A stretch of 64,000 nt of DNA from Henricia sp. BOLD:AAB3569. Its lineage: Eukaryota; Echinodermata; Asteroidea; Spinulosida; Echinasteridae. The notes beneath the pieces were generated by a model that ran no database searches, had not been told where the DNA came from, and worked only from the letters and a program-made list of their open reading frames with translations. Shown piece after piece: positions 1 through 64,000 of the stretch. Made by a program: the position numbers and the translations under genes. The stretch lies in the NCBI GenBank assembly GCA_037783545.1, contig JBBELK010000315.1, forward strand, positions 124,001 through 188,000, given 5' to 3'. Numbering within the stretch: position 1 is the first letter of the stretch; each line of letters begins with the position of its first letter.

Positions 1-1
1 G

Positions 2-218
2 CTTTTTTCCGTCTCTGCTCCTCGCCTTTGGAACAACTTGCCAGCTACAGTCAAGAATTCAACTAACATCACTTCTTTCAGAAAGTCTCTTAAGACCCAC
101 CTCTTTCTCTAGGATTTGAGCGATTCGATATCCCTCATTTCTTTTTATCTCCCTGCACTTTGTATCCTTCGGTTAAAAGCGCATTATAAATGCCATATAT
201 TATTATTATTGCTATATA
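2..218 (+). mobile_element. 3' end of a non-LTR retrotransposon (LINE), truncated by the window edge
   Basis: Frame 2 from base 2 to the stop at 110-112 reads as the C-terminal end of a LINE reverse-transcriptase ORF. It has the APRLWNNLP block followed by SFRKSLKTHLFL and a stop, which is the usual end of CR1/L2/jockey-type ORF2 proteins. A short 3' UTR follows, ending in GCGCATTATAAATGCC and an ATT-rich tail near 200-215. The rest lies left of the window. The clade cannot be fixed from so short a piece. Confidence 0.75.
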
Positions 219-504
219 TATAATATCAAGCATGTGCTTTTTCAGTTGATTAACAATAGAGCCTGAAGAGATATTGACAATATTTTGTTATTAGTTACCA
301 TGCACCATTTGTGCAAGTGCATTCAAATTGTGGGATAGGGGATGTATTTTTTTTCCTTCACAAGCAAGCACTCGCACCCGCAATAGGGGTGGGGATATTT
401 TACATGTGTACCAGTATGTCTATCCGCAATAGGAGGCCTATTTTTTTGCGTGAGAATGCACAGTATGGGTTCGTCCGGCATATACAGAGCGATTTCCAAA
501 CTCC

Positions 505-605
505 CCCCCCCCCCCCCCCCCCTTCCCCCCCCCCCCACTCCCCCACTCCCCCACCCCCCCCACCCCACCCCCCCCCCCCCCCCACCCCACACCCCCCCCC
601 CCCCC
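505..605. repeat. Poly-C / C-rich low-complexity tract
   Basis: About 100 bases are almost only C with scattered A and T. Proline-rich and glycine-rich reading frames on the two strands are by-products. Assembly length here is unreliable. Confidence 0.95.
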
Positions 606-805
606 AGCCAAAAATTTAAAAATTCGGGGGACCTTACCTCCGGAACCACTGGTCCGATTGATCTAAATTTTGATATTTGGTGCTGTGGGATCCCAATCAA
701 CAAGTATACCAAGTTTCACCAAAATCAGAGAGGGTCGGTTTAGAATGTCATTTTTTTTGGGTGATTTGACATGGACTGACCCTATTTATTAATTATTAGT
801 CTGGC

Positions 806-930
806 AGCAAGCAACCCACAATGCTCCGCGGGCCTGCATACCGTTTATGACCTTTGCGTCACGTGTTTCCGTCACAGAAATCTGTGCAAACAGATTAGCC
901 TGTCCCAGCACCCTGTAAGGCACGCTGGGA
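806..930. repeat. Interspersed repeat fragment, second copy near 20098-20240
   Basis: The stretch with ACCCACAATGCTC, a GTGACG/GTCACG word, TTTCCKTCACA and CCAGCRCCC recurs in the same order at about 20098-20240 in a MCCC2 intron. It is a diverged repeat with no coding signal. The rest of 220-1430 shows nothing I can name and is probably intron of the RFX gene. Confidence 0.5.
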
Positions 931-1432
931 ATGAGCGAAAAGGATTGGGAACTAAAATCTTCCTTGTTATAAAGTTAGCCCCGTCTACTGACATGGTGTT
1001 ACTTAACGGCCACGGGGCTACCTTTGTGAGGTCCTCACCAGTTCCTTCACTACATGTAATACGTGGCAATTACATGGGACAGCAATCTGCAGGCTCCGTC
1101 TTCTTGGTACTCTCATGGTGATGTTGCTTTCTTAAAGGTCAAGACGCTGAATGGCTGGAAGGGGCTGGGGACCCCCTTTATGGATTGTTTTGTGACTTTG
1201 TGTGACACTTACAATGTCATGTCTCTTACTGGATACATGGCTCCCATGTGTCTCCCCAAAACATTGTGGTTTGTCACAGTGGGAGTTTAAGGAACTGTTG
1301 AGTTTTTGTGGTACACCCTATAAATTCACCGGCAGGATGTTATTGGACAAAAATGTGCAGTTTTGAAGCATCCTGCCAGTTTCAGAATTTGGATTTTTGG
1401 TTTATAATTTGTTGTGGTTTTTGTCTTTGCAG

Positions 1433-4400
1433 AATGACTTACTTCACAGATCTTCCCCATGTAAATGCAGCGCTGAGCAGCAACAAGCCGACCTGGCCAA
1501 CACCATCGTCATCAGCGAATGGGCAGAGAAGATCTTTTCCACTCGTTTTCAAACCACCGATGACCTAGCCTATTATCTTGCAAGCAATAAATATGTCTCA
1601 AACTCCATGGCGACCTACACAGTACTGTCCAGTAGAAGGGAAAATTCAGCATCTTCAACGAGGTCGTTACGACTGGATGCGGGAATGGTGAAGCCTCCCA
1701 TCACACCCGAAGAGCGGCACAAAGAGACGCAACACCAGCTTCAGAAAAAGATCCAACAGCGACAACTCAGCAGAATGAGGGATGAGCAAAACCGACAAGC
1801 TCAGAGCCTGGCTCTAGATAGGAAGGGCCAACAGGGGAGGAAGCTTGTCAATAGGAGTCACAGTATGCCAAATGAGAGGCAAATGAATGCAAGAGTTGAA
1901 TCTCAGGTGGGAGGGGCAAGGGGTCATGAAGGCCTCCTCAGCGACAGCCAGAATGGCTGTAGACAGGGTGACCAACAAACGAACACAGTCAGGTTACAGA
2001 CAAACAATAACAGCAATAACAACAGTAACCAGGTACCAGTTGCGGTGTCCACATCTACAACAGCAGCAGTTGCAGCAGGAACAACAATCAAGGAAAGTCC
2101 AAACAAACCACGGTATCAGCCCATTCAGCCTAAAACTCCTGTGCGTGACAGCACTGTAAAACTGCCTCGACCCGTCAGCAGTGCGCAGGTCATATTGGTT
2201 CAGCAAAATGGAGCTATCCTCGATTCCAGCGGCCAGAAGATTCACCAACTGCCGCAGGGCGTCCAACTTGTCCAAATCCCTCCAAGACTCGCCAACGGGT
2301 CTGTACAGCCGCTAGCCACCATTCCTGTGCAGAACATTCCCAATGCCAAAGTAGTTGCCTCGGGGTCCTCAAAACCAGCAACTCCCTTGGCAGGAAACTC
2401 TTGGAGTCCGAATGTCATGGTCTTGTCACCCGGGCAGGTCTTAAAAGATCCTTCAGTTCCTGGTGGCATGTTTGTTGTAAACCATTCCCCTTCTGCTGGT
2501 CTTGCCAGCTTCATTGGTGGGTCTGTACCCGCAAGCGCTGCCGCAAAGGGACAGAAAGACACAGCAAAGAATTTGCCTTCGCAAAGGAACAACCACATGC
2601 TGCATTTACAGTTGGACGCAGGCGCGTCACCTCAGGGAGGCACTAGTGCCACAAATTCAGGTATCATCCCCTCTTCAAGTTCGTTGGTAGCTCATCCACC
2701 CAGTAGTCAAGATATCTCATCACTTGTGGCGCATCCTGTCCAATCTGTGGCTTGCACCACCGGTTCAACAGTACTCATTAACTCACAACATCTAAGATTA
2801 GAGAAGACCCCACCACACACAAATACTCAAAAGCATTCTGTTGGGAATCGGGCAACAGTAGGTACTCCAACATCACAGAGTCCGTCAACGTCAGTCACCT
2901 TATCAACTTTGCCTATGCAGAAGCAGAGTTCAGAATCTCAGGCCATTACGTCTGCATCCGCAAGTAATGAGTTACTATTCTCATTGAGCACTGGGCTTCC
3001 CTTAAGTGGCAGTACTCAAATCCCTGTTGGAATGGAGAATTCTGCATCCACACTGCTGGCAATCTTGTCCAACACGGCTAACAAAGAACAGGGTCTACTT
3101 GGTGGTGGAGGAGCTGGGAGGGCATCTCAAGTGACCTCTCACAGTGGCAGCATAACCCAGGGTCTCCAGCCTGGATGTTTTGCCATGACAGGGACAGCCA
3201 GAACTTCTTCAACATCCCCAAATAACCAGAGTCTAAAATATGTTGGCAGTATTCCAGGAGTGGAGCAGAAATCTCCAGCAGACACACGGGTTTTTGGGGT
3301 AGTCTGCTCTTCTGGAGGGCTTCAGAATGGGCTGCCTACTTTACCAGCCACACCGATTCGAACTTGGACCAACATACAAGCTTCAAACAGCAGCCTGCTC
3401 TCGATGCTTTCAGCACCAGCTATAGAAACTCTACCTTCAGGTCAGCTTCAACCTGTCGACCAACAGCACTTGCAGGAAGGCAAACAATCCATCTTGCCCT
3501 CTGGAAAAACCCTTCCCATGTCCAGCTTTCCAATTCACACCGGCGGTCAGCAAGTCAATCTAATTACACACGGTCTGGAGGTGCCAGTCACTGTAGACAT
3601 TGGCAACAAAAAGCTTGCTCTGTCGTCGGCTCAGTTTATCCATCCGTCAAGTGTTGTCTCTCTCCAGACAGGAGCAATATTCTCTCAGATCAGGGAAGTG
3701 ACTTCCGATTTTGATGAAGCCACTAGCAGCAGGAATGCATTGATCAGACAGGAAATGGAGAAGCTGGGAAGTCAGTTAGTGCAGCAGAGAGTAGTGTCTT
3801 CACAGCCAGTAAGCTTCATGGGCAGAATTCAGCAGTCGACTGGCACGGACAACCAGGGAAGGCAGAGTCTCACTCCAAGCTACAACCCCCATTCAAATAC
3901 GACGACGCCGATCCACATGGGTGTGGACAGCATTCCACCGAGCCCCAACGATCCACAACAGGTGTATTTTACCTTCACACCAATCCAGCAGGGAACAGAC
4001 CAAGTTGGAGTCAGTGTCACAAGTCCCAACCCCATCAGACCCATGCAGAAGCCAAAGCCAACACTGGGTGCAGTACCTGCAAACTTTGCCACTCCCAATA
4101 GAAAGCGGCGAAGTTCTGGTGCCACAAGACGATCAGTTGGCAATGGTTGTCTTCCTCCGTCAGTCAGTCGCCAAGCCACACCAACGCCGTCTCCCAACGG
4201 GAGTAGATGCTCGACACCGTTATCACCCTCCCTGGTATTGGCAAACAGCCAGTCTGACTCGGCCAGCATGCCGCCTCCTTCCCCTTCGATGATCCCATCT
4301 GATGCCAATCTACCGATATCTAACAGAGTACCCATAAAAAGTGGCCCTTGTTTTCAGAATCCGAGCCACACACTCTGGGGATCCAATGCAATGCTGAACA

Positions 4401-5104
4401 GGAGAAGGAATCCATCTGGACCAGCTACATTGATGCAGCCAGCCAAAGAGCTTTCTTCAGATGCTTCCAGCTTCCTCCCTGATGAACTGACGGATCTGAA
4501 CATACAACCCAGCAACCCAGCTTTGCAATTCAGCACAGCCCAGCAGCAGTTTCAGCGCAGTCACAGCGTCCCTCTGCCAGCCTACCACCCTGTCGTACTC
4601 AGTCAAGATCGCCTCATATCCAGCTTCCCAGCACCCAACGATCAGCGAGGCATCACTGCTAACAATAGAAACTTTGCTGCAAAGCGCAACCTGACCCAGG
4701 AGTTGCAGGAGATCGAAGTCACTGATGAAGACTTCAATCCAGGGGAGAATTTCCTGAGCGAAGGCAATACTTCTTTTAACGACATCCTAAATGCCGACCT
4801 CCAGCAGCCGGCTCGAGGTCAAGGGTCGTGGGTAGGCGACCCGAGTCTTAGTGGCATGCCCCCAAATGATCTAAACGTTGACTTTCCGATCAACTCGTGT
4901 AGTCCTCAGGAAGAAACCGACAATGAGCTAGGTCTTGGCCAGGGCTTGGGAGACAATTCAAACAGTACAGCGTCTACTCTGAATGAGGAGATTTCTGCGA
5001 TGGATGACATGGACTCCAGTCCTGTCTTCACGGATTTCTCCCTTCCTAGTTGGCAGCAAATTGGAAGTAGCAGCAACTTGACTACTCTAGAGTGCACTAT
5101 GTGA
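1433..5104 (+). CDS. RFX7: RFX7/RFX5-family transcription factor, terminal coding exon (1223 codons, 3' part of the gene)
   Basis: This is the C-terminal regulatory part of an RFX-family DNA-binding factor of the RFX5/RFX7 branch. The exon opens after a good acceptor (pyrimidine-rich run ending TTTGCAG at 1426-1432) and stays open to TGA at 5102-5104. Just inside it, EWAEKIFSTRF, LAYYLASNKYV and SMATYTVLSS line up with the human RFX7 segment that follows the RFX domain (EWAQKVLSQPF, SMAALTVMAA). A HQLQKKIQQRQ block matches QQLQRKIQKKQ. Nearer the C-terminus, SDFDEATSS, TPIHMG..PPSPN, FTFTPI and PIRPMQKP match FPFDDELTQ, TPIHTP..PPSP, FAFTPI and PVKPMQRP. RSHSVPL and RNLTQ follow. A basic NRKRR patch near codon 890 could be nuclear-localising. 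The rest is Ser/Gln/Pro-rich and low in structure, as in the family. One giant last coding exon is also the vertebrate arrangement. The RFX DNA-binding domain is not in the window and should lie to the left. Confidence 0.88.
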   Translation, partial: NDLLHRSSPCKCSAEQQQADLANTIVISEWAEKIFSTRFQTTDDLAYYLASNKYVSNSMATYTVLSSRRENSASSTRSLRLDAGMVKPPITPEERHKETQHQLQKKIQQRQLSRMRDEQNRQAQSLALDRKGQQGRKLVNRSHSMPNERQMNARVESQVGGARGHEGLLSDSQNGCRQGDQQTNTVRLQTNNNSNNNSNQVPVAVSTSTTAAVAAGTTIKESPNKPRYQPIQPKTPVRDSTVKLPRPVSSAQVILVQQNGAILDSSGQKIHQLPQGVQLVQIPPRLANGSVQPLATIPVQNIPNAKVVASGSSKPATPLAGNSWSPNVMVLSPGQVLKDPSVPGGMFVVNHSPSAGLASFIGGSVPASAAAKGQKDTAKNLPSQRNNHMLHLQLDAGASPQGGTSATNSGIIPSSSSLVAHPPSSQDISSLVAHPVQSVACTTGSTVLINSQHLRLEKTPPHTNTQKHSVGNRATVGTPTSQSPSTSVTLSTLPMQKQSSESQAITSASASNELLFSLSTGLPLSGSTQIPVGMENSASTLLAILSNTANKEQGLLGGGGAGRASQVTSHSGSITQGLQPGCFAMTGTARTSSTSPNNQSLKYVGSIPGVEQKSPADTRVFGVVCSSGGLQNGLPTLPATPIRTWTNIQASNSSLLSMLSAPAIETLPSGQLQPVDQQHLQEGKQSILPSGKTLPMSSFPIHTGGQQVNLITHGLEVPVTVDIGNKKLALSSAQFIHPSSVVSLQTGAIFSQIREVTSDFDEATSSRNALIRQEMEKLGSQLVQQRVVSSQPVSFMGRIQQSTGTDNQGRQSLTPSYNPHSNTTTPIHMGVDSIPPSPNDPQQVYFTFTPIQQGTDQVGVSVTSPNPIRPMQKPKPTLGAVPANFATPNRKRRSSGATRRSVGNGCLPPSVSRQATPTPSPNGSRCSTPLSPSLVLANSQSDSASMPPPSPSMIPSDANLPISNRVPIKSGPCFQNPSHTLWGSNAMLNRRRNPSGPATLMQPAKELSSDASSFLPDELTDLNIQPSNPALQFSTAQQQFQRSHSVPLPAYHPVVLSQDRLISSFPAPNDQRGITANNRNFAAKRNLTQELQEIEVTDEDFNPGENFLSEGNTSFNDILNADLQQPARGQGSWVGDPSLSGMPPNDLNVDFPINSCSPQEETDNELGLGQGLGDNSNSTASTLNEEISAMDDMDSSPVFTDFSLPSWQQIGSSSNLTTLECTM

Positions 5105-5567
5105 ATCATGTACCCCTCTCTATCGGCCTACACATGTTTGGCAAGTTAGTTATTGTGAGTTTTGGTGGGTGGTTGAATTTTTATGTCTCATTTTTATGTT
5201 TTCATTTCATTTGTCAAAATCAGGAGTCTCTAGTGGCATTTTGTACACACTTTATAGAGATAAAGTCCTGATGATGTTTCATTTAACAGTGTTGGTAACC
5301 ATTGAAATGCAAGAGTGGTACAATGTATCTGTGTCCTTGGTTAGATTTTTACAAGCAAATATTTCACCTTTTAGAGACCGTATATAGGCTGCAAGGCTCC
5401 AACAAGTGTCACAATGTTTACATGTAAATGCTTTGTATCCAAATGCTGTACTCAACATCTCAGTTTTTTGAATTATGTTGTGTATTTTTTTCGACACGGC
5501 ACAAGCACGACGTTTGAAACGGGCCTTAGTTGGGACCATTGCTATAGTTGGGGCGTAATAGACCTAC

Positions 5568-6019
5568 ATGTACATGGGTCTGTCCACAGTAATGGGGTAC
5601 ATTTCTGTAACATTCAAGATCTTAGGTCCCAGTTCACTTCAAATGTCTTATTTTTATCTTTAAATTATCAAGCTAAACTGAGGAAATAACTTGTTCACCA
5701 AGGAGTAAGAAAAATAGTCCTACAACATACATTTCTGAAAACCTCGTGCACAAATTTTCCTATTACGCATGTAACAAAGACACAAAAAAATGTCACAAAA
5801 TTGTCTGTCCACGTTACATGCGTAATAGGAAAATTTGTACACAAGCTTTTCAAAAATGTATGTTGTGGCAGCAATTTCTTACCTTTTTGGGAAAAAGTTA
5901 TCTCCTGAGAACAAAACAAGGACATTTCTTTAATTCTGAGATAAACTAAAGGCATCTGAAAGGAATTATTGACTTATTTTTCAAATGTACCCCATTACTG
6001 TGGACAGACCCACATGTAT
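5568..6019. mobile_element. Hairpin MITE, 'GTGGGTCT-TCCACAG' family, diverged member
   Basis: Inverted ends GGGTCTGTCCACAGTAATGG (5576 on) and CCATTACTGTGGACAGACCC (ending near 6013) enclose arms that also pair (ACTTTTTCCC, TGTGACA and TACGCATGTAAC words). It is related in its ends and arms to copies at 13937, 16030 and 45828. Non-coding. Confidence 0.75.
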
Positions 6020-6304
6020 TGGTCTTTTTCGTGGTCTTGGACCTGGAATTTTATTAGAAAAGAAAACAAATATGGCCATGTCTGAATTCATTGGCTCTAA
6101 AACTCAACATTTGTTCTTCATCTTCTCTCAAATACCATTCTGGATATGGCATCGATAATGCTGTTGATTTTGATAATGAAATCAAGCATAGTCCAGGCTG
6201 CGTTCCAATTGTGCAAATGTTGCCAACATTTGCTACTGGTAAGTGGGTACCAGCTGTTGGCGAACGTTGCAAACATTGGCAATGTTCGGGTAAATTGAAA
6301 CACA

Positions 6305-6590
6305 CCCCCGGGGCCAATTTCATGGAGCTGTTTAGCAGCCGATTTTGTGCTAACGGAAGCTCCTGCTATCTCATGGAGACCGTAACCTTAAGCACTGCTA
6401 AACCTTTGATAGCTTCAGAGGCAAAATTTGCTAAATACTAGTGATGCATCAATGCCCGTTTTCAAGCACGCGCATGCTTAAGCACGCCGCAGCCGTGAAA
6501 TAGCAGTAACGTTAGCACAACTTTTCTGCTACAGTAAGCACACGTTTTCAGCTCGCGCAAAAAAAGCGCTGTGAAATTGGCCCCTGGGCT
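6305..6590. mobile_element. MITE with GGGGCCAATTTCAT ends
   Basis: It starts GGGGCCAATTTCATGGAGCT and ends with GTGAAATTGGCCCC, enclosing GCTGTTTAGCA and TTAAGCA words. Similar elements lie at 9195-9421 and 10270-10487. Non-coding. Confidence 0.65.
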
Positions 6591-7058
6591 TGAGCTCGGT
6601 CTCAAATTGTCTGGTCTACAATGCTGACGACCACATTGAAGTTGATACTGCTCATTTTTGTCGAGTATGGATGGCGTTTGCAGGATTTAACTAAAGTCCA
6701 GCATCACAACTGTTGCGTTGGCAACTTCAGTTAAGCAGTTGAAGCATGTTCACATCACATGCATGCTTGGGTGAATGCGGCCATCGTGAAAGTGTGATTT
6801 GTCCTACAAAATACGGAAGTAGTAAGCATTGAAACATGCCACAGCCAGCTACATGGACATTTACGTCTGGCTGGTAGACAATATGGACTGTCGTAGCAGC
6901 ACAAGATGTGTATTAAAAAAAATGAATCGAGATGTTTTCTACTTTTCTTTAGCGTATAAATTGGTTTGTATTGCAGTTTGCTGGAGGTTGTGTGGTTTCG
7001 TGTGCTGAACGAAATGGTCACAATTTAGGTTCGGAATCTGTACAATATTTAAGGTAAT

Positions 7059-7189
7059 GGCACAGGCTCGTCAGCAATGCACGCGCGCCAAATTCGTGCC
7101 ATGAAATACACAGCTCCATGCCTTTGCTGTGGAGCTGCGTATTTCGTGGCACGAATTTGGCGTGCGCGCATTGTTGACTAGCCTGTGCC
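7059..7189. mobile_element. Near-perfect palindromic MITE (about 135 bp), copy 1 of 4
   Basis: GGCACAGGCTCGTCA, CGCGCCAAATTCGTGCCA and TACACAGCTCCA on the left are mirrored by TGGAGCTGCGTATTTCGTGG, GGCACGAATTTGGCG and AGCCTGTGCC on the right. Other copies are at 9647, 23432 and 50597. Confidence 0.85.
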
Positions 7190-7757
7190 TTTACATGTTC
7201 GGTGGTGCGGAGTTTATTTTTTGAGTGCGTATGGAGAAGAGTGGTTGATGTTCTGATAATCTATGCCATCTTTTGGATCAAGTTTGAACCAAAATACTTG
7301 ACCTTGTTGAATTTATATTGAAACAAATGTTAATAGAATACCATGAAAATATTTTTCGTGAAAGAACAAACACTTTGAGCAAATACTATAATGTACATAT
7401 TGAGTTACATTTTTGGCATTTTAAAATGTTCCTGTAGCTTTTAGTTTTGTGTGAATACAAATACATTTTTGAAATGTTTTCCGGACGTTTGTAACGGATT
7501 TTTTTTTGGTCTAGGATTCTCTGTATTTTAGATATAAAATGGAATTTGATGCTATTTTCATGTGTGTTTGTGACACTTGAACTTGCGTTTTAGGGAGAAA
7601 CTTGAAACGTGAAGACAAATGTTTTGTTTTCTGGAGTCTGCAAGATTGAAATTAATATTAATTATCCCTGTAATAATCTGTGTTTTAGGTTGCCCAAATT
7701 GGATTGATGTCGTCTCATGATGGTAACTTCTACATTAAATGAAATATTTCAACTGAA

Positions 7758-7763
7758 AATAAA
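7758..7763 (+). promoter_or_regulatory. Candidate polyadenylation signal AATAAA
   Basis: First exact AATAAA downstream of the RFX7-type stop codon, in AT-rich sequence. It is placed by position only. Confidence 0.35.
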
Positions 7764-8088
7764 ATGTGACTATAAACAAAATTACTATTAAGTACATGTA
7801 TATTTTAAAGAATGAAAACGTAAAAACAAACTTGATTTAATATATATTTTCATAGCATTTGATTGTCAGAATAGGAAAGTGTGTGGATTTGGTTTTAGCA
7901 CTACGTAGAATACATGCACTAAAAGGTGTACCGACATTTGAAATGTACAACATGGTCAGTATGCCAATTTTAATAGTCGTCCCCAAACGCCCCTCGTCAT
8001 GTTAGGACATGTGCAGTTGCTAAGATTGACTTTCATTGTATTGCTGTAATATTAATGTCTTTGAATGTACTGTTAGTGTTAGAGCGTA

Positions 8089-8258
8089 TAGGGCGCTTTC
8101 ACATAGGGTCAAAAGGTCACGACCCTCCCGTGTTTGTTCTCCAGATGGGGAGAGAACAATAGAGCCACGTGCTCTATTGTTTTCTTCCGATTTGGAGGAC
8201 AAACACAGGAGATGTTTAGTGACCCGTGACAGCTGTGAAACCGCTCTATTACGTTGAA
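8089..8258. mobile_element. Hairpin MITE with GTGTTTGTCCTCCA arms, copy 1
   Basis: GGGCGCTTTCACA, CCTCCCGTGTTTGTTCTCCAG and AGAACAATAGAGCCACGTG are mirrored by GCTCTATTG, GGAGGACAAACACAGGAGA and GCTGTGAAACCGCTC. Relatives lie at 24716-24917 and, in part, at 12762-12850 and 45520-45625. Confidence 0.75.
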
Positions 8259-8405
8259 ATGCCTTGAATGCCTGTTTTGAAGAAAGTGCCAGGGGGTTTT
8301 GGATAACAGCTCGATTGTCTTGATCGTTAAAATGCAGTTTTTTTCTGTATTTTGGCCATAAAGGAGGAGCAAAAAAGTGTGAATGTTATGACAAGAGAGT
8401 CCTAT

Positions 8406-8722
8406 TCTTGGGTTTCACTTTCTTGACAACCGGTTGCTATCCGCCATTACTGTGTCCATACTATGGCACGCCAAAGCGAAAATAATTTTTAAAAGTGTTG
8501 GCCTTTTTTTTTTGCAAATGTTGCGCAAGAAAAAAAAGAAAAGGTTTACTTTTAAATGTTGATAGCATGCTAAAGTGGAAATAATTCAAACCTAATACTT
8601 CTAGCATCAATCCTGAAAAACAAGTCTCAAAATTTTTAAACATTATTTTTGCTTTGGCGTGCCATAGTATGGACACAGTAATGGCGGATAGCAACCAGTT
8701 GTCAAGAAAATGAAACCCAATA
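8406..8722. mobile_element. Long-armed hairpin element (arms about 90 bp)
   Basis: The left arm (about 8408-8495) has TGCTATCCGCCATTACTGTG and CCATACTATGGCACGCCAAA. It is mirrored almost base for base by TTTGGCGTGCCATAGTATGG and CACAGTAATGGCGGATAGCA in the right arm (about 8640-8722). The spacer is about 145 bp and AT-rich. Non-coding. Confidence 0.8.
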
Positions 8723-8757
8723 ATAGATAGTCGGTGACCTTGGTCTGTAGTTATGGA

Positions 8758-8985
8758 TGGAGTCACACCGGGCCTTTTTGTGTGTAGGCTTGACGCACGT
8801 CGTTTTGAGACAAAGCAATGTGGAGGTAGTTTAGAATGAAACGATGCACTGACCTGGGCAGAAAGCGCTGTTTGGATTGTGGTTTTAAGTACTTTTTTCT
8901 CACTTCAAATTCTCTCCACTGTGCTCTCAATCAAGGCGATGTGCGTCGCAAATATGTGCGAAAAAGCTGTGTGAATCCACCATTA
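8758..8985. mobile_element. MITE with CACACCGRGCC ends, copy 1
   Basis: The left end GTCACACCGGGCCTTTTTGTG and AAAGCAATGTGGAGG are mirrored by TCTCTCCACTG, AAGGCGATGTGCGTCGC and TGTGAATCCACC. It shares arms with 9490-9900 and 26552-26665. Confidence 0.6.
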
Positions 8986-9131
8986 AGCAGCCACTATAGA
9001 GCCTTTGCACAGCGGCCCTATGGCTGCCAGTGCAGAAGCTCTATTGGCTAAAATTGCATTGATCAAGTACATGTATGTATGTAATTGTAAGAACAAACAG
9101 AATGACATGCATACTGTTTAATGCTTTAATT

Positions 9132-10018
9132 ATAGACCAATTCCCATAACCATGGAAACCGTCCATGTATGTCTGCCATAGCTTGAACGCGGCCAGGGGC
9201 CAATTTCATAAAGCTGTTTAGCAGAAGAAAAAAATTCTTAATCCAAAATTTGATTGCTAATAAAATTGGTTTTCAGCCAAAATCATATATGATGTGTATT
9301 GACTGGTGTTTTACTATTTTTGCTAAAAACACAAGTTGACATACAATTTTGACTATTAAACTATTTTTATAATTTTGAATTAAGCAAATTTTTCTGCTGA
9401 ACAGCTTTATGAAATTGGCATGAACTACATGTACATGCGTTATTGATGAAGCTCATTGTGTCGTCACTTCGAACAATTTGCACGTTTGTTGTAAGGTGAA
9501 TTCACACCGAGCCTTTTCACGCGCGCGTAATTGCAACGTGCGTCGCTTTGAGAAAAAGCGATGTGGAGGAAATTTTGAGTGAAACAATGCATTGAAAACT
9601 TTCCGTTCAACATGTTAGCTTGGACGGACAGTGTTTTCATAATTAAAGGCACAGGCTCGTCAGGAATGCGCGCACGCGCCAAATTTGTGCCACAAAATAT
9701 GCAGCTCCAGGCCTTTGCTATGGAGCTGCGTATTTCGTGGCACAAATTTGGCGCGCACGCTCATTGCTGACCAGCCTGTGCTTTTAAGTGATTTTCAGTG
9801 CATTGTTTCACTAAAAATTCCCTCCACACCATACCACTTTTTCTCAAAGCGAAGCGCGTGTGAATTTGTGTGTGCGAAGAGCGCTTTTCGTGCGTCATAT
9901 ATGCGTGCTGTTCGATTCAACAATAACGCAAAGTCCATGCACAGGAAAAAGCTGCGTCCCAGCTATGGCGGATATGTGTACAGGGAAGGCGTCCTGGGAA
10001 TGGTGTATATAGCCGGTT
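9132..10018. mobile_element. Composite nested MITE cluster
   Basis: The outer element starts TATAGACCAATTCCCATAACC near 9133 and ends GGGAATGGTGTATATAG near 10013; the matching right end of another copy is at 26755-26805. Inside lie a GGGGCCAATTTCATAAAGCT element (9195-9421), a CACACCGAGCC element (from 9495) and, within that, the palindrome at 9647-9783. This gives a four-level nest by visible boundaries. Confidence 0.6.
9647..9783. mobile_element. Palindromic MITE, copy 2, flanked by TTAA
   Basis: It starts AGGCACAGGCTCGTCA after TTAA (9643-9646) and ends GCCTGTGCTT before TTAA (9784-9787). The element interrupts the AAAATTTTGAGTGAAACAATGC / GCATTGTTTCACTAAAAATT stem of a host MITE, so it is the younger insertion. 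Confidence 0.8.
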
Positions 10019-10269
10019 GACACCAGGATACTATCTTTCCAAAAGGCAAATGTGATTGGCCAAAAGACGAGATCAAGTAGTACAAATGCTAAGTCTAGAG
10101 TAATTTCTACATTCATTGTATGAATCTACTCTCCAAAAGATCACACTTTGCAATACTCGGAGTCAACCGCCCCTATGATTACACATTGCCAGAACGTGTT
10201 TACACGTCCTCCGGTGTCAAATGGTTAAGTATATCCATGCATGCTAATCTGTTAAAGCTTCAAAAAAGA

Positions 10270-10487
10270 CCAGGGGACAATTTCATAGAGGTGTTTAAGC
10301 ACAACAATTTGCTTAAGCATAAAAAAACTCTTGCATAGTAGGGAACTTTACCAGTGAAATCCTCATGTGGTAGAAACAGTGTATGACCAGTGTTAGCAGA
10401 CTGTTTCATTACCATGACAATCTCATTAATTTTTTGATGGTAACCCAAGTTTTTCATGCTTAAGCAGCTCTATGAAATTGGCCCCAG
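10270..10487. mobile_element. MITE with GGGGCCAATTTCATAGAGCT-like ends
   Basis: It starts GGGGACAATTTCATAGAGGT and ends AGCTCTATGAAATTGGCCCC, with GTTTAAGCAC / TGCTTAAGCAG subterminal repeats. Same family as 6305 and 9195. Confidence 0.7.
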
Positions 10488-10895
10488 AGCTTGTTGGTTG
10501 TGTTTAGAATTTGTTTCGGTGCGTGTGGTTTAAAGGCGCATTGTATGATTTGCGAATGAAACATTTTTTCTCAATTTCTGGAACAGCAGCATAAAAATTT
10601 CATCTTGCAAACTTTGTTGTCGTCCTCTAATGATGAAGGATGCATAATAGTTGATATGGCATCAAGGGTGGTGGCCTTTCAAAGTGTGATGCAGAGACTA
10701 AATGCAAGGTGGAAAATTTACTTTCAAAAACTGCCCGAGTTTGACTTCATTTTGAAAGGGGAATTGTAGTCTTTCTGAGGTGCAAGTACCAAATAATTTT
10801 TGGTAGACATCTGAGTACGAGTACAGCTCAGTGTTCAAGTTAAGTATTTTAACTCACTACATGTACTACGTTTGATCTTAAATAACTTTGTCATT

Positions 10896-11345
10896 TTCCA
10901 ACAGCTTTTAGCAAAAATTTCACATCATGCAAACAAGGCTTGCCAAATTTTACTGAGTGAGTTTCATCAGTTTTGACCAAGAGGGTAAGATTTTATAGCC
11001 ATACGAGAAAAAAAGGGTCAATTTCAGAATTCGCCACTTTCGACTTGGCCTCCTCCAATGTCGATACACCGCTGGAGACTGGTACATGCTGCGGCCAAAA
11101 GCTTCTGAGGAAATGCAGAATCATCCCTAATGTTATTGCAAACCATCTTGATTGTTTCGCGCAACTCAAAAAGTAAACCAATTGCCTTGACAATGCAAAG
11201 TCAAAAATTATGAAATTTAGCGTGTTTTTTTCGTGTGCCTTTTAAATCTCACCCGCTTGTCCAAAACTGATGAAACTCACTCAATACCATTTGTCAAGCC
11301 TTGTTTACATGGTGTAAAAATTTGGTTTAAATCCGTTGGAAAAAA
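10896..11345. mobile_element. Inverted-repeat element, about 450 bp
   Basis: CAAACAAGGCTTGCCAAAT and ACTGAGTGAGTTTCATCAG near the left end are mirrored by CTGATGAAACTCACTCA and GTCAAGCCTTGTTTACATG near the right. No coding content. Confidence 0.65.
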
Positions 11346-12115
11346 TCAAAAGTAGGACATGTTTTGGTTTTTTTACACGTAGTACAACATTCTGCTCAAC
11401 ATTCTGGGTCACAATTTCTTGTTTTTATTCCTGATGAGACAAGGTAATCTGCCAAGTCCCAAGAATTACTTATTAAAAGTTCCTGTTTTATTTCTATGGA
11501 AAGAAAATGTGAACTAAAATGTGAATTTTCCACTTTGCCGACAATCTCCTGCATCCGGTTTTTCTCAGGTTTTCAAAGACGAATTAAAAAAAAACACAAA
11601 ATAAACCAATTGTACATTTTTTCCTGGCATTTTGCTGGATTTTTTCTATGCTGTGTAAATTGAACATACCAAAACTAGATTGTTGGAATTTTGTCATTTT
11701 TTGAAGTACGAAAGATGAAATGTGAGCTGAGCAAAACGGCTTCTGACATTCCAGAGCTGTTAACATTCGGAACAAGAGAGGTTTATTAAGAGTGTGTCTA
11801 TTGAGTGCTTTTAATGTTTTTATGAATTTGTTATCAATTTAGAATTCTGTGAATGTCGTAGACATTGGATGAGGTGTTTTTTGTTTTAAGTTGTCAAGAA
11901 ATGAACAATGGAAAAAATATTGAACACCCACATTGTTAACACTTTCTAAAGTGTTAAGAGCTTTGTTTAGTGTAAGTTGAAGTCTCCCAAAATTATGCGG
12001 CGACACGTTTTGTTTTTGTTTCCCTTTTTTTTTTTTGGCAAGTGGATGCCAAGCAATAAAGTCACGTTGACATGAAGCCAAAAGGCATGTTTTAAATTGA
12101 AACACTCAAGAGACG
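11345..12115. other. AT-rich intergenic DNA; repeat unit shared with 13150-13270
   Basis: No gene seen. TTAGTGTAAGTTGAAGTCTCCCAAAAT, TCAAGCAATAAAGTCAMGTTGACATGAAGCC and AGGCATGTTTT occur in the same order at 11968-12095 and 13158-13270, so this is an old dispersed repeat. Confidence 0.5.
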
Positions 12116-12224
12116 GTGCGTGTCTAAGGCCGAACGAATACGACATCCCAATTTATTGTATTACTATAGTACGATTACGAAATATAGTGCGTGTGACCCC
12201 AAATATATTGTAATCTGTCACAAT

Positions 12225-12370
12225 CGGTCAACGCCAGAGACACATCCCTTCTTTGTGAATGAATGCTCTGGGATCTTGCATTACACAGCAAACTGGACCT
12301 GCGGCTTTACATCCCATCCGAAGGATGGAGCATTTTTGCATTGACCGCATTGACCGCATTGTTTAAGGGT
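12225..12370 (+). mobile_element. SINE-like repeat, copy 1 of 3
   Basis: GCTCTGGGATCTT, ACTGGACCTGCGGCTTTACAT and CCCATCCGAAGGATGGAGCA also occur at 56225-56399 and, reversed, at 63766-63945. The block resembles a SINE-related sequence widespread in marine animals. No internal promoter can be shown here. Confidence 0.55.
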
Positions 12371-12544
12371 GAATTACCTGGAGTGGTTTCAAACCCCACA
12401 ATCTCTGGATGGCTCTAACTGCTTTTTGGGAGCAATGACGTGAAACCGCTTTGCCATGGTACTTCATTAAAATTGTATTACATACTCCTTATTTTTGTTG
12501 AATGATACACTACAGTTGGGAACTGGAAAATTGTCAAAACTAAT

Positions 12545-12712
12545 ACAAGAGACAGCGGAAGCATGACGTGCGTTGCCAATTGGCTCAAAACATCATGGCC
12601 GTCTGAAAAAGTACCATTGCAAAAGCACAGGGACACGGTTTAGTGATTTTTAGTGTAGAGCCAATTGCCTAGGCAACTAACAAAAGATTCACTTCAGCAG
12701 TCTATTATTGCC
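12545..12712. mobile_element. MITE 'GTTGCCATGGTAAT..TAGTCTATT' family, copy 1
   Basis: It carries ACATCATGGCCGTCTGAAAAA, CATTGCAAAAGCACAGGGAC and TTTTTAGTGTAGAGCCA and ends in AGCAGTCTATT. It is nearly identical to 49716-49876 and related to 44513-44683, 48037-48650 and 25285-25385. Confidence 0.7.
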
Positions 12713-12849
12713 TAAATCACATGAATTTTAGCTTTTTCAACCTGGAACAATTTATTTTCCAGGGCGCTTTCACCGTTGCTCGTTTTCCAGAACGGGAGAG
12801 AACAATAGAGCCACGTGGGGAAACGTACATGGCTGTGAAAACACCCTAT

Positions 12850-13935
12850 TGAAACTAATTGCAAAAACTGAGTGATAATGTGGTATTCCAATATATTTTT
12901 CCCAGATTTGTGCATCTGATGGGAACAAGCTTTCATGATTGTGTCAAATCGGAGTTCTTCCTCTGTATATTTCAGAATGAAAAATCAATTCACAGGAAAT
13001 GTGTCCAAGAAATATAACAGTACAAGTATGTTGGCACCATTTTTAGGCATTCTGGGGAAAAAAGACAAACTGCACAAAAAATCTGAAATGTGAATTACAG
13101 TTAAATCTCTGCTAAATAATGGAGTGTTCCAAAATAAGGCCAAAAATAAAAGAACTATGTTTAGCGTAAGTTGAAGTCTCCCAAAATGACGCGTTTATTT
13201 TATTTTATTTGGTAAGTGGATTTCAAGCAATAAAGTCAAGTTGACATGAAGCCAACAGGCATGTTTTTAACTAACACATCTGGTATGGTGCCTGATCACC
13301 ATTGAAATGAAACAACCAAATTTGGGATGAGAGAAAAAAGAGGCAGGTTTTGAATTAAAACACTAAAAAAAAAAAAACTTTGATAGGGTAAAAGTGACGC
13401 GTGCTCTATCACTAAACATAGTTCTTTTTTGGGAGTGCCTAACATGAAAAATCAAATTTATGCCCCGTTCAGCAATAACCATAATGTTTCATAAAATGTC
13501 GTGTGTGGGGCATTTCTAAGCTTATTGTGCACCCCAAAATTTCATTCAGAATGGTCTATTTATAGGTATCGTAAGCTAATGTTTTTTTTGCACAACTAAA
13601 GAATGTCCATTGCGTAAAATAATTCCAAAGTTCAGACTGAAATTGAACGTTATGCATTTTTCAGACATTTATCGTTTTTTTTTTTTAAATTGAAAATCTC
13701 ATCTCTGCTTACATGTATAGCATGCTTTGGCACAGTTTTATTAGTGAACCGTATTTCCTGCTAAGCAGGTCGACACAATTAAATGACCCTCTACAGAAAA
13801 ATGCTCATAAAATGCAGAGTTTTGGAAGGTTCTCGTGAAATTGACATGTATTTGCATAGAGATTGTGATTAGTTTGGTTAAATGTTTTGTAATGCTTTAA
13901 CAATTAACTTCTTCCAGTTGGTCTGATAAATTGGA
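12850..13935. other. AT-rich intergenic DNA without recognised genes
   Basis: Apart from the repeat block at 13158-13270, and an inverted pair around it (ACTATGTTTAGCG / TCACTAAACATAGT, 13152-13425), I see no feature. Confidence 0.4.
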
Positions 13936-13936
13936 C

Positions 13937-14341
13937 GTGGGTCTTTTCACAGTAAAGGGGGCATTTTGGCAACGCACACCATATTTTCAAGAAAATACCT
14001 TTGTCTGGTCTCAAAATAAAAGAAATAAGTTTAACTTGTTCTAAAGAGATAACTTAGGCCCAAAAAGGGTTACAAATAGTGCGACAATGTGACAAAATTT
14101 CCAATATATGCTAGTAACCGTGACGGATACTTGTTACAATTTAGTCCGTCCCGGTTACATTGGAAATTTGTACACAGGGTTTTTAGAAAGGCATGTCGTC
14201 ACACTATTTGTAACCCTTTTTGGGCCCAAGTTATCTCCTCAGAACAACAGCAACTTATTTTATTTTGAGACCAGACAAAGGTATTTTCTCGAAAATATGG
14301 TCTGTCTTGCCAAAATGCCCCCTTTACCATGAAAAGACTCG
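13937..14341. mobile_element. Full-length hairpin MITE, 'GTGGGTCTTTCCACAG' family
   Basis: Ends GGGTCTTTTCACAGTAAAGG and CCTTTACCATGAAAAGACTC frame arms of about 190 bp (GGGGGCATTTTGGCAA, ACCTTTGTCTGGTCTCAAAA, GATAACTTAGGCCCAAAAA and their complements). The whole element could fold into one hairpin. Other copies: 16030-16242 and 45828-46145. Confidence 0.8.
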
Positions 14342-15160
14342 CATAAAAGCTGCTCTAATTTCGGCAGAAAATAATGAATTGTTAGTTCTGACCGTTTAAT
14401 TTCCTTTTCAATTGTGGCTACCATAATCTGTGCTGCTTTAATTTTTCAATTGTTCTGTATTCAAACAATTTACCACAACATTGTTTTAGGAATTAAACCA
14501 GTATTATTAACCATGTGTGATCATGCAACTTTGTGTGTCTCTCTCTTATTTATTTCAAGTTGATGTTTGTGAAATGATGTCCATGCACTTTGGTCCTGAT
14601 TAAACATGTTATTTCCATGCTACCCAGCTCTGACCCGGGAATTGAACAGCATAAAGTTAAAGCACCAGCTATTCGCCACTTGCACTCAAAACGAACGTCA
14701 ACGTCACAGCAACCAACATAGTTACGACGCGAGGGAGTCATTGTTTATGCAAGGAAAGATTCGCTGTTTTGCCAATATGGCGGAACCGTGCAAGTGGCAA
14801 ATAGTTCTCACTACTGCATGCACGTAGTACTCCTTTTATTACAGACTTCCATTCATTTGGACAATACACACACGAATGGTCAATCTTACATGAACTAGGG
14901 GTATACTACGTGTGTAATATTGAAAAATACAAGGTTACAAATGTAGGCCTACTCAATTTGGACAAAACCAGGACCAACAGAATACAGCTGTAAAGCATTT
15001 TAACCCTCGGTTACGCATGCAGTTGCTTGTAGAGGGTAACTCGCTCCTTATGTGCGTGTTACTTCTTAGACTGGTGGTAGACTGGTGTGATGACATGCTT
15101 CAAAACTGTTCAGAAACCTTCTACATGTACGTGCTTGTCCACGCAAGCACGAAGATCATC
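14342..15160. other. Intergenic DNA downstream of MCCC2, no gene seen
   Basis: No coding exon is recognisable. A TTTATT at 14835-14840, AATAAA on the - strand, is the nearest canonical polyadenylation hexamer below the MCCC2 stop. It would make a 3' UTR of about 0.9 kb; weak support. Confidence 0.3.
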
Positions 15161-15161
15161 A

Positions 15162-15535
15162 GGGCCATCCATAAAGTACGTACGCACAAAATGCTGACGT
15201 TTTAGACCTCCTTCCCCCAGGTGGTACACATTTTTTGGCAAAAAATGTGACGTCATTCATTGACTTTAGAGCGTGATCCAAAACTGGTAAACACTGGATA
15301 AAACTTTCAAAATTTCTTAAATTATTCAAAATAATACCTCTAACAGTAAAGAAATGTCCATATTTTACAATCATATTAAAACAATTAACATAATAAATTT
15401 GGCTGGGCACACTGTCTCTTGATTTCCGTCCCTCACGTGAGGGACGGAATTGGATCACGCTCTTTAACATTGGTGTACGTATTGGCTCTGACCCGCCCTC
15501 CTCCCTCCGTGCGTACATACTTCATAGATAGCCCC
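15162..15535. mobile_element. MITE (GGGCCATCCATAAAGTACGT ends) with a second MITE nested inside
   Basis: The outer ends GGGCCATCCATAAAGTACGT and ACATACTTCATAGATAGCCCC match a solo copy at 56041-56203. The inner element (15269-15462) starts GAGCGTGATCCAAAACTGG, ends GGAATTGGATCACGCTC and is bounded by TTTA on both sides (15265-15268, 15463-15466). The empty site is seen in the solo copy as ACTTTAACAATGG. Confidence 0.8.
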
Positions 15536-15599
15536 ACAAGGTGACAAGTTGTCTTCTTCAAATATATCGAACTCAATAGTCATAGCATTTTACAGTCAG

Positions 15600-15790
15600 T
15601 CACGATAATCCCAAACCAATTTCTGTAGTCATGATGTGGTAGAATTTGGGAAACTAGACATCACATGCGAAATACGCCAAAGTCGGTCACAATAATGGTC
15701 ATAGACAGCATCCCAAATCAATTTCCGTAGTCATGATGTGGTAGAAGTTGGGAAACAAGACATCACATGCGAAATACACCAAAGTCGGTG
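15600..15790. repeat. Tandem duplication of the MCCC2 stop-codon region
   Basis: About 80 bp including the last codons and stop of MCCC2 occur twice, 102 bp apart (stop at 15763-15765; its copy at 15661-15663). The outer copy lies downstream of the active stop and is not translated. Confidence 0.9.
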
Positions 15791-15880
15791 TCCTTTACTG
15801 GAGCGTTGAGGGCAGCGCTCAGACTGAGGGCCAAGATGGTGCGCGTATCTGCAGGGTCTATTATGCCATCGTCCCATAAC
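15763..15880 (-). CDS. MCCC2: MCCC2 exon 15 with stop
   Basis: Encodes [20 protein letters not shown] and [18 protein letters not shown], then TGA at 15765-15763. Human ends DFGIFRM. Acceptor TTCACTGCAG. Confidence 0.97.
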
Positions 15881-17993
15881 CTGCAGTGAACAGAATGTTT
15901 TTAAGTATTTTGAGCTTTCACAAAGTTAGGTACCATTCAAAGTTGTCAATATTTTTACGGAACTACAAAGCATAGGAAGGGGGAGTGGGGTCGAAGGCTG
16001 CGTAGGACTTTACATGCACTGTAAAATGTTGATATTTAATGGGCCTTTTTATAGGTCACATATGCATACTGCAAGTGTCCGTCCTGGTTACGAGCGTATA
16101 TTGGAAATTTGTACACAGAGTTTTTAGAAAGGCATGTTGTCACAAACTTATTTCTTTTATTTTGAGACCAGACAAAGGTATTTCCTCAAAAATATGGTCT
16201 GTGTTGCCAAAATGCCCCTTTACTGTGGAAAGACCCACATGTTGGTAATTCCCAAAATTAGGGGTCCAAAAGTGCGACATGCTTTTTAAAATTTCCAAGT
16301 GTTTTTAGTGATTAAAAGTGGTTTCCCAGTAGAAAATTATTATTTTTATTTCAACAAATTAAATAATTAAATAATTTAATGTTTGTGTGTAAATATGGCA
16401 CCAAGGTTAATGCAAATTATAAGCCTTTATGGTATTTTGTTTTGAATATTTTTCAGGAATCGGATAAACAAAATATTCAAGAAAATGATGCTGCCCGCTA
16501 TAATGACAGGCCACGTACAGTCTATTACTGAAAATTTGTGATCATAAGTGGTGATTTTTGAAGCAGAGAGTGTCGTACGTAACTGGGACACCAACAATTT
16601 TGGACCTCTAATTTTGGGAATTACCCATGTACATATGCAGCCAAGTATTTGGACACAACTTAAAAATAGCTGTTTTGCCAACATCCATAGCCTTAGTAAC
16701 AACTGACCTTGCGCTGGAGTAGTAAGGGCTTCCTTCTTGCTCGTATTTCTCCATGATTGGTTTCATCACAGCTGCCTCGTCCTCAGGGGTAAACTGGAAG
16801 TGTTGAAGGAAGAAAATTGAGGAAAATGTAGTATGCTAATTTATTTCTGCCAGTTTGAACTGATGCTAATATAGGACTCGTCCCCATTTTTAGCAATATA
16901 AACTCCTCAAAAAAAGTTCGGAAAGTCAAGTTTGACTGATGATTCCTCTCTTGTTGCAAAATAATTTTCCTTGAATTTTACGATGAGTCATTTGTTATGA
17001 TTAAGCAATTGGGGGATGTGCAGCACAGCTGAATACGGGGGCAGGTGTAAAGTGAAATGTCACAAAATGCATTGCTATTGTCAAAAAGTGCATTGACACA
17101 TTCCCATCCTCCAAGCAAAAGGGGAATGCACTGTACGACAAAAGCAGTGAATTTTGTGACATTTCACTTTCCACCCACCCCTGTATTCCGCTATACTGCA
17201 CATCCCCCAAATTAATTAATCATAACAAATGACACATCACTGTAAAGAGGAATAACAGGGCTTTCTAATGATACCAAATTCAAGGGAAATGATTTAGTAA
17301 CAAGAGAGAAATCGTCAGTCAAACTTGACTTTCCAAACTTTTTTTGAGGAGTTTATATCATAAGCCTGGTTTTAATTTGTATATCTCAGATGACCTATGC
17401 ATTTTGTTTTTGCACATAGGTTGTGACGTGACTTGTGACTCGTCCCTGTTGTTAACACATCACAAGCCTAGTTTTAAATTGCACCTTAGACAACGCTGTA
17501 CGAGTCCGGACTCGAGTCCCGATTTTCAAGGACTCAGACTCGGACTTGGCCAGTCAGGACTCGGACTATTAAAGGACTTGGAGATTTGGGCCGTGTCCAG
17601 TGAAAAAAAATAATATACAATATTTTACAAAAAGTACGTTATACAGGCGCCGAAAATTATTTGAAGTGTCTATTGTAATTTATTTTGGGGCCGAAAGTAT
17701 TTCGAACATTTGAAATAAAATTCTGAAAATGTAAAATAAATCATTTCTACCGCTTAAAATAATGTTGAGCACTCGAAATGTATCTCACCTCCCAAAGAAA
17801 AATGTGTACTTGGCATAAAGCAAACTTACGAGCTGCCAAAGATCACAGGCACGATCATTGACACTTGCACTTGAAATTGAAATAAGGACTCGGGACTCGG
17901 ACTCGACCTGCTAAAGACTCGGATGTTTGCTGGACTCAGACTCGGACACCAATGACTCGGACCTTCTAGGGGGTAGGGGGTAGGGGGGGGGGG

Positions 17994-18024
<31 letters not shown>

Positions 18025-21000
18025 TGTGCACACCAAGCAGCTTTCCATGCTAACAGTTTTCCCAAACCGAAATTCTCATTTGGGGGCGTCTCCAATGTCC
18101 CCACTTCAGGACACTGCTGTTTATTATAGACCTTATTATAAATAAAAGAAAGGATTTGATGAAATCACCCCAGGATTCTTACCTCTTGGCCTAGCCTTTG
18201 TTTCTGTGCTTTCTGGACCTGAGCAAGCACCAAGGCAGCCTGCTTACCACCCATGACTGAGATTCTGGCATTGGGCCACATGTACAGGAACCGCGGCCTG
18301 ACAAACGACACAGGTAAAAATAAAACGCATCATGGAATGTCACACAAGATCAAAATAATCCAAGCTTGAATAAAAAGGCGTTTCAAAATGAAACAAAATT
18401 TCAAGTTCACGCCCTGAAACTGTCTGCCCAGCAATCACTATCAGTTACTTCACATGTTTCACGAAAGAGAACGTGTGGTCTAGTGGGTACGCAGCCGTGC
18501 TCATGATCTAAATATTGGTTTTGATTTATTGTCTGTAGAGGTTGTAAGTTCAAGCCCCACTTGTGGGTTCGAGCCCCACTTGTGGCAACGCATTTTTGTG
18601 TCTCTGGGCACGACAATTGCCTCGTCAAACCAAACAATATTCTGGGAGCTGTTTTGGAAATACTACAATCTAAGTGCTGATAGGGTTGTGCACCTAGGCC
18701 AGGCTGAAGCGAAATGGTTCGGGTGATTCCCTGATGGCAGTGGTAATAATGGCCACAGTGCCTTTGAATAACAGTCATGTTACAGTCATGTTACATGTAG
18801 ATACTGTGCGCCTTATAAATGCCCTACTATTATATGTGTGTTGGGCATACTCCCTCAGGTTTTCCCCAAGAACTTTGACACACCAGGCAGATGCTCTAAA
18901 TAAATAATAATAATGAAAATTTATAATGCGCCGGTATCCATCAAAAAAGATGCTCATGAGCTATGAGGCACAGTGGTATATTCCCTCAGGTTCCCCCCTC
19001 CCCCACCCCCAAGACCTCTGACACACCGGGCAGATGCTCTACCAGTTGAGCTATGAGGCACAGTGGTATACTCCCTCAGGTTTTCCCGAAGAACTCTGAC
19101 ATACCAGGCAGATGCTCAACCTGCTGAGCTATGAGGCACAGTGGTATACTCCCTCAGGTTTTCCCCAAGAACTCTGACATACCAGGAAGATGCTCAACCT
19201 GCTGAGCTATGAGGCACAGTGGTATACTCCCTCAGGTTTTCCCCAAGACCTCCGACATATCAGGCAGGTGCTCAACCAGCTGAACTATGAGGCACAGTGG
19301 TATACTCCATCAGGTTTCCTCCAAGACTTCTGACATACCAGGCAGGTGCTCAACCAGCTGAGCTATGAGGCACAGTGGTATACTCCTCAGGTTTTCCCCC
19401 ATGAACTCTGACACACCAGGCAGATGTTCTACCAGCTGAGCTACATGTATGAGGCACAGTGGTATACTCCCTAAGGTTTTCCCCAAGACCTCCAACACCA
19501 GGTAGATGCTGTACCAGCTGAGCTATGAGGCACAGTACATGTAGTATATTCCCTCAGGTTTTCCCCAAGACCTCCGACACACCAGGTAGATGCTCTACCA
19601 GTTGAGCTATGAGGCACAGTAGTATATTCCCTCAGGTTTTCCCCAAGACCTCTGACACACCAGGTAGATGCTCTACCAGCTGAGCTATGAGGCACAGTGA
19701 TATATTCCCTCAGGTTTTCCCCAAGACCTCTGACACACCAGGTAGATGCTCTACCAGTTGAGCTATGAGGCACAGTGGTATACTCCCTCAGGTTTTCCCC
19801 AAGACCACTGACACACCAGGTAGATGCTTTACCAGTTGAGCTAAGAGGCACAGTGGTATACTCCCTCAGGTTTCCCCCAAGACCTCTGACACACCAGGTA
19901 GATGCTCTACCAGTTGAGCTATGAGGCACAGTGGTATACTACCAAAGGTTTATCCCAAGACACCAACATTTTTCCTTTAAATTTCACTCCATCCACAAAA
20001 ACAAGGACATAATGAATTACACAATATTCAGCTCATACCCACTGCCCTAATATAGAGCACTGGGAATGGCAAATCGCTTTGAGTTCTCATTGCCCAAATT
20101 TTGCACGACACATGACCGCAAGAAACCCACAATGCTCTGTGCGTGACCCAGTGTGACGTATTTCCTTCACAAATTTTTGTGAAGCACATTTTTAGTTTTT
20201 CCCAGCGCCCCGTCAGGGCGGTGGTTAAGAGCAAATAACATTTCCCTCATTACCCATACGCCCGTCCACACATGCCGTAGTTGCCAGCACCAAACGATCC
20301 ACCCACGATGACTGTAATCTTTGGTACATTAGCACAGGCAACCGCCGTGACCATCTTGGCTCCATTCTTGGCAATGCCCCCTGCCTCTGCATCACGACCG
20401 ACCATAAAACCTGACCAATCGGACAAAGAGTGCATGATGATAATGTGGATATTTATATAGCACACATATCATTTCACATTATTATTTACTCCTGGGGGCG
20501 ACTTTACACCAACCTCTACCCCTTTGACTCTCACTTTAAGTCTTGCATCACACAGCTCTTTAAACTGCAGCTTGATTACAGGTAGTATACATGATTGGTA
20601 AACCATTACAAATAGTTTCATTCCCGTGTGTGATTGAAGGTATGCATGATTAAAACCAATCTGAGCAAAAATCAGCTCTGTACTTCGTCTAACTTTTGAG
20701 AAAACAGTCAAAAAATGGTTTATAGTCACTTCGCCCTGAACGACAGCCTGTGCACTAAAGGCCTTTTCCCACTACCCACCTCCGACCCGGGTAACTTTTC
20801 TACCCGGGTAGCGGTAAATAACCCGGGTTACATTTAACCCGGAGTTTCTTTTCACACGACAAGCGTTAACCCGGAGAAGCACTTACCCGGGTCGTCTCTT
20901 ACACGGGTACAACAGCGACACTTTTCCCACGGCATTTCTGCATGCGCACGTACCCGGGTAAACCAATCAGCACAAATACCCAGAAACCATTGCGTGTGGA

Positions 21001-24000
21001 AAATCGATCGATCGATCAGGCACACGCACACACAAACATGGCGGACGACACAGAAACATCACTGGCAATTTTGCCAGTTTAATAATATTTATCGATGTGT
21101 GCTTTGTCACTGGCCCCACGCGTATTTTGTTGTACACTACCTTCAGAAGAGTACCAGTTTGACAGTGCCATTCAAGCGCGGGCGCACTTGCAACAAGAAT
21201 TTAACTCGCTAAATAGCCTACCCGGGTAGGCTATTGTCGTCGTTTCCCACGACAAACGTTAACCCGGAGAATCGTCTCAAGGTCGCCGTTAACCCCGAGA
21301 TTGGTGGGTTAACCCACCTCCCGAGCAGGGCTACAAATTACCCGGGTTAAGTGGCATTTTTGGCCAGATAACCCGGGTAATTCGTAACCCCGAGATTTGC
21401 CGTGGGAAACGAACCCTTAACCCGGGTAATCTCGGGGTTAAATTTTTCCGTTACCCGGGTTATCTCGGGGTTAAAGTGCCGTGGGAAAAGGCCTTATGTG
21501 GCATTTGGATGAGGTAGTGTTTGGACAAAGTGGTTTTGGGGTGAAATGGCCGTTTGGTAAAGTGCTTCAGGGCAAAGTCGTCCAGGGTGAGGTGGTTTTT
21601 GGGCGAAATAAATTTACGTCTCGCGAGACGAAAAATAATTGTTTTGCTAATTTCTCAAAGACTATAGCACTTCAGACAAAACCATTTCAGGGGACGTTTT
21701 CTACTGTCATCATGTTTATATTGTGTAAGTTATGTGTAAATCTGTGAACATTTCTGATTCCTCGAGATACCAATCATGTATTCTACCTTTAAGAACCAAA
21801 AAGGTTGAAGCAAGTAGAAGATGCTGTAAATAAGCGAAAAAGCTTACCTGTAATATTTTGTAGAAATAAAAGTGGGATTTTTCGTTTGCAGCACAATTGG
21901 ATGAAATGGGCTGCCTGTAAAGATAAAAAAGTGATTTCAAAGTGTGACATCACATGAGGGCCATCCCCAAAAATGATGTATCCGAATATTACAATGGCAA
22001 TATTTCAATGGGCGATTTATAAATTTGTCAGAAATTAAAATGAGATAAGTTTGAGAAAATTGTATTCCTGTATTTTGTTGCAAGTACGCGTACATCAATG
22101 AAACTGACCGCAACTGGATACAACTAGTTGCAAGAGGGCAAAACATGAGCAACTTGCAGCAACTAGAATTTTTTCAGTTGCCAGTACATGTACTTGCAAG
22201 TGTGCATACATCAACCTTTTTAAGCAACTGATTAGCAACGCTGTAGGACTCGAGTCCAGGCTCGGGTCCCGATTTTCAAGGACTCGGACTCGGCCAGTCA
22301 GGACTCGGAGATTTGGGCAGAGTCCATCTGAGTCCAGTGAAAACAATATATATACAATATTTTACAAAAAGTACATTATACAGGCGGCGAAAATTATTTG
22401 AAGTGTCTATTGTAATTTTTGGGGCCGAAAGTATTTCGAACATGTGAAATAAAATTCTGAGAATGTAAAATAAATCATTTCTACTGCTTAAAATCATTTT
22501 GAGCACTATAAATGTATCTCACCTCCCAAAGAAACATTTTTCTCGGCCTAAAGCAAACTTACGAGCTGCCAAAGATCACAGGCACGATCATTGACACTTG
22601 CACTTGAAATTAAAATAAGGACTCGGGACTTGGCCTGCTCAGGACTCGAATGTTAGCTGGACCCGGACTCAAGGACTTGGACACAGACTCGGAAAGTTGA
22701 GAGTCGACTTCAGCCCTGCTGATTAGATGCTCCCCGCTTGCCGCGAGTTGCTTCTAGTTGCCGAAAACAGTTGCCACAAGTTGCTTTTAGGTCGATGTAC
22801 AAATACCCAACGTAGCAGGTAGTACACTTGTGATTTTACATGTATTTCATGCTTTGGCAGGCACATGGGATACGATTGCAAAATTAGAGGATCGAATATC
22901 TGATTTACAATTGACCTCTCTTAAATGACGTCACATTGCCACGTGTATCAGGATCTTGTGTGTAAATTTTTGTGGCGTTTATCAACTACGCTGTATTTCA
23001 AGCAACATGCGCTCCCGTTTAGAACATTTTCCATGATGAGCGTACATGTACCTGACGGCGTCTAAGACTCATTTGTATTTTTCCTACGAAGTTGGCCGTC
23101 TGTGAGGGTGGTATATAATCTGAATACTTAGATTTTGAGATTGGTTTGTTCTAACACTAGTGTGGACCCATCACACTGAACATAACATTATCACTTTTAA
23201 CAAGAAAACACAAAAACAGACATGACGATAATTAGACACAACAGCGAATCTTTAATGAAAAGTAAAAAGTGCCGCTTTGAAAAATACGGAGACTTTACCT
23301 TCAAAGCACAGGACGAATAGAGTACTCCATTGTTGCCTAGAATACCTACAGGGTAGCCGTGGATGTGAGCAAAACCTGCATAAAGATAGACATCAGGTTT
23401 AATGTTTGAGCAACTGGGCAAATTTACTTAAGGCACAGGCTCGTCAATGCGAGCGTGAGGCCAAATTCGTGCCACAAAATACGCAGCTCCATAGCAAAGG
23501 CATGGAGCTGCGTATTTCGTGGCATGAATTTGGCCTCACGCGCGCATTGTCGAGCCTCTGCCTTCAAGCCTAGCATACATCGACCTTGCAACTGGAAGCA
23601 ACTCAACTGATCAGTTGCTGATTAGTTGCGCAACTAGCGACAACTGGAAGCATCCAGTCATGTCTACATTTCCAGAGCGCACACATCGACACAGCAACTC
23701 GGTAAAGCCTACAGTACATTGATGTCGATGTGCGCGTACGTGATCAGATGCACGCGTGCAACTGACAGCAACTAGTTGCAAGTACGCGTACATCGACGCA
23801 ACTGACTGCAACTGGGTACAACTACATGTAGTTGCCAGAAAGTAGAACATGAGCAACTCGCGGCAACTGGAATTTTTCCAGTTGCCAGTAGTTGCAAGTG
23901 CACGTACATCGACCTTTTTAAGCAACTGATCAGTTGCTCCCAGTTGCCGCGAGTTGCTTCTAGTTGCTGGAAATGCCAGTTGCCACTAGTTGCTTCCAGT

Positions 24001-27000
24001 TGCAATGTCGAGGTACGCTAGGCTTTACAAATTTTTCAAAACTCGATCAGAATGGCAGAATATTGTAACACATTATTAATGCCGGGGACACACTATCACA
24101 TAAAGCCTAGCCTTAAGGGCCAAGTAGGGCCAATTTAAAAAAAAAATAATACATTACGGTGTCATTTAAAGGCAGTTTGACTTGAGACTGGAAGGCAGTT
24201 TGTGTTGACTTGAGACTGGAAGGCAGTTTGACTCGACTTGAGACTGGAAGGCAGTTTGACTCGACTTGAGACTGGAAGGCAGTTTGACTCGACTTGAGAC
24301 TGGAAGGCAGTTTGACTCGACTTGAGACTGGAAGGCAGTTTGACTCGACTTGAGACTGGAAGGCAGTTTGATTCGACTTGAGACTGGAAGGCAGTTTGAC
24401 TCGACTTGAGACTGGAAGGCAGTTTGTGTTGACTTGAGACTGGAAGGCAGTTTGACTCGACTTGAGATTGGAAGGCAGTTTGTGTTGACAGAGGGTGGCT
24501 CATTTTAACACTGCATACAAACCTGTTATTAGTGTTTCTCCATAGAGTGTCTTAAACTCATCAAACACACTCCCATCAACGATACGAGCTATGACCTCAC
24601 GGATGTCGTAGACTTTACTGAAGTCACTCTGCGCAATGCCGTAGAGTTCGTCCGAGGGATAAATTGGGTCGCGAGGTTCCAGAATGGGAATCTTGTGAGA
24701 ACAAACAAAAAGTTCAATAGGGTGGTTTTACAGCTGTCACGGGTCACTAAAACCCTCCTGTGTTTGTCTTCCAGATCGAGGAGAGAACAGAAGAGCCACG
24801 TGGGGAAATGCACGTGGCTGCTAGCAGAAAAAGACGAGGCTCTATTGTTCTCTTCCCTTCTGGAGGACAAACACGAGAGATGTTAAGTGACCCATGACAG
24901 CTGTGAAACCACTCTATACAAAAAAATAAATAAATAAATAAATAATGCCAGCTGTTGAGTGTCAATTTCAGAATTATGGTAAAACCTTTTCATGATAAAA
25001 ATTTTAGCCGACGTTTGCATTTTTCTTCAAAATCAAACTGAGGAAGTTGCTTATTTTCAATTTCAAAATTTTCATGAAATCCAGTTCCATGGTTATTCAG
25101 TTATGGATACCCAAAATCAATGCACCAATCTTACATTTGGATTTTTTCGCCTGTTGAGTGTGGCAACTGCTCTCCGGGCCAAGTACAAAGCGTGGTTATC
25201 GTCTTCAGCGAGGTGGTCTGTAACACCAGACGTTCTGAAATGGATGACAATAGAGTATTAAAATGAACCCATTGTGTATTGCCAAGATTACTGGGTCTAC
25301 ACTAAAACCAGTGAACTGTTTCCCTGCGCTTTAGCAATGGACGTTTCAGATTACCAGCAAATGTTTAGACCCACTTTAGATGAACTATAACAAAGACACT
25401 TTTTTGTGCATGTTCATTTGTGCATCTATGCAACAAGAGAGAAAAGTTTGATTCTCAAGAAAAACCTTCTGGCCCAGTGACTCAATGTAAACAACATCTG
25501 TTTGCAACCAATGGCCTGACAGAGAAATAGCCCCAGGGTACAGCGGGCTGGTGGCCTTTAGTGGTTGGGGGGGAAGGACCTGCCTTCCGTAGTCTCCCCT
25601 TTGAGTCTCTGTGTGCAATGCAATGATAACAATCGGAGAATATAAAATTGAAAGGAAAAAAAGCACTAGGCCTATACTCACTCACCTACAATGCAGATCA
25701 GCCCCTCCTAAATCCTCCGGGGACACTACTTCACCAGTTGCTGCCCGAACCTATGGTAAAACACCAATGAAAATTGCAAATTTCAGCACAAATTGTCTTT
25801 TTGTGTGTAGTTTTTGCACTTTGTAGGGATGCCAGTAGCTCTTACCATCAGGGCCGAAAAAAAAAATCTACTATGCGTGTATGTACGTACGTACGTACAA
25901 GTGCACACAGCCTTGCCAGCACATGTACAGTATGTACATGTACACTGTGCAATGTCACCACTGCTGTATGGATACAGCGCCCTCTATAGTCTATGTACTT
26001 CTGATCAATAGTCTGGTTTCGTCAGTTTCATGGTACTTTAGCCGTGAATGATTATGGCCGGGATACAGACATATTGCATGTGTGCAAATCATGTACATAG
26101 GCTGTACATACATGTAGTATACATGACATAGGGCATATCCGGACATCGTTGATCAGTAAGTGAGACAATTTTCCACGTTTTTTTGGACTTGAAGAGTTGA
26201 AAATATTATTTCCGGCTTGGAATAAAGGCTTTGCCGGAATTCTTTTTCCAAAGTAAGAAAAAGCCGGAATTCCGGCAATAGCCGGAAGACTGGCATCCCT
26301 GACTTTGGCTCGTGCCCCAAATTCTTAACTTTCACATGATGCAGTTTGAAAGTCCACATACTATGCTGTTGTAGCTAAGTGGTGCACGCCAACGCCTAGC
26401 AACGAACAGTCTGGTTGCTTTATGCTATTCTCTTCTACAGTGAACCTGGTATTGATTCTGTACTTCACACCTGCCGTGTGCACCACATGGCAACACAAAA
26501 TTAGTCTGGTCCTCTGTAATTGCACTTTACATCCAATATGTCCAAGCTAATTCAGTGAATTTCAGTGCATCGTTTTACTCAAAGTTCCCTCCACATCACT
26601 TTTTCTCAACGCGACGCGCGTCGGAATTACATGCGCGCAAAAAGGCTCAGTGTGAATTCACCATTACTACAAAGTCGCAAACTGTTCGAAGTGACGATAC
26701 AATGAGCATCATCACATAACGCATGTAGTTCATGCACTGGACACGTCCCAGCTATGGCGGACACACAGGGACGTTTCCATGGTTAGGGAATGGTCTATAG
26801 TTTTGTTATACATACATGTACATACCCATGAAAGCACATAACATGTTTACCCTGACTATAAATATACTGATCAAAAAAAGGAAACGCACATTTTTGCAAC
26901 TGCCAATATTTTGCAAATTAGCCACCACGGAGCAGGACAATTTCACACCATTCATGTGAAGCATTATAAACTTCATCTGCACCAATAGACCGATCCAGTA

Positions 27001-30000
27001 AGCTTCGCCCATTTTGAAATTGACCAATCGCAGCCTCGGGTTCAGGTAGCCAAAAAGTAGATCGCCATTTTGGCTACCCGAGTCCTAAATTTTGTGCACA
27101 GAGCTACGGCGAAATGCAGCACGAGTGACGCAAAAACACCATAAACATCATTTTTATCAGCGCAGAGGACCCTAGCCAGTTTAAAACGGATTGTATAAGA
27201 CTATCCAAACCTACTTTTAACCTCTTCATAAATGTGTTTTTTTCGTAAACGGACAAAACTTACCAAAATTAGCTTGTCAGTTTGCTATGTTGTGCATTCA
27301 CTGCGTTCTAGATGCGAGTCAAGATGTTTTTGTTCAATCGTGCGCGTTACGCGTAATGCAGGCGTGTTGTACGTGCACGCACAAGACCGAATACTTAAGT
27401 GCAGTTTCTGTGTGCGTGTTTCAATATGCGCTGACCAGGGCTCAGACGCTGACGCACGGCGCAGCCACGCGACTCTACTGCACACGTGCCTCACATGTGT
27501 GGCATGTTGCTAGGCAATTTCTATATGGGCGGAGCTTACTGGATCGGTCTATTGTCTAGGCTTGTGACCTTGTTGGGTCTGCCAGACACGTGTTACGTAA
27601 CTTTACAAAATATAAAATTTCAGACAATAGAAGATGTGCAATTTGATTTCAGAGTATAAATGGCACAAAATTCATGTTTTTAACTGCAAATTATTCAAAC
27701 AGTGTAGTGGCGTCAGCCCAAATCTTACCAGTGGTGGCCCAGCTAGGAAAATGGTCCCCTGTTTCTTGACAATGATGCTCTGGTCTGCCATGGCCGGTAC
27801 ATAGGCCCCACCGGCTGTGCAGCTACCCATCACAACTGCAATCTGTGCACCAGTGAAAAAAATATACTTTAAAGGCCATTGTAACATATGCAATGACCCA
27901 AAAATCTACTTCATGAGTTGACAAGAAAAACCAAAAATTCCAATTCAACCACGCTTTTGGACCTGACCCTCACAGATTGAAATAAAATTTTGTGTGCTGA
28001 TTAGACTCCTTGAGAAACCCCGAGAACTCATTTGGTCAATTAATTTTTGAGATATGAGTCATCAAACTTTTGACTAATTAGCATGACCTGCTATGTTTGG
28101 ACAGTTGTATCTCAAAAAGTAAAGCACCTACAGAGATAAACTTTATATAATTTTAAGCTCTTGAAATGGCCTTTGTTTTACAAAATAACATCAAAATTTT
28201 ATGTTAAATATGACGATAATTGTTTTCTCTCCCTTTAACAAAAACAAAACAAAACAAGAAAAAAAACAAAAAAGAAAACATGGATTTTAAAGGTTTTCCG
28301 AAGTAATGATGTATCCATGTAGATGAAATGCAATACCATTATTTCAGGAATTTGAAAAAGCTGGGCTAACTTTTTCAAGTTTCGTCGTTCGGGTTTTGCA
28401 TATCCTATTCAATCTTGGCCATCCCTTACAACTCTTTAGTAATTCTGGCTGTGGTGTACTTGTCAACTGTCAAGTTGGCCTGATGCATTATTTTTCATTC
28501 AGACTGGCACTGTTTGCTTTTAAGCCATCGAACATCAATATCACCAGGCAGCCGTCGTTCAAAAGAGTATTTTCACCCCATCAAAAAAAGACAAAACATG
28601 ACAGAAACGATATCTAGTGATATGGTTGGATAAAGCAGTTCATTTTTATTCAACCTTGATTTCCAACAAAACTGGAATGTGGATTTGGTTCCGACAGCTA
28701 TTTTACAGCACATCTTTTGTCGATGAAAAAAGACTGCAACCGCTGCTGCGGCACCACGATAATGAAATCCAATGAAAGTGCGCCACACGATGTACGTATG
28801 TACAGGGTGTCCACAAAAAAAAGGAAACCCATCTTTAAATGCAAATTGAGAAATCTGTGCAATTTTTCAAAAAGAGACGTTGGGAAAGTCCAAACTGTCC
28901 TCTGTCCAATGGTACCAGGGTCATTATAGGGGCGTTCGAGATGCTTACACCAGGTAACACAGGGTTTACACCGGGGGAAGCCCCCAGAAGATGCAAAACG
29001 AACGACACAGGGTCTCGCTTTGAATTCTGGGAACACGTGGTCAAAGGTTGTTGCCGGGTAGGGCTTTATAAACGCCGTTATCGTTTGACCATGGAGGACG
29101 TTTCTTCCTCCATGGTTTGACTCAGGATGAAAAATGAAGCCGGCGCCACGCAAAAATAGCAGCCCTAAAGTACCAAAAATAAACTTCGTCAATGCTCACA
29201 TACATCTACTGGTTCAGCAAAATGTATTTACAGCCCAATTCCCTCCTATTTTGTGTCATAAATAAGTGTTTTTCTTCGTACTCACGTCGCGATTCCAAAC
29301 TGTCTGCCATGTTTTACTACTCGCGGTTACTAGGTGACGTCATTACACCTTGCTTTACACCACAGACCCGCCCGCGAGCTCGGGTAGTGGTGGCTGCCAC
29401 CGGGGCAGACTCGTGTAGCACGTGATGGCTAAAAGAACGCTCCGGTGTAAGTTGGTGTTACCCGGTGTCAGCATCTCGAACGCCCCTTATGTAACTGTCA
29501 TACATGACTGAGCAAACATGGCCATTATGAAAGGTGGTGAAATCATCACTGTGACAAGTTAGCACTTCACTTCAAAGTGGGATATTAAAGGGCAACGAAT
29601 TGATGAAAGAACATTTCTTTTCAAACCTTGCCTTACAGATAAATTCAGGGGTGTGTGCCCTGTGCTCACCATCTCTCTCAATACACAGCTCACATCGTCT
29701 TCTTGTGCCTCCGACTGCTCCTCTTATCAAAACCATGGAATGACCTTGGTACCATTGGACAGAGGACAGTCTGGACTTTCCCTACATATACATCTCTTTT
29801 TGAAATATTGCACAGAATTCTCAAAATTTGCATTTAAAGATTTACTTTTTTTGTGGACACCCTGTAGTTTAATTCTGCGTATTGTAAACACTCATGAACA
29901 CTGCCTAGCGCTAAGTACACAATGTATGTACACGAACATTCCGTACATATGGCGTTGTGAAACAAAATTACACTACATACTTCAGAGCGCACGTGTCAAA

Positions 30001-33000
30001 AATTGAACGTATTTGGCAGTACATGCGCAAACCGTGACACAGCCCCTTTAACTGGTCACATGTACCAGTCAAGAGTCATGGGGTGACTGACCTGGGGTAT
30101 GCCCATCCCAGACATAATGGCTTGATTGTAGAATATACGGCCGAAGTTGTCTCTGTCAGGGAAGACTTCATCCTGCCGTGGCAAATTAGCTCCTCCGGAG
30201 TCAACTATGGAATAAACAAACAGGACAATATTAGAGGCACGTTAATAGCTCTGACATCCCTGACATTTTTTTAACTTACGTCGTGGTCACACGAATAACG
30301 ACATAAGTATTACTAAAGTATGATTACTAGATCTTGTGCGGGTGACTCCAAATTGATTGTAATCTTATTGTAATCTTATTGTAATCATATTGTAATCATA
30401 TTGTAATCATATTGTAATCATATTGTAATCATATTGTAATCATATTGTAATCATATTGTAATCATATTGTAATCATATTGTAATCATATTGTAATCCCAT
30501 TGTAATCCCATTGTGATAAATTGGCAAAAACTGCGTGTGACCCCATCTCAGAATCGTATTATTTTTTTTGTTACATTTAAATAGCGCACATTCCATATAG
30601 ATATGTTAACGCTCCAACTTAATCATATAAAAAGCCTCCCAAAAAAACTAACCATGGGAAGAAAACAGGAATTTTGCAATCTGCAATTTGGATATAAGCA
30701 AAAGGGTTAGTGTATTCACTACAATGCTTCATGAAACCGGATAAATTAGTTTACAAAACCTTCTTGAAAATAGACGGACTGAAAGCGCAAAATTTTAGAA
30801 TGGTAATGAGAAAAATGTGATATCGTGAAATCCAAAACTCATCACCCATAAAGTATTAAAGTGGGGAGGTCAAAAAAATGACCTGGTCAAAGCACATTGA
30901 AATTACTTAGGGATTAAAAGTAGGTTTGGCCAATCTTAAACATACGTTTAAAGCCAGCTAGGGGTCCTGGGCGCTGATATTGCCCGAGCCGGCAGGCGAA
31001 GGCATTAATTATTAGTTGCCCAGGACCCCTAGCTGATTTTAAACGGGTTGTTTAAGATTGACCAAACCTACTTTTAATCCCATTCATTAATACCTTTTCG
31101 TGTAAATCGGTAAAACTCACCAAAATTTGCACGTCGTTGTGCCATGTTTTGCATTCACTTTCCTACACCCACAGTATCAACACCGTACCGCGTTCGTACA
31201 ACTGCTAGCTGTGCGTCATGTTGTTTTTGTTCCATCGCGCGCGTTATGCGTAACGCAGGCATGTTGCGCGCACACGCACGCACACAATCGGATAAAAGTG
31301 CACAATTTGCTTTCGGGCGCGTGCAGTTTCTTTGTGCATGTGCATGTTCCGTATACGCGCTGACTAGGGCACAAACGCGGGCCAGCCAGCCGGGCATTAT
31401 CACTCTTCCTTATCGCTAATTTAAGACTGCCCATGTGACGTGCTCTCAGCCAATAGGGATGCGTAAACTGTATAAGGTATTTATGAATTTCTTTTAACAA
31501 ATTTAAAATGTGATTAAGGTAACTTAAATTTTTCTTTCTGTAGAATAAATATGGTACCCACCAAGATATATACAAGGTAGATTATTTTCTCTGGCGATGT
31601 CCTGAGCCCGTAGATGTTTCTTGACCGTGATTGGGTAGTAAGTTCCTGCTTTCACCGTGGCATCGTTAGCAACTACCATACAGTCGACGCTGAAAACGAA
31701 GCAATGTTATGCACTCATCAGTTTAAATAATATTTATCGAGCAACAAAATAAATGCAACAATTTTCTTAATTTTTTGACTAGGGATTGTAATTAATCAGA
31801 AATTGATTTAGCTTGCGTCAGCGAAACTGAATGTTAATTAGGGGTTGTTTTGCAACGAGTCTGCAGTGTTAATAATTACATAGGGTAGGGGCAACACAAA
31901 CCCTAATTAACATTCAGTCTCCCTGACGCAAGCTAAATCAATTTCCAGCATTCTCACAGAAACGAAAAACTTGTGTCACATTTCATTACTGGTACCTTTT
32001 GGAGTCACTTCGTTTAACCAGGGCCTTTCAGACCTGGACGAAATCACTAGAGCAAAAGAGTCTGAAAGCAATCCCAAAGTGATTGGTCAATCAGTATCTT
32101 GTTATCCACAAGATCATTGTATCCATCAGACGTCTGCTCCGATCAAGAATCGATACTTTAACAAAATTACGTTTCCTCTTTGGGAAAGTAAAATTTAATT
32201 CATACACACACTACCAAGAGCTTGACGCGGAAAGGCTACATTTCACTGTGCATCAGGGGAAAAATGTCAACACAAGCATTTCTAGACATACGAAAAAGCT
32301 TATTTTTATGTTTTCTATTCTCGAGAAAAGAGCATAGATTGACGTTTTTTCTTTGCAAACATTGTTAACCGTGATTAAAGGCAGAATACATGATTGGTAA
32401 ACCGTTACAAAAGGTTTTATCCCCCTGTGTGATTGAAGATATAAATGATTAAAACCAACCTGAGCAAAAACCAGCTCCGTACTTTGTCTAACTTTTAAAG
32501 AAACAGTCAAAAAAGGCTATACGGTTATTTCGCCCCAAAACCATTTTTCCCCGAACCACTTCGCCCTGAACCACGGCCTGTGCACGAAGTGTTTTTGAAG
32601 CGAAGTGGTATTCGGACGAAGTGGTGTAAGGGCAAGGTGTTGTTGGGGCAAGGTGGCTTTTGGGACGAAGTGGTTCACGGCGAAGTGGCGCAGAGCGAAA
32701 TGATTTTGGGGCAAAGTGAATTTATGTCTTGCGAGACGAAAAATAATTGTTTTGCTCATTTCTCAAAGACTATAGCTCTTCAGACAAAACCATTTCAGGG
32801 GAAGTTTACCACCGTCATCATGTTTATATTGTGTAAGTTATGTGTAAATATGTGAACATTTCGGATTTTCGGGATTACCAATGATGTGTTCTAACTTTAA
32901 ATAATCTCAAATCAAATCCGAGTTGTTTGTGCGATGAATGAATACACCGTTGTCGACCGCTCTGTCAGAAAATGCCCTCTCCGACAGAAACGCTTGGTGG

Positions 33001-36000
33001 CGCTACCGGTATGTATTGTGAAACGCCCAGAATGTAACTTTACAGAGCACACACCTACCCAGACACCCTGCCGATACCTGTGACAATCCCCCCAGCGGGA
33101 ACCTCCTCTGCACCGTACAGATTAGATCCAGCTAGCTGAGAAAGTTCCAGGAATGGAGAACTGATGATAAAACACAAAAGCCATCAAATTAAGTCATGAA
33201 CAGTGGCTGATTGGGGTTAGGAGTTGGCACTGTAGCATTAAAGGCCCAGTGTATCATTTGCAATGACCCCAAAAAGTAATCGACAAGTTTACAGGGGAAC
33301 AGTTCTGAAAGTAAAGATTTAATTAATAGCAACTACCCAATGAAAAGTTTCCGCTCAAAATTATATAATTTTACCAGAAAATAATCCGTAAAGATGAAAT
33401 TATTTAGATCGTTTGCAAACGATTTACTTATTTTTGGTTCGCATCTACGTGGTCCAAAATGCATGGGCGCTGTGTACTGTGTGTGCGTGTTCCAACGGGA
33501 TGCATTTTTATGGATCGCGCGCACACGCAGTATATGATGTGCGCCACAGAGTGCATGAGAAAGAATATTTGAAACACCCCGCCAAGACCAGGAATACGCA
33601 TACGGATTTTCATGTTTTTTTAAAACGTTGTACATTTGACAATGCTGAAATTTCTTCGGATGAGTTTGTTGATGTCTTTCTTTTGATTTATAATGGTTTT
33701 ATTTGCAGAATCGCTCAAAAACAGATCATCTACAGGGCCTTTAATTTCATTGTTAGTGGGTGACATACAATTTGTCAGAAAGGGCAGTTGTAATTTACAA
33801 AGAACACTGTGATTGGCCCGTTTCACCAATCAGTTGGTCTTTGTAATAAGTCATTTCTCTGTAAAATGGACGGCTGGACGCTTTCATTAATCAACAGAAG
33901 AAAATTCTACGACTGGTTGCTGCACATGACCTTTGTCACAATTTTTTTGGGCCATGAATAATGATATATTGGATGGCTTTGAGGGTTATATGAGAATTGC
34001 GACGCGCAAAATATTTTGAGCTGGGTCAAAGTTCAAATTTGTTGAACTTTGATCGCGGTGCACTGACCTTTCCAACGCGCAGCCAATGAGGTATCAGAGA
34101 ATCCCCAAGTTACCGGATTTGAATTTTCTATTTTGAAAAGATCGGCGATTGGGAGCTCATGCAATGCGGTGAGCGCAGCGTGGCAGTGTGATTTTTTAGC
34201 GATAGTGTGAACGCCCCTTTAGCCTGCTGAAATATTTTTGTACACTATTCCTGTGCCGCTGAATATATTGTGTGATGCGTAACATTGCACAGTACATGCG
34301 GGCGACTCCAGTCGTCGACAGCGTGCAGGAAAAAAAAATTGTTTGGCGACAGCAGGCTAAGGGTTAATCTATTGAGCATCGACACTTTTTTTCAGACATC
34401 TTGTAGTAAGGCTGTGCCTAACATCGAATATTCAAATATTCGGTCGTCCAACGAATATTCGAATAGCATTTTACCAAATTGAATATTCGGTATGTGCTTT
34501 TTCCACTCCAAACCAAACATGTCTTTCAGCTAGGAAGAAGTAAACAATCTTTGGTATTTTTTCCGTATACATTGAACAAATATTTGAATTAAATTACCTC
34601 CTGGAATCAACAGATAGTCTAATTTTAAAATATACTTCCCACTTGCACTTTTGTCGCAAATGTTGCTTTTATTCAGAAAAACCAAATTTTCTCCTTTAAA
34701 AATTGCATTGAGTTAGTGCACAAGATAACCGTTCCCCCGCGCGCGCAGCGTCCCCTGTTGTTGCGCTACACACGAACCGCTCGCACCGTAATTTTGTGCA
34801 TTACTTAATGCAGTAATTTTATCATTTATTTATCTCAGAAATGCAACATTTGCGCCAAAAGTGCAAGTGGGAAGTATATCTTAGAATTTGATGATCTGTT
34901 GATTCCAGAAGGTAATTTCATTCAAATCTTTGTTTAATGTATACAAAAAAAATACTAAATCTTATTCCTTTGCCGAAACGGCTGCTTTGATGTCATATTT
35001 GCGTCCAACCACAAGTCCAGTGTACAAGGTCCGACGATAATTTCTGCAAAAATCTCTTCGGATGAGAGACTGCTATGCTAGTCAGTGAGCTTTCCTTTCA
35101 TACAGTGGATTGTTGTCATTTTGCCTCGAAATTAGAATCACACCCAAATATTTCCAGCTGGTTGTGTCCTGCATTGGTTTTAGATATTCTTGATTGGAAA
35201 ACAAACAAAAAAGAACTACTTACATTGCCGTTTTTCAATAAAAAATGTCTATTTCCGACAATCTTCGACGAGAAAACCTGTTGTTACGATGTGACCAGCT
35301 AAAATAAAGTTGGCTAGGCTTAACGCTTGGGGGCGCTCCAGCATTTTCGGAGTCGACTCCGATTCCAAAAAGAATCAAAATTCTATTCCAGATCGATTCC
35401 ATTTTTCGTATGAAAACATATGTGTACACTGCGATTTCTTGTTGTGTCCAGGAAAATCCATTCTAATCGATTCTAGTGTGGAGTCACGCCAAAGTTCGAC
35501 GTGGTCTTTTTTTGCGAACGTACAGTTGGTGTGCATCTACGGAGGCCCAATGAGAGTACGGGTGGCGCTCTTATGGCGCGGCATACAATGTACAGTTTCG
35601 TTTGACGTTCTCTTTGGGCGTCCGTCAATGCACAACTACACGTTTGCAATCGTTCTTATCGTGATAAGGAGTCCGAGAAATCTCATTGTCGAAGATTGTC
35701 GGAAATAGACGTTTTTGATTCAAAAACGGCAATGTAAGTAGTGCTTTTTATTTGTCTTCTAATCAAGAATATCTAAAACCACTACAGGAAACAACTAGCT
35801 GGAAATAGTTGGGTGTGATTCTAATTTCGAGGCAAAATGACAACAATCCACTGTATGAAAGGGGTACCTTCTGTCCCTACGGGAAACCCGTAGGGACAGA
35901 ATCATTCTGTCTACTGCTATGCAAGTTACAACATGAAGTCTATAATTTGAGCACAGATTATTTGTTGAGGTGGCAAATTTGGCAATAAAAAGGCTCCTGT

Positions 36001-38489
36001 ATTCCTGTGAGCTGTGATGAGTTCAGATGTGCCAGTCAATTAATTTCACGGCAAACCTTTTTGTCAAAATCTTAGCAAAAAATTCACGCATCGAATATTC
36101 GATCGAAAATCAAACCGATTTTTTTAATAGTAAATTATTCGAAAATGCAAAGGCCTATCTTGTACTGAGAAGTCCGATTACAACTTACCCCGGATCTAAG
36201 AGTGTCGTGATGCGATCCCTAACCAGCATCTTGCCCTGCGATACATGACGTTGGATGTTCTTCTCTCCTCCGCCTTTAGTGATCTTGGCAACATTGGATT
36301 TCAGCTCTGCAACTAGTTCTTTCATACGAACATAGTTTTCCTGGGTAATACAGTGGGAAGTTGCTGTAATTAACACAACAGTATTTTCAAGGAAATTGTT
36401 TAATGTTTATCACCCCTAAATAAAATTCCCTTCAAAATATTAACACTTTTTTATGTTTGAGTTATTCTTTTAGAAGGCTAAAAATGAATTTGACGTTTAC
36501 ATGTGGACGGAATGATTCACTTTTAGCCGATTTGAAATTTTGTCCCAACAGCCCAATCGCTATTTTGTAAATCTCTACATGTCCCTTCTCGTGAAAAAAA
36601 CATGTCTGAAATCTCGCCTTACAGTCCAAATCAAACATTGAAAAAACACCATGCAGTGACGTCATAAATGAGATGACCACAAGAAGGCGGGCTATCTTTG
36701 CAATAATTGGTTCACCATTAATCTGGCTGTTGAATTCCAACATCGTTGCAGTTTGCAGAAGAAATGTAAAGTAAAATTACGTTGGACAAGTTTTTTGTTG
36801 GAGATTCCAAGGACCTCCATGGTGTCTTTTAATGTTTTATTTTGACTGTAAGGTGAGATTTCAGACACGTGCATTTTCGGGAGCAAATACCAAATCAGCT
36901 AAAAGTGATTCATCACGTCCCAATATAAACGTCAGAAAATAACTTCTAAAAGTAGGCTACATGTACGTGAAGAAAAGTTTGAAGATCATAGTCGGCGTAG
37001 TCGCTAAACGCCGCACGACATCGGGCCCAAGAAAATATCAAGGTTTGCGACATGGTTCATACTTAAACGAGAGTAAAACCCAGAGTTTTTATACCGTTTA
37101 ATGCAATCCGCCCCGCCAAAACGGTGACGAAGGAGCGAGTGCAAATTTCCGCATTCCCGCAATGTGCAACCGCCGCGACACGGCGCAGGAAAGTGAACGC
37201 ATTCCATTTCAGACACAAACGGCAAACGTAAATCTGACGTAAAATAATTTGCGGTGAACTTTCGCCCAATTAGTTAACCTTAAGCGAATTTGTGGCGCAA
37301 ATCTTCAAATGCGCTCACTTTTGCAAGCCCTCACATTTGGCGTATCGCGGCCAGTCATCGGTTCTTCTGGCACAAATGAAAACGAGCGTGATCGCCCGAC
37401 GAGCTTCAGCACAAGCTCTAAAGTAACTAGGGTGCTACACTTTGTAGGACCCTTTGTCCTATTTTGTAAGGCGAAAGCCGCTTTGTAATGTCAAATTGCC
37501 ATTCACAATTAGGGATGTCAGACAAGTCGACCGTTGAGACAACTCGACCGTTGAGACAACTCGACCGTTGAGACAACTCGACCGTTGAGACAAAGTCGAC
37601 CGTTGAGACAAAGTCGAACTGTCTCAACGGTCGACTTGTCGGCTCTGTTATATGCAACAAAGGGAAGATATCTAATGCACAATGTACCTCTTAGTTTACA
37701 AGGTATTTAAATACCAGTTTTCAATTACATGTGTACTTAGTTTGAATGGAATAGGGCCATCATATTCCTAAACTAATGCAGCTAAAACCATGGTAAAACT
37801 ATCATCGCGGCAACCCCAACCGTATATCAACCCGGCCCGACCAAAAAAAACCTCATCTGGCCATAACTCCGCAACGGCGATCGATCAGCCAAACGGCGAT
37901 CGTCCCCGTCAAAATCCCCCCCGTCAAAATCCCCGGTACTACCTCAAAAACATGCGAGTCGATCTTGTCTCAACGGTCGACTTGTCTTTTCATTTATCGC
38001 ACATACGGTCGAGTTGTCTCAACGGTCGAGTTGTCTCAACGGTCGACTTGTCTCGAGTCGAGTTGTCTCAACGGTCGACTTGTCTGACCCCCCACAATTA
38101 GACAGTGAAATTAAATAATCGGCATGTTGCGTCAAATGAATCTGAAAAGATCGGCTGCTTGGAAATCATTTACATTTTTCAAGAACGGTCGAGTTGTCCT
38201 GGGCCTTAGTTCGTTGGGACCGAGTTAGCCTACATGTAGTTCTACCGCTACCGCAGTACCGGACCGCATTCATCATGGTCATCATGCTTATTGCAGAATT
38301 TCCCTTTTTTTTATTGCATGCTGGTACTGGTAGCCATGGTAGCGTTCTCCGGTAGGCTACCTTGTATTGTTCGGAGTTCTTATCCGGTAGTGAACCAACA
38401 GTGGCAACTCTTTCACTATAATACGACCGGAATGTACCTAAAACATTCCTTCGTATACTGAAACTAAACAGACGACAACAAAGATTCAT
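15763..38489 (-). CDS. MCCC2: Methylcrotonyl-CoA carboxylase beta chain, mitochondrial (complete gene, 15 coding exons)
   Basis: The carboxyltransferase subunit of 3-methylcrotonyl-CoA carboxylase passes the carboxyl group from biotin on the alpha subunit to 3-methylcrotonyl-CoA in mitochondrial leucine breakdown. Fifteen exons on the - strand, all with GT-AG borders and matching phases, sum to 1692 bp, which is 563 codons plus stop, the same length as human MCCC2. The order is 38489-38361, 36340-36189, 33160-33059, 31689-31562, 30204-30092, 27842-27729, 25750-25686, 25234-25135, 24691-24523, 23375-23299, 21914-21848, 20410-20254, 18297-18183, 16793-16708, 15880-15763. The N-terminus is Arg-rich and lacks acids until residue 26, as expected for a mitochondrial presequence. 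The carboxyltransferase N-half shows [24 protein letters not shown] and [16 protein letters not shown]. The C-half shows [33 protein letters not shown] and [18 protein letters not shown]. No frameshift or internal stop is seen. The introns are heavily loaded with transposons. Confidence 0.97.
16030..16242. mobile_element. Partial 'GTGGGTCTTTCCACAG' MITE in MCCC2 intron 14
   Basis: The right end is intact (CCCCTTTACTGTGGAAAGACCCAC) and the inner arms match 13937-14341. The left half is shortened. Confidence 0.7.
16245..16624. mobile_element. 380-bp element with 25-bp inverted ends, MCCC2 intron 14
   Basis: GTAATTCCCAAAATTAGGGG and its TCCAAAA continuation are mirrored by TTTTGGACC and TCTAATTTTGGGAATTAC at the other end. 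AT-rich and non-coding. Confidence 0.8.
16708..16793 (-). CDS. MCCC2: MCCC2 exon 14
   Basis: Encodes [20 protein letters not shown] and GSPYYSSAR. Acceptor CTTCCAG, donor GTCAGT. Confidence 0.96.
16897..17358. mobile_element. MITE with TAAACTCCTCAAAAAAAGTT ends, copy 1
   Basis: The terminal inverted repeat is at least 38 bp (AAACTCCTC through GTCAAGTTTGAC), and the arms pair along most of the element (GCACATCCCCCAA, GTGACATTTCACTTT). A second copy lies in IQCB1 at 62005-62494. The flanks are TA-rich. Confidence 0.85.
17491..17967. mobile_element. ACTCGG-rich hAT-like MITE, copy with lost right end
   Basis: It starts CAACGCTGTACGAGTCC and matches 22236-22718 along its length, including GAGCTGCCAAAGATCACAGG. 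Its right end is lost in a poly-G run at 17968-18024. Confidence 0.75.
17968..18024. repeat. Poly-G tract
   Basis: Almost pure G with three short breaks. It ends the transposon copy on its left. Confidence 0.9.
18183..18297 (-). CDS. MCCC2: MCCC2 exon 13
   Basis: Encodes [20 protein letters not shown] and the less conserved [17 protein letters not shown]. Acceptor TTTGTCAG, donor GTAAGA. Confidence 0.96.
18474..18825 (+). mobile_element. tRNA-derived SINE in MCCC2 intron 12
   Basis: The head has a pol III A-box-like TGGTCTAGTGGGTACG near 18476 and B-box-like words AAGTTCAAGCCCC and GGGTTCGAGCCCC near 18547-18577. The B-box segment is duplicated. A body follows, ending in GCGCCTTATAAATGCC and a short ATT-rich tail, the same 3' motif as the LINE at the left edge of the window. 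Confidence 0.65.
18838..19945 (-). repeat. Tandem array of about 13 tRNA-like 78-bp units in MCCC2 intron 12
   Basis: GAGGCACAGT recurs at about 18964, 19051, 19132, 19210, 19289, 19367, 19452, 19527, 19612, 19690, 19768, 19847 and 19923, giving a period of about 78 bp. On the - strand each unit reads GCCTCATAGCTCAGCTGGTAGAGC, a clean tRNA D-arm/A-box, then a T-arm position with GGGGAAAACCT, which is not a good B-box. A short LINE-like tail (ATAATAATAATGAAAATT, 18905-18925) interrupts the first units. Confidence 0.88.
20098..20240. repeat. Interspersed repeat, second copy of 806-930
   Basis: Shares ACCCACAATGCTC, GTGACGTATTTCCTTCACA and CCCAGCGCCCCGT in order with 806-930. It ends just before MCCC2 exon 12. 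Confidence 0.5.
20254..20410 (-). CDS. MCCC2: MCCC2 exon 12
   Basis: Encodes [35 protein letters not shown] and [10 protein letters not shown]. Acceptor TTGGTCAG, donor GTAATG. Confidence 0.97.
20581..21788. mobile_element. 'CGAAGTGG' MITE copy split by a younger CCCGGG-rich element
   Basis: The outer pieces (20581-20757 and 21496-21788) match the complete copy at 32379-32896. The insert (20758-21495) begins AAGGCCTTTTCCCAC and ends GTGGGAAAAGGCCTT. It contains about ten CCCGGG hexamers in TAACCCGGGTTA-type contexts. A TTAA follows the outer copy (21789-21792). Confidence 0.8.
21848..21914 (-). CDS. MCCC2: MCCC2 exon 11
   Basis: Encodes [20 protein letters not shown] then IT. Acceptor TTTACAG, donor GTAAGC. 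Confidence 0.96.
22060..22805. mobile_element. CAACTGG-rich foldback MITE interrupted by a hAT-like element
   Basis: Words such as AACTGGATACAACTAGTTGC, GAGCAACTTGCAGCAACT and GCCGCGAGTTGCTTCTAGTT match 23780-23970 of the intact copy (23566-24026). The copy is split at 22236-22718. Confidence 0.8.
22236..22718. mobile_element. Complete hAT-like non-autonomous element with 8-bp target duplication
   Basis: It starts CAACGCTGTAGGACTC and ends CAGCCCTG. Both sides carry CTGATTAG (22228-22235 and 22719-22726). An 8-bp duplication and CA...TG ends fit hAT elements. The interior is built of ACTCGG words and has no ORF. Confidence 0.88.
23299..23375 (-). CDS. MCCC2: MCCC2 exon 10
   Basis: Encodes [18 protein letters not shown] and YSSCALK. 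Acceptor TTATGCAG, donor GTAAAG. Confidence 0.96.
23432..23563. mobile_element. Palindromic MITE, copy 3
   Basis: AGGCACAGGCTCGTCAATGC to GCGCATTGTCGAGCCTCTGCC around a GCTCCATAGCAAAGGCATGG centre. TTAA precedes it (23428-23431). It lies 56 bp beyond MCCC2 exon 10 on the acceptor side. Confidence 0.82.
23566..24026. mobile_element. CAACTGG-rich foldback MITE, intact copy
   Basis: Ends AAGCCTAGCATACATCGACC and GTCGAGGTACGCTAGGCTT are inverted. Both arms consist of degenerate AGTTGC/CAACTGG repeats. It directly abuts the palindrome at 23432-23563. Confidence 0.8.
24168..24492. repeat. 28-bp minisatellite, 11-12 copies, MCCC2 intron 9
   Basis: The unit GACTGGAAGGCAGTTTGACT-CGACTTGA is repeated head to tail. 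Three units carry GTGTTGA in place of ACTCGA. Because 28 is not a multiple of 3, the long open frame on the - strand is an accident of the repeat. Confidence 0.95.
24523..24691 (-). CDS. MCCC2: MCCC2 exon 9
   Basis: Encodes [36 protein letters not shown] and YGETLITG. Acceptor CTCACAAG, donor GTTTGT. A 28-bp minisatellite ends 31 bp from the donor side. Confidence 0.95.
24716..24917. mobile_element. Hairpin MITE with GTGTTTGTCCTCCA arms, copy 2
   Basis: ACAGCTGTCACGGGTCACTA and CCTCCTGTGTTTGTCTTCCAG are mirrored by CTGGAGGACAAACACGAGAG and GTGACCCATGACAGCTGT. It begins about 25 bp from the MCCC2 exon 9 acceptor. Confidence 0.8.
25135..25234 (-). CDS. MCCC2: MCCC2 exon 8
   Basis: Encodes [20 protein letters not shown] and the following [11 protein letters not shown]. 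Acceptor ATTTCAG, donor GTAAGA. Confidence 0.95.
25686..25750 (-). CDS. MCCC2: MCCC2 exon 7
   Basis: Encodes [21 protein letters not shown], matching human [21 protein letters not shown]. Donor GTGAGT. Confidence 0.96.
26552..26805. mobile_element. Right-hand fragment of the composite MITE seen at 9132-10018
   Basis: CTCAAAGTTCCCTCCACATCA, CAGTGTGAATTCACC, CTATGGCGGACACAC and CCATGGTTAGGGAATGGTCT follow the same order as in the 9.1-10.0 kb cluster, partly inverted. Confidence 0.6.
26984..27553. mobile_element. 570-bp element with AATAGACCGATCCAGTAAGC ends
   Basis: The left end AATAGACCGATCCAGTAAGCTT and right end AGCTTACTGGATCGGTCTATT are perfect inverted repeats. The interior shares words (GTGCGCGTTACGCGTAATGC, CCAAACCTACTTTTAA) with 31020-31430. 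No transposase is seen. Confidence 0.8.
27729..27842 (-). CDS. MCCC2: MCCC2 exon 6
   Basis: Encodes [20 protein letters not shown] and [12 protein letters not shown], the most conserved stretch of the N-half. Donor GTAAGA. Confidence 0.97.
27870..28280. repeat. Diverged 'AAAGGCCCA-TTGCAATGACCC' repeat in MCCC2 intron 5
   Basis: It starts AAAGGCCATTGTAACATATGCAATGACCC, a variant of the start of the family at 33242. The end is not clear. From 28280 to 28800 nothing else is recognised. Confidence 0.45.
28803..29864. mobile_element. Tc1/mariner-type MITE split by a second transposon
   Basis: The outer element has ends CAGGGTGTCCACAAAAAAAA and TTTTTTTGTGGACACCCTG with TA on both sides (28801-28802, 29865-29866). 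The insert at 28928-29487 has ends AGGGGCGTTCGAGATGCT and AGCATCTCGAACGCCCCT flanked by TAT on each side. It lies in MCCC2 intron 5. Confidence 0.85.
30092..30204 (-). CDS. MCCC2: MCCC2 exon 5
   Basis: Encodes [19 protein letters not shown] and [18 protein letters not shown]. Donor GTCAGT. The human protein has Tyr where Asn follows SGGA. Confidence 0.96.
30285..30545. mobile_element. Repeat element carrying an 11-bp microsatellite
   Basis: GTCACACGAATAACGACATA ... TGTGCGGGTGACTCC resembles 12121-12215 (GAATACGACAT ... TGCGTGTGACCCC). The core expanded into the ATTGTAATCAT array at 30355-30512. Confidence 0.55.
30355..30512 (+). repeat. 11-bp tandem repeat ATTGTAATCAT, about 14 units
   Basis: Runs of ATTGTAATCAT, with CTT variants at the start and CCC variants at the end, about 150 bp from MCCC2 exon 5. 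Confidence 0.95.
30570..30895. mobile_element. 'GGAGCGTG..GATC' MITE, diverged copy
   Basis: CCATGGGAAGAAAACAGGAA, TTTGCAATCTGCAATTTGG, GAATGGTAATGAGAAAAATG and GACCTGGTC follow the same order as in 60319-60617. Confidence 0.65.
31562..31689 (-). CDS. MCCC2: MCCC2 exon 4
   Basis: Encodes [28 protein letters not shown] and LPCIYL. Acceptor GTTTTCAG, donor GTGGGT. It is split inside the Val of LVDSGG. Confidence 0.96.
31797..31946. mobile_element. 150-bp palindromic MITE, MCCC2 intron 3
   Basis: GAAATTGATTTAGCTTGCGTCA and CTGAATGTTAATTAGGG are mirrored by CCCTAATTAACATTCAG and TGACGCAAGCTAAATCAATTTC. The arms are about 48 bp. Confidence 0.85.
32379..32896. mobile_element. 'CGAAGTGG' MITE, complete copy, TTAA target
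   Basis: It lies between TTAA at 32375-32378 and TTAA at 32897-32900. The centre is a run of loosely repeated CGAAGTGG/GGGCAAGGTG words. The ends carry TACATGATTGGTAAAC and its diverged complement. Other copies: 20581-21788 (split) and 50097-50566 (inverted). Confidence 0.82.
33059..33160 (-). CDS. MCCC2: MCCC2 exon 3
   Basis: Encodes [11 protein letters not shown], then [17 protein letters not shown]. Acceptor ATCATCAG, donor GTAGGT. Confidence 0.96.
33242..33740 (+). mobile_element. 500-bp MITE family with TTAA target sites, copy 1 (MCCC2 intron 2)
   Basis: It starts AGGCCCAGTGTATCATTTGC after TTAA (33238-33241) and ends GATCATCTACAGGGCCT before TTAA (33741-33744). Two more copies are at 47341-47838 and 63023-63547. 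It has no long ORF; short ORFs recur only because the copies are similar. Confidence 0.88.
34551..34955. mobile_element. 400-bp hairpin MITE (GTATACATTGAACAAA ends), copy 1
   Basis: GTATTTTTTCCGTATACATT to AATGTATACAAAAAAAATAC; the arms pair for about 140 bp (TACTTCCCACTTGCACTTTT, GCAAATGTTGC). Other copies: 51211-51611 and 52708-53112. The flanking octamers CAATCTTT/AAATCTTA share 6 of 8 bases. Confidence 0.8.
35097..35865. mobile_element. 770-bp foldback element with arms of about 185 bp, MCCC2 intron 2
   Basis: TTTCATACAGTGGATTGTTG, TCGAAATTAGAATCACACCC and GACAATCTTCGACGAG in the left arm (35097-35285) are mirrored in the right arm (35683-35865). The centre has a separate GGAGTCGACTCC / CGATTCTAGTGTGGAGTC inverted pair. 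Confidence 0.78.
36189..36340 (-). CDS. MCCC2: MCCC2 exon 2
   Basis: Encodes [14 protein letters not shown] to [11 protein letters not shown], with the conserved KGGGEK and SQGKML blocks. Acceptor TTACCCAG, donor GTAAGT. Confidence 0.96.
36469..36957. mobile_element. 490-bp inverted-repeat element, MCCC2 intron 1
   Basis: GACGTTTACATGTGGACGGAATGATTCACTTTTAGC near the left end pairs with GCTAAAAGTGATTCATCACG and ATATAAACGTC near the right end; TTAGAAGGCTA pairs with TAGGCTAC-side words. Confidence 0.6.
37513..38092. mobile_element. 580-bp foldback element with 17-bp tandem repeats and a 9-bp target duplication, MCCC2 intron 1
   Basis: It is flanked by CACAATTAG on both sides (37504-37512 and 38093-38101). 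It begins GGATGTCAGACAAGTCGACC and ends GGTCGACTTGTCTGACCCCC. Each arm is several tandem copies of a 17-bp unit CGACCGTTGAGACAACT (some with AAGT), in opposite orientation in the two arms. A 9-bp duplication is typical of Mutator-like elements; this class call is an inference. No ORF. Confidence 0.88.
38361..38489 (-). CDS. MCCC2: MCCC2 exon 1 (codons 1-43)
   Basis: ATG at 38489-38487. It encodes the presequence ([16 protein letters not shown]...) and ends SEQYK before GTAGCC. The phase-0 joint to exon 2 gives SEQYK-ENYVRMK, matching human SALYQ-ENYKQMK. Confidence 0.92.
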
Positions 38490-38844
38490 TTTTAGCTTTT
38501 GTGTGCATCAATAGTTCACCCCGACAAGCCGCACGGTCGATGTTAAATCTCAAACGCTGCAGTAATGTTTGCAAAATTCAAGAAATATCCGAAGAAAAAA
38601 CTAATTGGGCCGCACGAGGGCGCTGCAAAAGACACAATTTAGACTTGACCAAGTCTTTCAAAGGCAGATTTGTGTGTGTGAGGCTGTGATTACAACGACC
38701 TCCGCGCCTTATAGTGCCAGGGCATTATGAATTATTCCATGAGCCTTCTTGGTTGTGGCAGTCCAATGAATAAATTTCAATTGTATCTTAGTGGGTCTCT
38801 GTCTTTGTTGCGTTGGGCCAATAAAGTACCTTGGTCTGCCTGAA

Positions 38845-40555
38845 TTCAACCTCAAACGCTGCAGTAATATTTCTGTATAAAGTACACTGGTCAGCGCGAA
38901 ATCCACCTCAAACGCTGCAGTAATTTTTTTGAAATAAATTATATTGGTCTGCCTGAAAACCACCTCAAACGCTGCAGTATTATTTTTGTATAAGGTACAC
39001 TGGTCAGCGCGAAATCCACCTCAAACGCTGCAGTAATATTTTTTAAATAAAGTATATTGGTCTGCCTGAAAACCACCTCAAACGCTGCAGTAATATTTTT
39101 GTATAAGGTACACCTGGGGCCGATTTCACTAACACGAAATTTTGCGATCATCGTTAGAACGATCGCTAAATTCAAATCCATCGTTATTGCGATGGCGGTG
39201 GATTTTGCATTTCACTAAAGCCGTCGTAATAGCGATGAGTATTAATTATAAATACATTTATTGGACGAGGACGATCGCTTAGTAACGCGTAAACAACCAG
39301 AAATATGGCTTCAGATATATACCATGGTGCTCGGATGTTGTGGATGTTGAGAGCCACAAATAACGGTTGCATCTATTGCGTGGCTCCTAAGAGTTGAAGG
39401 GCGGAGATGTGGCTCTAAAATGTCAATAATTCTCATGACACCATTCCGCGTAAACCGATAATATTTGTGCATCTTTTTGTCACTGTATGAATCCAGAGGA
39501 TTTGTCCTGTCCCTGAAAATCCTCTCTCTCTGTAATGTTATTGCATTGTTTGTACAACTGAAACGCCATTTCGAGACACACTGAAAATCACCAAACCTTC
39601 CAAATACTAATCAAATGGCGCGAAATTGTATGTTAGCGATGAATGTTTCCATTTACGATGACAAATTAGTCGTCGCTAAATATTCATCGCTAAAAAACAA
39701 CTAGCGATGGCCAACGCCATTGCTAAGTTTTTGTGAAATCGCTCTTCGAAATTAATCGCTAAGTTGCGATGGATTTCGAGTTTAGCGATTGATTTGGACA
39801 TTAGCGATCATCGCAAAGCGTTAGTGAAATCGGCCCCAGGTCAGCGCGAAATCCACCTCAAACGCTGCAGTAATATTTGTGCGTGAAGCATATTGGTCTC
39901 CCTGAAAACCACCTCAAACGCTGCAGTAATATTTCTGTATAAAGTACACTGGTCAGCGCGAAATCCACCTCAAACGCTGCAGTAATTTTTTTTAATAAAG
40001 TATATTGGTCTGCCTGAAAACCACCTCAAACGCTGCAGTAATATTTCTGTATAAAGTACACTGGTCAGCGCGAAATCCACCTCAAACGCTGCAGTAATTT
40101 TTTTTTAATAAAGTATATTGGTCTGCCTGAAAACCACCTCAAACGCTGCAGTAATATTTTTGTATAAGGTACACATGGTCAGCGCGAAATCCACCTCAAA
40201 CGCTGCAGTAATTTTTTTTTAATAAAGTATATTGGTCTGCCTGAAAACCACATCAAACGCTGCAGTAATATTTGTGCGTAAAGCCTATTGGTCTCCCTGA
40301 AAACCACCTCAAACGCTGCAGTAATATTTCTGTATAAAGTACACTGGTCAGCGCGAAATCCACCTCAAACGTTGCAGTAATTTTTTTCTGTATAAAGTAT
40401 ATTGGTGAGCCTGAAAACCACCTCAAACGCTGCAGTAATATTTCTGTGTGAAGCATATTGGTCTGCCTGAAAACCACCTCAAACGCTGCAGTAATATTTA
40501 TGTATAAAGTACACTGGTCAGCGCGAAATCAACCTCAAACGCTGCAGTAAGATTT
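38845..40555 (+). repeat. Left satellite arm, alternating 57-bp units
   Basis: About 18 copies of AAACGCTGCAGTAAT spaced 52-58 bp apart, each with a CTGCAG site, alternate between two unit types to form a dimer of about 114 bp. The array is broken by the insertion at 39114-39839. Confidence 0.93.
39114..39839. mobile_element. MITE with CCTGGGGCCGATTTCACTAA ends, nested in the left arm
   Basis: A 21-bp perfect terminal inverted repeat (CCTGGGGCCGATTTCACTAA plus C) encloses many GCGATSATCG / TTAGCGAT words. It sits in the middle of one satellite unit, so it is younger than the array. Confidence 0.85.
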
Positions 40556-40624
40556 CTGTGTATTCACATTATGTAACGCTGCATGGTCTTTAAGCATGAA
40601 TGCACATATCAATTGTTTCAAACC

Positions 40625-40657
40625 CACCCCCCCCCCCCCCCTCCCCCCCCCCCCCCG
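40625..40657. repeat. Poly-C tract
   Basis: Two pure C runs separated by one T, followed by GTGGGG/CCCAGGG-rich sequence to 40830. Confidence 0.9.
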
Positions 40658-41205
40658 TTTCTCATGCCCCTGGGTGGGGCATTTGACCCATTTTCTGTGC
40701 ATTTTTATACAAGACGCGCATGTTTTGCACCCGCGGGTGGGGAATTTGTAACCTTATGTTGTCCCAGGGTTGGGGATTTTGTCACGCAAAAAGTGACAAT
40801 CACCACCTCTCAGGTGGGGTAGCCCGGGGGTAGGGGAATGAGGCAGGGAAACGATTGATAAGTGCATAACCTTCAGTATAATATAGTTGCTTGTCCTCAA
40901 AACGGGATCCCTTATCTTCTACAGTAAACAGTTAATTGAAGCTGAATGGCCATGAACAGCTGTCCATAAATGTTATGATGACTACGTCATTTGCGTAAAC
41001 AATGGTTGTTTGTTTATGTCGTCTCCGTTGGTGGGCAATTATGGTTCGTTGCTTATAAAGAGGGAAATAAAAGCTGTATTTTCTCCCGTGACTTAACTGC
41101 TCCACGCCGTTATTTACGTAAAAAGGTATTTTAACGTAATTAAACTGTACAGTAACTTCAAAACCAGTAACTGTTATTATCTGTGTGTTTACTGTTTTCG
41201 TTTAA

Positions 41206-41557
41206 AGGAGCGTGAGCAGATCACATTTTGAGCCTCCAATTTTTTCCATGGGTGTTGAGATTTTGATTCCATATGATGTGTCATAGTTTTTCGCGGCCCC
41301 AATTCGTATATTTCCAGGGATATGGTCAGCAATGTAATTTATAAACTGCATGGTTACATAAAGCATGGAGAAAGAAACTTTCTCCATGCATAAAGCAATA
41401 CCGTGATTACTCCGACCTTTTTGCTTCCACATCCAAATTGGAAATTGCAAATTTCCTGTTTGCCTGTATAAAAAAGTATGTTGGAGAGGTATTTTATATG
41501 ATTGCTAGCCTAGGTTAAAACATAATCAATTTTCTGGAAAAATCTTAACACGTTCCT
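41206..41557. mobile_element. 'GGAGCGTG..GATC' MITE between TTAA sites
   Basis: It starts AGGAGCGTGAGCAGATCAC after TTAA (41202-41205) and ends AACACGTTCCT before TTAA (41558-41561). Other copies: 30570, 57502 (split), 59701 and 60319 (inverted). Confidence 0.8.
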
Positions 41558-41559
41558 TT

Positions 41560-42825
41560 AAAAACGGGAAGATGTAAATTTACACGATTATTTATTTCCA
41601 CACAACCTCCCGAGGGAGAAGTAAAATACCCCACGACATCAATATACTAAAATTAAAATGGAGATAATAATTGTTTAGGCCTAATACCATCAAAGTCATT
41701 CTTGAACAAAAGAAACTTGATGCTATCACATATACCATGATTAACACATAAAATATCCTTAAAAGAATTTTACTTTGCATCAAAAATTGAATTTACCAGA
41801 GAAAACTTATTTTTGCAATTCTCAACACGTGACACCAAAGTACCATTACATATAGTAGTTGACTTATCGCATGTGTTATGACAATTTAACAATTGAGAAT
41901 AAAATGCTCTGGATGCAGAATCATTATTAAACTTAAAACTTGAGACATAAGACCCAACTGTAAACCCTTAATAATGCAGCTCACTTTAGGCACTCCAATA
42001 GCATGCAATAAGGGTGTACTATGACAAATCTGTGCTATTTGGAACTAGTCCATTAATTTACAATCATAAAAAACCCAACTTGAAAGTTGTTTGGGGGGTT
42101 AAAATCAAGGTTTTCGATTTTTATGCTAATGAAAATTTACATATGCATGAGCAAAGTGATGGAAAACACAGGAAAATCTCATTCAACTGTGCACAAAAGT
42201 TTCCACAATTTTCTCCAACTTGCTGAAACGTTTGTAACCCATGATGGTTTAGGTTTGTTTTACATGTTGCCTGTTTCAAACCATGAAAAAACTAAGGCTG
42301 GAAACTGCAGCATGTTTTTTCTTTGCTTTTTTGCAGTGTGTTCCTAAAGTGACATGCCCCAAACAGCGCCCTCTGTCTGTGAGTTTATGTAAAGATATTT
42401 TCAAAGTTGAAGATGACACTTTTTCTCATGGGGCATCAAAATGAACAGTAGTATTGTCTTTCTACACAAGTAATCCTTCATATGCAGCAAAAACTGTGCA
42501 TACGTTATTGAGCATTTCATGGCCCTTTAAATTAACACTCTGACATCCATAAGTCAATATGGGGATTAAACCGGAATTCCACAAACTTTGACATCCGAAC
42601 TGGAACCACCCTTACAAAGCCCGCCCCCTGTAGGGAGAAGAATGCCATTTGACATTTCCTCATTCTTTCTTCCATGTGACTCTTACAATTTAAATCAGAA
42701 GACAAAGTGACCCCTAGGTTAGTGATATGATCGAATCATTTAAAAACCAAGCAGGTTCATTAACAAAATGATTCTTCCCAAAAGTGCAGCAAAATGTCTT
42801 AGAGGGATTAAAACGTAAACCATGT
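41560..42825. other. Centre of the foldback element, no gene seen
   Basis: AT-rich sequence. I scanned for transposase or reverse-transcriptase motifs and saw none. Short ORFs show no family I know. Confidence 0.4.
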
Positions 42826-43985
42826 TGTTTGAGGTGGTTTTCAGGGAGACCAATAGGCTTTACGCACAAATATTACTGCAGCGTTTGATGTGGTTTTCAG
42901 GCAGACTAATATACTTTATTAAAAAAAAATTACTGCTGCGTTTGAGGTGGATTTCGCGCTGACCAGTGTACTTTATACAAAAATATTACTGCAGCGTTTG
43001 AGGTGGTTTTCAGGGAGACCAATATGCTTCACGCACAAATATTACTGCAGCGTTTGAGGTGGTTTTCAGGCAGACCAATAGGCTTTACGCACAAATATTA
43101 CTGCAGCGTTTGAGGTGGATTTCGCGCTGACCAGGTGTACCCAGGGCCGGATCCAGGATTTTAACAAGGGGGGGGGGGGGGCGTGAAATTTTTAAGCATG
43201 AAATGCTGATGACAATGAAATAGCGAGCGCATAGCGCGAAGCCCTAACGGCTTCCGGATGGATTCTAGATGCTCTGTGGTGCGATCTGGGGCAATATTTA
43301 ACCACTTTAAGCAGTAAAAGTGTGCACAAAATGTGTTTTTTTGTTTGTTTTTTTTTGAAAAGGGGGGAGCGTGCGCCCCCCACGCCCCCCCCCCCCCCCC
43401 CCTGGATCCGCCCCTGGTACCTTATACACAAATATTACTGCAGCGTTTGAGGTGGTTTTCAGGCAGACCAATAGGCTTTACGCACAAATATTACTGCAGC
43501 GTTTGAGGTGGATTTCGCGCTGACCAGGTGTACCTTATACAAAAATATTACTGCAGCGTTTGAGGTGGTTTTCAGGCAGACCAATATACTTTATTTAAAA
43601 AATATTACTGCAGCGTTTGAGGTGGATTTCGCGCTGACCAGTGTACTTTATACAAAAATATTACTGCAGCGTTTGAGGTGGTTTTCAGGGAGACCAATAT
43701 GCTTCACGCAGAAATATTACTGCAGCGTTTGAGGTGGTTTTCAGGAAGACCAATAGGCTTTACGCACAAATATTACTGCACCGTTTGAGGTGGATTTCGC
43801 GCTGACCAGTGTACTTTATACAAAAATATTACTGCAGCGTTTGAGGTGGATTTAGCGCTGACCATGTGTACCTTATACAAAAATATTACTGCAGCGTTTG
43901 AGGTTGTTTTCAGGGAGACCAATAGGCTTTACGCAGAAATATTACTGCAGCGTTTGAGGTGGATCTCGCGCTGAACGGTGTACTT
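42826..43985 (-). repeat. Right satellite arm, inverted 57-bp units
   Basis: About 15 copies of ATTACTGCAGCGTTTGAGGT, the complement of the left arm, again in two alternating types. The array is broken by the insertion at 43142-43416. It degrades at 43985 into CCC-rich DNA (44020-44105). Confidence 0.93.
43142..43416. mobile_element. hAT-type MITE with CAGGGSCGGATCCAG ends and 5-bp target duplication
   Basis: It starts CAGGGCCGGATCCAGGATTT and ends CTGGATCCGCCCCTG, with GTACC on both sides (43137-43141, 43417-43421). It contains poly-G and poly-C runs at its two ends and sits inside a satellite unit. Confidence 0.85.
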
Positions 43986-44379
43986 GCTACAAAAATATTA
44001 ATACAGCCTTTGACTCCTATCTCCCTTCCCCTCCTCTCCCCTCGACCGCCCCAACCCTGTCCCGGCCCACCCCTGCCCCAACCCCACCCCAACCCCACAC
44101 CCTCCAAGCCAAGTAAATGCAAGTCGTATCATGGAGCTATATGGTCGTATACAGCCAAAACAAACACAAAACCCTAATTATTTTCCATTGATGCAAGCCG
44201 AATCGCTAATAATTTGTCTCGCTGAAAGCTAATGGTAGGCGTACTATTGTACCATTTTATGCCAAAGGACTAGGTGAAGTCTAATTTAGAAGCAAAATGT
44301 GTGCCGCCCTCATTCGACTTTTTCTTCGGATATTTCTTGAATTTTGAAAACATTACTGCAGCGTTTGAGATTTAACATC

Positions 44380-44512
44380 CACCAAGTCGGTCGGGCGCAG
44401 ACATTTTGCTTTCGGACCATGAATGGCGCCCTCTTTCGTTCCCAAGTGCTCGTACCTGTTTCGCAATCACACGCACGTGCGTCGGCAGCGTGTAAACAAA
44501 ACAATAACGTTT
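44380..44512. other. GC-richer non-repetitive DNA beyond the foldback element
   Basis: This short stretch (GTCGGTCGGGCGCAG ... CACGCACGTGCGTCGG) is not recognisably repetitive. It could be the original upstream region of MCCC2 now separated from its ATG; this is only a suggestion. Confidence 0.25.
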
Positions 44513-44683
44513 AATAGACTACTAAAGTGTGACGTCAGTTGCCATGGTAATAGGGTCTAAACATTCGCTGGTAATCTGAAACGTCCATTGGTATAGCGCA
44601 AGGAAACGGTTCACTGGTTTTAGTGTAGACCCAAAAACCATGGCAACACACAAAGGGTGACGTTTTCACTTTAGTAGTCTATT
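44513..44683. mobile_element. Palindromic MITE 'TAGACTACTAAAGTG', copy 2
   Basis: AATAGACTACTAAAGTGTGACGTCAGTTGCCATGGTAAT pairs with ACCATGGCAACACACAAAGG and TTTTCACTTTAGTAGTCTATT. Length about 170 bp. Confidence 0.82.
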
Positions 44684-45827
44684 GCGTTGCGTTGTCCAGT
44701 CCTTAATTTTGCGGATTGGAACCGCAAACTTTCAATTTAGAAAATGTAGTGATGAATAATACGCTTAGGTCAGTTGGCTAACAACAAACTGAAGGCTTGG
44801 GTTCAAAATCATAATTGATGAATTCCTTTGCTCATTAGTCGGGCATCCTTATTTTTTCTCGTCAATCTTGAACTTGGAGTATCATTATTAAACGGTTTCT
44901 CCATTAAACAATGTATCTCGTGATTGTCCTCCTGAAGTAGGGCGACAACAATAGTAGACTGGTTCCCGCTGCACATCTTCCACATACAACGACTGAATAT
45001 GAGGACCGGCTACTGTCGTGTTTAAAATAGCACTTTAAGCATTACGTCATGCATTTATTTTTAGAAGCACATAACCGTTAATTTTGTACAACAATTTAAA
45101 AGGGGTTATTCCTTATTTGACCAATACAAATTTAATATATTAACCTTAAAATATTAAATATGCCCATTTGAATATATACATGTAGGCTAGCATCAAAAAG
45201 AAAATTCAAACCTTGTCTGCATCACCCAGTGAGCTCCTACGGTTACCGTAACTATAGCCACTTTGTAGTTTTAAATCCGTGGCATCACCATAAATACACA
45301 CGCAGCGGCATGCGTACATGCACGCGACGTCAATTCAAATTCTCGAAACAATGACGAATTGTACCCGACGATTAACGGTAACGTCCGGACGACCGGACGT
45401 GCATTCGGGTAACTTCGGGAACCTTCGGAAAAAGGAGGAATTCCTCCTGTTTCAAAATGGCGGAATTGGCGGCTGCCGGACTTTAAATTCAGTCTAGTCA
45501 AAGAATTTTTGGTCCGGGTACCAGACTACAACAATAGGGCCACGCGCATTTGTCTACGCGTAGCATTTATATTGTTCTCTCCTCCACAGGAGAGTTTAGT
45601 GACCCGTTACTTGAGGCTCTAATAAAATACATAATAAAACCACAAGGCCAAGGGATAAAGGCTTTATCAACAGATTATATTTTGCATATAACAGCCAAGC
45701 TACTTTGAGGATCAATCATCCCATAATTACTTAGCAAATGATAACATCCAGCAACAGTGCACACAATTCAATTAGCCAATTTGATACAACTCCTGGTTTA
45801 TTCTTGCATTTTCTTATGTAGGCCTAA
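44684..45827. other. Intergenic DNA with a partial MITE at 45520-45625
   Basis: No gene is recognised. 45520-45625 carries ACAATAGGGCCACGCG and TTGTTCTCTCCTCCACAGGAG, a decayed member of the hairpin family at 8089. AAAATGGCGG at 45454 looks like a YY1-type promoter word but has no exon attached. Confidence 0.4.
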
Positions 45828-46145
45828 ATGGGTCTTTCCACAGTATTAAAAGGGGGAATTTTGGCAACAGACCATATTTTCGAGGAAATACCTTTGTCTG
45901 GTCTCAAAATAAAAGAAATTTCCAATATACGCTCGTAACAGGGACGGACGCTTGTGTTACATTTTAGGCTGTCCCGGTTACGAGCGTATATTGGAAATTT
46001 GCACACAGTGTTTTTAGAAAGGCATGTTGTCACACTATTTGTAACCCTTTTTTGGCCTAAGTTATCTCTTAAGAACGACTGAAACTTACTTCTTTTATTT
46101 TGAGACCAGACAAAGGTATTTTCTGTGTTGCCAAAATGCCAAGTC
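45828..46145. mobile_element. 'GTGGGTCTTTCCACAG' hairpin MITE
   Basis: GGGTCTTTCCACAGTATTAA, CCTTTGTCTGGTCTCAAAATAAAAG and TTTCCAATATACGCTCGTAAC are mirrored to the right. The right end is cut after GCCAAAATGCC. Confidence 0.78.
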
Positions 46146-46149
46146 GTCA

Positions 46150-46670
46150 CAGAAAAGCATGCAGTAGAATAAAGTCTGGTCTTTGCTAATTTGAAATTTG
46201 TCAATACACCATATCAAATAGCTGCCATCTTGTGGGCCAACTTTTGATTTTGAGATTGTCAACAATGTAAGCACAAAACGTGCAAGCCTGCATGTCCTTA
46301 AAGAACAAAGAAACTGTCCCACAGAATGGCAACTACATTGTATGCGATACAGAATACTGTATTAACAGTGCTCTTATTTTTGTGAATCGACAGCATTTTT
46401 ATAAATATGCTAAAACAAAGCAATACAACGAGTGATTACAGAAACTGCAGTCACCCTGGGGGGCAAGTGCTCCTATACATGTAGTTTGAACTCTGAAGAT
46501 TGATTCAATTTGTTCTTCACTAGTTAAAAAATCTAAAATTGATTGCTTTTTTAAAGAAAGGAAACACATGGTTCTTTTTAAAAATCTGTTCTGTGAAATT
46601 CATTGCTATACCATAGAACACCGCAATAAACTCAGTACTACACAATGTACGTGTACAGTGTACACCATTC
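46150..46670. other. AT-rich intergenic DNA, nothing recognised
   Basis: No exon, RNA gene or clear repeat seen. Confidence 0.4.
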
Positions 46671-46672
46671 AA

Positions 46673-47133
46673 CACCGTGTTTACACTGGTCCCGAGCTCG
46701 GGATCAAGATTGATCCCCTGATAAGAATGCGTCAGTGTTAACCGCAATGATCCCGAGTGCCGCGTTTACATTCTGTAGTTGATCTCGAGCACGGTGCCAG
46801 AAGTTGCAGTCAAAGATCATGCTCTATTTGTGTATGTACTGATCAATGTGAGCATGGACTGTGCATGTAGTGTACAGCTGGAATTAAGCGGGCTTTTTCC
46901 CCCGCTACGGCTGTGGAGCGGATGCAGGAGGATGCCGTAAAGATTAATTGCTTATCTAACCGCAAACTGATCCCGAGCTCAGGATCGAACCCTCCGCCAA
47001 CACAAGACAAAAATCTTGGGGTCTGATCCGGGGCGAATTTGGTTCCGAGAGCGTTTACACTCAGTTTGTGATCCGGGGCTGATCCCGAGCTCGGTGTTAG
47101 ACCCCGAGCTCGGGATCAAGTGTAAACAGGGTG
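46673..47133. mobile_element. 461-bp element rich in GATCCCGAGCTCGG
   Basis: Ends CACCGTGTTTACACT and AGTGTAAACAGGGTG are inverted, with CAA on both sides. Several GATCCCGAGCTCGGGATC-like palindromes lie near both ends. No ORF. Confidence 0.8.
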
Positions 47134-47340
47134 CAACAGGCATAATATCAGAATTACATTTATCCGAAATTTGTCAGTGTTATTAGCATTTTGTATGAGA
47201 GGTTAGAATAGGAAAAATACATTAATTTCAAGTTGTTTACGGTACATTCAACTTGAACGAAAATTAAGTTTGCTGGTACGAATTTTTGATACATTGCAAA
47301 ATGAGGGTGCACTAAATTTTGCCACTTTAAAGGCCTAGTG

Positions 47341-47838
47341 TATCATTTGCAATGACCCCAAAAAGTAATCGACGAGTTTACAGGGGAAAGTTCTAAAAGT
47401 AAAGATTCATTTAATAGCAACTACCCAATGAAAGGTTTCCGCTCAAAATGATATCATTTTACCAGAAAATAATCCGTAAAGATGAAATTATTCAGATTTA
47501 CTTATTTTTGGTTCGCATCTACGCGGTCAAAAATGCATGGGCGCTGTGTACTGCGTGTGCGTGTTCCAACACAATGCATTTTTATGGATCGCACGCACAC
47601 GCAGTATATGATGTGCGCCACAGAGTGCATGACGCAAGCCACATATAGTACCCGATCAACTGAGAACGAATATTTGAAACACCCCGCCAAGACCAGGAAA
47701 ACGCATATGGATTTTCATTGTTTTGTTTTAAACGTGGTACATTTGACAAAGCCGAAATTTCTTCGGATGAGTTTGTTGATGTCTTTCTTTTGATTTATAA
47801 TGGTTTTATTAGCAGAATCGCTCAAAAACAGATCATCT
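47341..47838 (+). mobile_element. 500-bp TTAA MITE family, copy 2 (right end lost)
   Basis: It starts AGGCCTAGTGTATCATTTGC after TTAA (47337-47340) and follows copies 1 and 3 to GATCATCT, then breaks into unrelated DNA before the terminal repeat. Confidence 0.85.
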
Positions 47839-48036
47839 TGAAAACTCTTCAGGAGAAACTGTAATTTCAAACTGGAATTGTGACATCACATATTTCCTTA
47901 TGAATATTTATAGAAATTAATTAACATAAACAAAATTCAAATAATGGATCAGTTATAAGTGATCTAAATTTCGGCCCTTTTCAGGACCAAGGGGATCAAT
48001 AACATGATTGGTTGATGAATTTTTCAAACTGCATAT

Positions 48037-48650
48037 AGACTACTAGGCTGCGTTCGGGCGTGTACTCGTGTTAACACGAGTTATACTCCTGCGCGCGTGA
48101 ACGGCAAGAATAACGACACTCGGGTCAGTGAGAGTATGCTCTCACTACTCCCCAACAAATGGGGAGTGTGCTCGTACTCCTGTCAAGTGTCATGTGATTT
48201 GTACGAAGATGGTGGAATATGGGTGGGATTTTTGGTGAATTTGCTCAAGGTGTCAACTCAATAACTTAAACAATAACTCACTAAGGTTTGTTTTAGACGG
48301 CATCAAAGGTTCTCACGACTTACGGCCTGTATTTCCTCAGTTTCTTGTGAGCAATGAAACGGCATTTTTTGTGCAGTGACAGCAAGAGACGTCCATCTTC
48401 ACTGATTGCCATTCGCGCACGCGGACTGCGGACTTGCCGTTCGCGTGATGTGACCCGAGTGCAATGCGCACGCATTACTCCCGATTAACGAGAACTGCAC
48501 GCCCGAACGCAGCCCTAAAGTGTGACGTCAGTTGCCATGGTAATTGGGTCTAAACATTCGCTCGTACATGTGTAATTTGAAACATCCATTGTTAAAGCTC
48601 AGGGAAATAGTTAATGCACAAAGGATGACGTTTTCACTTGAGTAGTCTGC
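48037..48650. mobile_element. 'TAGACTACTA' MITE, copy 3, split by a 469-bp element
   Basis: The host reads ATAGACTACTA ... AAGTGTGACGTCAGTTGCCA. The insert (48046-48514) has ends GGCTGCGTTCGGGCGTG and CACGCCCGAACGCAGCC flanked by CTA on each side. Comparison with 44513-44530 shows the empty site AGACTACTAAAGTG. Confidence 0.88.
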
Positions 48651-48950
48651 TGCTCATGAAAATATTGTGACCATGTACAAAATGATCTCGGCGCCAAAAT
48701 GGTTCAGTTTCCATATTACCATCGTTTCATTCAAATTTTAGTACATTTAATTTGGGATGTTTTCTTAATCACAACTAGAATTTAGAATTCTAAAATATCA
48801 ATTTTGGATTATAAAGGGACAGCATTAGTTGTTTTGATTAATTTTAAAACAAAATATTTTTTAAAGATAAACATGAAATTTTATTACTGCTAAAATCGTG
48901 TTTCCTCACCAAATGTACACTTTTTGGGGCATTACGTCACAGGAAGAAAT
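48651..48950. other. AT-rich intergenic DNA, nothing recognised
   Basis: No gene or named repeat seen. Confidence 0.4.
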
Positions 48951-49388
48951 GGGCCTTTTTCCAAATCTCGGCTTCGTCTCCGGCTTCGTCTCCATTCCGC
49001 CATCTTGAAGCCGCATACCAAACTTCGGCTCGGCTTCAGGCTTCATTTTGAGGCTTCGTTTTGGCCCAAATGAGGCTCCAAAACGAAGTCAAATAAAGAG
49101 GTGACTTCAGCCGGCTTCGTGACGTCATGAACTGGAAAATCACGTGACAGCAACAAAAACTTTGTGAACTTTTGCAGGTTTGCTAAACTTTTCCGCCGAC
49201 AAAACTCATCTGCTAGCGCTTTTAAAAAAACGGTGAAAAAGAGTGGTAGGCCTACTATGCCCGACTAGTGTTCCAAACAGTTTTTGGTTTGGCTTCGCTA
49301 AAGTGAAGCCAGAGGCTATTGGAGCCGGAGCCGGAGCCGCATGAAGCCAGAGCCTGAAGACGGAGTCGAGATTTGGAAAAGGGCCTAT
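48951..49388. mobile_element. GGCTTC-rich MITE with GGGCCTTTTTCCAAATCTCG ends
   Basis: It starts GGGCCTTTTTCCAAATCTCGGCTTCGTC and ends GACGGAGTCGAGATTTGGAAAAGGGCC. The interior is made of CGGCTTC / GAAGCCRGAG words in opposite orientation at the two sides. Confidence 0.82.
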
Positions 49389-49715
49389 GTCACAGAAAGA
49401 AATGGTGACGTCCTTGTATGGTTACATACTGAACATTTTGAAAACTTGTTGATTCCAACATTTTTACTGACTCATCAATTCTTTTTTTCAAAACAAAAGC
49501 CGACACTAACATTTCAAAATCTGGGAACATGTGAAATTCCTGGAATTTTTCTGCATTCATTGTCATTCAGAATCACAGAGAGCTTCCTGAAACCGCCACG
49601 ATAATGGGAATCAATTTCCAAAAAAGACGGAATCATGATTCATTTTCTCAACATTGAATCGATTCTAAGTGACTCGAGAGAACATTTTATAACCAAGCCT
49701 AATCCCTATAGACAG

Positions 49716-49876
49716 CCGAAGTGTAACGTCAGTTGCCATGGTAATTGGCTCTAAACATCATGGCCATCAGAAAAAGTACCATTGCAAAAGCACAGGGACA
49801 CGGTTCAGTGATTTTTAGTGTAGAGCCATTGCCTAGGCAACTAACAAAATATGACGTATTTACTTCGGCAGTCTAT
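49716..49876. mobile_element. MITE of the 12545-12712 subfamily, copy 4
   Basis: GTGTAACGTCAGTTGCCATGG, AGAAAAAGTACCATTGCAAAAGC and GTGTAGAGCCATTGCCTAGGC, ending CGGCAGTCTATTC. 49390-49715 has no recognised feature. Confidence 0.75.
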
Positions 49877-50096
49877 TCTGTCGGTCGGACATCCTGGCAC
49901 TTTTGTGACCCGGTGACATAGCGATGCGACTGGAGTGAAAACAAATTCGTTCGTGCTTAGATACAATGTACGTGTTGTCACACAGACAACAGCTTTGTTC
50001 CTTCGCTTGTAACCGTGGTAACACATTTTCACCAACCGACAGATTAGTTGGGATCATGGATGTCATAATTCAGTATTATAACCGGTGTAGACTTAA

Positions 50097-50566
50097 AGCC
50101 AGTATACATGATTGGTATCTCGAAAATCAGAAATGGTCACAGATTTACGCCTAACTTACACAATATAAACATGATGACCGTAGAAAATTTCCCCTGAAAT
50201 GGTTTTGTCTGAAGTGCTATAGTCTTTGAGAAATTAGTAAAACAATTAGTTTTCGTCTCATGAGACGAAAATTCAATTCGCCCAAAAACCATTTCGCCGA
50301 AGTGCCATTTCGCCCCAAATCACTTCGTCCAAACACTACATCACCTAAATGCCACTTTGCCCCAAAACCACTTCGTGCACAGGCCGTGGTTCAGGGTGAA
50401 ATTACTGCACACCCTTTTTTGACTGTTTTCTCAAAAGTTAGACGAAGTACGGAGCTGGTTTTTGCTCAGGTTGGTTTTAATCACGCATATCTTCAATCAC
50501 ACAGGAGGATAAAACTATTTGTAACAGTTTACCAATCGTGTATACTATCTTTAACTTTCTGCCTTC
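50097..50566. mobile_element. 'CGAAGTGG' MITE, inverted copy
   Basis: It follows TTAA (50093-50096) and runs in the opposite direction to 32379-32896: TTTCCCCTGAAATGGTTTTG, CGTCTCATGAGACGAAAA, a run of CACTTCG words, then AAAGTTAGACGAAGTACGGA. Confidence 0.8.
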
Positions 50567-50596
50567 AATTTGAAATAACTGTACACACATAGCACT

Positions 50597-50690
50597 TAAA
50601 GGCACAGGCTCGTCAGCAATGCGCGCGTGCCAAATTCGTGCCACGAAATACGCAGCTCCTTTGCTAAGGAGCTGCGTATTTCGTGGTATG
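50597..50690. mobile_element. Palindromic MITE, copy 4 (right arm truncated)
   Basis: AGGCACAGGCTCGTCAGCAATGCGCGCG... CAGCTCCTTTGCTAAGGAGCTG, then TATTTCGTGG and a break. It lies about 180 bp downstream of the COX14 stop. Confidence 0.78.
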
Positions 50691-50872
50691 GGAGAACTTT
50701 GCATCTTGGCCGATTCATTATCTCACATTGGGCACTGTGCAAGAACCACTTTAAGTAATGAACTGCAAAATAGCAATCTGTGGCATCAATGTATGGAGTA
50801 CCGAATATCGCCAACATTCAATAGTACAGCCACTAAACTCACAGCTAGTTCACCGACTCAGCATCACCGTCA

Positions 50873-51067
50873 TCACTGGTTTGCCTCTGATTTTACCGTT
50901 GGAGGCATCTCAATCTTGCTCCTGTCTGTGCTATTGTACATATTCTTGGACCTCATGAAATTGCCGATGCGTCTGCAGCATAAGTAAGTCCCATAGCCTG
51001 TGAGAAGCAACATGCTCACTGTAAAAGTCTTGTAGCCCACGTCGGCTACTTTTTTCCCTAAAGACAT
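50873..51067 (-). CDS. COX14: Cytochrome c oxidase assembly factor COX14 homologue
   Basis: COX14 is a small inner-membrane mitochondrial protein that couples COX1 synthesis to complex IV assembly. The ORF of 64 codons runs ATG 51067-51065 to TGA at 50875-50873 on the - strand. GKKVADVGYKTFTVSMLLLT, GYGTYLCC and the R.. spacing match human [27 protein letters not shown] almost position for position. The hydrophobic FTVSMLLLTGYGTYLCC segment is the single membrane span; a basic, then mixed-charge tail follows, as in the 57-residue human protein. An in-frame upstream ATG at 51193 exists, but the extra 42 residues have no counterpart in the family, so I start at MSLGKK. The coding part has no intron, which is also the vertebrate arrangement. 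It is divergently placed from IQCB1, 2.6 kb away. Confidence 0.92.
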   Translation of the reverse strand: MSLGKKVADVGYKTFTVSMLLLTGYGTYLCCRRIGNFMRSKNMYNSTDRSKIEMPPTVKSEANQ

Positions 51068-51210
51068 GATGTCGTCGTTGATGGTTAAGTTGGTGCACTG
51101 CAGTATGCTGTTGGCGTCGGGATAGTTAAGTGTAGACTTTCCTGATTTGAACAAAAAATTGAAAGAATTAACAACTTTCAAAAACAGGGACAAATTTTAT
51201 AACGAAACAG

Positions 51211-51611
51211 GGTATTTTTTATTGTATACATTGAACAAAAGGAAATGACCTCCTGGAATCAACAGATAATGTAATTTTATGATATACTTCCCACTTGCAC
51301 TTTTGTCGCAAATGTTGCTTTTCTGTAGAAAAATCACATTTTCTTCTTTAGAAATTGCCTTCAGTTAATAGTGCACAACATAACCATTCACGCACGCGCG
51401 CAGCGCTCTCTGTTGTCGCGCTTACGCACAGACTGCTCGCCGCGTCATTTTGTGCATTACTTTATGCAGTAATTTTATCATTTATTTATCTCAGAAATGC
51501 AACATTTGCGACAGAAGTGCAAGTGGGAAGTATATCTTAGAATTGGATTATCTGTTGATTACAGGAGGTAATTTAATTCAAATCTTTGTTCAATGTATAC
51601 AAAAAAAATAC
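51211..51611. mobile_element. 400-bp hairpin MITE (GTATACATTGAACAAA ends), copy 2
   Basis: GGTATTTTTTATTGTATACATTG to ATGTATACAAAAAAAATAC, with the same arms as 34551-34955. It begins about 140 bp upstream of the COX14 start codon and may sit in or next to its promoter. Confidence 0.82.
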
Positions 51612-52012
51612 GATTTTTGTTTGGTTGCACACACTACATCCGGGCACTTCGCTCATTCAAAGGATGCATGTGATCACGCAAGAAATGCGCAATGGAAGGA
51701 ACGGTCTCGAAATCGGACAGAACATTGCACTTTTTCCAAAAAGGGAAGTAAGTGTATTTTGTGAAAATTATGAGGGAGGAAAACTGTTGTATTTGTTATA
51801 CGTGCGAGAGCTGGGAATTAATTCAATGCCGGTACCTGCGAAGTCGAGGCACCTAACATACATCGCAAACAACTCCCCCAAGATAAAACAAAAAAACGGG
51901 CTGCCTCCGAGTTTCAAGGAGTACGCTTTACCGATCCAGTCTAACGTATTTTGCAAGTTAGTTTACATCCTCAGCAGTTACTGGGTCTCTGACGATGACC
52001 ATACACTCGCAT
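51612..52012. other. Non-repetitive DNA with a 142-codon open frame of unknown status
   Basis: A + strand frame is open from 51586 to 52014, partly inside the MITE. No domain, splice context or family resemblance was seen. I treat it as chance. Confidence 0.25.
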
Positions 52013-52676
52013 AATAAACCTTATCGTCGTTCTCAATGCATCATGGGATTGGATGACAAAATTGCCTGGCAAAGTGTGCGTAAACCTATGAGGCGAACGC
52101 CAACTCGGCAACTTTTTAAACTCATTTTCATGAAAACCAAAAAGAGTTCAAGAATCAACCTCTCGCCACTTTTTCTTTGAAACATATTGACAAACATGTC
52201 CCGAAACAGAAATGTTGCAAATGCGAGAAATCTCTGGGGATTTCCTTCGTAGTGGGAGAGTCCGAGTACGGCACTTGCAGCTCGGTATGTGCAATCATGG
52301 AGGACAATGCAACACGCACCATATAGCAACGGCACGGTTCGTTGGATCGAGTGTGCTGCACTGCGAGTCTGTGTTACACGGACTACCCCGCCACGAAGGG
52401 AATCCCCGATGATTTCTCACATTTGCAGCATTTTTGTTTCAAACATGTTTGTCAGTATGTTTGATTATTAAAAATTGATATGACATAGGGCCTACATGTA
52501 TCAAAGAAAAAGTGGTGAAATGTTGATTCTTGAACTCTTTTTGTTTTTGTGAAAATGAGTATTAATAGACTAGTGTTGCCAAGTTGCATCCGCCTCATAC
52601 TAGTCACCCGCACATTTAGCAGGACAATTTTGTCATCTAATCCCATGATGCATTGAGAATGTCAATAAGGTTTATT
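52013..52676. mobile_element. 660-bp foldback element with arms of about 270 bp
   Basis: AATAAACCTTAT, CTCAATGCATCATGGGAT and GAGTTCAAGAATCAAC in the left arm pair with GTTGATTCTTGAACTC, ATCCCATGATGCATTGAG and ATAAGGTTTATT in the right. GGGATTTCCTTCGTAGTGG pairs with CCACGAAGGGAATCCCC near the loop. Confidence 0.82.
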
Positions 52677-52707
52677 CAACGATCACCATGGAGCTATAAA
52701 ATATAAC

Positions 52708-53112
52708 GGTATTTTTTTCGTATACATTGAACAAAGATTTTAAGGAAATTACCTCCTGGAATCAACACATAATGTAATTTTAAGATATACTTCCCACTTG
52801 CACTTTTGTCGCAAATGTTGCTTTTCTGTAGAAAAATCACGTTTTCTTCCTCAAAAATTGCCTTCAGTTAGTGCACAAGATAACCATTCACGCGCATGCA
52901 CAGCGCCCTCTGTTGTCGCGCTTACGCACAGACCGCTCTCCACGTCATTTTGTGCATTACTTTATGCAGTAATTTTATCATTTATTTATCTCAGAAATGC
53001 AACATTTGCGACGGAAGTGTCAGTGGGAAGTATATCTTAGAATTGAATAAGCTATCGATTCCAACATATAAATTTACCCAAATCCGTGTTCAATGTATAT
53101 GAAAAAAATACC
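52708..53112. mobile_element. 400-bp hairpin MITE, copy 3, with 8-bp target duplication
   Basis: It starts GGTATTTTTTTCGTATACATTG and ends AAAAAAATACC. AATATAAC flanks both sides (52700-52707, 53113-53120). Confidence 0.88.
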
Positions 53113-53120
53113 AATATAAC

Positions 53121-53676
53121 AGTTCCATGATTCAACATAGCTAATAAAAGAAAAGGGTTTTTATTTAATTAGAGTTTAGACATGAAACTGATAAAGAGTT
53201 TTCCGTGAAGTCGTACTCTTACTAGTCGTAGGCAGGATAGGAGGACAAGGTACGCGGACAAGGCCTACATAAACTTTGTCAAATTACTTTAGCTGTCGTC
53301 AGTTCACGCTCCCGGAACGAACGGCACGAAGCACCTTACACGGCTGATGTCTCGGACGTGAATGGCAAAAAGAAATGAAAATGAAACCACGCAGCTGAGC
53401 TGTGCTATTTACCCGCACAGCCGGCAATCCCTGATTTGTATCTCCTCTGTGATACTTGGTTCAATGGAGATCAGCGAGGAAATAACATTTTTGGAAATAA
53501 CCGGCAACCGGGCATATAAATGAATCAGGAGCAACCGGAACCGCGAGAGGGCGCTCTAGTTGTTAGAGTTGGCAAGGTGATGATTTGCCAGACATGCCAG
53601 ACTCTGCCCGGAGAGTTCGTTTTTTCTTGTTTAAATTTCAGCTTCCATCATCGTTTTAAGTTGGCAGAAAATTAAA
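53121..53676 (+). other. Upstream region / possible 5' UTR of IQCB1
   Basis: It is GC-richer than the flanks and not recognisably repetitive. TTTCTTGTTTAAATTTCAG at 53623-53641 could be a splice acceptor for a 5' UTR exon; otherwise transcription starts somewhere here. No TATA box stands out. Confidence 0.4.
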
Positions 53677-53782
53677 ATGGGTAGTGATGATCCTCTTGAG
53701 GACAAACGGGTCGAAGATCTTGCTCACCAAGTGACAGAAACACCTGATAAAAATGTTCCAATTTTACTTCTTGCAATCCAAG
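53677..53782 (+). CDS. IQCB1: IQCB1 exon 1 (coding)
   Basis: MGSDDPLEDKRVEDLAHQ then VTETPDKNVPILLLAIQ. The donor GTTGGA is weak, but it is the one that gives the right phase and the family-like joint AIQ-DILDSVIPGS. Confidence 0.8.
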
Positions 53783-56700
53783 GTTGGACCACGGTACCAT
53801 GTTGACATTGGGTGTGGTTGAAACCCGGAGGTCGGAGGTAACCCGGAGGTAGAATTGTTTGTGACCGTGTAGTACATGCTACAACCTACCTCCGGCTTGT
53901 TATTTTAATACCACGTAGCTCCGGAGCCACCGTCAACGCACCAACTACACGTTAGCAAAAAAATCTACCTCCGGGTACCTTTGGGTACCTCCGACCTCCG
54001 GGTTTTATAAATATCCGTTGACATTGATGTTGACAAGTCAATTTCAAAATTTTGATTTTTGTCACTTTTTAGAAACCTTACCCGAGTCAAATTACCAGCA
54101 ATGTATTCTTGGAATTACTAGGAAGATTAAAATTGTGCACTTATTTCTGATTTTGTGGATTTTTGTAACCATGTTTGCCTACTCCTAGTCCTAGACCTAA
54201 ACATCTGAGGCAGCTCTGTTTGCCTCCTAGACTAGTACAGTACTAACTTCTAGTTCTAGTAGGCGCGTAGTAGGCCTACTAGTCCTAGCCCCGCGAGCAG
54301 TGCTTCGGGAAAACCATCAGCCCTGTCGTCTAATGTACTCCAAATCTGTGGCAAACTCACGCAAATGAAATTTGTCCCATGGCTCTGATATTTGCTCAAT
54401 AGGTGCACTCACCCCAGTTTGCAAATATTCCGAAGAGTACGCATCGATCCGATGTCTAGTTTCGGTGAAATCGTGGGGAAAGTTTGAGACCCTCCCTGCG
54501 ATGAAATACCGACTGCTCGCGGGGCTATACTACTACTAGTCCTAGCAATGATATTTTTGAAATACTAGGCGTAACTCCAACGACCACTTTCTCAATCCAC
54601 TTTCTCAATCAAATTTCCCATAAAAAAGCAATCCTAGCTGTTTGTCATCTCTTAAAAATGCAGGAACAATGTTTTTTTTTACCATAGATAGAACCAACAA
54701 TTATTTTCCCGGAGATTTTACTTACTGAAAATGCATTTTTTACACATCGACTCAAAACCACTAGCCTACACAGATAAGTGTGTGTACAAATGTACGCGAC
54801 AACGCATTCTCTGCATTTTAGAGAGAAGATGCAGAACAGCTAAGATTGCTTTTTTGGGGGAAATTTGATTGAGAAAGTGGTCGTTGGAGTTACGCCTATT
54901 TCAAAAATATCAAGGAGGCAGACGGAGGCAGACGGAGGCAGACGGAGGCAGACGGAGCTGTCTCTGATTCTAGGAGTAATGTTTGCCATTCCTTTTCACA
55001 AGTTTGTATGCCCCAGTCTTACCCGCATCGCGTCGTGGGTGAAGAGACGCACGCGATCAGCGAGCCGATGGAGAGCCGACATCAGACAGCACAAACAATG
55101 CTGATAATTTTCTGTAAATTTCTTGACGCCACAGATATTTTGGACAGCGTCATTCCGGGTTCTCAGAGAGCAGCCAAAATCAAGAAGAACATATGGAACT
55201 TTGACTTACTGCAGAGCGTTCTGCTGGCATTAAGACAAGATTTTTCGTTCATCCAAGGAAAATGGAACACTGCTGCCTTGTTGGCCAAGATTCTTACGTG
55301 AGTCAAATTCTCTTAAAGCGTGTTGGTACTGAACTCTTCCTACCGCCAAAATACAACTGTGTACATCGACAAAAACCTCTGAGCAGGTTTTTATTTGTAT
55401 TTTGCAGACCTGATTGAGGGATACGATTTTACAATCCTTCCGGCCGTATGAATTTGTCTATTGAGTGCCATATGACACCAGTAAAGCTGCAACCCTGAGC
55501 CCAGATTTCAACACTCGTAACATACTCCAATTATACATGTAAAGCGTGATCCAAAACTGGTAAACACTGGAAGAAGATTTCAAAATTTCTTAAATTAATC
55601 AAAATTATACCTCAAACAGTAAAGAAATTTGTAATCATATTACAAAAATTAACAAAATAAATTTGACTGGGCACACTGTGCCATCACATTTTCAAGAAAT
55701 AGTTGAAGATGCATGTAAAAAAATTCATTTTTGGTCAATTTTATTGATTATCTGTCCCTCACGCATAAAAACAACCTCCGCATAAAACTGTAAAGTCAAT
55801 TTCAACATGTGATAAACTGGGTGTGTGTATTAACATCAGTAGAAGGTAAACAAACAGGTTCACTTTAGTTTTCATTTGTTGTTGACTAAGGAAAGGCATT
55901 TGTCTCTTGATTTCCGTCCCTCACACGTGATGAGAGACGGAATTGGATCACGCTCTGTACGTAGCAATGGTTCCAACCTATTGTTAGGGCCTTCCCAACA
56001 ATTTTTTCCCCTTATACTAAGTTATAGTGCGGAACTCTAAGGGGCCGTCCATAAAGTCCGTACGCACAAATGCCAACTTTTTAGACACCTGTACGCAAAA
56101 TTTGTGACGTCACCCGTATACTTTAACAATGGGTGTACACATTGGCTCTAACCACCCCCCGCCCCCCACCCCCTTTGTGTGTACGTACTTTATGGACGAC
56201 CCCTAACGAATATTACATACTGTGACTGCCATTGGCAGCCGACAGCCAGAGACACCGGGGAAATCCCCTTAGTCTTTACGAAAGAGTGCTCTGGGATCTT
56301 TTAAGTGCCTCACACTGGACATTGATGGACCAACGGCTTTTCATCCCTTCTGAAGGATTGAGCAATTGTGGTTAAGTGCCTTGCTCAAGGGCACAGATAC
56401 ACTACCCATCAAAACTAAGTTTTGATGGGTAGTGACCCATCAAAACTTTGGAAACACCTTGAAAGTTTTAGGCTTTTGAGAAGGAAGTATTATTTTAATT
56501 GTTTATTCATAATAAACCAAGCTATTAAAGCAAACAGAGGTGTAAGGGGTATTTGGAGAGAAAGCAGTCATCTGGAGTGCTGTCCATCATTGAATGGCCT
56601 GCCCAGTCACCTGATCTCAATCCCATTGAGCTGCTCTGGGAGGAATTGGATCGTAAAGTCAGAAAGAAATGCCCAACCAGCCAAGAAAACCTCTGGAGAG

Positions 56701-59700
56701 TCTTAAAAGAGGCGTATTTCCACTGAATGTTTGGAGAAACTGACAATCGGGATGCAGAGATTGTGTGTACCGGTAGCTGTCATAGCTGCTATGGGGGGAT
56801 TCTTTGATGAACATCAAGTTTAGCCATTTCTTTTTGCATGCTCTCCAATTTGTTGATAAAGCCCACTGTTGAGACCGAAGACGGCACTAAAATTAACATG
56901 TATATGTTGCTTTTTGTTAGAATACACCTACATTTGCTTTCACAAAATTAACATTCACAAAATTATACGTTTTCTTCTCAAAAACCTGAAACTTTCAAGG
57001 TGTTTCCAAAGTTTTGATGGGTAGTGTACCACGGGCGGGTATCAAACACCGCAACACTAAGTTTTAATCCCTGTTGCGACGGAGTAAACAACCTAAACCA
57101 CTCGGCAACAGGACCCCACAACACCTGGGCCAGCTCTAACTTGATGTTGGCAAAGCCTGAATAAGTTGGGGTGTTACCGTATTTGGGGCATAATAAGACT
57201 ACTCTTAAATCATGGCAACGTTTTTCTTTATCCCTCAGCCACTGTGCCGTGGGTCTAGAGCCGCCCGACAGCTACGAGTACAACGCCATCTTCCTCCCTG
57301 AAGCATCAGAGAGACTTCTGATACTCTCTCGCAACATCCAGTACCGCTACGTCAAAATTCCTGAGAGGACGTTAACGTTGAAGGACGACCTGATCAAAAA
57401 CTTCAAGGAGGTGATCGATGCTCTACAGTGGCTTCTTAGTGGCCATGTGTTCCTCACCATGTATGGTAAGAACTGTTCCACATAATGGTGTCACTTATTA
57501 AAAGGAGCGTGTCCAGATCACATTTTTGATGCCCCAATTTTTCCCATGAGTCTTGAGATTTAAATACCATATCATTTGTCATATTTTTCTCATTACCATT
57601 CTGAAATTTCACGTTCTCAATCCGTATAGTTTTAAGGATATCGTCCAAAAAAAACCCAACGATGTTTTGTACATGTACAGTAAACTAATTTATCTGTAAC
57701 TGGCGCCGCAATTTGGAACAGCCTTAGTGCTCACCTTAGAACTATGTCTTCTTTGAGCTCATTCAAATCGGTACTTCGCCAAACATACACATAATATTCA
57801 CATGAACAACTTCAAGTGAGAAATGCTAATTTACGGAGTCGTATGACTTGGTTGCCATAAAATCAAACTTTAATTTTGGAGCCGGAGGGGAATTTTCCCA
57901 TTTTTTAAATTTGCGAGTTTTTCGCCCTTCCCGTAATTAGCGTAAATTTTAGTGTCACATGCATGTATAATAATTACTTGTGACGTTGTTCTTCTGTAAC
58001 CATTAGTTTTTTGATGTTGTAGTTGTTGTACAAATGTATCTTATTCCAGTTTGTTAGTAATTATGAAGTTGTTCAATTTAGTATATTTGTTCTATGTGTG
58101 TTTGCAGGGCCCCAATGGAAACCAGTTTTTGTAAACTGTTTGGGCACACCCTGGGTAAATAAATGGAATAAATAAATAAATAAATAAATCTGTTTCCATA
58201 AAGTAGTGCTGTAATTACACCAAACTTTCTGCTTCCACATCCAACATGTCCAAATTGAAGATTGCAAATTTCCTGTTTTCTTTCCATGGATAGTATTTTG
58301 GGGAGGTATATCATATGATTGTTACATGTAGATTAAAACAAAGTCCATTTTCTGGAAAAAAATCTGAACATGCTCCTTTGAAGGTCCACTGTATCATTTG
58401 CAATGACCCCCAACTTTTACTTCGAGTTGACAAGAAAACAAAAAACTCAGTCTTGTTAGCAATGGTAATTAAAACCACATGATTTTGTCATGTAAAATAG
58501 CACCTTTGTGGCACAAATTGCCAACTGAAGGTGGTTTTTTTGTAATCGTTTGCATACAAGTTTTTTTACCATTTTATTTTTAAAATGTTTTTTCCTGTAA
58601 ATGGTTTCTTTGTGGGAGAAATTGCCAACTGTAGGTGTTTTTTTAAATTGTCTGCAGACAACTTTTTTTACCATTTATACACAAAAACCATGTATGGATT
58701 TTTCAGGTTTTCTGAAGTATTTCTGCATCTGTGTGGCTGAAATTTCTACAAGGTAGTTTATCAACAATATTCTCAGTGATCAGGGATGCACAAACCCAGA
58801 CAGAATTTAAAGCGTTTCTCAAGACACATCCAGTTCTCTAATTGTATGATTTCTTTCTCCAGTTAAATTTAAAATTCATTATATACTATTAATGTAATTC
58901 AATTTTGTTAAACGCTTCGGGAAGTCATTATCATTATTATTATTTAGTTAATATGTAATGCTGTTCCATCTGCAAATGGTATAATGGGCTTTTAAATAAG
59001 TTGCCTCATTATCTAAATTTTTTGTTTGTATTCCAGTTTTGCGATCAAATTACCTGCTTCAGATGTTGATTACGGACGACAAAGAAACTTCAATTGTCAT
59101 TCTGGGATTATTCCAGAGTGCCGTCCGTGTCAACCCGTAAGTCTTTCAACTAGCATACCGGATATTTATTTAGAGCTGTTTACTGTGTTGAAACAAAACG
59201 GGCATGAGCATAATCAGCATCCATACTAAAAAATGGTCTATGGTTCAACTGAAGATGGGCTATCTCATTTGTGTCTGAATGGTCCACCAGTCATGGAGCG
59301 TTTTAAGCACCAAAATGAGTGTAATTTTTGTCTACTGAAATTGCTTTGACAAAAATTCAGTGATTTGGCGAAGAGGTTTCCTGAAGTGAACGCATTTAAT
59401 TATGCAAAATATTGATTGCTTACTTGTGACATCATGCCTTCCATCCACCATTTTGGGTGTCATTTTTCATGACCCACGTGGCTCGAATGATTACCGGCCA
59501 AAAAGCAAGAAAGGCGCACTTACCTCTGTTACTTAACCTTGCTTTATGTTGTTGCGCAAAGGCTGTTGTATCGATAAAGATAAAATGTATTTATTCAAGC
59601 TAAAAATTGCGATCAAGTAAAAACACTTTCGTTTTTACAAGCTTTTATTTATTTTTCTGATTCTTCAGTAAAAAAATATACAAAGTACATTATTACAATA

Positions 59701-62700
59701 CGTGTCCAGTTCACATTTTTGTGTGCCCCCATTTTTCCCATGGGTGTGGAGATTTTGATACCATATTAATAATAATTTGTCATATTTTTCTCATTACCAT
59801 TTTGAAATTTTGCGTTTTTAATCCGTATATTTTCAAGGATATCGTAAACAAAAACTACCAATGTTTTGTAAACCAATTCATCCGGTTCCATAAAGCAGTG
59901 CAGTGATTACACCAACCTTTCTGCTACATCCAAATTGGAGAGTGCAAATTTTATGTTTTTTTCCATGGATAGTATTTTGGGGAGGTATTTTATATGATTC
60001 TTGGGTTAAAACGAAATCCTTTTTCTGGAAAAATCTAACACGCTCTTTAAATAGTTTAAACAAATTTGTGTAAAAGTGTGTGCTTGCTATTTGTTCTAAA
60101 AACTCTCTTCATTTTTTGTCTTTTTCCACAAGCGATGTTCTTGAAACGCTTGATGAGAAGGTTGTCCACAGTCTACTTGATGAGGTCATCTATAAGCTCT
60201 CGGCTATTACTGATGCGGAGGTCGGAGCCGCGGCAACCAGGGCGCTAGTCAACATTGCTGATGTACACCAGCCACTCATAAGGATGCTGTATACCAGATA
60301 CAAGTAAGATAGACTTAAAGCCCGTCTATTTGCAATGTCCCAAAAATGGATTTTGTTCTAACCCAACATTCATATAAATTACCTTCCCAAAATACTATCC
60401 ATGGGAAGAAAACAGGAAATTCGCAATCCCCAAAATAGATGTATAAATTAGTTTACTAAACTTCGGTGGATTTTTGACGATTTCTTTAGAATTATACGGA
60501 TTGAGAGCGCAACATTCTGGAATGGTAATGATAAAAATATTACACATGATATGGTATCAAAATCTCAATACCCATTGGAAAAATGCGGGGCTCAAAAATG
60601 TGATCTGGTCCTGCTCCTTTAAATATTTTAGTAACCAATTAGACCCCCTTTTTACAGAAAATCCCTGAGTGCATACTACAGGGTGTATCAGAAAAAAATA
60701 GACACTCAAAATTAAAATTGTATTATATTTAGAAAATTGGCTCACACATATTGGTAGACATAGGTTTCATGTTTTCATTAATGTCGTCATCATGTTGGGA
60801 ATTTCACGCCTGACCAAACAGAGGCTAATTTTGAAAACAAAAAATGCAAAATACAAAACTGTCAATTTGACATGTACTTTCTTTGCTATCAGCTTTTCAG
60901 AAAGTTTAGCTAGCCCCTCAGTTCTCCAAATGACCGTCTTTTTCTGCACACACATTTGCATGGTAAACGTTAACACGGAATGCACGCCTACTCGCTGCTC
61001 TGTTTTGCCTGAGAAAGGTGACTGGTTCTTATTCGTCTCTCCAGGTCATCCATGGAACTGGATAACCTGGAGAGACGAAGTCGCTCTTCTCAGGCAGAAC
61101 AGAGCAGTGATTAGGCATGCATTTTGGTGTCACGCTAAGCGTGCAAATCTGTGTGAGGAAAATGATGGTCACGTAGACGAATGAGGGGATAGCAAAAACA
61201 TCTCATGCTCCTTGATCCTAGTTTGCATCTTTAATTTTTATGCGCAAGTTAATTTTAGCTTTGTTTCAAAAACTAGCCCCTGTTCAGTCAGGCGTGAAAT
61301 TCCCATCATGATGACGACGTTAATGAAAACATGAAACCTATTTCTACCGATATGTGGGAGCATATTTTCTAAAAATATTACAATTTTCATTTTATCTACA
61401 ATTTTATGAGTGTCTACTTTTTTCCGATACACCCTGTAGTATAGCATTTAGCTGATTTTAGTCTTTGTTTCATTTGACAGGGGTTTACGGCCACTGCTGA
61501 GTAGATGGACAGGCAAGGGGTTTGGCCGGGACTTGAAGAAACTCCTGATGCTGCTGGATGCAGGGTCATCACAGCAGGTGGAACTACAGGTTAGGGCTTA
61601 TGCCAGTATACAGATGTTCACTTCAGTTTAGAATAGCAAAACAAATTATATTAAAAATATTTGCATCATTCAAACCCTGTTAGTCAACCATTGTTCTAAT
61701 CAAATAAGTATTTTAAAAATCTTTCACTGTGCAGAGATTACATCGAGCGGCGAGAACGATCCAGGCCGTTTGGAAAGGTTTCCAAACACGACGTCAACTT
61801 AAGAAGGCAAATAAGGCATTTACAAGGCTACAGAAGAGCTTTAGGTAAGCAGCAGGCAACGAACCGATTTTACTGGCTGCTTTCGCTTGCCTGTCTTCAA
61901 CGATTGATGTTATCTGTCTTTAACGATCGATGTTGCCTAGATTCTTTTTAATATTATCCACACTTTTTTAATAAAACAAATTAATAAAAAACTGGTTCTT
62001 GTGATAAACTCCTCAAAAAAGGTTCAGAAAGTCAAGTTTGACTGACGATTTCTCTCTCGTTGCTAAATCATTTCCCTTGAATTTGGTATCATTGGAAAGC
62101 CCTGTTATTCCTCTTTACAGTGATGTGTCATTTGTTATGAGTAAGCAATTGGGGGATTTGCAGTATAGCGGAATACAGGGGTGGGTGGAAAGTAAAATGT
62201 CACAAAATTCACTGCTATTGTCATGCAGTGCATTCCCCTTTTGCTTGGAGGATGGGAATGTGTCAATGCACTTTTTGACAATAGCAATGCATTTTGTGAC
62301 ATTTCACTTTACACCCGCCCCCGTATTCAGCTGTGCTGCACATCCCCCAATTGCTTAATCATAACAAATGACACATCATCGTAAAGAGGAATAACAGGGC
62401 TTTCCAATGATATAAGATTCAAGGAAAATTATTTTGCAACAAGAGAAAAATCGTCGGTCAAACTTGACTTTCCGAACTTCTTTTGAGGAGTTTAGTTAAA
62501 ATGTTTTTTTGACATTGCACATTGATGGTGTTAATTTAGAACGATCCCAAAAGTCTAAGCACTCGTAGTCTGTAATGCCTCTCCCCGCCCCCTCCCCCAA
62601 AGAAACCATCCCCCCAAGAAAGCCATACCCCAAAGCCACGCCCCTTCCGATTTTTAAAAAATTCTCCGTTCAACCACCGAGCTTGCCGATGTCGAAAGGC

Positions 62701-63746
62701 GGGTTCGATGGTCCTACAGGGGGCGAACACTTTTTCATGTTCTGCCATAGGAATCTACCAAGGACATGTATGCCATGAATATCAATTACTGCCTAGTTTT
62801 CTAAAAATAAATTGAGGTGCATCGTTGCAGTGTAATCACTCTTTGAGTTAGAATGAATGAATGTGTCCTGAATTACAAAATGTTAAATGTAACAGACGGC
62901 ACCAAATTTCGACCCGTCATTTACGGAATGACCCAATTCACTGTGAAGAATTGCATTATTGCCCTCGGCTTCACCTCAAGCAATTATTCACAGTCACGTT
63001 TTATTAAAATTGTACGGTTTAAAGGCCCAGTGTATCATTTGCAATGACCCCAAAAAGTAATCAATGAGTTTACAGAGAAAAGTTCTGAAAGTAAAGATTG
63101 AATTAATAGCAACTACCCAATGAAAGGTTTCTGCTCAAAATGATATAATTTTACCAGAAAATAATCCGTAAAGATGAAATTATTTAGATCGTTTGCAAAC
63201 GATTTACTTATTTTTGGTTCGCATCTACGCGGTCCAAAATGCATGGGCGCTGTGTACTGCGTGTGCGTGTTCCAACGCGATGCATTTTTATGGATCGCGC
63301 ACACGCAGTATGATGTGCGCCACAGAGTGCATGACGCAAGCCACATAGTATACCCGATCAACTGAGAACGAATATTTGAAACACCCTGCCAAGACCAGGA
63401 AAACGCATATGGATTTTTATGGTTTTTTTAAACGTGGTACATTTGACAAAGCTGAAATTTCTTCAGATGAGTTTGTTGATGTCTTTCTTTTGATTTATAA
63501 TGGTTTTATTCGCAGAATCGCTCAAAAACAGATCATCTACAGGGCCTTTAAGCTATACGTTTAAAACCAGCCAAACACACATTTATTCCCTTATTTTTGA
63601 CAGAGAAAAGCATATTGAGCGTGATTTACGAGCCGACAAGGAGCATGAACAGCGAGAGCTGAAGCACCAGTTGCTGGTATCCAGACGACGAGCTGTCCGG
63701 CATACAAAGCAACGACAGCTGGATATGATCACTGCCATGGCTCCAG
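53677..63746 (+). CDS. IQCB1: IQ motif-containing protein B1 / nephrocystin-5, 5' part (eight coding exons, 376 codons, continues past the window)
   Basis: IQCB1 (NPHP5) is a calmodulin-binding protein of the ciliary base and transition zone that works with CEP290. Eight + strand exons join in phase: 53677-53782, 55135-55297, 57239-57465, 59037-59136, 60133-60303, 61481-61589, 61735-61844, 63604-63746. The product matches human IQCB1 in order: QVTETPDKNVPILLLAIQ (human EVAKSPEQNVPVILLKLK), SFIQGKWNTAALLAKIL (SRIQGGWTTISQLTQIL), HCAVGLEP (HCCVGLEP), DALQWLLSGHV (DSLFWLLGGHV), SLLDEVIYKL (SILDEVIFKL), YKGLRPLLS (YKGLRRLLS). The IQ motif is RTIQAVWKGFQTRRQLKK (LIQAYWKGFQTRKRLKK). A charged coiled-coil segment follows (EHEQRELKHQLLVSRRRAVR). 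The first two-thirds look armadillo-like helical. ATG 53677 has A at -3. The remaining exons (second IQ region, CEP290-binding part) lie to the right. Confidence 0.94.
53821..54006. mobile_element. 186-bp hairpin element (AACCCGGAGGTCGGAGGT ends), IQCB1 intron 1
   Basis: AAACCCGGAGGTCGGAGGTA pairs with TACCTCCGACCTCCGGGTTT. Inner CCGGAGGTAGA / TCTACCTCCGG also pair. It starts 39 bp after the exon 1 donor. Confidence 0.85.
54007..54550. other. IQCB1 intron 1, CTAGTCCTAG-rich stretch
   Basis: Repeated CTAG/CCTAG/GTAGGCCTACTAG words around 54180-54300 and 54530. No gene seen. Confidence 0.4.
54551..54910. mobile_element. 360-bp inverted-repeat element, IQCB1 intron 1
   Basis: ATATTTTTGAAATACTAGGC, GTAACTCCAACGACCACTTT and CTCAATCAAATTTCCC pair with their complements ending TTTCAAAAATAT. 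Confidence 0.8.
54913..54956 (+). repeat. 10-bp tandem repeat GGAGGCAGAC, four units
   Basis: Four perfect head-to-tail copies directly after the inverted-repeat element. Confidence 0.9.
55135..55297 (+). CDS. IQCB1: IQCB1 exon 2
   Basis: ILDSVIPGSQRAAKIKKNIW to LLAKIL. Acceptor TTGACGCCACAG, donor GTGAGT. Confidence 0.9.
55542..55955. mobile_element. 'AGCGTGATCCAAAACTGG' MITE, solo copy, IQCB1 intron 2
   Basis: AGCGTGATCCAAAACTGGTAA ... GACGGAATTGGATCACGCT. It is a longer version of the element nested at 15269-15462. Confidence 0.8.
56041..56203. mobile_element. 'GGGGCCGTCCATAAAGT' MITE, uninterrupted copy
   Basis: GGGGCCGTCCATAAAGTCCG pairs with GTACTTTATGGACGACCCC. It shows the empty state of the insertion seen at 15162-15535. 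Confidence 0.82.
56400..57026 (+). mobile_element. Decayed Tc1/mariner transposon with TA target duplication
   Basis: The ends CACTACCCATCAAAACT and AGTTTTGATGGGTAGTG are inverted and flanked by TA (56398-56399, 57027-57028). The left end carries an extra inverted copy of its own tip. CTTTGGAAACACCTTGAAAG pairs with CTTTCAAGGTGTTTCCAAAG. Confidence 0.9.
56595..56730 (+). pseudogene. Tc1-type transposase C-terminal remnant
   Basis: The reading frame gives WPAQSPDLNPIELLWEELDR, the hallmark SPDLNPIE block with the third catalytic acid of DD34E transposases, then RKVRKKCPTSQENLW. It stops soon after. The first two catalytic Asp regions are deleted, so it cannot be active. Confidence 0.88.
57239..57465 (+). 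CDS. IQCB1: IQCB1 exon 3
   Basis: HCAVGLEPPDSYEYNAIFLP to LSGHVFLTMYG. Acceptor TTTATCCCTCAG, donor GTAAGA. Confidence 0.95.
57502..58379. mobile_element. 'GGAGCGTG..GATC' MITE, copy split by a LINE fragment, IQCB1 intron 3
   Basis: It starts AAGGAGCGTGTCCAGATCAC, is interrupted after AAACTAATTTATC (57690), resumes at TGTTTCCATAAAGTAGTGC (58190) and ends ATGCTCCTTT. Confidence 0.8.
57691..58189 (+). mobile_element. 3' LINE fragment (CR1/L2-like), inside the MITE at 57502
   Basis: The frame from about 57711 reads AAIWNSLSAHLRTMSSLSSF and KSVLRQTYT, then stop, the usual end of a LINE ORF2. The 3' end is CACCCTGGGTAAATAAA followed by AAAT repeats (58155-58189). Confidence 0.8.
58380..58720. 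repeat. Diverged 'AAAGGTCCACTGTATCATTTGCAATGACCCC' repeat
   Basis: It begins directly after the preceding MITE with a start like that of the 33242 family. It contains an internal near-duplicate (TTGCCAACTGAAGGTG / TTGCCAACTGTAGGTG, 58516-58640). The end is unclear. Confidence 0.5.
58780..58945 (+). mobile_element. Short LINE 3' relic, IQCB1 intron 3
   Basis: CAGACAGAATTTAAAGCGTTTCTCAAGACACATCCAGTT then stop resembles a degraded ORF2 end. It finishes in AACGCTTCGGGAAGTCATTATC with an ATT tail. Confidence 0.55.
59037..59136 (+). CDS. IQCB1: IQCB1 exon 4
   Basis: VLRSNYLLQMLITDDKETSI to FQSAVRVNP. Acceptor TTTGTATTCCAG, donor GTAAGT. Confidence 0.92.
59701..60046. mobile_element. 'GGAGCGTG..GATC' MITE, copy lacking its left tip, IQCB1 intron 4
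   Basis: CGTGTCCAGTTCACATTTTT to TCTAACACGCTCT matches 57502 and 60319. It ends about 85 bp upstream of exon 5. 59140-59700 shows no recognised feature. Confidence 0.75.
60133..60303 (+). CDS. IQCB1: IQCB1 exon 5
   Basis: DVLETLDEKVVHSLLDEVIY to HQPLIRMLYTRYK. Acceptor TTTTTCCACAAG, donor GTAAGA. Confidence 0.94.
60319..60617. mobile_element. 'GGAGCGTG..GATC' MITE, inverted copy, IQCB1 intron 5
   Basis: It begins after TTAA (60315-60318) only 12 bp past the exon 5 donor and ends GATCTGGTCCTGCTCCT before TTTAA. With 59701-60046 it forms an inverted pair around exon 5. Confidence 0.8.
60676..61439. mobile_element. 764-bp mariner-type MITE, IQCB1 intron 5
   Basis: CTACAGGGTGTATCAGAAAAAA pairs with TTTTTTCCGATACACCCTGTAG; TA lies on both sides (60674-60675, 61440-61441). 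TGGGAATTTCACGCCTGA pairs with TCAGGCGTGAAATTCCCA. An inner hairpin sits at 61010-61100 (GAGACGAA words). It ends 40 bp before exon 6. Confidence 0.88.
61481..61589 (+). CDS. IQCB1: IQCB1 exon 6
   Basis: GLRPLLSRWTGKGFGRDLKK to SSQQVELQ. Acceptor TTTCATTTGACAG, donor GTTAGG. Confidence 0.93.
61735..61844 (+). CDS. IQCB1: IQCB1 exon 7 (IQ motif)
   Basis: RLHRAARTIQAVWKGFQTRR then QLKKANKAFTRLQKSFR, the first calmodulin-binding IQ unit. Donor GTAAGC. Confidence 0.96.
62005..62494. mobile_element. MITE with TAAACTCCTCAAAAAAAGTT ends, copy 2, opposite to 16897
   Basis: TAAACTCCTCAAAAAAGGTTC ... GAACTTCTTTTGAGGAGTTTA. The interior reads as the complement of 16897-17358, including GATGGGAATGTGTCAATGCA. 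Confidence 0.87.
62495..63022. other. IQCB1 intron 7, no feature recognised
   Basis: Contains a CCCC-rich patch at 62577-62650 and otherwise plain sequence. Confidence 0.4.
63023..63547 (+). mobile_element. 500-bp TTAA MITE family, copy 3 (complete), IQCB1 intron 7
   Basis: It lies between TTAA at 63019-63022 and TTAA at 63548-63551. It starts AGGCCCAGTGTATCATTTGC and ends GATCATCTACAGGGCCT. Exon 8 starts 52 bp further on. Confidence 0.9.
63604..63746 (+). CDS. IQCB1: IQCB1 exon 8
   Basis: EKHIERDLRADKEHEQRELK, HQLLVSRRRAVRHTKQRQLD and MITAMAP, a basic coiled-coil. Donor GTTGGT. Confidence 0.9.
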
Positions 63747-63765
63747 GTTGGTCCTAATGTAAAGC

Positions 63766-63945
63766 TCACCCCGGCTGCGGTACCTGTGCCCTTGGGCAAG
63801 GCACTCAACCACACTTGCTCCATCCTTCGGAAGGGATGTAAAGCAATTGGTCCAGTGTGTTAGGTAATGGTAACGCACTTTAAAGATCCCAGAGCATTCT
63901 TTCGTGAAGAGCAAGGGGATTCCCCGGTGTCTCTGGCCATTTCTA
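63766..63945 (-). mobile_element. SINE-like repeat, copy 3 (reverse orientation), just after IQCB1 exon 8
   Basis: TGCCCTTGGGCAAGGCACT, CTCCATCCTTCGGAAGGGATG, AAGATCCCAGAGCATTCTTT and GGGGATTCCCCGGTGTCTCT are the complements of words at 56225-56399, in reverse order. Confidence 0.65.
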
Positions 63946-64000
63946 ATTTCTAATTCTTCATGGGTTTCCTCACGCTTGCGAGTGACAGTGCAATGGGCAC

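Follow-up and report, generated by a model that had tools for sequence, protein, structure and literature searches.

In this study, we characterized a repeat-built element of 5,849 bp (positions 38535-44383) in a window of 64,000 nucleotides, the whole stretch of DNA analysed, from the sea star Henricia sp. It is very probable that this element belongs to a young and recently mobile family of foldback DNA transposons and is non-autonomous, a reading that includes its mobilization by a Mutator-like (MULE-type) transposase and the use of its arms as iterated sites for that enzyme. The assignment to foldback transposons, already made by a first-pass annotation based on the window only, is borne out by many dispersed copies, which share tips, arms and middle with it and are flanked by 9-bp target-site duplications. 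It follows from the identity of the dispersed tips, the duplications, the inverted arrays, the common middle and the presence of sister copies.

Architecture of the element

The limits of the element were set by probes from both of its ends, whose matches in other copies begin at 38535 and end at 44383. The first-pass annotation had therefore located the element correctly, but its ends at 38539 and 44379 each fell 4 bp short. The two tips (65 bp; 38535-38599 on the plus strand, starting with GGTCGATGTTAAATC, and 44319-44383 on the minus strand) form an inverted pair with 63 of 65 positions identical, the right tip being defined by its pairing with the left one and by the limits in other copies. 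The tip layout is GGTC, ten bases, CTCAAACGCTGCAGTAAT, one base and TTT. Among the matches listed, 39 other full-length left ends showed 98-100% identity over ~136 bp.

Inside the tips lie two subterminal stretches, one unique to the left end (38600-38820, plus strand) and one unique to the right end (44014-44318, minus strand). They are followed by inverted arrays of 18 and 15 units, the same numbers as were counted at first pass. The left array, on the plus strand, consists of an outer part of five units (38821-39114) and an inner part of 13 units (39839-40571). Between these parts, a nested short inverted-repeat element with GGGGCCGATTTCAC ends was recognized from its sequence at approximately 39115-39838, and it was absent from 20 compared stretches of other copies. 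The right array, on the minus strand, has an inner part of five units (42827-43143) and an outer part of ten units (43416-44013), separated by a second nested short element (43144-43415), which by its sequence has CAGGG...CCCTG ends and GTACC on both sides. The arrays enclose a middle of about 2.25-2.28 kb (40572-42826).

Dispersed copies and target-site duplications

The host assembly (740.7 Mb, 2,104 contigs) was searched with a 28-base tip pattern, allowing up to 3 mismatches, which gave 112 matches (57 forward and 55 reverse) and none with the reversed control. Tip pairs were built from the 100 matches listed out of these 112, and the tips of the listed pairs face each other. Perfect 9-bp target-site duplications flank 22 of the 38 head-to-head pairs, and a perfect 10-bp duplication flanks one more (C429); four further pairs agree at 8/9 positions, C752 at 7/9 and the window copy at 6/9. 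The other nine pairs (C71, C121a, C121b, C60, C62, C268, C308, C563a and C227) reach 5/9 or less, the low score of C227 being due to mis-pairing, as its inner tip at 683521 gives 9/9 when re-paired with 696811. When flanks of non-partner tips were compared, the maximum among 1,406 comparisons was 7/9, with 21 at 6 or more, and a duplication length of 9 scored best, with 8 and 7 at background. Since partner flanks match at 9 bp and non-partner flanks do not, the family has a 9-bp target-site duplication.

A 224-bp array probe yielded 651 matches in the genome, and such abundance could also be expected if the arrays were an ordinary 56-bp satellite that had been invaded or captured, with the tips being incidental. 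We regard this as extremely improbable. The listed array matches fall on 26 contigs and typically form one plus-strand and one minus-strand cluster several kb apart, and a listed tip is present on 25 of them as well (on C70 it lies 24 kb from the arrays), the remaining contig, C1051, having a left end without its first 19 bp. Moreover, the arrays of complete copies are enclosed by paired tips with target-site duplications. Satellites devoid of the tip, which the first-pass annotation had raised as an opposing outcome, are thus not what we observed among the listed matches. The same annotation had considered an assembly artefact; the inverted arrangement was seen again at many loci and is therefore not one assembly artefact.

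The foldback family is young, because the middles are close to their consensus (0.13-0.78% divergence in 14 of 15 copies, and 3.6% in C752). In addition, C132 and C480a have the same middle deletion, 8 of 8 differences and an exact right-arm stretch of 1,594 bp in common, and their perfect target-site duplications differ, which indicates that one deletion derivative moved. Reciprocally swapped duplications were considered as a sign of ectopic recombination and rejected: five cross matches of at least 8/9 were present among 88 ends, and nothing is concluded from them. In those between C163 and C1063 (twice) and between C46 and C412, the flanks agree over 20 bp, as would be expected of duplicated sequence, and the others involve the re-paired C227 element and a palindromic CA/TG run in C121a and C121b.

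The window copy and MCCC2

MCCC2 lies on the minus strand, with two exons recognized by motif (~27812 and ~25230) and a plausible first exon, whose coding part (38361-38489) was identified by translation and has 43 codons followed by a GT donor. The first Pfam scan, of ten frames, revealed no MCCC2 exon. The ATG starts at 38489, so that 45 bp, and not 50 bp as initially annotated, separate it from the element, which presumably was inserted, or came to lie, at this distance upstream of the MCCC2 start codon. According to the first-pass annotation, the element must supply, contain or displace the promoter; the latter may be situated within the 45 bp, inside the element or on its far side. Elsewhere in the window, ARAGORN detected no tRNA in a 78-bp array at 19007-19961.

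At the place of the target-site duplication, the flanking 9-mers AAGCCGCAC (38526-38534) and AAGTCGGTC (44384-44392), both read on the plus strand, are identical at 6 of 9 positions. This level of agreement is also reached or exceeded by 21 of the 1,406 unrelated pairs, and the window copy, with a middle that is 0.31% from the consensus, is too young to have readily acquired three substitutions within 9 bp. It is therefore conceivable, though rather unlikely, that this copy is not a simple insertion and that its halves come from different copies via ectopic recombination, or that an internal rearrangement or an assembly join is involved. On the other hand, searching with the window flanking 9-mers in direct orientation matched solely its own left tip, and in the other orientation gave, apart from its own right tip, three matches that were imperfect, with no convincing mate; the agreement of 6/9 may also be what is left of a damaged true duplication.

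Units and variability of the arms

The units of the window arms (18 left and 15 right) are spaced at 56-58 bp. Together with one core in each tip, they account for the 35 window matches of an 18-base core, where 0.01 would be expected by chance. The unit layout is GGTC, fourteen bases, CTCAAACGCTGCAGTAAT and TTT, and the core is exactly common to unit and tip. In the mature 56-bp unit, ~40 bp resemble the tip, next to a stranger of 16 bp.

Two alternating subtypes with a true period of about 114 bp had been described for the arrays at first pass. Alternation is indeed frequent (395 BA and 383 AB steps between neighbouring units from 21 sources) but not strict, as 187 AA and 36 BB steps were also counted (a further 176 steps involved unclassified units), and three tail types are present besides the two head subtypes. 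The tandem-repeat finder detected periods of 56, 112-113 and 169-170 bp.

Variability was calculated for 1,175 units, of which 112 were unclassified. Per site, it amounts to 0.3% in the core of subtype A (619 units) and 0.5% in that of subtype B (444 units), compared with 3.9% and 2.9% in the heads and 17% and 32% in the tails, respectively. In a control in which units were found by their heads, the core values were 0.6% and 1.1% once 14 and 6 units, respectively, had been removed, and 1.9% with none removed, so that the contrast between core and heads is insecure, whereas that between core and tails stands. Arm size ranged from 15 to 67 units in the 12 complete copies. Within an element, the arms resemble each other only a little more than they resemble those of other elements, the median longest exact arm match being 205 within one element versus 145-160 between different ones. 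On contig C121, a stretch of 2,946 bp is the same in two arms.

The middle and its orientation

Although no ORF had been recognized in the middle at first pass, it holds on the minus strand (42555-42826) the end piece of a disrupted non-LTR-type reverse-transcriptase gene, which was delimited by the homologous stretch of the copy L025 and stops at the array border. The usual middle measures ~3.8 kb, and ~1.6 kb at its 3' side, present in other copies, is missing in the window. Accordingly, of the 12 complete copies, nine have their arms 3.75-4.24 kb apart, whereas this distance is 2.6 kb in C132 and C480a and shortest, at 2.28 kb, in the window. Pfam identified RVT_1 pieces on the minus strand of the middle, in three different frames (neighbouring frames match in L025), which implies that the reverse transcriptase is broken; the part of this remnant kept in the window has no Pfam match of its own. 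The middle, which would be a passenger, contains this broken reverse-transcriptase piece and not a transposase.

In 12 of 15 copies, the middle has the same orientation with respect to the left end, and in three (C423, C497 and C752) it is inverted. Differences from the consensus held in common number none for C423 and C497, one for C423 and C752, and none for C497 and C752. The lack of any common difference between the young inverted copies C423 and C497 suits separate flips between inverted arms, or else all inverted middles may descend from one old inverted lineage.

The search for a transposase

The longer copy with a transposase that the first-pass annotation had suggested looking for was searched for and not found, and no transposase was found inside any foldback copy read. 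Two long tip pairs (L037 on C121 and L034 on C74) were examined as possible autonomous copies and rejected, as their interiors, which were partly read, hold later retrotransposon insertions; the large frames in them are, by their look, presumably Gypsy-, DIRS- and BEL-like. Inspection of variant ends that lack arrays nearby (L101, L105, L106, L107, L114 and L115) revealed no recognizable transposase-like frame. Genome-wide, 24 MULE-domain matches were obtained from 56 candidates, all of which were scored, and 20 exceeded the cut-off. Around the 100 tips listed out of 112, none of them lies closer than 50 kb, and the four MULE loci that were read, out of 24, have ends unlike the foldback tips.

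Members of the MULE superfamily generate target-site duplications of 8-11 bp, usually 9 bp, and the duplications of the foldback family, at 9 bp, are of this length. Together with ends beginning with GG, they fit Mutator-like elements, and membership in this superfamily is likely. P elements and Galileo produce duplications of 8 and 7 bp, respectively; this range is not that of the foldback family, which in its 9 bp also differs from Galileo in particular. It could still be that the foldback anatomy is convergent and that the mover belongs to another superfamily (such as P/Galileo-like or Merlin-like), to which we give a low probability. Foldback structures occur together with transposases of different types, that of Galileo being P-like (PMC3688188), and foldback-like elements are reported not to be necessarily related (Tm1; PMC3169594). 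The separation of the 24 MULE matches from the 100 listed tips also leaves no MULE gene linked to the family. Against this stand the duplication length of 9 bp, with nothing to indicate 7 or 8, and the GG at the ends.

Comparison with known foldback elements

Repeat-built inverted arms around a middle, as well as dispersed copies with duplications, place the window family among the foldback elements. FB of Drosophila and TU of sea urchin, by their general description, have the same plan of inverted tandem-repeat arms around a middle, with repeat units of about 10-31 bp and 15 bp, respectively. The window units (56-58 bp) are longer than either, as the first-pass annotation had remarked, and are distinct from the 15-bp outer repeats of TU.

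Nearest in plan, when compared by description, is Tetris of Drosophila virilis. According to its report (PMC4079207), Tetris is a foldback element with tandem repeats inside inverted ends, a unit of about 220 bp sharing a 37-bp stretch with the terminal domain, duplications of 8-10 bp and a variable middle without conserved frame, for which three complete copies and no coding copy are reported. The sharing of sequence between unit and terminal domain is also seen in the window family, but its unit has 56-57 bp instead of about 220 bp, and its middle is constant, occurs in both orientations and is accompanied by arms of up to 67 units, whereas that of Tetris varies. According to PMC3169594, Tm1 of root-knot nematodes unites target-site duplications of this kind, repeat-built ends and a MULE transposase; its repeat is shorter (about 14 bp) and a MULE (Phantom-like) coding copy is known, in contrast to the window family, for which none was found. 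Galileo of Drosophila has long, internally repetitive inverted ends with extra transposase-binding sites in the repeats, as described in PMC3688188; it belongs to the P-element superfamily, and binding was measured in Galileo but is inferred here. No report of the window family was found in the publications searched. The family appears to be a new one of a known, rarely dissected kind of mobile element.

A model for the arms and their origin

We propose that a MULE-type transposase supplied in trans moves the foldback family and would recognize CTCAAACGCTGCAGTAAT, once per tip and once per array unit. Because the unit core is also present in the tip, the arms may be read, by analogy with Galileo, as iterated transposase sites, and would act by multiplying the places where the enzyme binds. 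Unequal exchange would lengthen and shorten the arms, and recombination between the two inverted arms would flip the middle.

A possible snapshot of array birth was identified on C139, where three tips are arranged in tandem 74 bp apart, each repeat consisting of 38 bp of tip and 36 bp of host flank. The junction shares AAAA, and the outermost of the flank copies is longer by 7 bases. This pattern is as left by tandem duplication across the element-host junction; it is a single locus and could be an assembly error. Foldback satellite arms in general might be born at such junctions, with a microhomology-bridged tandem duplication copying tip and host flank, followed by amplification, but we hold this only as a tentative and rather improbable idea. 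If it were true, the 16-bp stranger in the unit would be fossil host flank, and multiplied sites would strengthen transposase recruitment and hence be favoured.

Of all eukaryotic transposons, those of the foldback kind rank with the least understood, and few of their families are known to have many intact young copies. Here, a single genome contains dozens of copies that are nearly identical and have clean duplications. Their arms range from 15 to 67 units, some of them are sister copies and some have flipped middles; together with the tandem of C139, this makes arm birth, arm growth and inter-arm inversion testable by comparison alone. The family also provides a bridge from transposons to satellite DNA, and the window copy is a natural test of the effect of a foldback insertion on a promoter.

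Other repeats in the window

Besides the foldback element, several tandem arrays were identified in the window. Arrays of 28-bp and 17-bp units are located within or near MCCC2 (24179-24482, 37520-37611 and 38005-38085), and the 17-bp unit is present there in both orientations. Another array (19007-19961) consists of 12 copies of a 78-bp unit, part of which could be read as resembling a tRNA A box; no tRNA was detected in this array by ARAGORN. Close to the right end of the element, on its outer side, is a short inverted-repeat, MITE-like sequence, AGACTACTAAAG...CTTTAGTAGTCT (44509-44681).

Related ends and arms in the host genome

Two element ends, L102 and L103, were observed 643 kb apart on one contig of the host assembly (G000:C121). 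Their arms are identical across 2,946 bp and their flanks differ, and flank comparison revealed no target-site duplication belonging to either end itself. Tips on separate contigs shared identical 20-bp flanks in two cases, L091/L095 (C46/C412) and L060-L061/L096 (C163/C1063), and these are probably duplicated or haplotype contigs. At L112 (G000:C139:1740700-1741500), three foldback-family tips are spaced 74 bp apart, the tandem unit comprising 38 bp of tip and 36 bp of host flank.

Inverted arms also enclose MULE-domain frames at L108 (G000:C216) and L109 (C808), where the arms include short, GGTCGTTTCGTACCC-like tandem repeats. Judged from their sequences, these two loci represent a second repeat-armed MULE family in the host genome, a coding one.
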